Below are positions 1 through 51,129 of a DNA stretch of 51,129 nucleotides, piece after piece. The position numbers and the translations under genes were made by a program. The notes beneath the pieces are model-generated. The model searched no databases. It saw nothing but the letters and a program-made list of their open reading frames with translations, and was not told where the DNA came from. This DNA comes from Desulfovibrio sp. GTDB taxonomy: Bacteria; Bacillota; Dethiobacteria; DTU022. The number at the start of each line of letters is the position of its first letter. The first letter of the stretch is position 1. The DNA lies in the NCBI GenBank assembly GCA_020060545.1, contig JAGUZX010000057.1, forward strand, positions 1-51,129, given 5' to 3'.

Positions 1-1
1 G

Positions 2-22
2 AAAAACCCTTCTGGCGAAGGG
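2..22 (-). terminator. Intrinsic terminator downstream of the DUF3786 gene
   Basis: On the minus strand a 6-bp stem (CCCTTC/GAAGGG) with a GCCA loop is followed directly by five T. It lies about 70 bases past the stop codon of the minus-strand DUF3786 gene and could end that transcript. Confidence 0.6.
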
Positions 23-67
23 GGGTTAATCAAAATTTCGGATTAACGGTATCCTGCTTCTTTTTTC

Positions 68-87
68 TCCTTCTTGCTTCTTGCTTC
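68..87. repeat. Heptanucleotide microsatellite (TTGCTTC)n
   Basis: Two perfect TTGCTTC heptads at 74-87 are preceded by a degenerate third one. The repeat lies just after the stop codon of the minus-strand DUF3786 gene. A different heptad array is found at 43026-43063, also at the 3' end of a minus-strand coding segment. Confidence 0.55.
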
Positions 88-89
88 CA

Positions 90-731
90 CTACCTTGGTT
101 CTTGTAATTGCTCCCTGCTCCACTGCAGCAGCCGCGCGGTAAGATTATTCCCAACCGCGGCGAGGTCTTCGGTGACCAGGTAATCGTTGGCCGCGGCGTC
201 AAACAGAAGCGAAGCCCTGGCCGGCATCTCCCCGTCACCCGGTTCCACTCGCAGTAAAAGCGGCAGCCTCGGCAGCGCCAGGCAGAGGAAGCTGTGCGGC
301 TCTTTGCCCGGCCTGGCGTTCAGGCGGTGCAGCGCGATTTGTCCCAGCAGCGCCGCGTCTTTGCCGAACCGTTCCGCCAGCGGGTCAAGGCAGCTCTTTT
401 TAAAGGCCGTGTTGAAGCTCTCCCCTCCCCACAGCTGGCGGAAAGGAAGCCACTTCCCCGCCGGCGGTGTGCCGGCCGCCCTGGTGAGGTAGTGCAGGAG
501 GACGAGGGCGGTGGCGGTGGACGCCTCCTTGTTTGAAGAAAAAAGCAGCACTTCGCCGGTCGGCCAGATTACCCGGTAGGCCCGGCCCAGGTAAGGGAGC
601 AGGTATTCCCGCCAGGACTGCGGGGGGTAAAAAGAGAAGGCGGCGCCGCTGGCGCGGGCCATCTCCATCGAATTTTTCTGGGCGAACTCCCGCCGCGCCT
701 CTTCCAGGACCGCGGTATAATTATCCTTCAT
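90..731 (-). CDS. DUF3786 domain protein
   Basis: This encodes 213 residues matching the DUF3786 family as I recall it: an N-terminal helical segment, then a YLGRAYRVIWPTGEV-type strand, an LLHYLTRAAGTPP motif around residues 75-87, and the GKWLPFRQLWGGESF motif. No catalytic function is established for this family, which is common in anaerobic Firmicutes and deltaproteobacteria. The start at 731 is fixed by AAAGGAGG seven to eight bases upstream. The open frame continues upstream to 1166, but that extension is only the remnant of another gene (see 760-1061). No signal peptide or membrane segment is seen, so the protein should be cytoplasmic. A terminator follows at the window edge. Confidence 0.8.
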   Translation of the reverse strand: MKDNYTAVLEEARREFAQKNSMEMARASGAAFSFYPPQSWREYLLPYLGRAYRVIWPTGEVLLFSSNKEASTATALVLLHYLTRAAGTPPAGKWLPFRQLWGGESFNTAFKKSCLDPLAERFGKDAALLGQIALHRLNARPGKEPHSFLCLALPRLPLLLRVEPGDGEMPARASLLFDAAANDYLVTEDLAAVGNNLTARLLQWSREQLQEPR

Positions 732-759
732 CGACAAACCTCCTTTAATGGCCGGGTGT

Positions 760-1061
760 TTAGATGGCAAAACCAAGGATGAAAGAGACGGCCAGAAAAA
801 GCGGCAGCGAACCCCTGGCCGCTCGCGCCGAGCCGGCGGCTTCTCCCACCGGTAAAAAACGACCCGTACTCCGATCAGGAACAAAAACAGGCCTACCGTG
901 ACCATGACCGCCCCGATCAGGAATTGCCCAAAGGACGCCGCGGGTATGCGCAGCAGCAGAAGCTGCAGCAGGACAATGGCGGCAATAATGGGGGAAACCG
1001 CCGGGATTACTTCTAAAATAATCTCCCTGACGTCTTGCAGCACGGCTGTCCCTTCTTCCAT
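760..1061 (-). pseudogene. Truncated, frameshifted DUF1538 membrane protein
   Basis: From the ATG at 1061 the frame reads MEEGTAVLQDVREIILEVIP, followed by two hydrophobic segments ending in LFLIGVRV. This is the N terminus typical of DUF1538 proteins, predicted multi-spanning membrane proteins of unknown role. At the A6 run at 854-859 (T6 on the coding strand) the family sequence moves to the next frame, which continues as FLPVGEAAGSARAARGSLPL and then FLAVSFILGFAI and stops at 760. One lost base explains the shift. Even after repair only about 100 codons remain, roughly half of a DUF1538 domain, so the gene is both frameshifted and truncated. It abuts the DUF3786 gene, whose ribosome binding site lies just beyond the stop. 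Confidence 0.7.
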
Positions 1062-1140
1062 TTTCCCGGCCGCCCGTTTAAATTTTAGCCTATTGCCGGT
1101 AGGCTGTCCACACCACCTTTGCACGAACGGGACGGCGCTG

Positions 1141-1755
1141 TCAGGCGGCCGGCCAGATTGTTTCAACGGCCAGACGCACCGCCCGCGACAGGTCTCTGAT
1201 GGACCAGCTGGGGTATGCCGGCTGCAGCAGGGCCAGCCCGTGGTCGGCCGGCAGGTGGATCAATCCGGCCGGCACGGCAGGCCCCCGCCGTTTGAATGCA
1301 TGCAGCACCCTGTACATGACGTAATTGCATACATAGGTGCCGGCGCTGCTGGATATCTCCGCCGGCAGCCCATCTCCTTTGAGCCGTTCGACGATGGCGC
1401 GAAGGGGTAGGGTCGCAAAGTAAGCGTCATCTCCCGCCGGCTCAATCGGCGCATCTTCGTATTGTTTGCCGCTGCTGTCGGCCCCGGCGCAGCAGTTGAT
1501 GGCCACTCTTTCCACGCTGATTTTTGTCCGCCCCGCGGCCAGGCCGAGCATGAGCACGGCGTCGGGGCTGAGCTCCTCGATCCAGCCGCTGATTTGCCGC
1601 CATGCCTCCAAGAAGACGACCGGCAGGATCCGTCCCGTCACCCGGCAGCCGCCGATTTTTTTTTGATGCAGCAGTTTTACCGTTTGTTCCGAGGGGTTAG
1701 ACGGCAGCCCCTGGAAAGGCTCAAACCCGGTCAGCAGTAAAGTTTTCATCCTCAT
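1141..1755 (-). CDS. pcp: Pyroglutamyl-peptidase I (pyrrolidone-carboxylate peptidase)
   Basis: This is a 204-residue cysteine peptidase of family C15, which removes N-terminal pyroglutamate from peptides in the cytoplasm. The triad is visible: Glu82 in the ISVERVAIN motif, Cys143 in AGTYVCNYVMY and His167 in GLIHLPA. The N terminus LLLTGFEPFQGLPSNPS is the family signature, and the length is normal (about 200-215 residues). The start MRMK at 1755 is preceded by GGAGGGAGG at good spacing; an alternative ATG lies two codons further in. The gene diverges from the helicase gene at 1933, and the DUF1538 remnant follows within 80 bases on the same strand. Confidence 0.93.
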   Translation of the reverse strand: MRMKTLLLTGFEPFQGLPSNPSEQTVKLLHQKKIGGCRVTGRILPVVFLEAWRQISGWIEELSPDAVLMLGLAAGRTKISVERVAINCCAGADSSGKQYEDAPIEPAGDDAYFATLPLRAIVERLKGDGLPAEISSSAGTYVCNYVMYRVLHAFKRRGPAVPAGLIHLPADHGLALLQPAYPSWSIRDLSRAVRLAVETIWPAA

Positions 1756-1932
1756 AACGCCTCCCTCCTCAAGTATTTTTCCTCTTTTCTATTATAATGG
1801 AAAGGGCGGGGGAGAGACAGCCGGATCGTCAGCGTGCCCCGGCAGAAAAAGGGAAATTGCGCCGTGGAGCAGAAAATAAATTAAAAAGCCATGTATACGC
1901 GAACATGTATACGTGCAATAGGAGGGCAACGT

Positions 1933-3912
1933 GTGGAACAGCAAAATTACCGCAACCTCCCGCCGGGAAAACCCGGTCAGGCCTGGCTGGAACGGCTCCG
2001 GCGGGAGCTGAACGAGGCCCAGTTTACATTTGCCACGGCTGATGCCCCGGTCATCCTCGGTTTGGCCGGGCCGGGATCGGGAAAAACGAGGGCGCTGGTT
2101 TACCGCTGCGCCAACCTCCTGAAAAGCGGCGTCTCCCCGGAAGAGGTGCTGCTGCTTACTTTTACCAACAAGGCCGCCGAAGAGATGAAGGAGCGCTTAA
2201 AAAAGCTGCTCGGTGCCTGGCCGCAGGAGCTCTGGGCCGGCACCTTTCACAGCACCGGCGCCCGGATCCTGCGCCGCCATGCTCTCCTGGCCGGCCGGGC
2301 CAACAACTTTACGATCCTGGATGAAGAGGACAGCAGGGCGCTGTTCAAACAGATTGCCGGTTCCCGAACTCCTCCTTTAAACGACGAGGAGCGGAACCTG
2401 CTGGTCAAACGGGGGCTCCTCGGACGGGTGATCACCCAGGCCCGTAATTCCAACCTGACGGTAAAAGAGGTTGTCGACGAGTATTACCCTTACCACTGGG
2501 AGTACGCCGGCTTGATTGGGGAGCTGGCGGAGCTCTATGCGCGCAAGAAACAGGAGGGCAACGCTTTCGATTTCGACGACCTGCTTCTCTGGTGGCTCGA
2601 TCTTTTCGAAAACCATCCCCAGGTGCGGGAGCGCTACCAGGAGCGGTTTAAACATGTCCTGGTGGACGAGTTCCAGGACACCAACGTGATCCAGGGCCGC
2701 ATCGTGGACCTTTTTGCCGGGGGAAGCTCGCTCTGCGTGGTGGGGGATGACGCCCAGTCCATTTACGGCTTCCGCTTTGCCAACGTCGGCAACATCCTCT
2801 CCTTTCCAGAAAAATACCCGCACAGCCTGGTTGTCCGCATGGAGCGGAACTACCGCAGCACCCCGGAAATCGTGGCACTCGCCGACCGCTCCATTTCGTT
2901 TAACCGGGCGCAGCTTCCCAAGGCGCTTTATTCCTGTAACCCCTCCGGCGCAAAACCCCGCGTGGCCGGGATACGCACCGCCGACCAGGAGGCCTCCTAC
3001 GTGGTCCGGCGCGTCCTCGAGCTTCACCGGGAGGGGATTCCCCTGCAAGAGATGGCGGTGCTTTACCGGAGCGCTTACCTCTCTTCCGCCGTGGAGCTCG
3101 AGCTGGTGCGCCGGGGTATTTCTTACCGCACTTTCGGGGGGCTCAAATTTTTTCAAAAGGCCCATATCAAGGACGTCATCGCCTTTTTAAAGGTTTTCTA
3201 CAATCCCTTTGACGAGAGCGCCTGGCGGCGCATCGCCACCCTCCAGCCCGGGATCGGCCCCGCTTCCTTCGAGCGGACCTGGTTGAAGCTAAAGCAGTGC
3301 GGCAATCCGCTGGAAGCGGTCCTGGCCGGGGAGGTCTCGCCCACCCGGGGGAAAGAGGGCTGGGAGTCGCTGCGCGGCATTCTCCGGGCCGCCGGCGCCC
3401 AGGATCAAAGCGCACCCCGCATGATTACCGCGGTGATGACCGGCGGATATGATCAAATCCTTGAAAAAAACTACCCCGACCAGCCGGAGGAGCGCCGCCG
3501 GGGGGTCGAGCGCCTCGCTTACTACGCCGCCCGGTTTGCATCGCTGCCCTCCTTCCTGGAATCGCTGGCCCTGGAGGAGTCGCTTTTCGCCGGCGCCGCC
3601 GCGTCGCCCGAAAGTGAAGGCGACTACCTGGTCCTCTCCACCATCCACAGCGCCAAGGGCAAGGAGTGGGAGGCGGTTTTTGTGGTCGGCCTGAATGACG
3701 GCCACTTTCCCCGCCGTGATGACGAGCGCAATCTATCCGAGGAGCGCCGCCTTTTTTACGTGGCGGTGACCAGGGCGCGGCGTTTTCTTTTTCTGACCAC
3801 ATACCGGGACGAATACCGCGGCTGGGTTGCCTCGACCGGCGGACCGTCCCTTTTTTTAAAAGAACTTCCTCCCGAGTGCTATGATGTCGAAATTGCGGAA
3901 GAATACGACTAG
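1933..3912 (+). CDS. UvrD/PcrA-type superfamily 1 DNA helicase
   Basis: This 659-residue ATP-dependent 3'-5' DNA helicase has a Q motif (LNEAQ, about residue 27), Walker A GPGSGKT (about 46-52), motif Ia LLLTFTNKAAEEM, motif II VDEFQDTN (about 244-251), motif III GDDAQSIYGFR, motif IV RNYRST, motif V STIHSAKGKEW and motif VI FYVAVTRAR. It is shorter than typical PcrA (over 700 residues) and lacks the long C-terminal tail. I therefore call it a UvrD/Rep-family helicase rather than PcrA. The GTG at 1933 is chosen because AGGAGGG lies six bases upstream; an in-frame ATG at 1891 has no such site. A TATAAT sequence at 1792-1797 may be its -10 box. The thioesterase gene follows after 16 bases. Confidence 0.9.
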   Translation: MEQQNYRNLPPGKPGQAWLERLRRELNEAQFTFATADAPVILGLAGPGSGKTRALVYRCANLLKSGVSPEEVLLLTFTNKAAEEMKERLKKLLGAWPQELWAGTFHSTGARILRRHALLAGRANNFTILDEEDSRALFKQIAGSRTPPLNDEERNLLVKRGLLGRVITQARNSNLTVKEVVDEYYPYHWEYAGLIGELAELYARKKQEGNAFDFDDLLLWWLDLFENHPQVRERYQERFKHVLVDEFQDTNVIQGRIVDLFAGGSSLCVVGDDAQSIYGFRFANVGNILSFPEKYPHSLVVRMERNYRSTPEIVALADRSISFNRAQLPKALYSCNPSGAKPRVAGIRTADQEASYVVRRVLELHREGIPLQEMAVLYRSAYLSSAVELELVRRGISYRTFGGLKFFQKAHIKDVIAFLKVFYNPFDESAWRRIATLQPGIGPASFERTWLKLKQCGNPLEAVLAGEVSPTRGKEGWESLRGILRAAGAQDQSAPRMITAVMTGGYDQILEKNYPDQPEERRRGVERLAYYAARFASLPSFLESLALEESLFAGAAASPESEGDYLVLSTIHSAKGKEWEAVFVVGLNDGHFPRRDDERNLSEERRLFYVAVTRARRFLFLTTYRDEYRGWVASTGGPSLFLKELPPECYDVEIAEEYD

Positions 3913-3928
3913 GAGGCGGCGGTGTGAT

Positions 3929-4345
3929 ATGGATCAAAAGGATATGATTGAAATAATTGAAGCGTCACCCTACTGGAACCACCTTGGAATGAAAATCCGC
4001 TGCATGGAACCGGGATATGCCGAGGTCGCGATGCCCTTTAAAGAAGAGCTCAGCCAGCTCTTATTTGTCATGCACGGCGGCGCCGTGGCTTCGCTCCTGG
4101 ATGCAGCCGGGGCGGTCTCCTTTTTGAAGCTGTTGGATTTGGAGAAGGAAACTATCACCACGGCAGAGATGAAGCTGAACTATCTTAATCCCGTGACCAT
4201 GGACCAAAAGGAGATTGTGGCCACCGCCCGGGTAGTTAAAAAAGGGAAAACCCTGGGAGTTGCTCTGATAGAGGCCAAAAACGGATCTTTAGAGCCTATC
4301 GCCATTGGTATCGGCACTTATGCCGTCATTTCCCGCTTAACTTAG
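3929..4345 (+). CDS. PaaI/4HBT hotdog-fold acyl-CoA thioesterase
   Basis: This 138-residue single hotdog-domain protein belongs to the PaaI-like thioesterases. The conserved segment HGGAVASLLDAAGAV (about residues 50-64) contains the HGG turn and the acidic residue that activates water in this family, and MKLNYLNPV follows as the usual next strand. Such enzymes hydrolyse acyl- or aroyl-CoA thioesters in the cytosol; the substrate cannot be read from sequence. The ATG at 3929 sits 12 bases after AGGAGG, rather far, but no nearer in-frame start exists. Its position right behind the helicase gene suggests co-transcription without an obvious functional link. Confidence 0.85.
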   Translation: MDQKDMIEIIEASPYWNHLGMKIRCMEPGYAEVAMPFKEELSQLLFVMHGGAVASLLDAAGAVSFLKLLDLEKETITTAEMKLNYLNPVTMDQKEIVATARVVKKGKTLGVALIEAKNGSLEPIAIGIGTYAVISRLT

Positions 4346-4360
4346 GCGCCGGCGCCCGGG

Positions 4361-4401
4361 CAAATAGTTCATTTGGTGCCAGGCACCAAATGAACTATTT
4401 G
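4361..4401. repeat. Perfect 20-bp palindrome centred on GGTGCC-A-GGCACC
   Basis: Two perfectly complementary 20-base arms surround a single central A at 4381. The inner core TTTGGTGCC/GGCACCAAA matches part of the repeat at 46632-46668. It could act as a terminator-like hairpin for the upstream gene, but there is no clear T run after it and the same core recurs elsewhere. A dispersed intergenic palindrome is the more likely explanation. Confidence 0.8.
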
Positions 4402-4453
4402 AAAAATTAGTCAGTTGTGGGCATTAGTTCAAATATTGTGGAGGTGGTTCAAG

Positions 4454-4738
4454 GTGGTTTACGGGGGTGGAGGAGCTGCTGCCGCCGCCGCGGCGATCGC
4501 TCAGGCGATCAAGGCGTCAGGCGCCATAGTCAGTGTCGGCCCGGAAGACTTCATGCAGATTGTGGACAAAGCGGACAAGCCGCTGGTGGTAGCATCGGAG
4601 AACCATTTTGTAGTAACCCGTTATAAATACTTGACAGGGTACAAGGGGCTTGTGTTCTTTACCAGCTCCCCCGCCCCGTTAATGTTTAAGAGCGGGGCCG
4701 AGCTGGTTAGCGCCAAAAAGATCTGGATCCCGGGTTAA
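4454..4738 (+). CDS. Conserved-looking small protein of unknown function
   Basis: This encodes 94 residues starting at a GTG with GGAGGTGG eight bases upstream. The N terminus is a glycine/alanine-rich stretch (GGGG then AAAAAAAIAQAI) that could be a short hydrophobic helix. The rest reads as compact beta-rich sequence with SVGPEDFMQIVDKADKPLVVASE and a closing KIWIPG. I do not recognise a family. Codon use and the good ribosome binding site argue that it is real. It stands alone between a dispersed palindrome and the convergent flavoprotein gene. Confidence 0.65.
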   Translation: MVYGGGGAAAAAAAIAQAIKASGAIVSVGPEDFMQIVDKADKPLVVASENHFVVTRYKYLTGYKGLVFFTSSPAPLMFKSGAELVSAKKIWIPG

Positions 4739-4785
4739 ACGGGCGCGATGACCGGGTGCTTAAACGCCCGGCACCAAATTTTTAA

Positions 4786-5910
4786 TCAGTCTATGAATTC
4801 CGCCACCATTTCGGCCAGGCTGAGGCAGGCGGTTAGGCCGGGCGATTCGATGCCGATTAAATTAACCACTCCCGGCAGGCCCCGCCCGGCTTCATGGCAG
4901 ACCACAAAATCGCGGAAAGGCTGCCCCTTTCCCTGGAGCTTCGGGCGGATACCGGCCATTTCCGGTTCCAGGTCCGAAAGCTCCAGGAAAGGGAGGATCT
5001 CTTTGATCGCGCCGTAAAAGTCCGCCGCGTGGCCGGGATCAACCCTGTAATCGAGGCTGTCGACGTACACGGCGTTCGGCCCGAGCCTGAGCCGCCCGTC
5101 CAAGGTTTTCGTCGCGTGGATCCCCAGGCCGGTTAGTTCCGCCAGAGGAGGAGGGTAGATGAGCCTTTTGACCATGCCGGCCTTGGCATATGGAACGCTG
5201 AAATACTCGCCTTTGCAGGGGAATATTTGATAACCGGCCTCCGCCGGATCGATGCCCAGCATCGCGGCGACCCGGTCCGCGGCCAGGCCGGCGCAATTAA
5301 CCAGCCAGCGGCAACGGAGCGCCTCAAAAGTCCCGTCGGGGTTCCGGTAGGCCACCCGGTAGCCTTCAGCGAGGGGATCCAGCCCAATCACCTCGTGGCG
5401 GTAAGCGGGCAGGGCCCCGTTTTGCTTCGCCAGATACTCCAGGCGCGACATCAACTGGTGCGAATCAACAATGCCCGTCGAAGGGGAAAACAGTGCGCCC
5501 GCACTCCTGGCGTGGGGTTCCAGGCTTAAAACCTGCTTTTGATCGAGCCACTGGAGATCAGTCACCCCGTTAGCAGCGGCCTGGAGATACAGAGCCTGCA
5601 GGTGCGGCAGGTCAGAGTCGCTGCGGGCCAGAATCAGCTTTCCGGTGCGCCGGCAGCTGATTTTCGAAGATTCGCAGAACCGGTAAAGTTTGCGGTTTCC
5701 CTCCACGCAAAGAGACGCTTTCAGGCTTTGGGAAGGGTAATAGATCCCGGCATGGATCACTTCGCTGTTACGGCTCGAGGTTTCCTGCCCGAACCCGGTA
5801 TGGCGTTCCAAAATCGTTACGGAGAACCGGTTAAATCGATTGGTTATCTCAACCGCCGCCGCCAGGCCGACTACGCCCGCTCCCACAATGACAACATCCA
5901 CCTGGTCCAC
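4786..5910 (-). CDS. lhgO: FAD-dependent oxidoreductase, L-2-hydroxyglutarate oxidase-like
   Basis: This 374-residue DAO-fold flavoprotein begins with the dinucleotide-binding motif VVIVGAGVVGLAAAVEI. It continues with SSRNSEVIHAGIYYP (about residues 45-60), a signature of the LhgO/L-2-hydroxyglutarate dehydrogenase family, and CKGEYFSV and MAGIRPKL in the substrate domain. The expected reaction is oxidation of L-2-hydroxyglutarate to 2-oxoglutarate. The GTG at 5910 is chosen because AGGAGC lies nine bases upstream and the FAD motif should start within about ten residues of the N terminus. The frame stays open to 6060 without family similarity. It is transcribed away from cimA. A related glycerol-3-phosphate-type substrate cannot be excluded. 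Confidence 0.78.
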   Translation of the reverse strand: MDQVDVVIVGAGVVGLAAAVEITNRFNRFSVTILERHTGFGQETSSRNSEVIHAGIYYPSQSLKASLCVEGNRKLYRFCESSKISCRRTGKLILARSDSDLPHLQALYLQAAANGVTDLQWLDQKQVLSLEPHARSAGALFSPSTGIVDSHQLMSRLEYLAKQNGALPAYRHEVIGLDPLAEGYRVAYRNPDGTFEALRCRWLVNCAGLAADRVAAMLGIDPAEAGYQIFPCKGEYFSVPYAKAGMVKRLIYPPPLAELTGLGIHATKTLDGRLRLGPNAVYVDSLDYRVDPGHAADFYGAIKEILPFLELSDLEPEMAGIRPKLQGKGQPFRDFVVCHEAGRGLPGVVNLIGIESPGLTACLSLAEMVAEFID

Positions 5911-6092
5911 CCTGCAATGCTCCTTTCTGCCTGAACAGCTGAATATTGCCGGCCCGCGCCGGGCGCTGCCGCGCGATGAGCACCGTGACCATATTTCAGC
6001 AAGGTTTGTACAATTCGCGCTCCGATGGCCGGATCCTGCCTCCAGCGAATCGCTCCGCATATTGGCTGCTGATTATTTTCAACATTCATGGA

Positions 6093-6122
6093 TAGACAGC
6101 GCAGCAAGGGGTGTTGTATAAT
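6093..6122 (+). promoter_or_regulatory. Candidate sigma-A promoter of the cimA operon
   Basis: TAGACA at 6093-6098 and a perfect TATAAT at 6117-6122 are separated by 18 bases, in the divergent gap upstream of cimA. A start near 6129 would give a leader of about 35 bases, too short for a riboswitch. Confidence 0.55.
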
Positions 6123-6162
6123 ACATTTAATTTTACCGGCGGCACGAAGGGGAGGGCACTGG

Positions 6163-7791
6163 ATGGCAGACCTGGCAATCTACGATACTACTTTGCGGGA
6201 CGGAACGCAGCGGGAAGGGATTTCCCTTTCGGTCAATGATAAATTAAAGATCGCCGAAAAACTGGATCTATTGGGCGTAAACTATATCGAGGGGGGATGG
6301 CCCGGTTCAAACCCCAAAGATATGGATTTTTTTAATAAAGCCCGGGAGGTTAAATTCAAGCAGGCCCGCCTCTGCGCTTTCGGGAGCACCCGCCGCCCCG
6401 GGGTCGGCGTGCGCGACGATCAGAACATCAGGGCGCTCGTGGAGGCGGATACAGCGGCGGTAACCATTTTCGGCAAGAGCTGGGATTTCCACGTCTTCAA
6501 CGCGCTTTTCACCAGCCTGGACGAGAACCTGGCCATGATCAGAGAGAGCGTCGCTTATTTAAAGTCTCTTGGCCGCGAAGTGATCTACGACGCCGAGCAT
6601 TTCTTTGACGGCTACAAAAGCAACCCGGTTTACGCCATGGAAACGATCCGCGCCGCGGCGGAAAGCGGCGCAGACGTGGTGGTCCTTTGCGATACTAACG
6701 GCGGGCTGATGCCCTGGGAGCTGGAGGAAACGCTGGAAGCCGTCGGACGGGCTGTCAAGGCGCCCTTAGGCATCCATGCCCATGACGATGCCGGGATGGC
6801 CGCCGCCAACACCCTGCTGGCGGTGCGCAAGGGGGTAACGCAGATCCAGGGGACGATCAACGGTTACGGTGAGCGGTGCGGCAACGCCAACCTCTGCACG
6901 ATTATTCCCACCCTGCAGTTAAAGCTTGGCCTGGCGGTTGTCTCCCCGGAACAGCTCCAGGGGCTGACCAAGCTTTCCCGCTACGTGGCGGAGCTGGCCA
7001 ATATCGTGCCCATGGAACAGCAGCCGTACGTGGGTTACAACGCTTTCGCCCATAAAGGGGGCATCCATGTGGATGCCGTCAGCAAGCGCCCGGAGACTTA
7101 CGAGCACGTCGATCCGCTGGCGGTGGGTAACAGGCGCCGCATTCTCGTTTCGGAGCTGGCCGGGCGCAGTAATATTTTTCTCAAGGCCAGGGAAAATAAT
7201 ATCGCCTTACTGAAGGAGCACCCCGAGACGAAAGTGGTCCTGGAGCTGCTCAAAGAGATGGAGCACGCCGGTTACCAGTTCGAGGGGGCCGACGGCTCTT
7301 TCGAGCTGCTGGTTTTAAAAACCCTTCAGGCCTATACTCCTTTGTTCAAGCTGGAAGGATTTCGGTTGATCGTGGAGAAAAGAGATAATGGCCGGCTTTA
7401 TTCCGAAGCTACCATTAAAGTCCGGGTTGGCGACCAGGAGGTGCACACGGCGGCGGAAGGGAACGGGCCGGTCAACGCCCTGGACAACGCTTTGCGTAAA
7501 GCCCTAGAGGGGATTTACCCGGCCCTGAAAGAGATCAAACTGGCGGACTACAAGGTCCGCGTCCTGGACGGGAAGGATGGGACGGGTTCCCAGGTGCGGG
7601 TGTTGATCGAATCCCGCGACGATCAGAAGAGCTGGGGGACGGTCGGCGTTTCCACAAACATCATCGAGGCCAGCTGGCTGGCCCTGGTTGACAGCCTGGA
7701 ATACGGTTTAATCTGCCGCAGGCTGCCCGGAACCGAACTGGAGAACGTAAAAGGGGTGCTCCGACAACTCAAGACGGATATACTTTATTGA
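6163..7791 (+). CDS. cimA: (R)-citramalate synthase
   Basis: This 542-residue enzyme condenses pyruvate with acetyl-CoA to (R)-citramalate, the first step of the threonine-independent route to isoleucine. The N-terminal TIM barrel starts with [18 protein letters not shown] and carries the metal-binding HAHDDAG motif near residue 204 and [11 protein letters not shown]. The C-terminal LeuA-type dimer/regulatory domain spans roughly residues 400-542, ending in DSLEYGL. The length and the [15 protein letters not shown] linker separate it from 2-isopropylmalate synthase and match the CimA type of Clostridia. The ATG at 6163 has GGGGAGGG upstream. The core-MetE-like gene follows after 48 bases, so the two may share a transcript. 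Confidence 0.9.
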
Positions 7792-7839
7792 ACAGGCGCT
7801 CCGGCAAGAAAATATACTCGCTATGACGGAGGGGTTGCG

Positions 7840-8910
7840 ATGCCCGTTGAAGAACTCTACGGCTTTGCCACGGGAATCGGCAGTACGCCTCATACCTGTC
7901 CCGGGGAAGCCCTGGCGCTAATTGATACATACTTGAAAGCAGTCCCGCATTGGCCCCAGCTTCCCCGGCGCAGCGCCGCCGAAGGGTTCGCCGCCCAATA
8001 TCTCGCCCCTCTTTTCAAACGGGGCCTAATCGCCCTAAACGCCGCCGGTTCTCCTTATTTTACCACCGACGATCCCCATTGGGAAGCGCGCGCCTTCAGT
8101 TTCTATGAAATGCTCCTGGACGAAAAAAACCTGGCGGAATTTGCCTTTCCTCAGGAAGCGGCCGCCGGGTTTTATGCTTTCCTGGAGTCCGCGGAGCGCT
8201 TTCCCGGGGCGGCACTTTGCGTGAAGGGGCAGATCAGCGGCCCGGTTACCCTCGGTTTCCAGGTAAACGACCCTTATGGGCGGCCATCCTTTTACGATGA
8301 CACCCTCCGGGAAATACTAGTCAAGACGCTGGCGGGGCAGGCCCGCTGGCAAACACAATGTCTTAAGTCGCTGGGCCTGCCGGCCCTGGTCTTCATTGAC
8401 GACCCCGGCCTGTACGGCTACGGCAGCTCCATCTCCGTCGGGTTGGGGCGATCCGAGATCCAGTCCGCCTTGGGCGAGGTAATCGAGGGTATCCGCGGTG
8501 CGGGAGGGATGACCGGGGTGCACTGCTGCGCCGGCCCGGACTGGTCGCTGCTCCTGGAGCTGCCCCTGGAGATGATTAGTTTTGACGCTTACGCTTATTT
8601 TTCTTCGCTGCAGGTATACAGCAAAGCGCTTGACCTGTTCCTGGCCAACGGGGGCGCCCTGGCCTGGGGGATCGTTCCGGCTTCCGAGCAGGCGCTGGAA
8701 GAGGACGCCGGTTCGTTGCAGCGGTTGCTGTTTGAAAGAATGGAGACCCTGGCCGGCCAGGGGGTAAACGAGGCCAGGCTGCGCCGGCAGCTGATGATTA
8801 CCCCTTCTTGCGGCACCGGTACGCTGCAGCCGGTCCTGGCCGAAAGAATATACCGTTTGACCGCCTCCCTGGCGGATAGATTAGCGAAGAGGGAGCCGTA
8901 CAATGGATGA
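7840..8910 (+). CDS. Core-MetE-like methyltransferase (UROD/MetE superfamily)
   Basis: This 356-residue single-barrel protein resembles only the C-terminal catalytic half of cobalamin-independent methionine synthase. The zinc ligands can be placed: His228 and Cys230 in TGVHCCAGPDW and Cys324 in ITPSCGTGTL. The N terminus FATGIGSTPH is typical of the short UROD/MetE group. Full MetE is about twice as long and carries a folate-binding N-terminal barrel, absent here. Short proteins of this kind in anaerobes and archaea are known or proposed to make methionine from a methylated corrinoid protein, so that role is inferred by family. The stop overlaps the next start by eight bases, indicating translational coupling to the M42 peptidase genes. 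Confidence 0.75.
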   Translation: MPVEELYGFATGIGSTPHTCPGEALALIDTYLKAVPHWPQLPRRSAAEGFAAQYLAPLFKRGLIALNAAGSPYFTTDDPHWEARAFSFYEMLLDEKNLAEFAFPQEAAAGFYAFLESAERFPGAALCVKGQISGPVTLGFQVNDPYGRPSFYDDTLREILVKTLAGQARWQTQCLKSLGLPALVFIDDPGLYGYGSSISVGLGRSEIQSALGEVIEGIRGAGGMTGVHCCAGPDWSLLLELPLEMISFDAYAYFSSLQVYSKALDLFLANGGALAWGIVPASEQALEEDAGSLQRLLFERMETLAGQGVNEARLRRQLMITPSCGTGTLQPVLAERIYRLTASLADRLAKREPYNG

Positions 8911-9973
8911 AAAAGCGCTGCAAGAGGTGTTGATGGAACTTTCCCGCACCGCCGGGGTATCCGGGCAGGAAGGCGATGCCGTCGCTGTGGCCTCCCGCTG
9001 CCTGCAGCCGTTTGTGACAAAGGTGGAGCGGGACCGTTTTGGCAACCTGATCGCCTTCAAACAGGGAGAGGAAACTAGTGATCCGCCTTTTTCCCTGGTG
9101 CTGGCGGCGCATATCGACGAGATCGGGGCGATGGTGACAAAGGTCGATGAAAGCGGGTTCCTCCGCTTTACCGGTATCGGCGGCATCGATCCACGCGTCC
9201 TGCTGGGCCAGGCGGTGGAGGTGCACGGCCGGAACAGGCTCAAAGGGGTAATCGGGGCGCTCGCGCCGCACCTGCTTACCGAAAAAGAGCGCCAGAAAGA
9301 GTTAAAAATGGAAGAACTTTATATCGACATCGGCTTCGACGAAGCGCAGGCGACGGAACAGGTCCGGGTAGGCGACTTTGTATCCCTCGCGCAGGCTCCC
9401 CTGGCCATGCAGGCGGGGGGCTGCATCTCCGGTAAATCGCTGGACAACCGCGCCGGGGTGGCGGCGTTAATCGTTTGCGCGGCGGAGCTCGCGGGTGTCC
9501 GCCACCGCTGCAACGTCTATTTTACGGCTACCCTGCAGGAAGAGGTGGGCCTGCGCGGCGCGATCACCGCCGCGTACGGCCTCGTTCCCGACCTGGCCAT
9601 AGCCGTCGACGTAACCCATGGGGAATGGCCCGGCCTTTCCTATCCCGAGGTGTTTGAGCTAGGCAAAGGCCCGGCGATCGGTTTGGGTCCCAACTTTCAT
9701 CCCGCCCTGACGCGGTCTCTGGAGGACTCGGCCCGGGAGAACCGCTTTCCTTACCAGGTTGAGCCGGTTCCGGGAGTTTCGGGCACAGACGCCTGGGTGT
9801 TCCAGGTATCGCGGGAGGGGATTCCCACCGCGCTCCTTTCCGTGCCGCTGCGCTACATGCACACACCGGTGGAGCTGTTGAATCTGGACGACCTTTTGAA
9901 TGCCGGACGGCTGTTGGCCGTATTTGCCCGCCGCCTGGACCGCCCGTTCGTGGAGGGATTAAAGTGTATCTAG
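8903..9973 (+). CDS. M42 family metallopeptidase (first of three)
   Basis: This 356-residue cytoplasmic M42 (FrvX/TET-type) aminopeptidase has a dimetal centre that can be assigned: His70 (AAHIDEIG), Asp181 (LDNRAG), catalytic Glu213 and Glu214 (LQEEVGLRGA), Asp236 (AVDVTHG) and His320 (RYMHTPVE). Members form large tetrahedral or ring assemblies and trim peptides. An alternative role for some members is endoglucanase-like, but that is poorly supported. The ATG overlaps the stop of the MetE-like gene, and its own stop overlaps the next M42 gene by ten bases, so the three peptidase genes belong to one operon. Confidence 0.9.
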   Translation: MDEKALQEVLMELSRTAGVSGQEGDAVAVASRCLQPFVTKVERDRFGNLIAFKQGEETSDPPFSLVLAAHIDEIGAMVTKVDESGFLRFTGIGGIDPRVLLGQAVEVHGRNRLKGVIGALAPHLLTEKERQKELKMEELYIDIGFDEAQATEQVRVGDFVSLAQAPLAMQAGGCISGKSLDNRAGVAALIVCAAELAGVRHRCNVYFTATLQEEVGLRGAITAAYGLVPDLAIAVDVTHGEWPGLSYPEVFELGKGPAIGLGPNFHPALTRSLEDSARENRFPYQVEPVPGVSGTDAWVFQVSREGIPTALLSVPLRYMHTPVELLNLDDLLNAGRLLAVFARRLDRPFVEGLKCI

Positions 9974-10971
9974 AAGAGCTTTCCAACCTGCCCGGTGTTT
10001 CCGGCGATGAGGGAAAGGTCCGCCGGGCGATCATTGAACTTTTGAACGGCCAACCGGTCCGGGTTGGCAGTGACAGCATGGGCAATGTGCTGGTGCGGAA
10101 AGAGGGCCGCGGCGGGAGCACCCGGGCCATGCTGGCCGCGCACATGGATGAAGTCGGGCTGATGGTGATTTCGATCGAGAAAAACGGCCTGCTCAAGTTT
10201 AAAGCCGTGGGGGGGATCGACAGCCGTGTCCTTGTGGCCAAAACGGTGCGGGTCGGCCCGGACGGCATCCCCGGGGTGATCGGCGGCAAGGCGGTGCACC
10301 TGCAAAAAGAGGCGGAATGGAAAAAGCCTTACGAAGTAGAGCAGCTTTTTATCGATATCGGGGCGAAAAACAAGGAAGAGGCCGAAAAATACGTGAAGAT
10401 CGGCGCCTATGTTTCTTTTGATACCGGCTTCGCTGCACTGGGCGACGGCTGCTGCCTGGGCAAAGCCTTCGATGACCGGGCCGGTTGCGCCGCAATCCTG
10501 GAGCTGCTGATGGAGAAAGACGGTCCCGGTTTTGACGCGGCTTTTACCGTTCAGGAAGAGGTCGGTGCGCGGGGGGCGCGGGTGGCCGCGTACACGCTGA
10601 AACCGGAGCGCGCCCTGGCGCTGGAGGGGACCGCCGCCGCGGATACCCCGGGCACCGCGAAGGAAAAATCAAGCACGATGCTTGGGTGCGGCCCGGCCGT
10701 CAGTATCATGGACCGGTCTTTGATTGTAAACCGGGAGATCCTGCAGCAGATAATCAAGGCGGGAGAGAACGCGGGCGTGCCTTTTCAATTCCGACGCTTT
10801 ACCGGGGGAGGCACTGATGCCGGAGCGATCGCCCTGTCCCGGGAAGGGGTCAAGGCGGGGGTGGTGGCGGTGCCCTGCCGCTACATCCATTCTCCCCTGA
10901 GCATCCTGAAGGAGAGCGATTATAAACAGACGGTAAACCTGGTGCGGGCCTGGCTGGAGTCGCTGGCCTGA
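9964..10971 (+). CDS. M42 family metallopeptidase (second of three)
   Basis: This 335-residue M42 peptidase has ligands His60 (AAHMDEVG), Asp170 (FDDRAG), Glu198/Glu199 (VQEEVGARGA), Glu221 (ALEGTAAADTP) and His309 (RYIHSP). The fourth ligand is glutamate where both neighbours have aspartate, a substitution known in part of the family that suggests different metal or substrate preference. The GTG start at 9964 has GGAGGG upstream and overlaps the preceding gene by ten bases. It is clearly diverged from its neighbours, so the array is not a recent duplication. Confidence 0.9.
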   Translation: MYLEELSNLPGVSGDEGKVRRAIIELLNGQPVRVGSDSMGNVLVRKEGRGGSTRAMLAAHMDEVGLMVISIEKNGLLKFKAVGGIDSRVLVAKTVRVGPDGIPGVIGGKAVHLQKEAEWKKPYEVEQLFIDIGAKNKEEAEKYVKIGAYVSFDTGFAALGDGCCLGKAFDDRAGCAAILELLMEKDGPGFDAAFTVQEEVGARGARVAAYTLKPERALALEGTAAADTPGTAKEKSSTMLGCGPAVSIMDRSLIVNREILQQIIKAGENAGVPFQFRRFTGGGTDAGAIALSREGVKAGVVAVPCRYIHSPLSILKESDYKQTVNLVRAWLESLA

Positions 10972-11016
10972 GCCGGCCGGCCGTACCGTAAATAAATCAG
11001 CAAGGTGGAGATGGTA

Positions 11017-12006
11017 TTGGAATCTCTGATCAAAGACCTGTCGGAAGCCTACGGCCCGTCCGGGGAGGAAACCCTTGTCAGGACGCTGCTCGAGGACCTG
11101 ATCAAGGAACACGTGGACCGCACCTTTACCGACAACCTGGGCAACCTTTTTGCGCTCCGGGAAGGCCCGGCGCCGCTGCTCATGGTTTCGGCGCATATGG
11201 ATGAAATCGGCGTTATTGTCACCCACATCGACGAGAAAGGTTTTATCCGCCTGGCGCCTGTCGGCGGCCTGCTCCCCCACCTGCTGGTGGGGCAAAGGCT
11301 GCGCTTCAAGGACGGCACGGTAGGGACCGTTTACCATGAAAAGCTGAAAGAGATCAAGGAGCTGGACTGGTCCAAGCTCTACCTGGATATCGGGGCGGAG
11401 AGCGCTGCGGCGGCCCGGAAGCGCGTCGAAGTGGGAGACCTGGCCTGCCTGCACCAGCCATTTGCCGTCCTGGGGGAACGCTATTTGGGCAAAGCCATGG
11501 ACGACCGCGCCGGATGCGCCATCCTCCTGGAGGTTGCCCGCCGGCTGCCGCCTGAGCTGCCCCGGTCGGTCTGTTTTGTTTTTTCCGTGCAGGAAGAGGT
11601 GGGGCTGCGCGGCGCCATTACCGCCGCCTACCGGTTGAACCCCGGTTACGGCCTCGCCGTCGATGTGACCAGGGTCGGTGATACTCCCGAAGCTCCGTTA
11701 ATGGATATTGCCCTGGGAAAGGGCCCGGCCATTAAAGTCAAAGACAGTTCCATGATCAGCCATCCCCGGGTGCGCGGATTCATGATCGATACAGCCGTCG
11801 CGGCCGGTATCCCCTACCAGCTCGAAGTCCTTGAACGTGGCGGTACCGATGCCGGCGCAATCCACGTATCCAGGGAGGGGGTCCCGTCGGGCACCCTTTC
11901 CATCCCCTGCCGCTACGTGCATACCCCGTCGGAGATGGTCGACGCCGGCGACGTGCGGCATGCCGCCGCCCTGCTGGAAAAGCTGTGCGCGACCCCGTGG
12001 CCGTAG
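11017..12006 (+). CDS. M42 family metallopeptidase (third of three)
   Basis: This 329-residue M42 peptidase has His60 (SAHMDEIG), Asp162 (MDDRAG), Glu193/Glu194 (VQEEVGLRGA), Asp216 (AVDVTRVGDTP) and a late RYVHTPSE histidine. The start is uncertain: GTG 11005, ATG 11011 and TTG 11017 are all in frame. I prefer TTG 11017 because GGTGGAG lies six bases upstream and MESLIKDLSEAYGPSG aligns with family N termini. It follows the second M42 gene by about 45 bases and ends the cluster before the promoter of the pantothenate operon. Confidence 0.88.
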   Translation: MESLIKDLSEAYGPSGEETLVRTLLEDLIKEHVDRTFTDNLGNLFALREGPAPLLMVSAHMDEIGVIVTHIDEKGFIRLAPVGGLLPHLLVGQRLRFKDGTVGTVYHEKLKEIKELDWSKLYLDIGAESAAAARKRVEVGDLACLHQPFAVLGERYLGKAMDDRAGCAILLEVARRLPPELPRSVCFVFSVQEEVGLRGAITAAYRLNPGYGLAVDVTRVGDTPEAPLMDIALGKGPAIKVKDSSMISHPRVRGFMIDTAVAAGIPYQLEVLERGGTDAGAIHVSREGVPSGTLSIPCRYVHTPSEMVDAGDVRHAAALLEKLCATPWP

Positions 12007-12023
12007 GGGGACGGAAAAAAAGC

Positions 12024-12053
12024 TTGACTTGCCCCGGGGATTGGGTTTAAAAT
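12024..12053 (+). promoter_or_regulatory. Sigma-A promoter of the pantothenate operon
   Basis: TTGACT at 12024-12029 and TAAAAT at 12048-12053 are 18 bases apart, just behind the third M42 gene. Transcription from about 12060 would give a leader of roughly 180 bases before the first start codon at 12240. Confidence 0.6.
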
Positions 12054-12059
12054 GGAGGC

Positions 12060-12193
12060 GCCGGATGGCAGCTTATGGCAAGCGCTTGACCGGCTTTAAG
12101 GCTGTCTATGTCAAAAAATTGAATGGACCTGACTCTGCTTGGAGCCTTTGGACCGGGACAGAGGTACGCGCCAGTGGAAAGAGAAGCAAAAGT
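12060..12193 (+). ncRNA. Structured leader RNA, possible cis-regulator of the pan operon
   Basis: Between the promoter and the terminator the RNA can form two stem-loops. One pairs GGCAGCTT (12067) with AAGGCTGTC (12098). The other is the ten-pair stem CTCTG-CTTGG with CCGGG-A-CAGAG (about 12132-12162), containing one bulged A. With the terminator behind it, this is the layout of a transcriptional attenuator. A bulged-A stem ahead of panB-type genes recalls the pan RNA motif described for Firmicutes, but I cannot confirm the consensus. A separate small RNA about 165 bases long (for example 6S-like) is the alternative. T-box, TPP, SAM and cobalamin signatures are absent. Confidence 0.4.
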
Positions 12194-12226
12194 ACCTTCC
12201 TGTTCTTTTAAGGAAGGTCTTTTTTT
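12194..12226 (+). terminator. Intrinsic terminator in the pan operon leader
   Basis: The perfect 8-bp stem ACCTTCCT/AGGAAGGT with a nine-base loop is followed by C and seven T. It ends only 13 bases before the GTG of the DUF2520 gene, so it either attenuates the operon or ends an independent small RNA. Confidence 0.8.
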
Positions 12227-12239
12227 GGGAGGGAGAGCA

Positions 12240-13112
12240 GTGAAAAAAATCGCCGTAATCGGCGCAGGCAATGTGGGCACCGCCCTGGCCCAGGTGCTCC
12301 AGGACAAGGGATACGCTTTGGCCGGGGTTTGCTGCCGGACGGAAGCGTCGGCCGGCCGCGCCGCCGGGCGCTTGGGCTGCACTATTTTTACCGATCCGGG
12401 CGCCCTGGCCCGCCGGGCGGAGATTGTCTTCATAACAACGCCTGACCGCAGCATCGAGGCGGTATGCCGCCGCCTGGCCGGGAAAGAAGCGGTCGGTCCC
12501 GGGCAGGTCGTCCTGCATACCAGCGGGGCGCACAGCTCCTCCATCCTCGCCTCCGCCGGGGAGAGGGGAGCGGCGGTTCTCTCCATGCATCCCCTGCAGA
12601 CATTCCCCGATGTGGAAGCCGGTATCCGCAATTTAAAGGGTTCCTACTTTACGCTGGAAGGGGATCAGCGCGCGCTGCCGGTCGGCCTCGCCCTGGTTGA
12701 AGCGCTTGAAGGCCGGCCGCTGACCATCCCCACCGCCATGAAACCGCTCTACCATGCCGCCGCTTGCGTAGCCTGTAATTATTTTGTAAGTTTAATCGGC
12801 CTGGCCTTGCAGATGATGGAGAAGGCCGGCGTGCCGGGACGGGAGGCGCTGCCGGCGCTGCTGCCCCTGGTTGAGGGTACGCTGAACAATATCAAGCGGG
12901 TCGGCGTGCCGGCGGCGCTTACCGGACCGATCGACCGGGGCGATCACGGCACCGTCGCCGCTCATCTCCGGGTAATCGAGGAGGTAATGCCGGCGGCAAA
13001 GGAGCTTTACTGCAGCCTGGGCCGGCAAACCGCCCAAACGGCCAGGGCCAAAGGGACCCTGGACGAGGCGGGCCGGCGCGAATTTCAGAATTTGCTGCAC
13101 CAGGATAGTTGA
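12240..13112 (+). CDS. Rossmann-fold/DUF2520 oxidoreductase-like protein
   Basis: This 290-residue protein has an N-terminal NAD(P)-binding fold, KKIAVIGAGNVGTALAQVL, then LHTSGAHSSSILAS, SMHPLQTFPD and a C-terminal all-helical DUF2520 domain (AMKPLYHAAACVACNY and LTGPIDRGDHGTVAAHL). The architecture resembles 6-phosphogluconate dehydrogenase-fold reductases. The GTG at 12240 has GGGAGGGAG upstream. It is the first gene before panB and panC. Ketopantoate reduction is the only step between the PanB and PanC reactions, so an alternative ketopantoate reductase role is a reasonable inference, but it is not shown for this family as far as I know. Confidence 0.82.
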   Translation: MKKIAVIGAGNVGTALAQVLQDKGYALAGVCCRTEASAGRAAGRLGCTIFTDPGALARRAEIVFITTPDRSIEAVCRRLAGKEAVGPGQVVLHTSGAHSSSILASAGERGAAVLSMHPLQTFPDVEAGIRNLKGSYFTLEGDQRALPVGLALVEALEGRPLTIPTAMKPLYHAAACVACNYFVSLIGLALQMMEKAGVPGREALPALLPLVEGTLNNIKRVGVPAALTGPIDRGDHGTVAAHLRVIEEVMPAAKELYCSLGRQTAQTARAKGTLDEAGRREFQNLLHQDS

Positions 13113-13151
13113 AAGAGACGTTTCCGAAAATTATGCATGGAGGTGTTAAAG

Positions 13152-14000
13152 TTGAACGCACAGAAGGTAACCACGCTGACGCTGCGGGAGAAAAAGGCCG
13201 GGGGCGAAAAGATAACGATGCTCACCGCCTATGACTTCCCCACCGCGGTGCTGGTGGACGAAGCCGGAGTTGACACGATCCTGGTCGGAGACTCCCTGGG
13301 TATGGTCGTTTTGGGGTACACCGATACTCTGGCCGTTACCCTGGACGATATGATCCACCACGGGCGGGCGGTAGCCCGGGGGGTCAAACGGGCGATGGTA
13401 ATTATCGATCTGCCCTTCATGACCTACCAGATCAGCCGGGAACAGGCCATGTCCAGCGCCGGCAGGGTGATCCGGGAAACCGGGGCACAGGCCGTCAAAC
13501 TTGAGGGCGGCGCGGAGATCGCCGAGGCGGTGCGCGGCATCACCGGGGCGGGGGTGCCCGTCCTGGGCCACCTGGGCTTGACCCCCCAATCGGTGGGGCA
13601 GCTGGGCGGCTATAAGGTACAGGGGAAAGATGCGGCCACCGCGCGCAAGCTTCTTGACGATGCCCTGACCCTCGAGGCGGCGGGCGCCTTTGGCGTAGTG
13701 CTCGAGTGCGTGCCCTGGCCGCTGGCCAAGTTGATCACCGAGAAACTTACCATCCCCACCATCGGGATCGGGGCCGGCCTCTTTTGCGACGGGCAGGTTT
13801 TGGTTTACCACGACGTGATGGGGCTTTATACCGGCCACCGGCCCAAGTTCGTCAAACAGTACGCCAATGCGCGCGAGGAGATGCTGAAAGGGGTAGCCGC
13901 CTACATCCGGGAAGTGCAGGAAGGCTGTTTCCCCTCGGAGGAACACGGTTTCGGCATGCCCGAGTCCGTAATTGAAAAGTTAAAGGGTCAGACCCCTTAA
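13152..14000 (+). CDS. panB: 3-methyl-2-oxobutanoate hydroxymethyltransferase
   Basis: This roughly 282-residue enzyme transfers a hydroxymethyl group from methylene-tetrahydrofolate to 2-oxoisovalerate to give ketopantoate. The barrel motifs are present: MLTAYDFPTAVLVDEAGVD, ILVGDSLGMVVLGY (metal-binding Asp), MTYQ, AVKLEGG, LGHLGLTPQS and TIGIGAG. The TTG at 13152 is preferred because GGAGGTG ends six bases before it; the in-frame ATG at 13137 overlaps that site. The last residues (KLKGQTP) and the stop are encoded inside a dispersed palindrome at 13977-14003, so the natural C terminus has been altered. panC follows after 21 bases. Confidence 0.95.
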   Translation: MNAQKVTTLTLREKKAGGEKITMLTAYDFPTAVLVDEAGVDTILVGDSLGMVVLGYTDTLAVTLDDMIHHGRAVARGVKRAMVIIDLPFMTYQISREQAMSSAGRVIRETGAQAVKLEGGAEIAEAVRGITGAGVPVLGHLGLTPQSVGQLGGYKVQGKDAATARKLLDDALTLEAAGAFGVVLECVPWPLAKLITEKLTIPTIGIGAGLFCDGQVLVYHDVMGLYTGHRPKFVKQYANAREEMLKGVAAYIREVQEGCFPSEEHGFGMPESVIEKLKGQTP

Positions 14001-14003
14001 CTT
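13977..14003. repeat. Dispersed palindrome GGGTC-A-GACCC overlapping the panB stop
   Basis: Two 13-base arms with one mismatch surround a central A at 13990. The palindrome supplies the final codons and the stop of panB. The layout, a GC core, single central A and AT-rich flanks, is the same as in the repeat at 4361-4401 although the sequence differs. Confidence 0.7.
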
Positions 14004-14021
14004 ATTGTCGGGAGGATGCCA

Positions 14022-14867
14022 GTGGAAATCGCCGAGAACATTAACGAGCTGCGGGAGAAAGTCCGCGTCCTTCAGGATCAGAAAGTGATTACCGGATTTG
14101 TGCCGACGATGGGCTTCCTGCACCGGGGCCACCTCTCCCTCCTGGAAAAAGCCCGCCTTGAGACGGACTACGTTATTTTAAGCATATTTGTAAACCCGCT
14201 GCAATTCGGCCGGGGCGAGGATTTGGACAACTACCCCCGCGATTTGCCCGGCGATCTGCGGCAAGCCCGCGCTGCGGGCTGCGGCCTGGTATACCTGCCC
14301 CGGGAAGAGGAGCTCTACCCGCCCGGTTACAATACCTACGTTACTGTGGAGGGCTTGACGGAAGGCCTTTGCGGCGCCTCCCGGCCCGGCCATTTCCGCG
14401 GGGTCGCCACGATCGTCGCCAAGCTGTTTAACCTGGTCCAGCCGGCAAAAGCCTACTTCGGACAGAAGGATTACCAGCAGGCGCAGGTGATTAAGAAAAT
14501 GGTTGCCGACCTGAACATGGACTTGGAAGTTGTGATCTGCCCGACCGTCCGCGAAAGCGACGGCTTAGCCATGAGTTCACGCAACAGCTATCTCAGCCCA
14601 CCGGAGCGGGCAGCGGCGGTGGTGCTTTACCGCGCCCTGCGCGAAGGTGAAGCGGCTATCGCCCTGGGGGAGAGGGACGGAGCGGCCGTGGAGGAACGGA
14701 TGCGGCAGGTAATCAACGCGGAACCGCTGGCTTCGATCGACTACCTGGCTGTGGTGGACGGGGAAATACTGCGGCCGCTTAAACTTTTGCGCAACACAGT
14801 TGTCCTGGCCGGGGCGATTAAAATCGGCCGGACCCGGCTGATCGACAACATCATCGTAAAAATTTAG
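14022..14867 (+). CDS. panC: Pantothenate synthetase (pantoate-beta-alanine ligase)
   Basis: This roughly 281-residue enzyme joins pantoate and beta-alanine at the expense of ATP to make pantothenate. The nucleotidyltransferase motifs are clear: FVPTMGFLHRGHLSLL (HxGH type), SIFVNPLQFG, the FGQKDYQQ motif and the C-terminal MSSRNSYL loop (KMSKS-like). Length matches the family. The GTG at 14022 lies six bases after GGAGG, whereas the ATG at 14016 directly abuts it; I prefer the GTG. It is the last gene of the operon. panD is not in the window. Confidence 0.95.
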   Translation: MEIAENINELREKVRVLQDQKVITGFVPTMGFLHRGHLSLLEKARLETDYVILSIFVNPLQFGRGEDLDNYPRDLPGDLRQARAAGCGLVYLPREEELYPPGYNTYVTVEGLTEGLCGASRPGHFRGVATIVAKLFNLVQPAKAYFGQKDYQQAQVIKKMVADLNMDLEVVICPTVRESDGLAMSSRNSYLSPPERAAAVVLYRALREGEAAIALGERDGAAVEERMRQVINAEPLASIDYLAVVDGEILRPLKLLRNTVVLAGAIKIGRTRLIDNIIVKI

Positions 14868-15093
14868 GGGGACAGTATACATAATTTTGCACTATCCGCC
14901 AAGGAAAATGACCGGACAGCATACTAAATTTAACAATATCCTGCAAGAAAATGATCGGGGTTAAGTGTACGCACAAATTGACTTAAATTTACTTAAAGTT
15001 GAGAATTAAGGATACTGTCCCCGGAATTCCGGTGGAGAATTAAGGATACTGTCTCCGGAGTTCCCGGCCGGGAATTAAGGATACTGCCTCCGA
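14867..15093. repeat. Cluster of GGGGACAG-type repeats (decayed element)
   Basis: Immediately after the panC stop, GGGGACAGTAT (14868-14878) is the exact inverted complement of ATACTGTCCCC at 15012-15022. The right-hand copy belongs to three imperfect direct repeats of a GAATTAAGGATACTGTCTCC-like unit starting near 15001, 15035 and 15070 (period 34-35). A further degenerate inverted copy lies at about 14922. No open frame is present in the 14868-15234 gap. The pattern fits a decayed small mobile element or REP-like cluster. Confidence 0.65.
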
Positions 15094-15126
15094 ATTATTC
15101 GAATTCAGAATTCACTTCAGTCTTTT

Positions 15127-15155
15127 TTGACTGCCTGGCGGTAATATGATATTAT
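15127..15155 (+). promoter_or_regulatory. Sigma-A promoter upstream of the aminomutase gene
   Basis: TTGACT at 15127-15132 and TATTAT at 15150-15155 are spaced by 17 bases, 80 bases before the GTG start at 15235. Confidence 0.6.
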
Positions 15156-15234
15156 AAAAACATAGTTACACTAGTACCGAACATAGAATACCGTATAGAA
15201 AGGTTGATCAAAGTGTAAGAGGGGAGGGGTAGTC

Positions 15235-16467
15235 GTGAAACGGACGATCGCCCTAAACCGGGTGGAAGAGCTAAAAAAAGCGATTAAAGATTACCAATAC
15301 GCTCAAAAAATTATCCCCACCGGGTTCAGCCGTTGGCCTGCGATCTTGAAGCACCAGGCGCGGATCAAAGCATATTTCGGCGCTTCCGACGAGCAATGGC
15401 ACAACTGGCGCTGGCACATCAAAAACCGCATTAATACCACGCGGGTTTTGCAGCAGTTTCTACACCTGACCCCGCAAGAAATCGAAGAGATCGATACGGC
15501 CGGTTCTCGCTATCGCTGGGGGGTGTCGCCATATTACCTCAGCCTGATCGATCCCGCCGATCCGGCGGATCCGATCCGGCGCCAGGCCGTACCGACCATT
15601 CTCGAATACACCGACAAATACGGCGAAAGCGACCCCATGGATGAAGAATACACTTCGCCCGCCTCCGCCATCACCCGGCGTTACCCGGATCGCCTGATCA
15701 TCAATGTCACCAATCAGTGCCCGATGTACTGCCGCCATTGCCAGCGCCGCCGCAACATCGGAGAGCGGGATCTCGCCACTCCCCGGGATCATATCGAGGA
15801 AGCTCTACAGTACATCCGTAAAAATAAAGAGATCCGCGACGTGCTCCTGACCGGCGGAGACGGGTTCATGCTGAACAACAAAAAGATCGCCTGGTTTCTG
15901 GCGCAGCTTTCCGCGATCCCTCACGTGGAAATAAAACGTTTCGGCACGCGCACCCCGGTAACGCTGCCTTACCGCATCGACGACGAGCTCTGCCGGATCC
16001 TTTCCTCGCACCTGCCCGTTTATGTGAACACGCATTTTAATCACCCCCTGGAGGTTACTCCCGCCGCCCGCGAGGCTTGCATGAAACTGGCCCGGGCCGG
16101 GGTGGCCCTGGGAAACCAGGCGGTCCTCCTGAAAGGGGTGAACAACGATGCTTTTATCATGCGCAAACTCAACCAGGAGCTGCTTAAAATCATGGTCCGC
16201 CCATACTATATTTTTCATTCGAAGCGGGTGAGAGGCACTTCCCATTTTTGGACCCGCGTTGAAGAAGGGATCGAGATCATGGAGCATTTGCGCGGCTACA
16301 CCTCCGGGTTGGCCATTCCCACCTTTATTATCAACGCCCCGCACGGATACGGCAAGACGCCTATTCTTCCCACCTACCTGGTGGGGATGGGCAAGGATTA
16401 CCTGACGATCAGGACCTGGGAAAACCGCATCATGCGATACGACAACCGGGAAATGGAGGAGAGTTGA
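15235..16467 (+). CDS. eam: KamA-family radical SAM aminomutase, probable glutamate 2,3-aminomutase
   Basis: This 410-residue radical SAM, PLP-dependent aminomutase has the cluster motif CPMYCRHC (Cys162, Cys166, Cys169) followed by QRRRNIGE, and the PLP lysine is Lys374 in GYGKTP. In clostridial lysine 2,3-aminomutase two aspartates bind the substrate epsilon-amino group, in the YQCDLS and VVDAPG motifs. Here the same places read FHSKRV (Lys330) and IINAPH (Asn367). Lys and Asn at these sites are what I recall for glutamate 2,3-aminomutase, which makes beta-glutamate, a compatible solute. Substrate is therefore inferred from two residues. GTG start with GGGGAGGGG upstream. The stop overlaps the next gene by four bases. 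Confidence 0.8.
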   Translation: MKRTIALNRVEELKKAIKDYQYAQKIIPTGFSRWPAILKHQARIKAYFGASDEQWHNWRWHIKNRINTTRVLQQFLHLTPQEIEEIDTAGSRYRWGVSPYYLSLIDPADPADPIRRQAVPTILEYTDKYGESDPMDEEYTSPASAITRRYPDRLIINVTNQCPMYCRHCQRRRNIGERDLATPRDHIEEALQYIRKNKEIRDVLLTGGDGFMLNNKKIAWFLAQLSAIPHVEIKRFGTRTPVTLPYRIDDELCRILSSHLPVYVNTHFNHPLEVTPAAREACMKLARAGVALGNQAVLLKGVNNDAFIMRKLNQELLKIMVRPYYIFHSKRVRGTSHFWTRVEEGIEIMEHLRGYTSGLAIPTFIINAPHGYGKTPILPTYLVGMGKDYLTIRTWENRIMRYDNREMEES

Positions 16468-17630
16468 ATCAGGCCGTTGCAGCAGCGCTTTTTGACAAGT
16501 CGGGCATCTTCAGAAGCAGGACAGGCAACAGCGGATCAGGCATGGAAGAAGAGCTGATTTATTTAAACGCCTTGAACCGGGTTCCCTTTTTGGGCCCGGT
16601 CCGGATTGGGGCGATGCTAAAACACTTTGGTTCCCCCAGGGGTGCATGGGAAGCTTCTCCCGGAGCGCTAGGCCTGGTGCCGGAATTAAAAGGCCTGGCT
16701 GAGCGTTTTTCACGTGAACGGCGCCTGATCGATCCGGTTAAACAGTGGCTCCGGTTAAAGGAACGGCGCATTGCATGCATCTCCCTAAATTCGCCCGCCT
16801 ATCCGCCCATGTTGAAGCAAATCGCCCAACCGCCGCCGGTGCTCTACTACCGGGGTGAGTGGCAGGAAAGAGATTACCTGGCCGTTGCTGTCGTTGGCAG
16901 CCGCCGGTGCACTTTTTACGGCAAAGAGGTGGCTTACCGGCTGGCCGCGGAACTGTCCGGCGCCGGCCTTGCCGTCGTTAGCGGCATGGCCGTGGGCATC
17001 GATTCAGCGGCCCACCAGGGCGCCCTGGATACGGACGGTCGCACCATCGCCGTCCTGGGCTGCGGGCCGGAGCGCTGTTATCCGCCGGTTAATACCGCCC
17101 TGTATAAGACGATCAGCGAATCCGGCATCGTGCTGAGCGAATTCCCCCTGGACACCAAACCCCTGCCCCAGCATTTTCCTCAACGCAACCGGATTATCAG
17201 CGGCCTCTCCCTGGGAACGGTAGTTGTTGAAGCCACTGAAAAAAGCGGCGCCTTAATTACCGCGCACTATGCCCTGGAGCAGAATCGCGAAGTTTTTGCC
17301 GTTCCCGGCAACGTGGGCAGTCCCTACAGCCGCGGCTGCCACCGCATGCTTAAGGAAGGAGCCCGCCTGGTTGAATCGGTCAGGGACATTTTAGACGAAC
17401 TGGCGCTGGCGCCGCTTTCCGGGGAAGCGGCAGCCGCATCAAGACAGGAGATTACCCTGCCCGGGGAAGAAAAGCGCATTCTCGAACTGATTCCCTATCA
17501 ACCACTGCACATGGACGAGATTATCCGCCTCAGCGGGATTAGCGCGGCCATGGTCGGCCCGGTTTTATTAAACCTCGAGTTGAAGGGGTATTTACACCAG
17601 TTGCCCGGTAAATATTTCTGCCGCGTCTAG
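16464..17630 (+). CDS. dprA: DNA processing protein DprA
   Basis: This is a DprA/Smf protein of up to 388 residues, which in competent bacteria loads RecA on incoming single-stranded DNA. It has an N-terminal helical part with helix-hairpin-helix character, a Rossmann-like core (VGSRRCTFYGKEVA, VSGMAVGIDSAAHQGAL, LGCGPERCYPP, FPQRNRIISGLS, KSGALITA, VFAVPGNV) and a C-terminal winged-helix DML1 domain (LHMDEIIRLSGIS). The TTG at 16464 overlaps the upstream stop as TTGA with GGAGGA just before it. However, its first 26 residues look unlike DprA, and the ATG at 16542 (MEEELIYLNALNR) fits family N termini better, so translation may begin at either. Confidence 0.92.
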   Translation: MNQAVAAALFDKSGIFRSRTGNSGSGMEEELIYLNALNRVPFLGPVRIGAMLKHFGSPRGAWEASPGALGLVPELKGLAERFSRERRLIDPVKQWLRLKERRIACISLNSPAYPPMLKQIAQPPPVLYYRGEWQERDYLAVAVVGSRRCTFYGKEVAYRLAAELSGAGLAVVSGMAVGIDSAAHQGALDTDGRTIAVLGCGPERCYPPVNTALYKTISESGIVLSEFPLDTKPLPQHFPQRNRIISGLSLGTVVVEATEKSGALITAHYALEQNREVFAVPGNVGSPYSRGCHRMLKEGARLVESVRDILDELALAPLSGEAAAASRQEITLPGEEKRILELIPYQPLHMDEIIRLSGISAAMVGPVLLNLELKGYLHQLPGKYFCRV

Positions 17631-17695
17631 TTTATGATATTATTAGGCAGGAGCTGCATTTTCGCTTTAACTGGAGGAGGGTTAACTTAGAAAGA

Positions 17696-19783
17696 ATGAG
17701 CTGCCTGGTTATTGTTGAATCACCGTCCAAGGCGCGCACGATCAAGAAATTTCTTGGGCGAAACTACCGGGTTTTGGCGTCGCAGGGGCACTTAATCGAC
17801 CTGCCCAGGAGCCAGCTGGGCATCGACCTCGAGGACAGTTTCTCGCCCCGCTACATCACGATCCGCGGTAAAGGACAGATCTTGAAAGAGTTGAGAGAGG
17901 CGGGAAAAAAAGCGGAGCAGGTTTACCTGGCCGCCGACCCTGACCGGGAAGGGGAGGCCATCTGCTGGCACTTAAGCCAGGCTTTGAAGATGGGTGAAGA
18001 TTGGCCTTGCCGGGTCGAATTTAACGAAATCACCAAGACCGCGGTCCAGGAGGCTTTTAAAAACCCGCGCTTAATCGATCAGAACAGGGTTGACGCCCAG
18101 CAGGCCCGCCGGATCCTGGACCGGCTGGTCGGCTACCAGATCAGCCCCCTGCTCTGGCGCAATATCCGCAGCGGCCTCAGCGCCGGGCGGGTCCAGTCGG
18201 TGGCGGTGCGCCTGATTTGCGACCGCGAAGACGAAATCAACAGCTTTACACCGCAGGAATACTGGACCCTGGAAGCGCTCCTGCAAGTAAACGGGCCGGA
18301 AACCCGGTTCAAGGCTGTGCTCGACCGTCACCTGCGGAAGAAGATTAACCTCACCGGCCGCGTGCAAACCGATGCCGTGATCGCCGCGGTCAAGAGCGCT
18401 GACTTCACCGTAGAACAGATTGCCCGCACCCGCCGCCGCCGCCGCCCCTCCCCGCCCTTTACCACAAGCAGTATGCAGCAGGAGGCATCATCCAAGCTCG
18501 GTTTCACCAGCCGGAAAACGATGGCGCTGGCCCAGCAGCTTTATGAAGGGATTAATATCGGGGCCGGCGAGACCGTCGGTTTGATCACCTATATCCGCAC
18601 CGATGCAACGCGAGTCTCGCAGCAAGCCCAGGCCGAAGCCCGCGACCTGATCGCCGCCAGGTTCGGGGCCGATTTCGCCCCGGAGAAGCCGCCCCACTAC
18701 CGTTCACGGAAAGGGGCCCAGGAAGCCCACGAGGCCATTCGCCCCACTGCGGCGCATCGCGAACCAGGCGCCATGCAGGCTTACTTGACCCGGGATCAGC
18801 TGCGCCTCTACAAGCTGATCTGGGATCGCTTTATGGCCAGCCAGATGGCCCCGGCAGTTTACGACCAGGTTCGCGTGCACATTGCCGCCGGGGATTATTC
18901 TTTTAAGGCCGTGGGTTCAACCTTGCAGTTTCCCGGTTTTTTAATTGTCTACCGGGCCGGGGGACAGGATGAGGACACTACCCTGCCCCCGCTGCAAGAA
19001 GGACAAAAGTTGGCCCTGGTGGAGCTTCTACCGGAACAGCACTTTACACAATCGCCGCCCCGCTACAATGAAGCTTCACTGGTGAAAACGCTGGAGGAAA
19101 AAGGGATCGGGCGGCCCAGCACCTACGTGCCGATTATTGAAACCATCCTCAGCCGGGGCTATGTGACCAGGGAGAATAAAGCTTTTGCTCCCACCGAATT
19201 GGGCTTTATCGTGGTTGAGCTGATGAAAGTCTATTTCCCGGAAATTATCGACGTCAGTTTTACCGCCCGGATGGAATCGGAGCTGGACGGAATCGCGGAA
19301 GGGAACCTGGAACGGGTTGCCGTCCTGAATAACTTCTATGATACCTTTAAAGAGCGCCTGGCGAAAGCGGAGCAGGAGATTAAAAAAATCGAGCTCCAGT
19401 CCGAAAAAAGCGAAGAAGTCTGCCCCCGGTGCGGGCGCAATTTGATTTACAAGCACGGCCGGTTCGGCCGTTTTCTGGCCTGCCCGGGCTATCCCGAATG
19501 CAAATACACCAAAAACGTCGTCCGGGAAACCGGTGTGGCCTGTCCCCTGGACAACGGGATCCTCGTCGAGCGGCGCACCAAAAAGGGGCGCATCTTCTAC
19601 GGTTGCAGTAACTTTCCCCGCTGCCGTTTTTCGGTGTGGGAAAAACCGCTCCCCAAAAAATGCCCTGTTTGCGGGGAGCTGCTGGTGGAAACCAGCAGCC
19701 GTAAAAAACCTGCCGTCCGCTGTTCGAACAAGGAGTGCGCTTACAGGAGGGCGGCGCCGGTGGAGACGGCGGTGGATGGATAA
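17696..19783 (+). CDS. topA: DNA topoisomerase I
   Basis: This is a 695-residue type IA topoisomerase. The Toprim domain begins LVIVESPSKARTIKKFLG (Glu8) with the acidic triad DPDRE at 81-85; the active-site tyrosine is Tyr299 in GLITYIRTDATRVS. Three C-terminal zinc-ribbon units follow after about residue 575. The first (CPRCG then CPGYPEC) and third (CPVCG then CSNKEC) keep four cysteines, but the second begins CPLDNG and has lost one ligand. The ATG at 17696 is preceded by AGAAAG, with a stronger GGAGGAGGG 15 bases away. Order dprA-topA-xerC-hslVU-codY is the usual Firmicutes one, except that trmFO is not between topA and xerC. Confidence 0.96.
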   Translation: MSCLVIVESPSKARTIKKFLGRNYRVLASQGHLIDLPRSQLGIDLEDSFSPRYITIRGKGQILKELREAGKKAEQVYLAADPDREGEAICWHLSQALKMGEDWPCRVEFNEITKTAVQEAFKNPRLIDQNRVDAQQARRILDRLVGYQISPLLWRNIRSGLSAGRVQSVAVRLICDREDEINSFTPQEYWTLEALLQVNGPETRFKAVLDRHLRKKINLTGRVQTDAVIAAVKSADFTVEQIARTRRRRRPSPPFTTSSMQQEASSKLGFTSRKTMALAQQLYEGINIGAGETVGLITYIRTDATRVSQQAQAEARDLIAARFGADFAPEKPPHYRSRKGAQEAHEAIRPTAAHREPGAMQAYLTRDQLRLYKLIWDRFMASQMAPAVYDQVRVHIAAGDYSFKAVGSTLQFPGFLIVYRAGGQDEDTTLPPLQEGQKLALVELLPEQHFTQSPPRYNEASLVKTLEEKGIGRPSTYVPIIETILSRGYVTRENKAFAPTELGFIVVELMKVYFPEIIDVSFTARMESELDGIAEGNLERVAVLNNFYDTFKERLAKAEQEIKKIELQSEKSEEVCPRCGRNLIYKHGRFGRFLACPGYPECKYTKNVVRETGVACPLDNGILVERRTKKGRIFYGCSNFPRCRFSVWEKPLPKKCPVCGELLVETSSRKKPAVRCSNKECAYRRAAPVETAVDG

Positions 19784-19971
19784 GGCGTAATTGATCCGGA
19801 GATGACGGCAGGCCCGGCGGATCAAGAGGCGGCCGGGCCGTTGGCCGGCTTTAAAAACGCCGGTCTTTTCCCGACGCCGCCAGGAAAACACCGCTCCGGA
19901 ATGAAAATCGACTATGAGTACCCGTTCCATCAAATCGCTGGAATTTTTTCAAAAAGAGATCCGGCATTTGC

Positions 19972-20000
19972 TTGCATAACCAATCTAGTTATGCTAAGAT
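19972..20000 (+). promoter_or_regulatory. Weak promoter candidate upstream of xerC
   Basis: TTGCAT at 19972-19977 and TAAGAT at 19995-20000 are 17 bases apart, 20 bases before the xerC start. Both boxes are partial matches. Confidence 0.3.
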
Positions 20001-20019
20001 AATTCAAAGGGTGGTAGGC

Positions 20020-20916
20020 GTGGATGACTGGCTTGAGCGGTTCCTGGCTTACCTGGACGTGGAGAGGAACGCCTCACCTTTAACCCTGCAGGGCTACAGA
20101 AACGATATTTGCCAGTTCCTGGACCTGGTTAACCGGGGTGAAAGCCGGATCCAGGAAGCGGATCAGTACATGCTCCGTTATTTTCTAGCCTGGTTAAAGG
20201 AGCGGGGTTACACTCGCGGCACGGTAGCGCGCAAGCTTTCCGCAACGCGTTCTTTTTTGCGTTTTTTACACCGGGAGGGCTGCCTGCAGAAAGGGAACTG
20301 GATCTGCGTTTCCAGGCCGCGACAGGAGAAGCTGCTGCCTCGTTTTCTATACTATCACGAGGTGACAGCCTTGCTAGAGTCGCCCGACTGCGGCGCCCCG
20401 CTCGGTTACCGCGACCGGACCATCATGGAGCTGCTGTACGCCTGCGGCCTGCGGGTCAGTGAACTGGCAGGCATGCAGGTAGATTCGTGCCGGTTTGCAG
20501 ATCGGTTAGTCAAGGTTTACGGCAAGGGCAGAAAAGAGCGGATTTTACCTGTGGGAAGGGTAGCGGCGGGTTTCCTTCTGGAATACCTGACCCGGATCCG
20601 GCCGTTACTGCTGGCAGCTGCAAAAGACGAGACGGACTGCGGCGCTCTTTTTTTAAACAGCCGCGGCGGCGCTTTAAGCGATCGGGGCGTCCGGTTGATC
20701 TTTAAGAAATATATCCGGCGCGTTTCTGAAAAAGAAGGAATTACGCCCCACTCCCTGCGGCACTCATTTGCCACGCACCTGCTGGAACGGGGTGCTGATT
20801 TAAGGGTGGTTCAGGAGCTGCTGGGTCATGTCAGCATCTCCACGACCCAGGTCTATACGCACATTACCCGGGAGCACCTGCGGGACATATACCGCCTGGC
20901 CCACCCGCGTAAATAA
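20020..20916 (+). CDS. xerC: Tyrosine recombinase XerC
   Basis: This 298-residue tyrosine recombinase, with XerD, would resolve chromosome dimers at dif. The N-terminal SAM-like core-binding domain (FLAYLDVERNASPLTLQGYRNDI) precedes a catalytic domain with Arg in ACGLRVSEL, the HSLRHSFATHLL box, LGHVSISTTQVYTH and the nucleophilic tyrosine in QVYTHI. The GTG at 20020 is chosen for AAGGGTGG upstream and because XerC proteins begin close to this point; the ATG at 19972 would add 16 unrelated residues. Gene position next to hslV identifies it as XerC rather than XerD. Confidence 0.92.
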   Translation: MDDWLERFLAYLDVERNASPLTLQGYRNDICQFLDLVNRGESRIQEADQYMLRYFLAWLKERGYTRGTVARKLSATRSFLRFLHREGCLQKGNWICVSRPRQEKLLPRFLYYHEVTALLESPDCGAPLGYRDRTIMELLYACGLRVSELAGMQVDSCRFADRLVKVYGKGRKERILPVGRVAAGFLLEYLTRIRPLLLAAAKDETDCGALFLNSRGGALSDRGVRLIFKKYIRRVSEKEGITPHSLRHSFATHLLERGADLRVVQELLGHVSISTTQVYTHITREHLRDIYRLAHPRK

Positions 20917-20935
20917 CTGAAGAGAAAGGGAGCCC

Positions 20936-21466
20936 ATGTTTCAGGGTACAACCATTATCGCGGTAAAAATCGACAACCGGGTGGCGATCGCCGGGGACGG
21001 CCAGGTCACCTTTGGCGGCTCCACCGTGATTAAACACGGCGCCAAAAAGGTCCGCCGCTTGTATGAAGGCAAGGTTATCGCCGGCTATGCCGGTTCCGTG
21101 GCTGACGCCCTGACGCTCTGTGAAAAGTTTGAAGAAAAACTGGAAACCTACCAGGGCAACCTGTTGCGGGCCGCGGTTGAGCTGGCCAAGGATTGGCGAA
21201 CCGACCGTATTTTGCGCCGCCTGGAAGCGATGCTCCTTGCTGCCGGCCGCGACGCGCTCCTTTTAATCTCAGGAACCGGGGAAGTAATTGAACCTGACGA
21301 CAATATTGCGGCCATCGGCTCCGGGGCGCCTTACGCTCTGGCCGCGGCCAAGGCTTTGCGGCGGAATACCGCTCTTTCTCCCGGAGAAATCGCCCGTAAA
21401 GCGCTGGGCATAGCCGCAGAAATTTGCATCTATACTAATGAACAGATCATGGTGGAAGAGCTATAG
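20936..21466 (+). CDS. hslV: ATP-dependent protease subunit HslV (ClpQ)
   Basis: This 176-residue threonine peptidase forms the proteolytic dodecamer of HslVU. The start [10 protein letters not shown] implies removal of a short propeptide to expose Thr5 as nucleophile, unlike the serine of Bacillus CodW. Other motifs are [24 protein letters not shown] and [12 protein letters not shown]. The ATG has AAAGGGAG upstream. It is 19 bases after xerC and 9 bases before hslU, so it is clearly in one operon with them. Confidence 0.96.
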
Positions 21467-21475
21467 AAAGGTTGA

Positions 21476-22900
21476 ATGGCAGTAATGGCAACGGATGAAT
21501 TGACGCCCCGGGAAATAGTGGCGGAATTGGATCGTTATATCGTCGGGCAAACGGACGCCAAGCGCTGTGTGGCGGTAGCGCTGCGCAACCGTTACCGGCG
21601 CCGGATGCTGCCCGGCGATCTGCAGGAGGAAATTATACCGAAAAATATCATCATGATCGGCCCTACCGGTGTGGGAAAAACAGAAATCGCCCGCCGCCTG
21701 GCCCGCCTGGTCAAAGCTCCTTTCGTTAAAGTGGAAGCGACCAAGTTCACGGAAGTCGGCTACGTGGGACGGGATGTTGAAGCCATGGTCCGGGACCTGG
21801 TGGAGACATCGATTCGTATCGTCCAGGGCGAGCGGATGCAGGTGGTGGAAGATAAAGCCGCCCGGGCCGCGGATGAACGCCTGGTTGACCTGCTCGCTCC
21901 TTTGCCCCAAAGGAAGCGGCGTTCAACTAACCCGCTGGGCTTCCTCTTTCAATCCGCTCCCGTGCAAGAGGAAATCCCGGTTGAAGATACCAGTTTTCAG
22001 GAGCGGCTTAAGGCGGCCCGGGAAGAGCAGAAGCTGGTTCAAGAACGCCTGCAAAAGGGAGAACTGGAAGAAAAGCTCGTCGAAATAGAGGTGGAAGACC
22101 GCAGGCCGCCCATACTCGAAATATTTTCCGGCCAGGGAATGGAGGAGATGGGGGTCAACCTGCAGGATATGCTGGGCAGCATTATCCCGCCGCGGAAAAA
22201 GAGAAGAAAGGTTGCCGTGGGAGAGGCCCGCAAAATTCTGAAGCAGGAAGAAGCGCAAAAGCTGATTGACATGGACGCGGTAATCAGTGAGGCTATTCAG
22301 AGGGCGGAACAGCTGGGTATAATTTTTCTCGATGAAATCGACAAGATTGCCGGTAAGAACTACCATGGAGCCGGCCCCGATGTTTCCAGGGAAGGGGTTC
22401 AGCGGGATATCCTGCCCATCGTTGAGGGTTCCACGGTAGTCACCAAGTACGGCCCGGTGAAAACGGACTACATGCTGTTTATCGCCGCGGGAGCATTCCA
22501 CGCGAGCAAACCGTCAGACTTAATCCCGGAACTGCAGGGGCGCTTTCCAATCCGGGTGGAGCTGCAAAGCTTGACGGAAGATGATTTTAAAAGAATCCTT
22601 ACCGAACCCAATAACGCCTTAATCAAACAATATACGGCTCTGTTGGAAACGGAAGGGGTAAGCCTGACATTTACCCGGGATGCCATCGATGCGATTGCCG
22701 GGATAGCATGTGAGTTGAACGCGGAGTTGGAAAATATCGGCGCCCGGCGTTTGCACACAATCATGGAGAAGGTGTTGGAAGAGCTCTCTTTTGAACTGCC
22801 CGGTTTAAAAAACCAAGAAATTGTGATTGATCGGGGGTATGTGGAGAATAAAATCCAAAAAATTGTTAAAAATAAGGATTTAAGTAAATATATTTTATAA
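21476..22900 (+). CDS. hslU: ATP-dependent protease ATPase subunit HslU (ClpY)
   Basis: This 474-residue AAA+ unfoldase partners with HslV. Walker A GPTGVGKT lies at 62-69 and Walker [10 protein letters not shown] near 282. Between them a long inserted I domain rich in Lys and Glu (about 110-240) catches substrate. The AAA module ends with [25 protein letters not shown], and the C terminus DLSKYIL carries the conserved tail that inserts into HslV. The ATG at 21476 has AGAAAGG six bases before; a second ATG three codons later is possible. Confidence 0.96.
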
Positions 22901-22931
22901 AATAAATGTCAAAGAAAGAAGGTGTTCAGAC

Positions 22932-23732
22932 GTGCTCTCTTCTCCGCTGCTTGAGAAGACCCGTCGCATTAACAAGATTCTCCAAAAAACCGCCGGTCAA
23001 CATGTCGACTTCAAGGAAGTGGCCGACGTGTTGAAAAACGTGATCCACGCCAATATCTATCTCGCCGACCGGCAGGGCGAAATCCTCGGTTTTGCGATCG
23101 TGGATGAATTTGAATGCGAATTGATGTTAAAAAACGTTTTGAAGGAAGGCCGTTTTCCCGAGGAATATAATGAGTTCCTCCTCAAAAGCGAGGAGTCCCG
23201 GGTGAACCTGCGCCAGAAGTCAAACGACTGCGTGTTTATCGATGCCGAGCGGTGCCTTTTTACCAACAAGATCACTACGGTAATCCCGATTATCGGAGGC
23301 GGCAAGCGCCTGGGGACACTGCTGCTGGCCCGCTTCAACGAACTCTTTGACGCCGAGGATTTAATCCTGGCGGAAACGGGTGCTACTGTGGTCGGGATGG
23401 AGGTTTTACGGGCCAAGGCTGAAAAAATCGAAGAAGAAGCCCGCAACAAGGCCGTAGTCCAACTGGCCATCGCCACCCTCTCTTACTCGGAACTGGAAGC
23501 GGTTGAACATATCTTCGAAGAACTCGGCGGTGATGAAGGCCTGCTGGTAGCAAGCAAAATCGCCGACCAGCTCGGGATTACCCGCTCCGTAATCGTCAAC
23601 GCGCTTCGCAAGTTCGAAAGCGCGGGGGTAATCGAATCCCGCTCCCTGGGGATGAAAGGGACCTACATCAAGGTCCTCAATCCGTACTTGCTGGAGTACC
23701 TGGCCAAGAAAACGAAGGTTTTTCAGAAGTAA
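22932..23732 (+). CDS. codY: GTP-sensing transcriptional pleiotropic repressor CodY
   Basis: This 266-residue global regulator senses branched-chain amino acids and GTP. It has an N-terminal GAF domain (about residues 1-155), a linker helix and a C-terminal winged helix with [44 protein letters not shown] near 206-250, matching CodY helix-turn-helix sequence. The GTG start at 22932 has GAAGG upstream. It is the last gene of the xerC-hslV-hslU-codY group and is followed by a strong terminator. In many Firmicutes flagellar genes come next; here an efflux cassette does. Confidence 0.95.
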
Positions 23733-23757
23733 AGTTCAGTCAAGTAACGCTAGCTTC

Positions 23758-23798
23758 AATAGAGTAATTTAGCGCCAATAAATTACTCTATTTTTTTT
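23758..23798 (+). terminator. Intrinsic terminator after codY
   Basis: A perfect 14-bp stem (AATAGAGTAATTTA and its complement) with a 7-base loop runs into eight T. It lies 26 bases after the codY stop and ends the operon. Confidence 0.9.
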
Positions 23799-23846
23799 GT
23801 ATTATTTGGTTGAATCACATCTAAAATTCATTGTTTTAAAACGACG

Positions 23847-23873
23847 CCCGGCTTTGAGCATTCAAAGGCCGGG
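23847..23873. other. Hairpin without T run
   Basis: CCCGGC-TTTGA pairs with TCAAA-G-GCCGGG around a GCAT loop, with one bulged G. It lies between the codY terminator and the efflux promoter; its role is unclear. Confidence 0.5.
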
Positions 23874-23928
23874 TGTACAGATGTCCGCCTGCCAACGTAA
23901 AATTTGGAAGCGCCCATGCCGAAAAGGG

Positions 23929-23985
23929 TTGCAGATTTTTTGGCGCGATGTTATAATGTGGAAAACTGACTGACCGGTCGGACGG
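23929..23985 (+). promoter_or_regulatory. Promoter of the efflux cassette with TetR-like operator
   Basis: TTGCAG (23929-23934), 17 bases, then a perfect TATAAT (23952-23957). Directly downstream, covering the expected start point, is the imperfect palindrome CTGACTGACCGGTCGGACGG at 23966-23985 centred on ACCGGT. Such a GACCGGTC core at a start site is typical of TetR-family operators, and a TetR gene lies inside this cassette at 28228. Confidence 0.65.
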
Positions 23986-24000
23986 TTTGGAGGGGTGCGT

Positions 24001-25062
24001 TTGCATTCGTGCATCATTTCTTGGCGTGGAAGGATGTGCTTGGGGCTCCTGTTTCTTTTCATTCTAATGCATCTCACCGCCGGCTGCAGCCGGGAAGCTT
24101 CCGAAACCGGCGGAGATAAACAACGCATCTTTACCGTAAACGTGGCCGAGGCCCGGCAGGAAGATCTGGGAAGGCGCCTCGAGTTGAGCGGAGAACTGGC
24201 CCCCCTGCGCCAGGTACTCATAGTTCCTCCCATTCCGGGGCGTGTGGCCGAGATCAAAGTGCGGGAAGGGGATCGGGTTGCAGAAGGACAGCTGATCATC
24301 CGCATGGACAACACCCAGCAGGCGCTGCAGCTGCGCCAGGCAGAGATTGAAGTGGAAGCAGGAAGGCTTGAAGTGGAAAAGCTGGCCTACCTGGTGGAGC
24401 AGGGCGCCGCGGCCGAGTATACGCTGCGCCAGGCCCGGAAAGAACTGGCCAAGGGCGAAGCCCTGCTTGAACTGGCCCGCTACGCTTATGATGTCACCTT
24501 CCTTAAGTCCCCCCTGGCGGGAGTGGTCGGCTATATCTGGGCCCGGGAGGGGGAGATGATCGGGAACACCCAGGCCGCGCTGGTGATGGACATTGATCAA
24601 GTATTGGTCCAGCTGACCGTGGACGAGGGCCAGCTTTCCGTCTTTTCCGCGAAAATGGCCGTGCAGGTTGAAATCCCCGCCCTCGGCGGGGTGCCCCGCC
24701 GGGGTGTGGTCAGCTATATCAGCCAGGCGGCTCTCCCCGGTTCGCGTACCTTCCAGGTGAAAGTAACGGTGGATAACCCGGAAGCCGATTTAAAACCCGG
24801 CATGTTCGCCCGCGTCCTCGTAGAAGGGGAGAGCCGGGGCGGCGTCCTTGTTCCCGGCGGCGCCCTGCGGGAGGAGGACGGGCGGTCCTGTCTCTTTATC
24901 GTTACCGGCAGCCGGGTTGCCCGGCGGGATGTGGAAACGGGTTTACGCCGGGACGGGAAAGTAGAAATTGTGAAAGGTCTGCAGCCGGGCGAGCTTTATG
25001 TTTCCCGGATCCCCGCCGGAATGCAGGACGGCAGCATCATCGAGGTAATGGAGGAGGAATAG
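24001..25062 (+). CDS. RND efflux adaptor (membrane fusion protein), lipoprotein
   Basis: This HlyD/AcrA-type adaptor of about 353 residues has a lipoprotein signal peptide with lipobox LTAGC (Cys29), so it should be anchored to the outer face of the cytoplasmic membrane. Next comes the biotinyl-lipoyl half-motif (LIVPPIPGRVAEIKVREGDRV), a short coiled-coil hairpin (about 100-160), the return lipoyl strand (LKSPLAGVVGYIWAREGEMI), a beta-barrel domain and a membrane-proximal domain. The TTG at 24001 is chosen because GGAGG lies seven bases upstream; GTG 23995 and ATG 24034 are in-frame alternatives. The RND gene starts five bases after the stop. Confidence 0.88.
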   Translation: MHSCIISWRGRMCLGLLFLFILMHLTAGCSREASETGGDKQRIFTVNVAEARQEDLGRRLELSGELAPLRQVLIVPPIPGRVAEIKVREGDRVAEGQLIIRMDNTQQALQLRQAEIEVEAGRLEVEKLAYLVEQGAAAEYTLRQARKELAKGEALLELARYAYDVTFLKSPLAGVVGYIWAREGEMIGNTQAALVMDIDQVLVQLTVDEGQLSVFSAKMAVQVEIPALGGVPRRGVVSYISQAALPGSRTFQVKVTVDNPEADLKPGMFARVLVEGESRGGVLVPGGALREEDGRSCLFIVTGSRVARRDVETGLRRDGKVEIVKGLQPGELYVSRIPAGMQDGSIIEVMEEE

Positions 25063-25066
25063 CGCT

Positions 25067-28000
25067 TTGTTTTTGGCCGGCCTGGCGGTAAAGCGTTTCA
25101 TCGGTGTTTTAATGGTGGTATTTGTGATCGTCGCCGTCGGCGCCGTATCTCTCCTCCGCCTGCCGCTGGACCTGCTGCCCGAGATGCAGCTGCCCATGAT
25201 CATGGTGTTAACCGGTTACGAAGGGGCTTCACCCCAAGAGGTGGAGAGGATGGTTTCCCGGCCGATCGAGGAGGTCCTCGCCACAATGGGAGATCTGCAA
25301 AGCATCTCCTCTTCTTCCACCTCGGCCGGATCGATGGTTCTGGCCAGCTTCAGCTGGGGGAAAGAGATGGACCTGGCAGGGACGGAAGTACGCGAAAAAC
25401 TCGATTTAATCCGCAACCTGCTCCCGGAAGGCGCCACGGATCCCGTCACGATCCAGATGGACCCGAGCCTCCTGCCGGTCATGCAGGTGGGGGTGGCCTC
25501 CAGCCTGCCGATCGAGGAGTTGACCCGGATCGCCGAGCAGGTGATTAAACCCCGCCTGGAGCGGATCGACGGCGTGGCCGTAGCCACTGTTGCCGGCGGC
25601 TGCACGCCACGGATCCTGGTGGAGGTGGATTACGGGCGGCTGGCGGCTTACGGCGTCAACATGGAGAACCTGGCCAGGGGTCTGTTCCTGGAAAACCTCA
25701 ATTACCCCGGCGGTGAACTAGATGACGGAACGCTGGTTTACGCGGTGCGCACCATCGGTCAATTTCAAAGTCTCGACGAGATCAGGCAAATTGTAGTCGG
25801 CGCCAACCAGGCCGGTGCGGTTACCCTGGGGCAGGTGGCCGAAGTACGCGAAGAGCTTTACAGCGGCAGGCGGATCAGCCGCCTGGACGCTGCGCGGAGC
25901 GTGATCCTCTCCATCCGCAAGCGTTCAAACGCCAACACGGTTACGGTCACCAAGGCGATCAAGGAAGAACTGCAGGCGATGGAACGGGAACTGCCCGGGG
26001 ACCTCAGTTTTGCCGTTTCTACGGATCAGAGCCTGTTTATCCGCAACTCCATCTTCGACCTGTCCCGGATCGCCCTGGCCGGAGGGATCCTGGCCGCCCT
26101 GGTAATCTTCTTATTCCTGCGCAGCTTTTCGGCGACCGCCATCATTTCCGGAGCGATCCCGCTTTCCATCCTCAGCACCTTCATCTTGATGTACTTCCGG
26201 GGTTTTACTTTAAACATCATCACCCTGGGAGGGCTGGCCCTGGGGGTGGGGATGATGGTGGACAACTCGATCGTGATCCTGGAAAACATCCACCGCCTGC
26301 GCGACCTGGGCATGGAGCACCGGGAAGCGGCAGCCCGGGGCGCGGGGCGGATGATCGCTCCCATCACCGCGGCTACCCTGACCAGCATCATTGTTTTTCT
26401 GCCGGTATTCTTCATTGAAGGGATTACCAAGATTATTTTCAGCCCCCTCGCCTACACCGTGGCCTTCTCGCTGCTCGCTTCGCTGTTTGTAGCCATGACC
26501 GTAATCCCTTCTTTTTCGGCCCGCCTGCCGATGCCGCGGCTTTCTCACCGCGGTCCGCTGGCCGCTTTCAACCGGGGCGTCGATTGGCTCAAGGATCGTT
26601 ACCGCGGCGGTCTGGCGCGCGTGCTCCGCCATCCGTACCTGCTTGCCGGCGCGGTGCTGCTGATGCTGCTCGCTTCCCTTGGACTGACTGGCCGGATCGG
26701 GGCGGAGTTCTTGCCCCAACCGGACAGCTCAGAACTGGTGGTGGATCTGAAACTCCCCGCCGGGACAAGCCTGCAGGAAACGGAGCAAGTAGTGATCCGG
26801 ATCGAAAAAATTATCCGCGCCTTTCCTGAGGTCCGGCATATCAATGTCGCTATCGGTTCCTCGGACATTCTTTTTCTGGGCAGCACCCCCGAAGAGGCCG
26901 TGTTCAATGTGCTGCTTTCGGAAAAATCACAACGGCGCAAAAACATCCGGGAACTGGCCGAAGAGATGAGGGAAAGGCTGCGGCGTATTCCCGGCGCCGG
27001 CATTACTGTCACCCCCATGGATGTGACCGGGTCGAATTATTTAGGCGGCGGGATCGAAATTATGATCAAGGGCGGGCAGCTGGAAGTTCTGCAGGAGTTG
27101 ACCCGTGAAGTGGCCGGCCGGATCGAGCCGCTTCCCGGCACCAGGGATGTGCGCACCAGTTTTGATGAAGGGAATCCCGAACTGCAGATCAGGGTTGACC
27201 GGAACAGGGCCGCCAACCTGGGGCTGAACACTGCATACGTGGGAACCCTGGTGGAGATGGCCCTGCAGGGTAAAATGGTTACCCGGCTGCAGCAGGACGA
27301 CAGGGAAGTGGAAGTATACCTGAAAGGAGATCCGTCCATGGGGCGGGACAGCGCCGCCCTGGAGCAGCTGCTTATCGTTACCCCCACCGGCGCCAGGGTT
27401 CCCTTAAGCCAGGTGGCGTCATTCACTTATGACCTGGGCCCGACCAGCATCGACCGGGAGGGGCAATCACGGGTCGGTTACGTCAGCGCCCAGCTGGCTG
27501 CGGGAGAAAACCTGCGGCATGTCAGCGCCGCGGTCAAGGAGGCCCTGGCCGACCTGGAACTTCCCTTCGGCTATACCCTGGAATACGGCGGGGAGCTGGC
27601 CGATATGGAAAGTTCTTTCCGCAGCCTGGCCCTGGCAATCCTTTTCGCCGTCGCGCTGGTTTACATGGTCCTGGCGGCGCAGTTTGAATCGCTGCTCTAC
27701 CCGTTCATCATCATGTTTTCCCTGCCGCAGGCCCTGACCGGCGTGATCCTGGCCCTTTATATTTCAGGCTACTCCCTGAGCGTGGTCGCCTTGATCGGGG
27801 TGGTTCTCCTGTCCGGCATCGTCGTCAATAACGGGATTATCCTGGTCGACTATATCAATTACCTGCGCCGGGAAGAAGGTTACCCCCTGGAGGAGGCGCT
27901 CCTGGAAGCCGGCACCACCCGGCTGCGGCCGATCTTGATGACTACGGGCACTACGGTGGTGGGGACTTTTCCGCTGGCGCTAGGGTTGGGCTCGGGAGCC

Positions 28001-28180
28001 GAAGTCCAGGCTCCCCTCGCCACGGTAATCGTCGGCGGCCTCGTCTTCTCCACCGCGGTTACCCTCTTCCTGGTTCCCGCCGTGTACAAAATAACTGACG
28101 AATGGGGACACCGGTTTACAGCCTTGCTGGGGGGAAGGCGCCGGGGAGCGGTGCCGCTTCCCGGCAAAGAATTGCCCTGA
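25067..28180 (+). CDS. RND-family efflux transporter (AcrB/HAE1-like)
   Basis: This 1037-residue resistance-nodulation-division pump has an N-terminal membrane helix, two large porter loops and two six-helix bundles. It starts MFLAGLAVKRFIGVLMVVFVIVAVGAVS-like with the LPLDLLPEMQLPMI motif. The fourth helix carries GLALGVGMMVDNSIVILENI with an Asp near residue 399, the proton-relay region. The second half shows the matching GVVLLSGIVVNNGIILVDYIN. The substrate is not readable. TTG start with GGAGGAGG about nine bases upstream. The next gene is its probable TetR regulator. Confidence 0.93.
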   Translation: MFLAGLAVKRFIGVLMVVFVIVAVGAVSLLRLPLDLLPEMQLPMIMVLTGYEGASPQEVERMVSRPIEEVLATMGDLQSISSSSTSAGSMVLASFSWGKEMDLAGTEVREKLDLIRNLLPEGATDPVTIQMDPSLLPVMQVGVASSLPIEELTRIAEQVIKPRLERIDGVAVATVAGGCTPRILVEVDYGRLAAYGVNMENLARGLFLENLNYPGGELDDGTLVYAVRTIGQFQSLDEIRQIVVGANQAGAVTLGQVAEVREELYSGRRISRLDAARSVILSIRKRSNANTVTVTKAIKEELQAMERELPGDLSFAVSTDQSLFIRNSIFDLSRIALAGGILAALVIFLFLRSFSATAIISGAIPLSILSTFILMYFRGFTLNIITLGGLALGVGMMVDNSIVILENIHRLRDLGMEHREAAARGAGRMIAPITAATLTSIIVFLPVFFIEGITKIIFSPLAYTVAFSLLASLFVAMTVIPSFSARLPMPRLSHRGPLAAFNRGVDWLKDRYRGGLARVLRHPYLLAGAVLLMLLASLGLTGRIGAEFLPQPDSSELVVDLKLPAGTSLQETEQVVIRIEKIIRAFPEVRHINVAIGSSDILFLGSTPEEAVFNVLLSEKSQRRKNIRELAEEMRERLRRIPGAGITVTPMDVTGSNYLGGGIEIMIKGGQLEVLQELTREVAGRIEPLPGTRDVRTSFDEGNPELQIRVDRNRAANLGLNTAYVGTLVEMALQGKMVTRLQQDDREVEVYLKGDPSMGRDSAALEQLLIVTPTGARVPLSQVASFTYDLGPTSIDREGQSRVGYVSAQLAAGENLRHVSAAVKEALADLELPFGYTLEYGGELADMESSFRSLALAILFAVALVYMVLAAQFESLLYPFIIMFSLPQALTGVILALYISGYSLSVVALIGVVLLSGIVVNNGIILVDYINYLRREEGYPLEEALLEAGTTRLRPILMTTGTTVVGTFPLALGLGSGAEVQAPLATVIVGGLVFSTAVTLFLVPAVYKITDEWGHRFTALLGGRRRGAVPLPGKELP

Positions 28181-28227
28181 TTGCCGGGCATTGGGATTTA
28201 AGCACTAATTACTGACGGGAGGTAAGC

Positions 28228-28836
28228 ATGGTGGCCGAAATTGAAAGCCGGGGCGCCCGGCCATCAAAGCGGGAGCGGATCATTCAGGCGGCGGTGCAGT
28301 CCTTCCTGGACCGTGACTATGCGCAGGTAAAGGTCGAAGAGATCGCCGAAATCGCGGGGGTGGGGAAAGGGACCATTTACGAGTATTTCAGCAGCAAGGA
28401 AGAGCTTTTCATGGCCGGCATCACCACCTCCATCGAATCCTATTTCGACCTCTTCGACCAGTTTTACGAGCACGACGCCTCCTGCTGGAAAAACCTGCGC
28501 AATATCATGCATATCCAGCTGCGATTTTTACTCGAGAACAGCCGGTGGGTCCGTTTTCTCTACAACGAGCGGCCGGTCCAGATCGAGGGGCTGGAAGAGT
28601 GGTTCATAGAGCGCCGCCGGCTCCTGATCCAGGGGATTGAGGGTTTGATCGTACAGGGCGTCAGGGACGGCGAAGTGCGCCGCGATATCGATACCGGGCT
28701 GGCGGCGCGCTGTTTCAACGCTATTCATTTCGTCGTCCTGGGAGGGATGATGGCCCTGGACGGGATCGAAATCACCGAGGAACACCTGGACCGCCTGATG
28801 GACCTCTTCTGGAAAGGAGTCGGCGCCGATGTTTGA
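28228..28836 (+). CDS. TetR-family transcriptional regulator of the efflux cassette
   Basis: This 202-residue regulator has an N-terminal TetR helix-turn-helix: RERIIQAAVQSFLDRDYAQVKVEEIAEIAGVGKGTIYEYFSSKEELF (residues about 16-62). A divergent helical ligand domain follows. The ATG has GGGAGG upstream. Inside the cassette, with an operator-like palindrome on the cassette promoter, it probably represses its own operon; this is inference. Its last eight bases (ATGTTTGA) overlap the start of the TolC-like gene, so both should be translated together. Confidence 0.92.
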   Translation: MVAEIESRGARPSKRERIIQAAVQSFLDRDYAQVKVEEIAEIAGVGKGTIYEYFSSKEELFMAGITTSIESYFDLFDQFYEHDASCWKNLRNIMHIQLRFLLENSRWVRFLYNERPVQIEGLEEWFIERRRLLIQGIEGLIVQGVRDGEVRRDIDTGLAARCFNAIHFVVLGGMMALDGIEITEEHLDRLMDLFWKGVGADV

Positions 28837-30220
28837 ACAAAAGTATCATCCGGCCACCCGGCCGCATCACTTCTTCTCCCTCCGGGGAGAGAAGAGGGTT
28901 GGGCTGAAGGGAGGCGGCTTTTTTTTACCGAAAAGCCCTTTCATTGATATGCTGCCCTGGTTTGCCGCCCTGTGCGCCGCTTTGTGCCTGGCCCTGCTTC
29001 CGGGGATCGTACCCGGCTTTACCGCGGGCGACGAAACCGTTATGGAACTGACCGTGGAAGAAGCCCGGGAACTCGCCCGCAGCCATAATATTGAGCTTCA
29101 GCTTTCCTATTTGGCCCTGGAACAGGCGGCGCTGGCCCTGGAGGCGCTGGAACGCTCGATTGAAGAGCTGGAACGGCAGCGCGGCGAGCTGGCCCTGCTC
29201 AAAGAATCGCTGGAGGAAGAACGGGAGAGGCTGCAGCAGGAAATCGAGGGTGCGGCAGATCCGGAAGAGCAGGACAGGCTGCGCCGGGAACTGCGCCGGG
29301 TTGAACTCTTTTTGGCAGCGGTTGACCGGACGCTGGAGGAGAGCGAACGGGCCCTGGAAGAACTGAACGAACAGTACGGCCGGGCCGAAGCGGCATATGC
29401 CGAAGGGGAGGCGGCGATCACCCTGCAGGAAGAGGCGCTGGACTTTAAGGTGGAATACCTCTTCGCCGGGGCGTTGATTGTCCTGGGGCAACAGCCCCTG
29501 CAGCAGGTAGCCCTGGAACAGCTGGCCCTGGTCGCAACCGCCGAACAGGAGAAGGAGAAAGCCGGTTACAGCACCCCCTTGCAGGTGGAAGAAGCCGCTT
29601 CCAGGCTGCGGGAAATGGAGGCGGCCGGGGACGAGCTGGCGCAAAAATTAGTGGCCGTTCTGGACGAACTCTGCTTGACCTGCGGGCTAACCCCGGGCCG
29701 GCCGCTGACCCTGGTTGCTTTTACGCCGGTTGAACCACGCCCGGTAAACCTGGAACACGCCGTCAGCGAGGCGCTTGCCTCGGGCTGGTTGGCCGGTCAG
29801 CGCCGCGAGCGGCTGGCGGGATTGGAAGCGGAGCGGGACCGCATCGGAGAACAGTACGGCGTTGATTCGCGGCGTTACCGCGCGGCCGACCTGGCTGTGC
29901 GGCAGGCCGGCCTGGAGCTGCAGCAGGCGGAGGGAGAAACCCGCGCCGCCGTGCGCCGCACCTATTACGCCCTGGTGGCAAAAGAGAACCAAATCAGGCG
30001 GGCCGAAGCGGACCTGGCCCTGGGGCACCGGCAATCGAAAGCCATTGCGGCCGGTTATCAAGCCGGGCACGCCAGCGCCGCCGAGGCTGCCGCCGGCCCC
30101 CTGGCCCGGCAAAAAAAGGAGGCGGACCTGGTTGCGGCCCGTTATGATTACCATCTGGCCTGGCTGGAATTCGACCTGGCCAGGCGCGGTTTTATCCTCG
30201 GCACGGGACAGCGGGAATAG
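28829..30220 (+). CDS. TolC-like coiled-coil exported protein
   Basis: This 463-residue protein has an N-terminal cytoplasmic stretch of about 40 residues, then a hydrophobic signal or anchor (MLPWFAALCAALCLALLPG). After that come very long heptad-like helices rich in Leu, Glu, Arg and Gln, in two similar halves: VEEARELARSHNIELQLSYLALEQ resembles the entry into the TolC repeat, and the second half begins VNLEHAVSEALASG. Predicted beta-barrel strands of a classic outer-membrane TolC are not evident. I therefore call it TolC-like, possibly bridging the wall rather than forming an outer-membrane channel. The internal ATG of MLPWF may be the true start. Confidence 0.7.
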   Translation: MFEQKYHPATRPHHFFSLRGEKRVGLKGGGFFLPKSPFIDMLPWFAALCAALCLALLPGIVPGFTAGDETVMELTVEEARELARSHNIELQLSYLALEQAALALEALERSIEELERQRGELALLKESLEEERERLQQEIEGAADPEEQDRLRRELRRVELFLAAVDRTLEESERALEELNEQYGRAEAAYAEGEAAITLQEEALDFKVEYLFAGALIVLGQQPLQQVALEQLALVATAEQEKEKAGYSTPLQVEEAASRLREMEAAGDELAQKLVAVLDELCLTCGLTPGRPLTLVAFTPVEPRPVNLEHAVSEALASGWLAGQRRERLAGLEAERDRIGEQYGVDSRRYRAADLAVRQAGLELQQAEGETRAAVRRTYYALVAKENQIRRAEADLALGHRQSKAIAAGYQAGHASAAEAAAGPLARQKKEADLVAARYDYHLAWLEFDLARRGFILGTGQRE

Positions 30221-30334
30221 TCTCAACCGTTCAGCCGGAGATAAAGCGCAGCGCTGCCTCGATGCCACGAAGGCGCCCCTGCCGCCGGCGCCGGGCGGGT
30301 ATACTCTTAATCCGATGTGGTGAAAATAAGGTCA

Positions 30335-30408
30335 GGGGACAGACCTGAGAGCGCAGGGCTGTCCCCATCATCGGTCGGGGGACAGGCCTGAGAGCGCAGG
30401 CCTGTCCC
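30335..30408. repeat. Tandem GGGGACAG hairpins
   Basis: Two copies of one hairpin, each with an AGAGCG loop, lie side by side. The first (30335-30366) has GGGGACAG/CTGTCCCC plus an inner CCTG/CAGG. The second (30379-30408) is a perfect 12-bp stem GGGACAGGCCTG/CAGGCCTGTCCC. They belong to the GGGGACAG family also seen at 14867-15093. No T run follows. Confidence 0.75.
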
Positions 30409-30453
30409 TGCCGGTATGGAAGCATTTCCAAAGTTGAGGAGGGTTCAAGAATC

Positions 30454-30639
30454 ATGGAAGCGTACGTCAACGAAGAATGTATTTATTGCGGCCTTTGCGC
30501 CGACCTCTGCCCGGAGATTTTCCAGTTGGGAGACGAAACGGCCATCGTTACGGTGAAAGAGATCCCCACGGATTTACAGGAATGCTGCCGGGAAGCTGCG
30601 GAGGAGTGCCCGACCGAAGCCATTGAAATCAAGGATTAA
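30454..30639 (+). CDS. Small 4Fe-4S ferredoxin
   Basis: This 61-residue ferredoxin has the cluster motif CIYCGLCADLCP (Cys9, Cys12, Cys15, Cys19) near the N terminus and a single late cysteine in EECPTEAIEI (Cys52). This is the pattern of one-cluster bacterial ferredoxins related to the Thermotoga and Clostridium thermocellum types: three Cys from the first motif plus the late CP cysteine bind the cluster, and Cys19 may be free. It is a soluble one-electron carrier. The ATG at 30454 has GAGGAGGG upstream. It is followed by an intrinsic terminator and is probably transcribed alone; partners cannot be named. Confidence 0.93.
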   Translation: MEAYVNEECIYCGLCADLCPEIFQLGDETAIVTVKEIPTDLQECCREAAEECPTEAIEIKD

Positions 30640-30674
30640 TGATCGCAATGCGTTGTTACGGCTGCAAAGATCAC

Positions 30675-30697
30675 GCCGGTGCCTGCGCCGGCTTTTT
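30675..30697 (+). terminator. Intrinsic terminator after the ferredoxin gene
   Basis: GCCGG pairs with CCGGC (possibly extended by three pairs) at 30675-30692 and is followed by five T, about 36 bases past the ferredoxin stop. Confidence 0.75.
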
Positions 30698-30799
30698 ATT
30701 TTAACCGGTTCTCCATTCCCGGGTTCTTTGTCGATCAAGAGAGGATTTTATCAAATAATGGGGAAGTACTTTTTATCTCTTCGCAAGGAGGTGAGTATA

Positions 30800-31933
30800 A
30801 TGGCCGAAGAGGTGCAAATTAAAAATGTAGAGAGCCGGCGCGACCGCAAGCTCTTTGTGGAGCTGCCGTGGCGGCTTTATCGCGGCGACCCCAATTGGAT
30901 CCCTCCTCTGCTGATGGATATGTACAATACGCTTAATCCCAATAAAAACGCCCTGCTGCGCCTGGGGCCGAACCGTTTTTTGCTGGCCTTTAAAGATGGA
31001 CAGGCGGTGGGCCGCCTGGGAGTGGGGATCGACAGGCGCTTAAATGAAGCCAAAGGACAACACTTAAGCTATCTTACTCTTTTTGAGTGCGTCAATGACT
31101 ACCCGGTAGCAAAGGCTCTTTTGGATACCGGCTTAAACTGGCTGCGGGAGCAGGGCGCGGAAACAGTGACGGGCCCCCAATCACCCAGCAACGGCGACGA
31201 CTACCGCGGCCTGCTGATCAAAGGGTACGGCAGCCCGCCGGTGCTGCTTAATTCCTACAACCCGCCTTACTATACCGAATTTTTTGATCGTTACGGCTTT
31301 GAAAAAGATTTTGACCGGCATGCCTATTTCTACGATCTTTCGAACGGTCCGCCGGAACGGTTGCGGAGAGGGGTCGATCTGGCCCGGGCGCGATATGGGT
31401 TTACAGTACGGCCGGCTAATCTAAAGGCGCTCCACAAGGAAATCTATGTTATGAAGGACATCCTGGACCAATCGATGCCCGACTGGCCCGACATGATCCC
31501 GCCCAGCCTGGAAGAGATCCAGGCCGAGGTGGACAAGTTAAAGCAGCTCGCCGTAGCCGATCTGATCCTGTTTATTGAAGGAAAGGAAGGTGAACCGGCG
31601 GGTTTCTCCGTTTGTTTACCCGACTACAACCAGGTGCTCTCCCGCTTAAACGGCCGCTTGTTCCCTTTGGGATTGATCAAGTATTTCTGGTACAGGCGGA
31701 AAATGTCCGGCGTGCGCATGTTTGTTCTCTTTGTTACGCCCCGCTGGCGGAAACGGGGGGTTGCCGCCGCGCTTTACTACCATACGATGTTTAACGCGTA
31801 CCGGATGGGCTATACCTTCGGGGAGGGTTCCACCATTCACGAGTTTAACGTCCAGATGAACCTGGATGCGCAAAAGGCGGGCGGCGAGCTGTATAAAAAG
31901 TACCGCATCTACCGGATGGATTTACGCAGATAG
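30800..31933 (+). CDS. GNAT-superfamily acyltransferase-like protein
   Basis: This 377-residue protein begins with the segment FVELPWRLYRGDPNWIPPLL, widely conserved in a family annotated as GNAT-like N-acyltransferase. Further conserved motifs are TGPQSPSNGDDYRGLLIKGY in the middle and a C-terminal acetyltransferase-like unit (MFVLFVTPRWRKRGVAAALYYHT) with an R-x-x-G-V/A pattern typical of acetyl-CoA binding. The substrate is unknown. The ATG at 30800 is set by AAGGAGGTGAG eight bases upstream; the frame is open to 30623 only through the ferredoxin terminator. It stands alone between the ferredoxin and acyl-AMP ligase genes. Confidence 0.8.
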   Translation: MAEEVQIKNVESRRDRKLFVELPWRLYRGDPNWIPPLLMDMYNTLNPNKNALLRLGPNRFLLAFKDGQAVGRLGVGIDRRLNEAKGQHLSYLTLFECVNDYPVAKALLDTGLNWLREQGAETVTGPQSPSNGDDYRGLLIKGYGSPPVLLNSYNPPYYTEFFDRYGFEKDFDRHAYFYDLSNGPPERLRRGVDLARARYGFTVRPANLKALHKEIYVMKDILDQSMPDWPDMIPPSLEEIQAEVDKLKQLAVADLILFIEGKEGEPAGFSVCLPDYNQVLSRLNGRLFPLGLIKYFWYRRKMSGVRMFVLFVTPRWRKRGVAAALYYHTMFNAYRMGYTFGEGSTIHEFNVQMNLDAQKAGGELYKKYRIYRMDLRR

Positions 31934-32035
31934 CCATTATCGATTTCTGTTTATACCGCGGCATGGCCCAAGCGCCTGCCGCTTCAATTTTAAAAAGCCT
32001 ATCGCCTCAACCTGTGGCGATCCGGTCTGAATTGA

Positions 32036-32064
32036 TTGAAGGTTTAAGGAACTTGATGTAGAAT
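32036..32064 (+). promoter_or_regulatory. Sigma-A promoter of the acyl-AMP ligase gene
   Basis: TTGAAG at 32036-32041 and TAGAAT at 32059-32064 are 17 bases apart, about 50 bases before the start codon. Confidence 0.5.
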
Positions 32065-32116
32065 CAAATTACTTATCGTTTTCTGCCCGGCAGCAAAACA
32101 TAAAGGAGGTTAAGTG

Positions 32117-34006
32117 ATGACTGATACTGCTTCTTTAAACAGGCCATTATTTTATTTTTTTAATTGCCCGGAGCGGGAAGAGCTGGCCGGCCCGGCAAGC
32201 TCTGCAGCCGCCGGATTTGGCGCGGGAGCTGGTATGCCGCGGTTGAAAAGCGGGCGGCGGCTGTTCAGCGAAGGAGGGCGGTCCGGCGCCCTCCTGGCCG
32301 AACCGCTGGTACCCCGGATCCGCCGCGTCGCGGCCGGTCCGAATACGATCACTTTTGTCGGGTCTGCAACCGGCTGCACCGATCCGACAGCAGTAACGGT
32401 TACCTGGGCGCAGCTGCACCGGGACGCCCGGGCGGTAGCCGCCGCCTTGCAGGCGCGCGGGGTTGTTCCCGGCGATCATGTGGCCATCCTCGGCCCCACT
32501 ACCCGGGCGCTTGTGACCGCCCTGCAGGGAATCTGGCTGGCGGGCGGCTGCGTGATTGTGCTGCCGATCCCGATGCGTTTCGGTTCCCTGGAAGAGTTTA
32601 TGCGGCAGACCCGGGTGCACATGCAGCACGGGGACGCCCGCATGCTGCTGCTCGACCCGGACCTGGCCGCCTATTACGAAGCCCGGCCGGGAGATCCGCC
32701 GGTAGTTTTGCTCAGCGACGTCCAGCCGGGCCCGGGCCGTCCCACCGCGGACGATTTTCAAGACGTGCCCGATGACCCCCACCGCCTGGCAATCCTGCAG
32801 TTTACCTCCGGTTCAACCGCTGAGCCGAAAGGGGTAATGCTGCCTCATCATGTTGTCGGGGCGAACATGGATGGGATGACCAGGGCCGCCGAGGTGGTTA
32901 CGGAGGACATTTTTGTTTCCTGGCTGCCGCTCTATCATGATATGGGCCTGGTGGGGCTGCTTACCGTGCCCATGACTTTCGGCTGTTCACTCGTATTGGC
33001 CGCGCCCCAGGATTTTTTAGGCCGGCCGGCGGATTGGATGCGCTGGATTAACGACCACCGCGGTACTGTTACCGCGGGCCCCAACTTTTCCTATGTCCTC
33101 GCCAGCCGCGCCCTAAAACGGATGAGCGATACCGGCGAGCGGCTGGATCTGTCCGGGCTCCGCATCGCCCTAAACGGCGCCGAACCAGTTGATCCCGCCG
33201 CCGTGGAAAATTTCATCGCCACGGCGGCGCCGCACGGGTTCAAACCCGGCGCGGTTTTCTGCGCTTTCGGTATGGCCGAGGTGGTTCTCGGCGGCAGTTT
33301 CCCGCCGCCGATGCGGGGGATGGCCAGTGACTTCGTCGACCGGGCTGCCCTTGAGTCGGAAGGGGTTGCCATCCCGGCCGACCCCGGGCTTCCCACCACC
33401 CGGCGGCTGCCCTTGCTCGGCCGGCCTGTGCCGGGCCTGGAGATGCGCATCTGCGACCCTGCGACCGGCGAGGTCAGGGGAAAGCGTGAAGTGGGCGAAC
33501 TTGAAATCCGGGGGCGGTCAGTGACACCCGGTTATTACAAGCGGCCTGACCTTACGGCCAACCTTTTTCACGACGGCTGGCTGCGCACCGGCGACCTGGC
33601 CTATTTCGTGGACAGCCCCGACGGAGGGCCGCCGGAGCTGCTCCTCTGCGGGCGGATTAAAGATCTGATCATCGTGGCGGGGCGGAATATCTACCCCGAG
33701 GATATCGAGCGGGCTGCCGGCACGGTCGGCGGTGTTCGCGCCGGCAATGTAATTGCTTTTGCCGCCGAAAGTTCAAAGGGAAAAGAAGTAATCGTCGTGG
33801 TGGCCGAGGCGCGCACCGATGAACCCGAGGCGGTGCGGCGGGAAATTCGCCAGAAGGTGATCGATGTGTGCGCGGTGCCGCCGCGCGATATCATGCTGGT
33901 CCAGCCCGGCACCATCCCGAAAACCAGCTCCGGCAAACTGCAGCGGAGCCTCTGCCGGCAGCAGTACCTGCGCCAGGAACTGAAACTGATCGAAGTTACC
34001 GCGTAA
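32117..34006 (+). CDS. Fatty acyl-AMP ligase (FAAL-like adenylate-forming enzyme)
   Basis: This 629-residue ANL-superfamily enzyme has an AMP-binding P-loop FTSGSTAEPKG at about 229-239, WLPLYHDMGLVGLL, NGAEPVDPAAVENF, FGMAEVVLGGSF, the TGDLAYF motif and hinge GRIKDLIIVAGRNIYPEDIE, and a C-terminal catalytic lysine in KTSSGKLQR. The WLPLYHDMGL sequence and the long insert before the hinge are typical of fatty acyl-AMP ligases, which activate fatty acids as acyl-adenylates for transfer to an acyl carrier protein. ATG 32117 has AAAGGAGG seven bases before. No carrier protein, polyketide synthase or nonribosomal synthetase gene is nearby, so its partner is unknown. The sequence looks actinobacterial, suggesting acquisition by transfer. 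Confidence 0.85.
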   Translation: MTDTASLNRPLFYFFNCPEREELAGPASSAAAGFGAGAGMPRLKSGRRLFSEGGRSGALLAEPLVPRIRRVAAGPNTITFVGSATGCTDPTAVTVTWAQLHRDARAVAAALQARGVVPGDHVAILGPTTRALVTALQGIWLAGGCVIVLPIPMRFGSLEEFMRQTRVHMQHGDARMLLLDPDLAAYYEARPGDPPVVLLSDVQPGPGRPTADDFQDVPDDPHRLAILQFTSGSTAEPKGVMLPHHVVGANMDGMTRAAEVVTEDIFVSWLPLYHDMGLVGLLTVPMTFGCSLVLAAPQDFLGRPADWMRWINDHRGTVTAGPNFSYVLASRALKRMSDTGERLDLSGLRIALNGAEPVDPAAVENFIATAAPHGFKPGAVFCAFGMAEVVLGGSFPPPMRGMASDFVDRAALESEGVAIPADPGLPTTRRLPLLGRPVPGLEMRICDPATGEVRGKREVGELEIRGRSVTPGYYKRPDLTANLFHDGWLRTGDLAYFVDSPDGGPPELLLCGRIKDLIIVAGRNIYPEDIERAAGTVGGVRAGNVIAFAAESSKGKEVIVVVAEARTDEPEAVRREIRQKVIDVCAVPPRDIMLVQPGTIPKTSSGKLQRSLCRQQYLRQELKLIEVTA

Positions 34007-34060
34007 ATCAGGTTACGCTCACGCGAGCGCTTCGCTTTGGGGAAGGTAAAATTGGTGAAG

Positions 34061-34085
34061 GAGGAGAGCGCCGGCTCTCCTCTTT
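34061..34085 (+). terminator. Intrinsic terminator after the acyl-AMP ligase gene
   Basis: A perfect 9-bp stem GAGGAGAGC/GCTCTCCTC with a GCCG loop is followed by three T, 55 bases past the stop. Confidence 0.6.
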
Positions 34086-34154
34086 GCCGGGGCAAATCTT
34101 TGCGGCAGGCGGCCCGGGCCTGGCCGGCAGGCCGAACTGCCAGCCAGGCCATGA

Positions 34155-34467
34155 TCGGGTAATGCTATTGCAACTGAAGACGAGGCTTTTTATGGCCAAA
34201 TCCAAGGGATCAATGATCTGGTCAGCTTTGATGCGGGATCAAGTTTCGCTCCCAACTTGAAGGTCTAGGCCGGCTGCAAGAGGGCCAATGCTGTTGAAAA
34301 GGGGTTTTACTGCCCCATTTGGCCTATTGACGTGATCTACACCAGTAAATATGCTCTGGTGGCAGCTACAAAAAAATGGGTTGACAGGAATCATTCGTGA
34401 GGCCTCTCTAAGATGGGGTGAAAAAAAGGGGCATGCGTCAGCACCGGTTATTACTATTTCTTATTGA
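34155..34467 (+). pseudogene. Decayed coding segment, unidentified family (copy A)
   Basis: In one frame the sequence reads as plausible protein: NAIATEDEAFYGQIQGINDL, then VSFDAGSSFAPNLKV, an internal TAG, then AGCKRANAVEKGFYCPIWP and IDVIYTSKYALVAATKK. Removing one T at 34377 restores GLTGIIREASLRWGEKKG followed by HASAPVITISY and a TGA at 34465-34467. This C-terminal part is homologous to copy B at 35312-35412. There is no recognisable start, and I do not recognise the family. One stop and one frameshift make it non-functional. The toxin-antitoxin promoter begins inside its stop codon. This remnant fills most of the gene-free stretch 34007-34524. Confidence 0.55.
34349..34445. repeat. Left direct repeat flanking the toxin-antitoxin module
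   Basis: About 97 bases, from ATATGCTCTGG to GCATGCGTCAGCACC, align along their whole length with 35321-35410. By eye roughly three quarters of positions agree, including GGCAGC-ACAAAAAAA, GGGTTG and GCATGCG-CAGC. Confidence 0.65.
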
Positions 34468-34510
34468 CAAAAATGACGGCCCATTTTAAACTAGTCTAAA
34501 GCTAGTCTAA
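34464..34510 (+). promoter_or_regulatory. Promoter and candidate operator of the toxin-antitoxin operon
   Basis: A perfect TTGACA (34464-34469), 17 bases, then TAAACT (34487-34492). Overlapping the -10 box and start point are two direct copies of CTAGTCTAA at 34491-34499 and 34502-34510, spaced by one helical turn. Such paired sites are typical for autoregulation by Phd/VapB-type antitoxins. Confidence 0.65.
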
Positions 34511-34524
34511 GAGGAGGTGGCTTA

Positions 34525-34764
34525 ATGGAAACGGTTGGGGTGTACAAAGCAAAAACTCATTTACCTAAACTACTTGAGCGCGTAAAAAAGGGAGAACGTA
34601 TTATTATTTCCAAGCACGGTATCCCCATAGCGGTTTTGCAGCCCTTTGCTCCCCAGGAGAAGAGTGATGCCGCTACAGTGATTATGGAAATTCGCCGGCT
34701 CCGTGAAAAATGCCACTTATCGGGAATATCCATTCGCGAAATGATCGATGAAGGTAGACGATAA
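34525..34764 (+). CDS. Type II antitoxin, Phd/YefM (prevent-host-death) family
   Basis: This 79-residue antitoxin has an N terminus METVGVYKAKTHLPKLLERVKKGERIIISKHGIPIAVLQP, the Phd/YefM DNA-binding fold with its signature -G-E-R-I-I-I-S-K-H-G-x-P-I-A-V-L. The C-terminal 35 residues form the toxin-neutralising helix (LREKCHLSGISIREMIDEGRR). The ATG has AGAGGAGGTGG upstream. The toxin gene begins one base after its stop. It probably represses its own promoter through the repeats at 34491-34510. Confidence 0.93.
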   Translation: METVGVYKAKTHLPKLLERVKKGERIIISKHGIPIAVLQPFAPQEKSDAATVIMEIRRLREKCHLSGISIREMIDEGRR

Positions 34765-34765
34765 G

Positions 34766-35185
34766 ATGAAAAACAATTTTGTCGTCGACAATTCCGTGGT
34801 GATGTCCTGGCTTTTTAAAGACGAAGTAAATCGATACGCTGATGCTGTGTTGGATCGACTAACTGAAGCAACAGCGTATGTTCCCGTGATTTGGCCTTTG
34901 GAAGTGGTGAATGTGCTTTTGACAGCCGAACGCCGTAACAGAATCAGGCAGGCGGATAGCGTCCGTTTTCTAACGCTGTTATTACAGTTGCCCATTATTG
35001 TTGAAGACGACAGTCCGAAGAATTTGATGGGTGAAATATTAGCCTTGGGAAGGGCAAAGAATCTATCAAGTTATGATGCATCTTATTTGGATCTGGCTAT
35101 GAGGAAAGATTGCCCCATCGCCACGCTGGACAGTAAGATAATCGAAGCCGCCAGAGATATTAAAATTGCTGTGCTTAGCTTTTAA
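34766..35185 (+). CDS. Type II toxin, VapC-like PIN-domain ribonuclease
   Basis: This 139-residue PIN-domain protein keeps the acidic residues that bind the catalytic metal: Asp8 (FVVDNSVV), Glu46 (WPLEVVNVL), Asp104 (SSYDASYLDLA) and Asp122 (ATLDSKI). VapC toxins cleave tRNA or rRNA and are held inactive by the cognate antitoxin. The ATG at 34766 gives a normal PIN N terminus; ATG 34748 would overlap the antitoxin and add six residues. The pair is lower in GC than most neighbours, in line with acquisition. Confidence 0.92.
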   Translation: MKNNFVVDNSVVMSWLFKDEVNRYADAVLDRLTEATAYVPVIWPLEVVNVLLTAERRNRIRQADSVRFLTLLLQLPIIVEDDSPKNLMGEILALGRAKNLSSYDASYLDLAMRKDCPIATLDSKIIEAARDIKIAVLSF

Positions 35186-35311
35186 AACCGGTCGATCACT
35201 GACCATCTACGCATTGGCGATGAATGGTTTTATGAATAGTTGTGATCGATTATCGGAAGGTAGTAAACGCATGCAAAAGAAAGATTCGCTTTAGTTTGGA
35301 GAAAAGACCAT

Positions 35312-35412
35312 ATGATCAGAATATGCTTGTTGGCAGCCACAAAAAAAGGGTTGGCAAGAATTATTCATAAAGCCTAAAAAAATGATGCAAAAAAGGAGCA
35401 TGCGCCAGCCCT
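35312..35412 (+). pseudogene. Decayed coding segment (copy B), right direct repeat of the toxin-antitoxin module
   Basis: The frame reads MIRICLLAATKKGLARIIHKA, a TAA, then KNDAKKEHAPAL. It matches the frame-corrected end of copy A (LVAATKKGLTGIIREA, then EKKGHASAP) position by position. The alignable DNA is 35321-35410. Only this C-terminal part is present; the upstream part of copy A has no counterpart here. Confidence 0.55.
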
Positions 35413-35430
35413 GCCAGCGGGAACTGCCGG

Positions 35431-35460
35431 TTGGGAACAGGTTCCCTGTTGTGGTATAAT
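35431..35460 (+). promoter_or_regulatory. Promoter candidate with internal inverted repeat
   Basis: TTGGGA (35431-35436), 18 bases, TATAAT (35455-35460). The inverted repeat GGGAAC-AG-GTTCCC at 35433-35446 lies across the -35 box and spacer. No convincing gene follows before the oppositely oriented tRNA. Confidence 0.35.
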
Positions 35461-35638
35461 CTAACAGAAGGATTTGAATTATTATCCAGATATATCTGAG
35501 AGGTTGTCATGTTAATAGCGGTGTTTTCAAAGATCGCAAATGGCTCCTTTCAACTACTTTCGCCAATTCCGGCGGCTAATTGGCGGCTGCGCCGGCTCTT
35601 CGTCGGCCGCGGGGGGAAAAAAGCAGTGAGTACACTCC

Positions 35639-35673
35639 AGAGGGTTTTGGCCTTGAACCGGCCAAAACCCTCT
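35639..35673 (-). terminator. Long hairpin downstream of tRNA-Leu
   Basis: The perfect 14-bp stem AGAGGGTTTTGGCC/GGCCAAAACCCTCT with a 7-base loop lies 21 bases past the tRNA 3' end on the minus strand. The following bases are not T-rich, so termination by this hairpin alone is uncertain. Confidence 0.5.
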
Positions 35674-35693
35674 GCTTGTAAGGCTTTTTCTTC

Positions 35694-35779
35694 TGGTGCC
35701 GAAGGTGGGAGTTGAACCCACATGGGCGTAGCCCGCACGATTTTGAGTCGTGTGCGTCTGCCTGTTCCGCCACTTCGGC
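35694..35779 (-). tRNA. tRNA-Leu (anticodon CAA)
   Basis: On the minus strand the acceptor GCCGAAG (35779 down to 35773) pairs with CTTCGGC, followed by discriminator A and an encoded CCA (35696-35694). The anticodon stem CACGA/TCGTG encloses the loop CTCAAAA, giving anticodon CAA for UUG codons. A long variable arm and the T arm with GGTTCAACTCC are present, as expected for a class II leucine tRNA of 86 bases. Confidence 0.95.
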
Positions 35780-35793
35780 CTGCTTGCAAAGAT

Positions 35794-35822
35794 ATAGTAG
35801 CACAAAAAAGGAACCTTCGCAA
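35794..35822 (-). promoter_or_regulatory. Promoter of tRNA-Leu
   Basis: On the minus strand TTGCGA (35822-35817), 17 bases, TACTAT (35799-35794), about 15 bases before the tRNA 5' end. Confidence 0.65.
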
Positions 35823-35964
35823 GCGTCCCTTGCCTTGGTAGCCTTGGCCTGGTTAACCCAAGGTAAGATTTACTTGAGTTGGCACGCATCAGCTTTTTAA
35901 AATTGTGAATTCCTCAAAGTAAATTATATTGGCAGTTTAGAACTGTTTTTGCGTAAGGAGCTGC

Positions 35965-35994
35965 TAGAACATTTTTTTTGGCCGTGCATATAAT
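35965..35994 (+). promoter_or_regulatory. Promoter candidate for the small membrane protein and spoVM
   Basis: TAGAAC (35965-35970), 18 bases, a perfect TATAAT (35989-35994). The start codon at 36045 follows about 45 bases after the expected start point, with a small CCGC/GCGG hairpin in the leader. The -35 box is a weak match. Confidence 0.35.
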
Positions 35995-36044
35995 AACAAG
36001 GCACCGGGCTTAACGGAAAGCCGCGAATCTGCGGGGGAAGGAAA

Positions 36045-36248
36045 ATGAAGGTACGGCGCATGAACATGAGGATGGGCGCCAGGCGCATGAATATTTTTTT
36101 CCGAAAAAGCGGCGGCGTACTTCTGGGCGTAGGAGGGGCTGTGCTGATCGTGAAGGTGCTGCCGCTCTACCTGTGGCCCCTGGTGTTAGGCGCGCTTTTT
36201 ATCTGGGTCGGATGGCAACTCTATGCATATGACCGTTATTACTGGTAA
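36045..36248 (+). CDS. Small membrane protein upstream of spoVM
   Basis: This 67-residue protein has a very basic N terminus (MKVRRMNMRMGARRMN) followed by a hydrophobic span of about 35 residues (GGVLLGVGGAVLIVKVLPLYLWPLVLGALFIWVGWQLY), enough for one long or two short membrane helices, and an aromatic end (DRYYW). The ATG has GGGAAGG upstream. The stop is 45 bases before spoVM on the same strand. I do not recognise a named family; its position suggests expression with spoVM, perhaps during sporulation. Confidence 0.65.
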   Translation: MKVRRMNMRMGARRMNIFFRKSGGVLLGVGGAVLIVKVLPLYLWPLVLGALFIWVGWQLYAYDRYYW

Positions 36249-36293
36249 GTAAATTCAATATTTTTAGTATAAAGCCCGAAGGAGGGACCAGAA

Positions 36294-36374
36294 ATGCGTT
36301 TTTACGTCATCAAAGTGCCGCGCGCGTTCAGAGGGATCGTGAAAGGTTTTTTCGGGATGTTTATCAAAAATTAA
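36294..36374 (+). CDS. spoVM: Stage V sporulation protein M (26 residues)
   Basis: The 26-codon frame begins MRFYVIKVPRAFRG and ends GMFIKN. It matches Bacillus subtilis SpoVM (MKFYTIKLPKFLGG onward, also 26 residues) in length, charge pattern and the central proline that shapes the amphipathic helix. SpoVM recognises the convex surface of the forespore membrane and anchors the coat basement layer through SpoIVA. GGAGGG lies eight bases upstream. In Bacillus spoVM also lies near rpmB, here at 38414, supporting the call. Genes this short are often missed. A terminator follows. Confidence 0.88.
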   Translation: MRFYVIKVPRAFRGIVKGFFGMFIKN

Positions 36375-36408
36375 AAGCGATTTCTGCGCATACTGTACCA
36401 TAATTTTA

Positions 36409-36438
36409 CCTCGGTCCAGGCCGGGGGTTTATTTTTTT
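36409..36438 (+). terminator. Intrinsic terminator after spoVM
   Basis: CCTCGG/CCGGGG (one G-U pair) with loop TCCAGG, followed by a T-rich tract containing seven consecutive T. Confidence 0.7.
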
Positions 36439-36549
36439 GAAAAGAGAAAATAAGTTAATAATTTCACAAAGCAGGGAAAGGTATTTTACCCGCGAAAATA
36501 TTAACAGGTAAAAGTATTGTTTTGCCTGAATAAATTTTAAGGAGTGAAA

Positions 36550-38334
36550 GTGACATTGAGTGAGCTAATTAAGGGAGGAGCATTTTTGCTGGGTCCCGTT
36601 GACGAAAAAGATGTATTTACTCCGGAAGAATTTGACGATATCCACTTGATGGTCAAAAAAACGTGCGCGGATTTTGTTAACAATAAAGTGCTTCCCAAAG
36701 TCGACGAAATTGAAACCATGGCTGAAGGGGTGGCCGTAGCTTTGCTGCGGGAAGCAGGTGGACTTGGGCTGCTGAGCAGCGATATCCCTGAGGAATACGG
36801 CGGTGATGAAGCGGATAAAATTACCACCATGATTATCACCGAGGCTATGATCGCCTCCGGTTCCTTCGCCGCCTCTTTCGGCGCTCATACCGGCATCGGC
36901 ACCCTCCCCATCGTTTTCTTCGGCAGCGAAGCGCAAAAGAACAAATACCTGCCCGCCCTGGCTACCGGGGAAAAGGTAGCCGCTTACGCCCTTACCGAGC
37001 CGGAAGCCGGTTCGGATGCCTTGAATTCAAAATCCAAGGCGGTGCTTTCCGCTGACGGCAAGTATTATATCTTGAACGGGGTGAAGCAGTTCATCACCAA
37101 CGCCGCCTGGGCCGACGTGATTGTTACTTATGCCAAGATCGACGGCGAAAAATTTACCGCTTTTATTGTCGATGCCGACAGCGAAGGGATTACCCTGGAC
37201 CCGGAAGAGAAGAAAATGGGGATCAAAGGTTCCTCCACCCGCAGCATCATTTTCGAAAATGTGCACGTTCCCGTGGAAAATATGCTCTGGAAAGAGGGAA
37301 AAGGGCACCAGGTAGCGTTTAATATTTTAAATATCGGCCGGTTCAAGCTGGGCGCCGCTTGCGTCGGCGGCGGCAAGCGTTCGATCGAGCTGTCTACCGA
37401 TTATGCCCTGCAGCGGGTCCAGTTTAACCAGCCGATCGCTCAATTCAATATTATTAAAAACAAGATCGCCGAGATGGCGCTGAAAACCTACGCCATGGAA
37501 AGCCTGGTTTACCGCATCGGCGGCATGATCGACGAGAAGCTGGCTGAAATCAAGGCTGGCGGTGCGGAGAGTTCCCAAATCGTGGAGGCGATCCAGGAAT
37601 ATGCGATCGAGTGTTCGATCGCCAAGGTTTACTGCTCCGAGGCGCTGGACAACATCGTGGACGAAGCGGTGCAGATCCATGGCGGTTACGGTTACAGTCA
37701 GGACTATGCAGTCGAACGGGCCTATCGCGACAGCCGGATCAACCGCATTTTTGAAGGCACCAATGAAGTAAACCGGATGCTTATCCCCGGCACCCTGATG
37801 CGCAAAGCGCTGAAAGGCGAAGTTCCGTTCATGGAGGCGGTATTCGGCCTGGCTGAAGAGCTGAAAAAGCTGAAAGAGGTTGAGGCGCCCACCGGTTGCC
37901 CGGCGAAAGAGGAGTTCCTCCTGGCGAAGATGAAGAAGCTCTTCCTGCTGGCCGCCGGCAATGCCGCCCAGAAATTCAACGAAGCGCTGGTCCAGGAGCA
38001 GGAAATCCTCTGCCGCCTGGCGGACATGGCCATGGAGATCTTCGCCGTGGAGAGCGCCCTGCTGCGGGCCAAAAAGATCCTTGCCGCCAGGGGTGAAGCG
38101 GAAGCCAGGCTGCCGATGATGATGGCGCAGTGCCTGGCCAATGATATGATCCCGAAGATGGATGCTTGGGCCGGTGAAATTATCGCCGGAACCCTGGCAG
38201 GTGAAGCTGCGGCCAAGGTGTTTGGCGGGCTTAAATTGCTCACCCGTTACACCCCAATTAACACTTATACCCTCAAGCGGGAAATCGCCGATGCCTGTTA
38301 TGCGGGTAAAAAATATTTCCTGGAGCGCCGCTAA
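36550..38334 (+). CDS. Acyl-CoA dehydrogenase, FadE/YusJ-like
   Basis: This 594-residue flavoenzyme for alpha-beta desaturation of acyl-CoA has the normal N-terminal, beta-barrel and C-terminal domains (YALTEPEAGSDA, ITNAAWADV, QFNQPIAQF, QIHGGYGYSQDYAVERAYRD) with the catalytic base Glu402 in FEGTNEVNRML. About 170 extra helical residues follow, an arrangement like Bacillus FadE and other long acyl-CoA dehydrogenases. The N terminus contains ELIKGGAFLL, also shared with FadE. GTG 36550 has AAGGAG six bases upstream; GTG 36544 and TTG 36556 are alternatives. No electron-transfer flavoprotein, thiolase or CoA ligase gene is adjacent. Confidence 0.92.
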   Translation: MTLSELIKGGAFLLGPVDEKDVFTPEEFDDIHLMVKKTCADFVNNKVLPKVDEIETMAEGVAVALLREAGGLGLLSSDIPEEYGGDEADKITTMIITEAMIASGSFAASFGAHTGIGTLPIVFFGSEAQKNKYLPALATGEKVAAYALTEPEAGSDALNSKSKAVLSADGKYYILNGVKQFITNAAWADVIVTYAKIDGEKFTAFIVDADSEGITLDPEEKKMGIKGSSTRSIIFENVHVPVENMLWKEGKGHQVAFNILNIGRFKLGAACVGGGKRSIELSTDYALQRVQFNQPIAQFNIIKNKIAEMALKTYAMESLVYRIGGMIDEKLAEIKAGGAESSQIVEAIQEYAIECSIAKVYCSEALDNIVDEAVQIHGGYGYSQDYAVERAYRDSRINRIFEGTNEVNRMLIPGTLMRKALKGEVPFMEAVFGLAEELKKLKEVEAPTGCPAKEEFLLAKMKKLFLLAAGNAAQKFNEALVQEQEILCRLADMAMEIFAVESALLRAKKILAARGEAEARLPMMMAQCLANDMIPKMDAWAGEIIAGTLAGEAAAKVFGGLKLLTRYTPINTYTLKREIADACYAGKKYFLERR

Positions 38335-38361
38335 TAATTTAAGAGCCTCCGCAGTAATGCA

Positions 38362-38389
38362 AAAGGGAGCAGTTGGCGCTGCTCCCTTT
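38362..38389. terminator. Bidirectional hairpin between convergent genes
   Basis: A perfect 11-bp stem AAAGGGAGCAG/CTGCTCCCTTT with a 6-base loop lies between the acyl-CoA dehydrogenase gene and rpmB. The A/T ends give short T tracts on both strands. Confidence 0.7.
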
Positions 38390-38413
38390 GTTAGCTGCTC
38401 AGGTGTAGGTTTT

Positions 38414-38605
38414 TTAGATCGCCCGTTGAACTTTGCCTGACTTAAGGCAGCGGCTGCAGACGTTAACCCGTTGCGGGGCCCCTTTGAGCAGCACTTTTAC
38501 TTTGTGGATATTGGGACGCCATCTCCGCTTGGTCTTGATGTTGGAATGGCTCACCTTGAACCCTACAGTTTTACTCTTGCCGCAGATTGCGCATATTTTT
38601 GCCAT
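38414..38605 (-). CDS. rpmB: 50S ribosomal protein L28
   Basis: This 63-residue L28 of the zinc-binding type has CAICGK near the N terminus and CSRCLKSG near the C terminus, giving four cysteines. The core NIKTKRRWRPNIHKVKVLLKGAPQRV is the family signature. The ATG at 38605 has GGGAGGA upstream; the frame is open further upstream but without similarity. In many Firmicutes it sits near spoVM, as here. Confidence 0.97.
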   Translation of the reverse strand: MAKICAICGKSKTVGFKVSHSNIKTKRRWRPNIHKVKVLLKGAPQRVNVCSRCLKSGKVQRAI

Positions 38606-38788
38606 CGTAAATCCTCCCGCAATACCGTAAGTAACCGCATCCCCTATTTTAACATATTCGTTTGAGCCGGACAACCGATACCGGGAGAAAAAAAATTAAA
38701 CAAAAATTTGTTATTATTTACCTTTGGAAAAAGAGGATTTAATTTAGCGAACGGAGCAAAATATTATGATTATATGAAAACAATGTTA

Positions 38789-38818
38789 AGTATATTGCCG
38801 CCGCTTCGTGTGATACTA
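38789..38818 (+). promoter_or_regulatory. Sigma-G-like promoter of the SASP gene
   Basis: AGTATA (38789-38794), 17 bases, GATACTA (38812-38818). This fits the forespore sigma-G pattern (about TGAATA-N17-CATACTA) and lies 32 bases before the SASP start. Confidence 0.6.
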
Positions 38819-38850
38819 GAAGTGCATTTACAGAAAGGAGGTGAAAACAA

Positions 38851-39063
38851 ATGCCCCGGAGAAACAACCGTATTCTGGTCAGGGAAGCTGCTCAGGCCCT
38901 GGAAAACTTCAAGTACGAAGTAGCCAACGAGTTGGGAATTAATTACAATGGCGACCTGGGCGCCCTCCCCTCCCGTCAGAACGGCTATGTCGGCGGGATC
39001 ATGGTTAAAAGGATGATCCAGGCGGCCGAGCAACAGCTGGCCGGCAGGGCGGGAACAGTTTAG
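38851..39063 (+). CDS. Alpha/beta-type small acid-soluble spore protein
   Basis: This 70-residue DNA-binding spore protein has the germination protease site region FKYEVANELGI (about residues 20-30) and the DNA-binding segment NGDLGALPSRQNGYVGGIMVKRMIQAAEQQL, both typical of alpha/beta SASPs, which coat and protect spore DNA. The ATG is preceded by AAAGGAGGTG. It is monocistronic with a sigma-G-like promoter and a following hairpin. Together with spoVM and yunB it shows that the organism carries spore genes. Confidence 0.95.
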   Translation: MPRRNNRILVREAAQALENFKYEVANELGINYNGDLGALPSRQNGYVGGIMVKRMIQAAEQQLAGRAGTV

Positions 39064-39089
39064 ACGGTCTTTTTCCTTAAGTTACATCC

Positions 39090-39110
39090 GGCGGGCCTTT
39101 AAGGCCCGCC
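39090..39110 (+). terminator. Hairpin terminator after the SASP gene
   Basis: GGCGGGCC/GGCCCGCC with loop TTTAA, 27 bases past the stop, followed by CTAATTTATGTTT rather than an unbroken T run. Confidence 0.6.
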
Positions 39111-39131
39111 CTAATTTATGTTTAAAAAAAG

Positions 39132-39242
39132 AGCCGCAGGTTATGCCCTGCGGCGACATCACCGCTGCCGCGGTGATTGGGAGAGGAGAAACCGGAGGAA
39201 GAGCTTATGGGGAATAAAGTTGCTTCCTTTGTTTATTATTAA
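39132..39242 (+). other. Two adjacent hairpins and an 11-codon open frame
   Basis: In the 349-base gap before coaD, GCCGCAGG/CCTGCGGC (39133-39154) is followed three bases later by ATCACCGC/GCGGTGAT (39158-39177). Then comes GGAGGAAGAG and, eight bases after GGAGG, ATG at 39207 opening MGNKVASFVYY, stop at 39242. Two stems leading to a strong ribosome binding site resemble a structured leader, but no known riboswitch consensus was recognised. The remaining 170 bases before coaD are AT-rich without further features. Confidence 0.4.
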
Positions 39243-39412
39243 ACTTAAATTCATTTTTTATACATTATTATTTTGATCAATATGAAGTTAAGGGATCGGT
39301 GGTTTAAACATATTCTCTGTAAAAATTAACTTTTTCATGAAGGGTATTTACAAAGAATGCAGAAAAACTAACTGATATAATTATTTACTTACTTCTAGAG
39401 GGGGACTTTCTG

Positions 39413-39892
39413 TTGAGGAAAGCGATTTATCCCGGCAGCTTTGATCCGGTAACCAAGGGGCACCTTGATATTATCAAAAGAAGCAGTGAAATCGTGGAGC
39501 ATTTAATCGTAGCCGTGCTGGACAACCCGCGGAAACAAGCTGTTTTTTCGCTTGAAGAACGGGTAGAGATGCTGGAGCGGAGCACCACCTCGTTTAAAAA
39601 TGTAACGGTTGATTATTTCAAGGGATTACTGATCGATTATGCAAAGTTGCACAAAATTGGTATTATCATTAAGGGGTTGCGCGCGATCTCTGACTTCGAG
39701 TTTGAATTTCAGATGGCCCTGGTTAACCGTAAGCTGAATCCGGGCATTGAAACGCTGTTTTTAATGACCAACAGCAAATATTCTTACTTAAGTTCCAGTA
39801 TCGTCAAAGAAATCGCCAGTTTTGGCGGAGATATCTGCGACCTGGTCCCTCCTGAGGTTTATGAAATCGTGAGAGATAAATACTGCAAGTAA
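39413..39892 (+). CDS. coaD: Phosphopantetheine adenylyltransferase
   Basis: This 159-residue enzyme catalyses the penultimate step of coenzyme A synthesis, joining 4'-phosphopantetheine and ATP to dephospho-CoA. It starts [21 protein letters not shown], with the nucleotidyltransferase T/HxGH motif at TKGH. It has the [22 protein letters not shown] signature and the [17 protein letters not shown] end motif. The TTG start at 39413 has GAGGGGG upstream and aligns exactly with family N termini. It is followed, after an unrelated minus-strand gene, by remnants of the ylbK-ylbL order. Confidence 0.96.
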
Positions 39893-39960
39893 GAAATCTT
39901 CTGGTGCGGCCAATAGAATCGGTTTATCGTGCCGTTGAAAAACTGCTGCGGTATAGATTA

Positions 39961-39985
39961 AGGCCGGCGGGCAACACGCCGGCCT
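39961..39985. terminator. Bidirectional terminator between coaD and the Mrr-like gene
   Basis: A perfect 9-bp stem AGGCCGGCG/CGCCGGCCT with a 7-base loop lies between the two convergent stop codons. Confidence 0.65.
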
Positions 39986-39987
39986 GA

Positions 39988-40539
39988 TTAATTTGTGAGC
40001 GGTTCCAGTTTGCTCTTGCGCAGGTCGGACAGCTTTGTCATCAGCTTTATGCCATCGATCACTGTGATCCGGTAGCTCATCGGCAACCCTTCGATATAGC
40101 GCCTGGCTTCAGCGGTCAGCTCTCCAGCGGTAATGATTAACCCCTTCTTAACCCTGTCGCCGACCATAGCCCCGACCAGCTTTTGCACAGCAATACGGTT
40201 TACCGGCGCCTCGAATTGCTCAACACTCCACAACTTGCAAACCACATATACAGGTTGCTCTTTTTCCAGGCAGCTAAAATCATAGCTGTTATCCTCTTGA
40301 AGTTTGCCGGTTTTAATCCCGGTATAGCCCATTAAAGACAAGAACCGGGTAATCCAGCGCACGGCAGAGTCAGGATTGCCGAGCCGGTAAAGCTCCTGTT
40401 TGGCGACTATTTTCAAGACATCAAGATTTCCTCTTTTTTCGGCATCCCGGTCTGCCCTGCGGCGCAAGATCATACTCTGGAACCGGTCCAGGATTAAAAA
40501 AAGGATCAGCAATGAAACGGCAACTGAAAAAGCAGTCAT
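39988..40539 (-). CDS. Membrane-anchored Mrr-like restriction-endonuclease-fold protein
   Basis: This 183-residue protein has one N-terminal membrane helix (FSVAVSLLILFLILDRF) and a soluble domain like Mrr_cat/restriction endonuclease-like proteins: a winged-type FLSLMGYTGI start, SYDFSCLEKEQPVYVVCKLW as the catalytic-strand region, IAVQKLVGAMVGDRVKKGLIITAGELTAEARRY as the usual continuation. The usual Q/E-x-K on the second strand reads V-C-K here, so catalytic competence is doubtful. The ATG at 40539 is set by GGAGGAGGG upstream. The role of such membrane-tethered Mrr relatives is unknown. It is convergent with coaD. Confidence 0.75.
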   Translation of the reverse strand: MTAFSVAVSLLILFLILDRFQSMILRRRADRDAEKRGNLDVLKIVAKQELYRLGNPDSAVRWITRFLSLMGYTGIKTGKLQEDNSYDFSCLEKEQPVYVVCKLWSVEQFEAPVNRIAVQKLVGAMVGDRVKKGLIITAGELTAEARRYIEGLPMSYRITVIDGIKLMTKLSDLRKSKLEPLTN

Positions 40540-40733
40540 GCGAAAGCCCTCCTCCAAGCACCTTTTAACCTAATTTTTAACCGCTATCAGGCAAAATATT
40601 CCTTAAGCTTTTAAGGAAGTGTAAAGCAAACTGCCAGATTAAAAAAAAACCGCTGAAAAAAGGAAAAAGGGACATTTTAGTGAAAAAAATAAAAGACTAA
40701 TTGTTAAAGTTGCGTGTATGGAGGGCATAAGAT

Positions 40734-41054
40734 ATGTCTAGGAACAGATACCCGGCGTTTCCAAAATTCGCTCCGGCCCTTTTAACACCGGCGTTGCCGG
40801 GAAGCGTGATATCACTTTATACGGCTTCCGCCGCACCGGGCGAAACTTTACCCGGGGGTGGGCTGGTATTTTTCGGGATTGTATTTTTTGGCACCGGTCT
40901 GGTTTCGGTATTCTATCCCAGGCTGTTCTGGTGGTTAAGAATCGGACGCAAGGTCAAGGATGCGGTCCCGGCTCCTCTTTACCTGGCTACAATCAGGCTT
41001 GGCGGGGTGCTGTTATGCGCCGTAGCCTTGCTCATTTTGTTTGGCGTGCTGTAA
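40734..41054 (+). CDS. Small membrane protein, DUF6199-like
   Basis: This 106-residue protein has hydrophobic segments at about 14-30, 42-60 and 86-105. The segment YPRLFWWLRIGRKVKDAVPAPLYLATIRLGGVLL resembles DUF6199-type proteins as I recall them, which carry a W-x-x-x-x-W/R-KVKD-x-x-P-S-x-LYL pattern between helices. No function is known. ATG 40734 has GGAGGG upstream. The broken patatin gene follows after 37 bases on the same strand. Confidence 0.65.
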   Translation: MSRNRYPAFPKFAPALLTPALPGSVISLYTASAAPGETLPGGGLVFFGIVFFGTGLVSVFYPRLFWWLRIGRKVKDAVPAPLYLATIRLGGVLLCAVALLILFGVL

Positions 41055-41091
41055 TCGCCGGGTTTAAAGCTTTTTTAAGGCGGGGCTGGAT

Positions 41092-41849
41092 ATGGGAAAC
41101 GGCAAAAAGGTAGGGCTGGCGCTGGGAAGCGGCCTGGCCCGGGGGCTCGCTCATATCGGGGTGATCAAGGCCCTGAGCCAGGCGGGAGTCCGGATTGATT
41201 GCATTGCGGGAACAAGCATGGGCAGTGTAATCGGCGCCCTGTACTGCTGCGAACTTAAAATCAAGATGATGGAGCGCCTGGCGGAAAGTATCTCCAGGCG
41301 GACCTGGATGGATTTTACCTTTCCGCGCATGGGTTTGATTGCCGGGGAGCGGTTGGAACAGTTGATGCACCTCTGACGGCGCGCCGTAATTTTGAAGATT
41401 TGGCCATTCCCCTGGCTGCCGTGGCAACCGACTTGCATGCCGGCGAACGGGTTGTCCTGAACCGCGGGTCGATCGCCCGTGCGGTGCGGGCTTCCTGCGC
41501 CATCCCGGGCATCTTCAGTCCGGTGGAAATCGGCGGAAAATTGCTCGTCGACGGCGGAGTCCTGGAACGGGTGCCGATCAGCACGGCAAAGGATATGGGG
41601 GCCGACTTTGTGATCGCGGTTGATGCGGGGGCAGATGTGGAAGAATATAAAATCAACCATATTTTTGATGTTCTCTCCAAGACGATAGACATCATGGCCC
41701 GGGAAATACAACGGTTCCAAATCCAGGAGGCGGACGTGGTGATCACTCCCAATTTGAAAGATATCGGCCCTTTTCATTTTCACCAAGCCAGGGAAGTTAT
41801 CGCCAGAGGTGAGGAAGCGGCCAGGCAAAAATTGCCCCTGCTTAGGTAA
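41092..41849 (+). pseudogene. ylbK: Patatin-like phospholipase (YlbK-like), frameshifted
   Basis: The first part (41092-41376) holds the oxyanion start KVGLALGSGLARGLAHIGVIKAL and the nucleophile Ser42 in GTSMGS. The second part continues in another frame as LTARRNFEDLAIPLAAVATDL, with the catalytic Asp in LLVDGGVLERVP. The two join at 41371-41375, where CACCTCTGACG would read HLLTAR if one C were restored; as written it gives a TGA. The event is a single-base deletion. There is no slippery heptamer, so programmed frameshifting is unlikely. coaD-ylbK-ylbL order as in Bacillus supports identity. Confidence 0.8.
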
Positions 41850-41872
41850 CAGTCGAAAGAAGGTTGATCTTT

Positions 41873-42907
41873 TTGTCTGGCTTTAAGAAACTGCTGCTGG
41901 TAACGCTGGCGGCAACCGGTTTGTTTGGGCTAAGCCTTGTCATTCCAACCAAGTATGTTCTAATCAGCCCCGGTTCGGCCCAGGATTTACGGCAACTGGT
42001 TACCATAGAAGGGGCGGACACAGAAGATCCGGGGAGGTTTTTTCTGGTTACCGTAAGCCAGACGCAAGCCAGGGTGCTGCAAGCCATTTATGGTTTGATC
42101 CACCCGCATATCGATCTCCAACCGAGCAGCGATGTTATCCCGCCGGGTATGGATCAGCAGCAGTACCGTGAACTGCTGCGGCAGTGGATGGTGGAAAGCA
42201 AGATGACGGCCCAGGTTATCGCCCTGCGGCGCGCCGGTTTCCAGGTCGATATCATCAGCCGGGGTATCCTCGTGGTGGATTTTGTACCCGGCAGCACTTC
42301 CCTCGGGATCCTGGAAGAAGGGGATATCATCGTATCTGTGGACGGGGAGAGGGTGAATCTGGCCAATGAAGTCATTGCCGCGGTTCAAAGCAGGCAGGTC
42401 GGAGACACCGTCGAGTTGACGGTGCTGCGGAACGAAAAAGAAATTACCAGAACAATTGTGACTATGCCTCATCCGAATAACCCCGATTTGCCCGCGCTGG
42501 GTTTATACATTCAAACCTTGCAGTTGGAGCCGGTTTTGCCGATCCGGGTGCAGCTTGAAACAGGACAGATCGGAGGTCCTTCGGCAGGGCTGATGTTTGT
42601 CCTGGAAATACTGAACCAGCTCAGCCCGCGGGACCTTTCAGCCGGCCGTTTCATTGCCGGTACGGGTACTATCGATCTCAACGAAAAAGTGGGGCGTATC
42701 GGCGGGGTGTTTCAGAAAGTAATAGCTGCGGAGAAGGCGGGGGCGGAATATTTTCTTGTCCCCGCGGAGAACTATGAAGATGCCAAAAGGGCGGCACGCC
42801 GGATTAAAATTGTCCCCGTGCGCACCCTGGAGGAGGCGCTTGATTTTTTGGATACCCTTCGCCCCTCTTCTAGTTCGATCGAAAGCATATACCCCGAGGC
42901 CGCCTAG
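41873..42907 (+). CDS. ylbL: PDZ-Lon-type membrane serine protease, YlbL/SepM-like
   Basis: This protein of about 344 residues has an N-terminal membrane anchor (KKLLLVTLAATGLFGLSLVIP), a PDZ domain (about 120-210, including GILEEGDIIVSVDGERV) and a C-terminal Lon-type protease domain. The Ser-Lys dyad lies in GGPSAGLMF and in GGVFQKVIAAEKAGA. Relatives cleave peptides or regulators outside the cytoplasmic membrane. TTG 41873 is preferred (AAGAAGG nine bases upstream); TTG 41864 is in frame. It is 23 bases after the broken patatin gene. Confidence 0.9.
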   Translation: MSGFKKLLLVTLAATGLFGLSLVIPTKYVLISPGSAQDLRQLVTIEGADTEDPGRFFLVTVSQTQARVLQAIYGLIHPHIDLQPSSDVIPPGMDQQQYRELLRQWMVESKMTAQVIALRRAGFQVDIISRGILVVDFVPGSTSLGILEEGDIIVSVDGERVNLANEVIAAVQSRQVGDTVELTVLRNEKEITRTIVTMPHPNNPDLPALGLYIQTLQLEPVLPIRVQLETGQIGGPSAGLMFVLEILNQLSPRDLSAGRFIAGTGTIDLNEKVGRIGGVFQKVIAAEKAGAEYFLVPAENYEDAKRAARRIKIVPVRTLEEALDFLDTLRPSSSSIESIYPEAA

Positions 42908-43025
42908 CATAAGAGGGGAAGTAAGACAAACGGTCATGCCGTTGCCGGCAATACCAATTAGTTTTACGACAGTGCTGGGAATAACTGGTATATAGTAATA
43001 TACTTGGCAAAGCTTAAGCGTGTTA

Positions 43026-43063
43026 TTCCAACTTCCAACTTCCAACTTCTAATTTCCAACTTC
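43026..43063. repeat. Heptanucleotide microsatellite (TTCCAAC)n
   Basis: TTCCAAC occurs three times in tandem at 43026-43046, then TTCTAAT, TTCCAAC and a partial unit. It overlaps the end of the capA remnant on the minus strand. Confidence 0.8.
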
Positions 43064-43493
43064 TATTTTGAGGTAGCCCAGATGTTCGCGGGTTTCTTTC
43101 AAAACCGCCTGGAGACGGGCGAAGCTTCCCGGATCCAGCAGCGGGTCCGCCCCCCTCTGATAAGCTTCGATGGCCTGGGGAACCGGTAGAATCCGGTAGT
43201 GCAAGCGGTTTTGGCAGTGATATTTATGCACCCAGGTTGGGATATAAGAAACTTCGCCAAAAGTATGACGGCCTGCTCCAGCATCGAATGCGATCTCGAC
43301 CAAGAGAATAATCCCCGTATCGGTATAGTGCAGGCGCTGGTCGCTGATAAAATTACCCAGGGAATCCGGCCAGGACAGTTTCCAGGTTGCAAAAAGCAAG
43401 GTCGGCGGCTTTAATCAGCGGCTTAACCGGCTGGAAGCAGCCGCTAAAATCGTAGCTCCCGTCCCCGGGGTTGTAAGCGGCGCAGATCTGTAC
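43049..43493 (-). pseudogene. CapA-family (poly-gamma-glutamate synthesis/metallophosphoesterase) remnant
   Basis: On the minus strand the upstream part reads PGDGSYDFSGCFQPVKPLIK then AADLAFCNLETVLAG, the early CapA segment. In the next frame at about 43353-43400 it jumps directly to DSLGNFISDQRLHYTDTGII and YIPTWVHKYH, the C-terminal CapA segment. The true N terminus and the whole central part (which should hold NNH and the remaining metal ligands) are missing, and the junction shifts frame. It therefore carries an internal deletion of well over 100 codons. It fills most of the gap between ylbL and 43567; the remaining bases 42908-43025 hold nothing recognisable. Confidence 0.75.
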
Positions 43494-43566
43494 TCTAAAT
43501 GCCCGCAACGGGAATGGGATAGATTTATATAAGCGGGGTATTTTAAATAAAAAGGGGGCTGCGTTG

Positions 43567-43767
43567 ATGAAACAAAATATGGGTACAATCGATCGCGCTT
43601 TGAGAATCGGCAGCGGCCTGGCCCTGGTCGGGATGTCCCTGAACCGGAACAACGGGATGATGGGTTATATCCTGCCGGTTGTGGGTGGAATGCTTCTCGT
43701 GGAGGGGCTGACTTCATACTCTGCCGTATACGACCGGATGGGCATATCGACCCGGGGCCAAAACTAA
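43567..43767 (+). CDS. DUF2892 small membrane protein
   Basis: This 66-residue protein has the N-terminal motif MGTIDRALRIGSGLALVG and a second hydrophobic segment GYILPVVGGMLLVEGLTSYSAVYDRMGI, matching DUF2892 proteins (inner-membrane domain also found attached to rhodaneses such as YgaP), but without the usual cysteine near the end. ATG 43567 follows AAAGGGGGC; a TTG one codon earlier is possible. Function is unknown. It lies alone before the RNase P RNA promoter. Confidence 0.78.
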   Translation: MKQNMGTIDRALRIGSGLALVGMSLNRNNGMMGYILPVVGGMLLVEGLTSYSAVYDRMGISTRGQN

Positions 43768-43813
43768 TTCAACATTTGCGATCGGGTCAAACTCCATCGG
43801 TGATTGCGAGGTT

Positions 43814-43842
43814 TTGACAATATTACGGGGCCGTGTTATACT
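43814..43842 (+). promoter_or_regulatory. Strong sigma-A promoter of rnpB
   Basis: A perfect TTGACA (43814-43819), 17 bases, TATACT (43837-43842), about 20 bases before the RNase P RNA 5' stem. Confidence 0.8.
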
Positions 43843-43863
43843 TTAGATCCCAACAACCGATGA

Positions 43864-44316
43864 GGGCCCGAGTAAATAAGGCAGCCGCGAGGACATGACC
43901 GCAAGGCGGTTCTCGAGGAAAGTCCGAGCTCCGCAGGGCAGGGTGCTGGGTAACGCCCAGTGGGGGTGACCCTAAGGCCAGTGCCACAGAAAATATACCG
44001 CCCCGCACACAACTCTGACAAAAAAGGCCGCTATCGCGCTGTCCAATGTCGGAGCAAATATTGCCGCTGCAACAGATTTTTGCTGGAGTCAGGTGCGGGG
44101 CAAGGGTGCAACGGTGCGGTAAGAGCGCACCAGGAACCGGGAGACCGGTTTGCTAGGTAAACCCCACCCGGAGCAAGACCAAATAGGAGGAGGATGAAGT
44201 TGCCCGCTGACTCCTCGGGTTAGGTCGCTGGAGACGACAGGCAACTGGCGTCCTAGATAGATGGCTGCCGCTCTCTTTGAGAGAACAGAACTCGGCTTAA
44301 CAATTTGCTCGGGCCC
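43864..44316 (+). ncRNA. rnpB: RNase P RNA
   Basis: The catalytic RNA of RNase P, which matures tRNA 5' ends. P1 closes perfectly (GGGCCCGAG at 43864 with CTCGGGCCC ending at 44316). The conserved GAGGAAAGTCCGAGCTCC (CR I region, 43915 onward), CAGGGTGCTGGGTAACGCCCAG, GCCACAGAAAATATACCGCC, GGTAAACCCCACCCGGAGCAAGACCAAATAG and AGATAGATGGCTGCCGC...ACAGAACTCGGCTTA elements are present in order. The P4 pairing and the length of about 453 bases point to the ancestral A-type fold with an enlarged central arm. Confidence 0.97.
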
Positions 44317-44327
44317 GGTTATGCAGG

Positions 44328-44357
44328 AAAGGTTGCCGTAACGATCAGGCAGCCTTT
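44328..44357. terminator. Terminator after rnpB
   Basis: The 10-pair stem AAAGGTTGCC/GGCAGCCTTT (one G-U pair) with a 10-base loop lies 11 bases past the RNA; the convergent MBL gene stops inside it. Confidence 0.7.
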
Positions 44358-45177
44358 AGTGTTTATTATTTTGAAATATTTCCCGATTATTAATCAGGGA
44401 TTCGACCAGGTACCGGCGGCCCCAATTCCGCGCTGAAAGATAATAAAAAAGGATTTCATCGTGAAACAGTTTCCGGAGGATTTGCCGCGGCGAAGCGCCG
44501 CGGCCGTGGAGATCGCGAACCGTGCAACCGAGGTCCCACCAGTAGCTGTATTTATCCGCCAGCCGCGCTGCAGCGTTTTCCACTTTGCCTTTAAGGCTGC
44601 AGAAAAGGGTTTGCGGCCCCAACCGGATTACCTTCTTGAGGCTGTCAAGATGGGCGGCTATGTCTTCACCCTGCATGAAGCCGTTCAGTTTTTCCCCCAG
44701 GTAAAGGTCGCCGCAAAAGAGCCATTTTTGTTCCGGCTCAAACAAGCTGACATGATCGGGGGAATGCCCCGGGGTATGAATGACCTGGAATCTGAACCGG
44801 GGGGTGCGGATCAATCCGGGCAGCGGTTTTCCGGCAGCGGAAGGCGCGTGGCCCCACATAAACCTGCGGTAACACTGCAGCGCAGGCGGATCGGACATTA
44901 CCTTCAAGGTCAGCGGGTGGGCGAAGATCGGAAGATCAAGCTTCTCCTGGAGCATCCGGCAATTCCCGGTGTGGTCCTCGTGCTGGTGGGTGACGACCGC
45001 TTTTTCAACCGGAAGCCGCGCCAGCAGCCTTTCGACTTCGCGGGAAACATGAGCGGGGCCTGTATCGATCAAGAGCCCGTCCACGAGGAAGAAGCTGTTG
45101 AAATAAACGGGCCGGCCCATGAACGTGCGGGAGACCTTAATTTCGACAATCTCATCGTGGGAGATCACACTCAGCAA
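44356..45177 (-). CDS. MBL-fold metallohydrolase
   Basis: This 273-residue metallo-beta-lactamase-fold protein has the metal-binding motif THQHEDHTG (about 63-71), followed by HTPGHSPDHVSLF and a GDLYLG aspartate. The C-terminal 80 residues contain a helical domain with LHGRGASPRQILRKLF like the LACTB2/glyoxalase II-type C-terminal helices. The substrate is unknown. The TTG start at 45177 has GGGGGT seven bases upstream; no better start exists. It is convergent with rnpB and divergent from the DUF2889 gene. Confidence 0.85.
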   Translation of the reverse strand: MLSVISHDEIVEIKVSRTFMGRPVYFNSFFLVDGLLIDTGPAHVSREVERLLARLPVEKAVVTHQHEDHTGNCRMLQEKLDLPIFAHPLTLKVMSDPPALQCYRRFMWGHAPSAAGKPLPGLIRTPRFRFQVIHTPGHSPDHVSLFEPEQKWLFCGDLYLGEKLNGFMQGEDIAAHLDSLKKVIRLGPQTLFCSLKGKVENAAARLADKYSYWWDLGCTVRDLHGRGASPRQILRKLFHDEILFYYLSARNWGRRYLVESLINNREIFQNNKH

Positions 45178-45327
45178 TATTTTACCCCCAATACGCCGCG
45201 CAGAAGGTTTTCTTCTGGCTTCTTTCGTCCACTATTGTACCACAAGTTCTATCCGGCGGCAGGAAATCAGGGGCATTTCTCAGAATTAGTACCGGTCATT
45301 TCTTTTATAGGGAAAGGGGTTCTTACT

Positions 45328-46158
45328 TTGCCGGCGCTATATTCACAGGGATGTTCAGTTTCGGTGGTTCGGGAAGGGCAAAAGCTTTTTGGCACGGTGA
45401 ACAGCCTCAGCACTCTTCGGGACGACTGGTTGAGGGTGGAAGCTCTCCTACCGGAACTGGTTGTTGTGGACGCATATTTGGAAACGGCCCGCAGCGGCGG
45501 CGGTGAACACTGCAGCACAGGGATCGAGGGACTGAAAGGTATGACTGTTGGATTTTCCACGTTGCCTCAGGCCGTAAAGGTGGCCCTCCCCGTCGGCTCT
45601 GTTCAGGAAGGATATTACCGCCGGATGCTGTCCGAGGGTTTAATCTCCCTGCTGCAGGCCGAAGCTTTCTTTTACCGGGAGAGGGGGTTCAGCAGCGCGG
45701 CGGATTACGACAATTACTGGAAGGATTTTTCCCGGGGCAGCTGCCGTTATTACAGCAACCTGGAGCGGGTCAGCCGCGAATTCATGCAATATATCATCGA
45801 CCAGGAAAGAAAGCTTCACCTCTTCAGCCGGCAGAGGCACGCCCGGGTAGAGCAGAGCGGCCCGGCAACCATTACCGCTGAAGCGTCAATGCGCGATTCC
45901 TATCATGAGATGCACATCCGCTGGGAAATCGACAGCGGCAGCCTGGCCATCCGCGCGGCCTGGGGAAAGATCGCCCGGGCACCGGATCTGGTTTGCCGTG
46001 AAACAGAACTACTCTTCGAAGGGCTGCCGGGGAAAACGGTATCTACCGCCTGCCGGCGGGAAATCAGGGATGTGGTGGACGGCCCCCAGGGTTGCAACCA
46101 CTTTGGTGACCTGGTGATCGACCTGATCTGGGCGGTAGACGCTTTTTGCTCCGCTTGA
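45328..46158 (+). CDS. DUF2889 domain protein
   Basis: This protein of 276 residues has a C-terminal segment SYHEMHIRWEIDSGSLAIRAAWGKIARAPDLVCRE then CRREIRDVVDGPQGCNHFGDLVIDLIWAVDAF, the DUF2889 signature with conserved D-G-P-x-G-C-x-H. The N-terminal part (about 1-140) is less familiar and resembles other DUF2889 relatives only loosely. No function is established. TTG 45328 is chosen because GGAAAGGGG lies eight bases upstream; the same frame happens to stay open far back to 44461 through the antisense of the MBL gene, which is not coding. It is followed by the galT remnant. Confidence 0.8.
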   Translation: MPALYSQGCSVSVVREGQKLFGTVNSLSTLRDDWLRVEALLPELVVVDAYLETARSGGGEHCSTGIEGLKGMTVGFSTLPQAVKVALPVGSVQEGYYRRMLSEGLISLLQAEAFFYRERGFSSAADYDNYWKDFSRGSCRYYSNLERVSREFMQYIIDQERKLHLFSRQRHARVEQSGPATITAEASMRDSYHEMHIRWEIDSGSLAIRAAWGKIARAPDLVCRETELLFEGLPGKTVSTACRREIRDVVDGPQGCNHFGDLVIDLIWAVDAFCSA

Positions 46159-46234
46159 GCGGGCCCGCCGGGCGCTCAGGCCGCTTGAACGTTGGGCGCT
46201 TCCGTGCAGCGGCGCGAGCCAGCGATGGAGATAG

Positions 46235-46627
46235 GGAATCCTCCCCCTGGTTTGTCTGAAGCAAGCAGGCGCCTTTATCCCTTTTGCCGCCCGCTACCCT
46301 TTTGAAGTGCACCTCTATGCCCGGAGACACTGCCCGTCGCTGCCGGAGTTGGACAGGGCCGAAATCACCGGTCTGGCCATGATGCTGAAGCAAGTGCTTA
46401 CAGCTTTTGACCGCCTTTTCGATCTTCCATTTCCATACATCATGGTGCTGCACCAGGAACCGACCGGGGCAAGGGAAGGCCTGGGGCACCTGCACTTCGA
46501 GTTCTATCCGCCGCTGCGCGACCGCGGCAAACAGAAATTCCTGGCCGGTTGCGAGCAGGGGGCGGGCATTTTTGTCAACGACTCTTCTCCGGAAGAAAAA
46601 GCGGCCCAACTTCGCCGCAAGTTATAG
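46235..46627 (+). pseudogene. galT: Galactose-1-phosphate uridylyltransferase, C-terminal fragment
   Basis: The frame reads AGAFIPFAARYPFEVHLYARRHCPSL then MLKQVLTAFDRLFDLPFPYIMVLHQEPTGA and GHLHFEFYPPLRDRGKQKFLAG, the C-terminal half of GalT including the late metal-site histidines (HLHFEFYPP). The N-terminal half with the HPH catalytic motif is missing; only unrelated sequence lies between the DUF2889 stop and 46235. Intact GalT is about 340 residues, against about 125 codons here. It lies directly before galK in the expected galT-galK order. Confidence 0.82.
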
Positions 46628-46631
46628 TCCC

Positions 46632-46668
46632 TGGCACCATAAATTTTAAGTTATGGTGCCAGGCACCA
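46632..46668. repeat. Compound palindrome of the GGTGCC-A-GGCACC family
   Basis: TGGCACCATAA pairs perfectly with TTATGGTGCCA (46632-46661), and the right arm continues as TGGTGCC-A-GGCACCA (46654-46668), the same core as at 4361-4401. It sits between the galT remnant and galK. Confidence 0.75.
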
Positions 46669-46700
46669 TTTGATTAAGTTATTGCCGGGAGGTACCGGCT

Positions 46701-47813
46701 GTGCGGGTTAGGGTGATCGCTCCGGGTAGGGTTAACCTGATCGGGGAACATACTGATTACAACGAAGGGTTTGTCATGCCGGCGGCGATCGAGCCGTCCG
46801 TTTTCGTCGAAGCCACTTCCCGTTCCGGGCGGATGGTCAGCGCCCGGATTGACGGCCCGGGGCGCGCAACTTCTTTTTCATTGGACCGGCTGCTGCCGCC
46901 GCGCCGAAACCCGGTCTGGGTCGACTATGTGAAAGGAGTTTGCTGGGCCCTGGAAAGGGCCGGATATGTGCTTCGGGGCGCCAATTTGGAGATCAAGAGC
47001 ACAATCCCGGTTGGAGCCGGGCTGAGCTCTTCCGCCGCCCTGGAGCTCGGGGCGGCCGCAGCTCTGGTCAACCTGGCGGGGCTTACGATTCGGCCGGCAG
47101 AGATGGCCATGCTGTGCCGGAGCGCCGAAAACGAGTTCGTGGGGGTGCGCTGCGGGATTATGGATCAATTCGCGGTGGCCCTGGGGCGGGCCGGCCGGGC
47201 CCTGCTGCTGGACTGCCGCAGCCTGGCATACGAATATATCCCCCTGGTTTTGGAGCGGTACCGGCTCTTGATCGTGGACAGCCGGGTCAGCCGGTCGCTG
47301 GCGGCGTCGGCGTACAACCGCCGCCGGGAGGAATGCGAGGCCGCGGTGCAGCAGCTGGCGGTGCAGTTGGGCCGCCCCCTGCGGTCGCTGCGGGATCTCT
47401 CCCTTGAAGAAATAACCGGAGCGCAATCGTACTTGCCGGATCTGCTCTTCAAGCGCAGCCTCTATGTGGTTGAGGAAAACGGCAGGGTGATTAAAGCGGC
47501 GGCGGCCCTGCGCGGCGGAGACCTGCACACCTTCGGGCGCCTGATGGGGCTCTCTCATGCCGGGCTGCGGGACCTCTACCAGGTTAGCTGTCCCCTACTG
47601 GATTTGATCGTCGATACCGCGGCGGCGTGCCCGGGAGTTCTGGGCGCCAGGATGACCGGCGCCGGCTTCGGCGGCTGTGCCGTGGTGCTGCTGGAGGCAA
47701 AAGCGGTGGAACTTACCGGTGAAAAGATCAGGGAAGCTTTTGCCCGGCAGGGCTGGCCGGAGCCTCGTTTCTACCTTACTGCTGCCGCGCCGGGCGTCAC
47801 TGTCGAAATCTGA
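46701..47813 (+). CDS. galK: Galactokinase
   Basis: This 370-residue GHMP kinase phosphorylates galactose at C1 in the Leloir pathway. The galactokinase signature GRVNLIGEHTDYNEGFVMP lies at 10-28, the ATP-binding PVGAGLSSSAALE around 98-110, catalytic Asp in CGIMDQFAVALG, and the GHMP C-terminal motif GARMTGAGFGGCAV. Length is normal. The GTG at 46701 has GGGAGGT upstream. galE is convergent 11 bases after the stop; the uridylyltransferase gene upstream is truncated. Confidence 0.95.
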   Translation: MRVRVIAPGRVNLIGEHTDYNEGFVMPAAIEPSVFVEATSRSGRMVSARIDGPGRATSFSLDRLLPPRRNPVWVDYVKGVCWALERAGYVLRGANLEIKSTIPVGAGLSSSAALELGAAAALVNLAGLTIRPAEMAMLCRSAENEFVGVRCGIMDQFAVALGRAGRALLLDCRSLAYEYIPLVLERYRLLIVDSRVSRSLAASAYNRRREECEAAVQQLAVQLGRPLRSLRDLSLEEITGAQSYLPDLLFKRSLYVVEENGRVIKAAAALRGGDLHTFGRLMGLSHAGLRDLYQVSCPLLDLIVDTAAACPGVLGARMTGAGFGGCAVVLLEAKAVELTGEKIREAFARQGWPEPRFYLTAAAPGVTVEI

Positions 47814-47824
47814 ATGGCACTATT

Positions 47825-48805
47825 TTAGTAACCTCCGGGATGCCGGCGGTACCAGGCCCAAGCCGTGGCGATAATCTCATCCAGCGCGGTAAAGCGCGTC
47901 CGCCATCCCAGTTCGCGCTTGATTTTTTCCGAAGCGGCGATCAGGATCGAAGGATCACCGGGCCGCCGCGGCGCCGGTTCGGCAGGGATCTCCCGCCCGG
48001 TAACCTTCCGGGCCGCGTTGATTACCTCCAGGACCGAGTATCCCCGCTGGTGCCCCAGGTTGTAAACCCCCTGCACGGCCCGCTCCTCCTGCAGCACCTC
48101 CATCGCCAGCAGGTGCGCCTCGATCAGGTCGGTGACATGGATATAGTCGCGCACCGCGGTCCCGTCGGCGGTAGGGTAATCGCGGCCGTAGATATAAATT
48201 TTATCCCTCTGCCCAAGGGCCGTCTTCAAAACAAGCGGGATCAGGTGGGTTTCCGGGTGGTGATCCTCGCCCAGCTCGCCTTCCGGATCGGCCCCGGCGG
48301 CGTTGAAATAGCGCAGTGAGATATAGCTCAGGCCCGTGGAGCGGTGCAGCTGAGCCAAAATCGTTTCGATCCAGGCTTTGGACTGCCCGTAAGGATTGGT
48401 CGGGGCCAGGGGATGGTCTTCCGGGATCGGCAATTTCACCGGTTCCCCGTAGACGGCGGCGGTCGAGGAAAAAACAAGCCTTTGCACACCGGCCTGCCGC
48501 ATCGCCGAGAGCAGGTTAACCGTGCCAGCGATATTGCGGTAACTGAGGAGCGGATCCTGCACCGACTCCGGGACGATGCTGTGGGCGGCGAAGTGCATGA
48601 CCAGGGTAACCGGATAACGCTGCAACGCCTCACCGATGGCGCCGGGATCCAGCAGGTCGCCCTTAACCAACACCGCGCCTTCCGGCACCGCCAGTTCATG
48701 ACCGGCGCTCAAGTTGTCAAATACAAGTACGGCGCAATTCTTTTGCAGCAGCGCTTTCACGGCGTGGCTGCCGATATATCCCGCCCCTCCGGTAACCAGG
48801 ATCAT
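47825..48805 (-). CDS. galE: UDP-glucose 4-epimerase
   Basis: This 326-residue short-chain dehydrogenase interconverts UDP-glucose and UDP-galactose. It starts MILVTGGAGYIGSHAVKAL, has SSTAAVYGEP, the catalytic NPYGQSK (Tyr and Lys), YFNAAGADPEGELGE and VRDYIHVTDL, all typical of GalE. The ATG at 48805 has GGGGTG six bases upstream; GTG 48814 would add three residues. It can supply UDP-galactose for envelope sugars even if the galactose catabolic branch is broken. Confidence 0.95.
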   Translation of the reverse strand: MILVTGGAGYIGSHAVKALLQKNCAVLVFDNLSAGHELAVPEGAVLVKGDLLDPGAIGEALQRYPVTLVMHFAAHSIVPESVQDPLLSYRNIAGTVNLLSAMRQAGVQRLVFSSTAAVYGEPVKLPIPEDHPLAPTNPYGQSKAWIETILAQLHRSTGLSYISLRYFNAAGADPEGELGEDHHPETHLIPLVLKTALGQRDKIYIYGRDYPTADGTAVRDYIHVTDLIEAHLLAMEVLQEERAVQGVYNLGHQRGYSVLEVINAARKVTGREIPAEPAPRRPGDPSILIAASEKIKRELGWRTRFTALDEIIATAWAWYRRHPGGY

Positions 48806-49077
48806 CTGTTTCACCCCGGATGATTAGTGCAAAATATTTTCTTGCCTGTTGCCGCATTATCCTGCCTGGAGGAGGAGTAAATTTCGAACCTGGCGCCCGG
48901 TATATTAGCCGCTGTAGCTGAATGCCATACGCGGGTGCACCTTGCCCGCAGGCAAGCAGTGTCTGCAGGTTAAAAGAAACCGGGAAACTCTGGTAAAAAA
49001 ACGGAACTTTTCAGTAGAATAAGCCTCAAAGTATGGTAAAATAGCGGCAGACTAATAATCCAAAGGAGCACGGTAAT

Positions 49078-49860
49078 TTGCCGGACTGGCTCAAGTTTAT
49101 GGGTACCGCCGGGGCCCGTTTTGTCGTTTCCAAGCAGCTGCGTTCATCGGCCGGGATATGGTGCAGCCTGCAGGGATTGCAAATCTTGATCGACCCCGGG
49201 CCCGGCACTCTCAGCCGCTGCTTTGCAAGCAAGCCGAAACTGGAACCGGAGAAGCTGGATGCCGTCATCCTGACCCACCGCCACCTGGACCATTCCACGG
49301 ATATCAATGTGATGATTGAGGCCATGACCCGGGGGACTTTTAACCAGAGGGGCGCCTTGTTTGCTCCTTCCGATGCGGTCGAAAAAGAAGAGCCCGTGGT
49401 GTTCAGGCATGTGCGCCGTTCGGTGGAGCGGCTGGAACTGCTCCGGGAAGGCGGCTTTTATACCCTCGGCCCGTTTAGCTTTTCCACCCCGGTCCGGCAC
49501 CGGCACCCCGTGGAAACATACGGCCTGGTTTTTCGCCTGCCCGGCCGTCAGATCGCTTTCATCACTGATACGATGTATTTTCCCGGCCTGGAAAAGCATT
49601 ACGCCGGCAGCGAAATCCTGATCTTGAACGTGATGCTGTTTCAACCTCTGCCGGTGAAAGAGATCCAGCATCTTGACCTGCAGAGCGCAAAGACGCTGAT
49701 TACAGCGATCAAGCCGCGCCTGGCGGTGATGACCCATTTCGGGATGACAATGCTGCACCATAAACCGCACCTGCTGGCGCGCCGGCTTCACGCCGAAACA
49801 GGAGCGACGGTAATCGCCGCTACGGACGGGATGACCCTGAATTTAGAGGATATTTTGTAA
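49078..49860 (+). CDS. MBL-fold metallohydrolase, RNase Z-like
   Basis: This 260-residue metallo-beta-lactamase protein of the beta-CASP-free, RNase Z-like type has LKFMGTAGARFVVSKQLRSSAGIW, LIDPGPGT, the motif LTHRHLDHSTD, an RHRHPVETYGLVFRLPG strand, ITDTMYF and MTHFGMTML late histidine. The exosite of tRNase Z is not evident, so tRNA processing is not implied and the substrate is unknown. The TTG start at 49078 has AAAGGAGC upstream. It is a single gene between galE and yunB. Confidence 0.85.
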   Translation: MPDWLKFMGTAGARFVVSKQLRSSAGIWCSLQGLQILIDPGPGTLSRCFASKPKLEPEKLDAVILTHRHLDHSTDINVMIEAMTRGTFNQRGALFAPSDAVEKEEPVVFRHVRRSVERLELLREGGFYTLGPFSFSTPVRHRHPVETYGLVFRLPGRQIAFITDTMYFPGLEKHYAGSEILILNVMLFQPLPVKEIQHLDLQSAKTLITAIKPRLAVMTHFGMTMLHHKPHLLARRLHAETGATVIAATDGMTLNLEDIL

Positions 49861-50059
49861 TAAAAATTAACTAAAATTGAAGCACCCGGAAGAGCTGGTG
49901 CTGCAGGTTGGCAAAAGAAAATTCACCCGCGTTTTTCGGAAGTAAGAGGCCCTGAACCTCAGGGGTAAAAAGCGCTTTGCCTGTCTCCCTGCCGCAAAGT
50001 TGATGATCATTATTCTAAGATTGCTCCCCCGGTAATAAGAATAAAAAGGGAGGGGGACA

Positions 50060-50731
50060 ATGCGGCACAGGCGGCGCATTCGGAGGGCTCCACCGGGCAG
50101 CTGGATTTCCTTTTTTATTCTGGTTGCCCTTTTGTTTATCCTGGTGCAGGGTTTCCTTCTTGCCGAGAGGCAATTTCGCCCGGCTATTTTAGCCGTGGCG
50201 CTGATCAAGGCGGACGGCCTGGCCACCGATGCCATTAATTACGCGATCCTTGGAACAGTAGCCGCCGGCATCCATTACCAGGATCTGATCAGCATCGAGA
50301 AGGACGGCCAGGGACGGATCGTGATGGCCCAGATCAACACCACGGAGATTAACCGGGTCATGGCGGAAGCGACACTCGCCACCCGGGAAGCGCTTACTGC
50401 ATTGGAGGACCATCCGTTTCGAATCCCGCTGGGTGAGATCACGGACAGTTTCATTTTAGCTACCTACGGCCCGAAAATTCCGCTGAAATTAATTCCTCTC
50501 GGAAGGGTAAACACCGAGTTGATCGACAGTTTTGAATCGGCGGGGATCAACCAGACCAGGCACAAAATCTATCTCAAGGTACATACCGAAGTCCAAATTA
50601 TTGTTCCGTTTATTAAAGAATCGGTTGAAGTAATTACTACTATCCCGGTCGCCGATACCATCTACATCGGGGATGTACCCGATACGGTGATCAACCTGCA
50701 TTTTCCCCGGGGGTCATCTCTTTTACCTTAG
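50060..50731 (+). CDS. yunB: Sporulation protein YunB
   Basis: This 223-residue protein has an N-terminal basic stretch and one membrane helix (WISFFILVALLFILVQGFLL), then ADGLATDAINYAIL and YQDLISIEKDGQGRIVMAQINTTEINRVMAEAT, LGEITDSFILATYGPKIPLKLIPLGRV and INQTRHKIYLKVHTEVQIIVPF, all characteristic of YunB, a protein made in the mother cell and needed for full sporulation in Bacillus. ATG 50060 has AAGGGAGGGGG upstream. It is the last protein gene before the rRNA operon. Confidence 0.93.
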   Translation: MRHRRRIRRAPPGSWISFFILVALLFILVQGFLLAERQFRPAILAVALIKADGLATDAINYAILGTVAAGIHYQDLISIEKDGQGRIVMAQINTTEINRVMAEATLATREALTALEDHPFRIPLGEITDSFILATYGPKIPLKLIPLGRVNTELIDSFESAGINQTRHKIYLKVHTEVQIIVPFIKESVEVITTIPVADTIYIGDVPDTVINLHFPRGSSLLP

Positions 50732-50769
50732 TGCTGCGACTTTGGGTCAGATCAGAATATTCGCAGCAC
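50731..50769 (+). other. Long-loop hairpin after yunB
   Basis: GTGCTGCGA (starting in the stop codon) pairs perfectly with TCGCAGCAC across a 21-base loop. No T run follows, so it is a weak terminator candidate or an RNA-stabilising end. Confidence 0.45.
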
Positions 50770-50902
50770 CGGGTGCGCGGGAAACAATAAAAAATTAAAT
50801 GTTTTAGTGCGATTAAAATTAAAAACCGTTTGGTGATGCTTTACGCCTCAATACAGAATCAAACGCTATTATTCTTCTTATTCCATCATGTTGCGGTAGG
50901 TC

Positions 50903-50931
50903 TTGACACAGTTAGAACCCTGTGTTAAGAT
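50903..50931 (+). promoter_or_regulatory. rRNA operon promoter
   Basis: A perfect TTGACA (50903-50908), 17 bases, TAAGAT (50926-50931). The spacer contains the inverted repeat ACACAG/CTGTGT. Downstream is a box A-like GTTCTTTGAAAACTGAACAG typical of Firmicutes pre-16S leaders. The rest of 50732-51077 is leader and AT-rich spacer without a gene. Confidence 0.8.
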
Positions 50932-51077
50932 ATTCTTTGCCCGAAAGGGAGTTGCCAAAATTTATACGTTCTTTGAAAACTGAACAGGGTAAGGTTGATA
51001 AGTGGGTTCCTTTGCCGTAAGGTGGGGGGCCTTGTGATGCAGAGAGCCAAAGGTTTGCTTGAAGGTTTATCAGGTGT

Positions 51078-51129
51078 AAACTGGAGAGTTTGATCCTGGC
51101 TCAGGACGAACGCTGGCGGCGTGCTTAAC
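51078..51129 (+). rRNA. 16S ribosomal RNA (5' end, partial)
   Basis: The universal 5' sequence AGAGTTTGATCCTGGCTCAG starts at 51085 and continues GACGAACGCTGGCGGCGTGC. Counting back seven bases places nucleotide 1 at about 51078. The window ends after 52 bases. Confidence 0.97.

Follow-up and report, generated by a model that had tools for sequence, protein, structure and literature searches.

How is the short pantothenate operon at 12240-14867 of the window (the whole 51,129-nucleotide stretch of Desulfovibrio sp. DNA analysed here) controlled, and what is the RNA that leads into it? A first-pass annotation had proposed a structured leader in this place, consisting of a promoter, two stems and a strong terminator ending 13 bases before the first gene, and had read it as a riboswitch or attenuator layout, possibly of the pan motif. 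We located the following features.

12024..12053, + strand: promoter-like -35 TTGACT and -10 TAAAAT with a spacer of 18 (a sequence match; relatives show the same placement with respect to stem 1)
12060..12094, + strand: pan stem 1, with A12070 and A12089 conserved and unpaired and an internal A-G/U-U mismatch
12095..12132, + strand: linker between the pan stems, variable among relatives, where a small hairpin is possible
12133..12163, + strand: pan stem 2 (CUCUGCUUGGAGCC..GGACCGGGACAGAG), with conserved A12143 and A12158
12155..12167, + strand: GGGACAGAGGUAC, the stem 2 3’ strand plus tail, proposed 5’ strand of an antiterminator
12192..12206, + strand: GUACCUUCCUGUUCU, the terminator 5’ arm and loop, proposed 3’ strand of the antiterminator, with UC at 12198-12199 bulged
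12194..12226, + strand: intrinsic terminator, ACCUUCCU-loop-AGGAAGGU, then C and seven U
12227..12232, + strand: Shine-Dalgarno-like GGGAGG 5’ of the GTG at 12240 (direct reading)
12240..13112, + strand: DUF2520/Rossmann-like protein (PF10728 and PF10727), a PanG-like putative ketopantoate reductase by context
13137..14000, + strand: panB
14016..14867, + strand: panC

The leader as first described was confirmed in its main outline, with a promoter-like pair, two stems that recur in homologues, and a terminator whose hairpin occupies 12194-12218 and whose T-run (12220-12226) does end 13 bases before the GTG. Both stems stood, and the single bulged A that had been assigned to one of them did not, as each stem carries two conserved A positions. 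In stem 1, 12060-12064 is paired to 12090-12094 and 12067-12074 to 12080-12086, and A12070, A12089 and the tandem A-G/U-U mismatch stay unpaired. Stem 2 is formed by 12133-12142 and 12153-12163, with A12158 outside the pairing, and is topped by A12143, a G12144/A12152 mismatch (a position unpaired in 21 of 25 relatives) and two C-G pairs. The promoter-like pair matches consensus at 10 of 12 positions and is weak evidence alone, with 2 such pairs in the 4 kb scanned against 1.1 expected. Across pan loci, a -10-like hexamer lies directly 5’ of stem 1 in 111/169 cases, compared with 21.8 expected.

Both stems and the terminator appear in the minimum-energy fold of the unconstrained leader. Shuffled sequences folded as well as the native one in 70/500 cases for stem 1, 27/500 for stem 2 and 2/500 for the terminator, and the whole leader is not significant (z -1.23), such that we rejected the folding-energy z-score as proof. 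At the level of sequence analysis, it is the homologues rather than the folding energy that mark the leader as more than chance.

The Rfam pan model (RF01749) covers 12062-12165 (+) from end to end at 29.8 bits (E 0.0018 in a 281-base stretch, 0.0038 genome-wide), its sole match within the source genome, where no second pan element was found. Since this score lies below the curated gathering cut-off of 36.2, partly because of the tandem mismatch in stem 1, a standard Rfam scan misses the leader and reports nothing there at the gathering threshold. Within the window, that threshold yields only two matches, an RNase P RNA class A at 43869-44315 (+) and a tRNA at 35697-35779 (-). A covariance model built from 25 aligned pan leaders of the same class (R1; window left out, two-stem structure imposed) finds 12062-12171 at 48.9 bits, with E 4.7e-9 in the window and 2.3e-7 genome-wide. 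In the 25-relative alignment the structure is kept in 90.3% of cells, and double-change cells number 42 compared with 19.0 in shuffles (0/500) and 7-13 in slid structures. This covariation, whose absence among homologous leaders the first-pass annotation had named as part of what would refute its reading, comes mostly from stem 1; stem 2 is near-invariant among the relatives and hence conserved rather than covarying. The leader shares the pan-type conserved A pairs in the model alignment (A12070/A12089 in stem 1, A12143/A12158 in stem 2), the tandem arrangement typical of most members (12060-12094 and 12133-12163) and the pan-typical placement 5’ of a panB/panC/panD operon, here DUF2520-panB-panC. 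The Rfam covariance search gave no match of the leader to 6S RNA up to E 10, and every other family was ruled out, none showing a credible match at a permissive threshold. By sequence and predicted structure, 12062-12165 (+) belongs to the pan motif as a diverged but otherwise ordinary copy, and it is laid out like a transcription attenuator.

In relatives, the orthologous operon is preceded by a pan RNA at the same position and in the same orientation. An M42 peptidase gene lies 5’ of the leader, and at least two relatives also have one 5’ of their pan RNA. From operon context, the DUF2520 proteins are putatively the PanG family. The name panG was introduced for a ketopantoate reductase gene of Francisella, and Clostridioides difficile has a homologue (as cited in PMC4207893); the B. 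subtilis PanG reflects a different naming (YkpB; PMC11487621). No PF02261 (panD) match and no panD under a pan element were found in the source genome, while a pan RNA precedes panD in the related genome G010. After panC, a glutamate 2,3-aminomutase-like radical SAM gene occupies 15235-16467 (TIGR04368, 661 bits, cut-off 650), which might conceivably contribute to the supply of beta-amino acids. A second panB, 44% identical to that of the window, is found at G000:C67:10738-11565 (in L077), with no pan RNA detected there, and in most same-family genomes with panB, that panB is only 45-48% identical to the window’s.

We found that a strong terminator follows the pan RNA in 158 of the 169 loci with enough sequence, compared with 37/507 dinucleotide shuffles; the score of the window’s own terminator, 16.1, was equalled by 3/200 shuffles. 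Across the 158 loci, the terminator 5’ arm is complementary to the tail right after stem 2 and often to the stem 2 3’ strand as well. In the window, the predicted duplex between GGGACAG-AGGUAC (12155-12167) and GUACCU-UC-CUGUUCU (12192-12206) comprises 13 pairs at -16.5 kcal/mol. Over all 158 loci, with kinship among them ignored, cognate duplexes average -13.8 kcal/mol. Permuting the partners gives -12.0 (sd 0.2, 0/1000), shuffling the 3’ strands -10.7, and an equally long piece of the linker -4.7. As the terminator 5’ arm is constrained twice, complementing both its own 3’ arm and the tail, part of this pairing signal is shared. The cognate-over-permuted signal comes from loci outside the window’s class; within that class cognate pairing is no better than permuted (187/1000, or 1272/2000 with a shorter tail) because both strands are near-invariant. 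Antiterminator covariation was undetectable within the class, and we retained it solely as a phylum-wide signal. L012, the panD leader of the closest relative, is without the AGGUAC tail.

Predicted folding of successive transcripts outlines how such a switch could operate. When the window transcript ends before the terminator 3’ arm, its minimum-energy fold swaps stem 2 for the 13 antiterminator pairs, and once that arm is included, stem 2 and the terminator reappear. The minimum-energy folds contain at least 5 antiterminator pairs in only 94/158 truncated transcripts, and the antiterminator register is not identical between the duplex and truncated-fold predictions. In these predictions the expression platform overlaps the receptor, a riboswitch-like feature, in that the antiterminator uses the stem 2 3’ strand. 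The longer antiterminator cannot form together with stem 2, so a stabilised stem 2 should cause termination.

The genes downstream of pan RNAs bear on what might be sensed. Most of the 170 pan loci in Bacillota precede DUF2520, panB, panC or panD, and coenzyme A pathway genes come next at nearly all pan loci checked. In L128, L151 and L208 no recognised gene of this pathway lies directly next; an amidohydrolase-like gene does so in L151 and L208, followed in L151 by a BirA-like gene. Other targets are a YhdT-like gene with PanF (L071, G001:C188:1-4000; TIGR02119, 542.5 bits, cut-off 328), an ECF S component and the type III pantothenate kinase CoaX (in some cases joined by BioY or BirA), an OPT transporter and the type II pantothenate kinase CoaW, and a PanS-like transporter accompanied by panC-panD. 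PF12822 is the only family assignment of the ECF protein, whose context suggests that it is the pantothenate S component. Loci with uptake (PanF, ECF S component, OPT) or kinase (CoaX, CoaW) genes are L071, L203, L134, L154, L162, L163, L164 and L143, and further L174, L177, L186, L197, L202, L204 and L209. In 8 of the 17 searched genomes with such pan RNAs panB was absent, and the same eight were without panC; G317, one of these, consists of a single contig, and completeness is at least 95% for seven of them and 89% for G001.

Where both panB and panC are absent, the signal cannot be ketopantoate or pantoate produced by the pathway, and the fact that such genomes carry pan RNAs ahead of panF, ECF S-component, coaX and coaW genes argues against either compound. 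Pantothenate, or something made from it, would be the simplest signal common to all; the shortened list comprises pantothenate itself, phosphorylated forms of it, CoA, or a protein sensing one of these. Judging from gene content, pantothenate or a later compound such as CoA is the probable effector, sensed directly or via a protein, with CoA the most likely among them. The small stems, together with the suggestion by the 2010 authors that pan may be a dimeric protein-binding motif (PMC2864571), place protein-mediated sensing slightly ahead: we consider a candidate RNA-binding protein somewhat favoured as the route, and direct sensing by the RNA a serious but lesser prospect. CoA has been a conspicuous gap among riboswitch ligands in two 2022 reviews (PMC9971707, PMC10043782). 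More speculatively, the pan RNA could fill this gap by sensing CoA or a pantothenate derivative directly; it would then be a small riboswitch class of tandem hairpins in which stem 2 doubles as an antiterminator strand and which governs vitamin B5 synthesis, uptake and phosphorylation across Bacillota.

Some loci depart from the terminator layout. L174, L177 and L204 are without a strong terminator, and their stem 2 tail, GGGAGG, is spaced like a ribosome-binding site from the probable start of the ECF S-component gene, which seemingly uses a non-AUG codon (AUU or AUA); this layout would suit translational control with the same tail as the switch strand. In family f8 (L065, L068, L072, L073, L075), stem 2 alone is recognisable, and some of these loci have a TATAAT-like box at the expected place of stem 1. 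A single pan hairpin may be sufficient in this family.

Combining these results, we chart a model that we regard as likely, in which the tandem pan RNA controls the panG-like/panB/panC operon by transcription attenuation in response to pantothenate or a later compound. Transcription would start at or beside stem 1. When the pathway product is plentiful, bound effector would keep stem 2 folded, the terminator 5’ arm would pair with its 3’ arm, and transcription would stop at about 12226. When the product is scarce, stem 2 would open and its 3’ strand with the AGGUAC tail would pair with the terminator 5’ arm and loop, and polymerase would read into the operon. The analysed sequences support pan membership, a conserved terminator, a conserved mutually exclusive pairing and the gene context; we infer both the direction, in which binding most likely stabilises stem 2 (an off switch), and the identity of the binder.

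The same attenuator could work with the opposite sign, the effector acting as an on switch as folded stem 2 stacks on an AGGUAC:GUACCU antiterminator, and the inner part of stem 2 can indeed coexist with this 6-bp pairing in one fold (-45.3 kcal/mol). However, the longer antiterminator consumes GGGACAG of stem 2 itself, and an off switch makes better sense as feedback on a regulon of biosynthesis and uptake genes, leaving the reversed sign improbable. The independent small RNA that the first-pass annotation had kept as its other option would end at the terminator and act elsewhere, with the operon served by another promoter. The promoter-to-terminator unit of about 165 nt would suit it, and short RNAs from terminated leaders are expected under either model, but about 170 loci place pan directly before coenzyme A pathway genes, which belong to several unrelated families, and in three of these loci the stem 2 tail is itself the likely ribosome-binding site; we consider this option very unlikely. 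Hardly credible is a chance leader, in which an ordinary operon promoter and an unrelated terminator merely resemble pan: the sub-threshold Rfam score and unexceptional folding energy would agree with it, but the genome-wide R1 match and the conserved place and orientation in relatives speak against it. Attenuation with an off switch is the reading that we retain.

The 2010 description of the motif by Weinberg et al. names only panB, panC and aspartate decarboxylase in its text and describes no terminator switch (PMC2864571); later annotations place the motif ahead of panB-panC-panD in Bacillus methanolicus (PMC4342826) and Paenibacillus riograndensis (PMC5670726). In the open literature searched, we found no paper on the pan effector, an antiterminator, or uptake and kinase targets. 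What is added since 2010 is that predicted pan RNAs also stand before panF, ECF S-component, coaX, coaW and panS genes. The value lies at the family level, in a concrete switch model, which specifies exact mutations for testing, and a regulon that narrows the effector; the window copy itself is ordinary.

Compared with the pan motif RF01749, the window copy has the tandem hairpins, the conserved bulged A residues and the place before panB/panC genes, and differs in its score below the Rfam cut-off, the tandem mismatch in stem 1 and DUF2520 as first gene. Terminating riboswitches and protein-dependent attenuators have a ligand or protein, such as the papers found do not report for pan RNA, and resemble the leader in having a conserved receptor and a mutually exclusive antiterminator and terminator. 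In PyrR-type attenuation, an RNA-binding system, a short hairpin receptor lies near a terminator before a biosynthesis operon. Pan differs from it in sequence and in its genes, and the window leader shares with it this same arrangement of short hairpin receptor, nearby terminator and biosynthesis operon.
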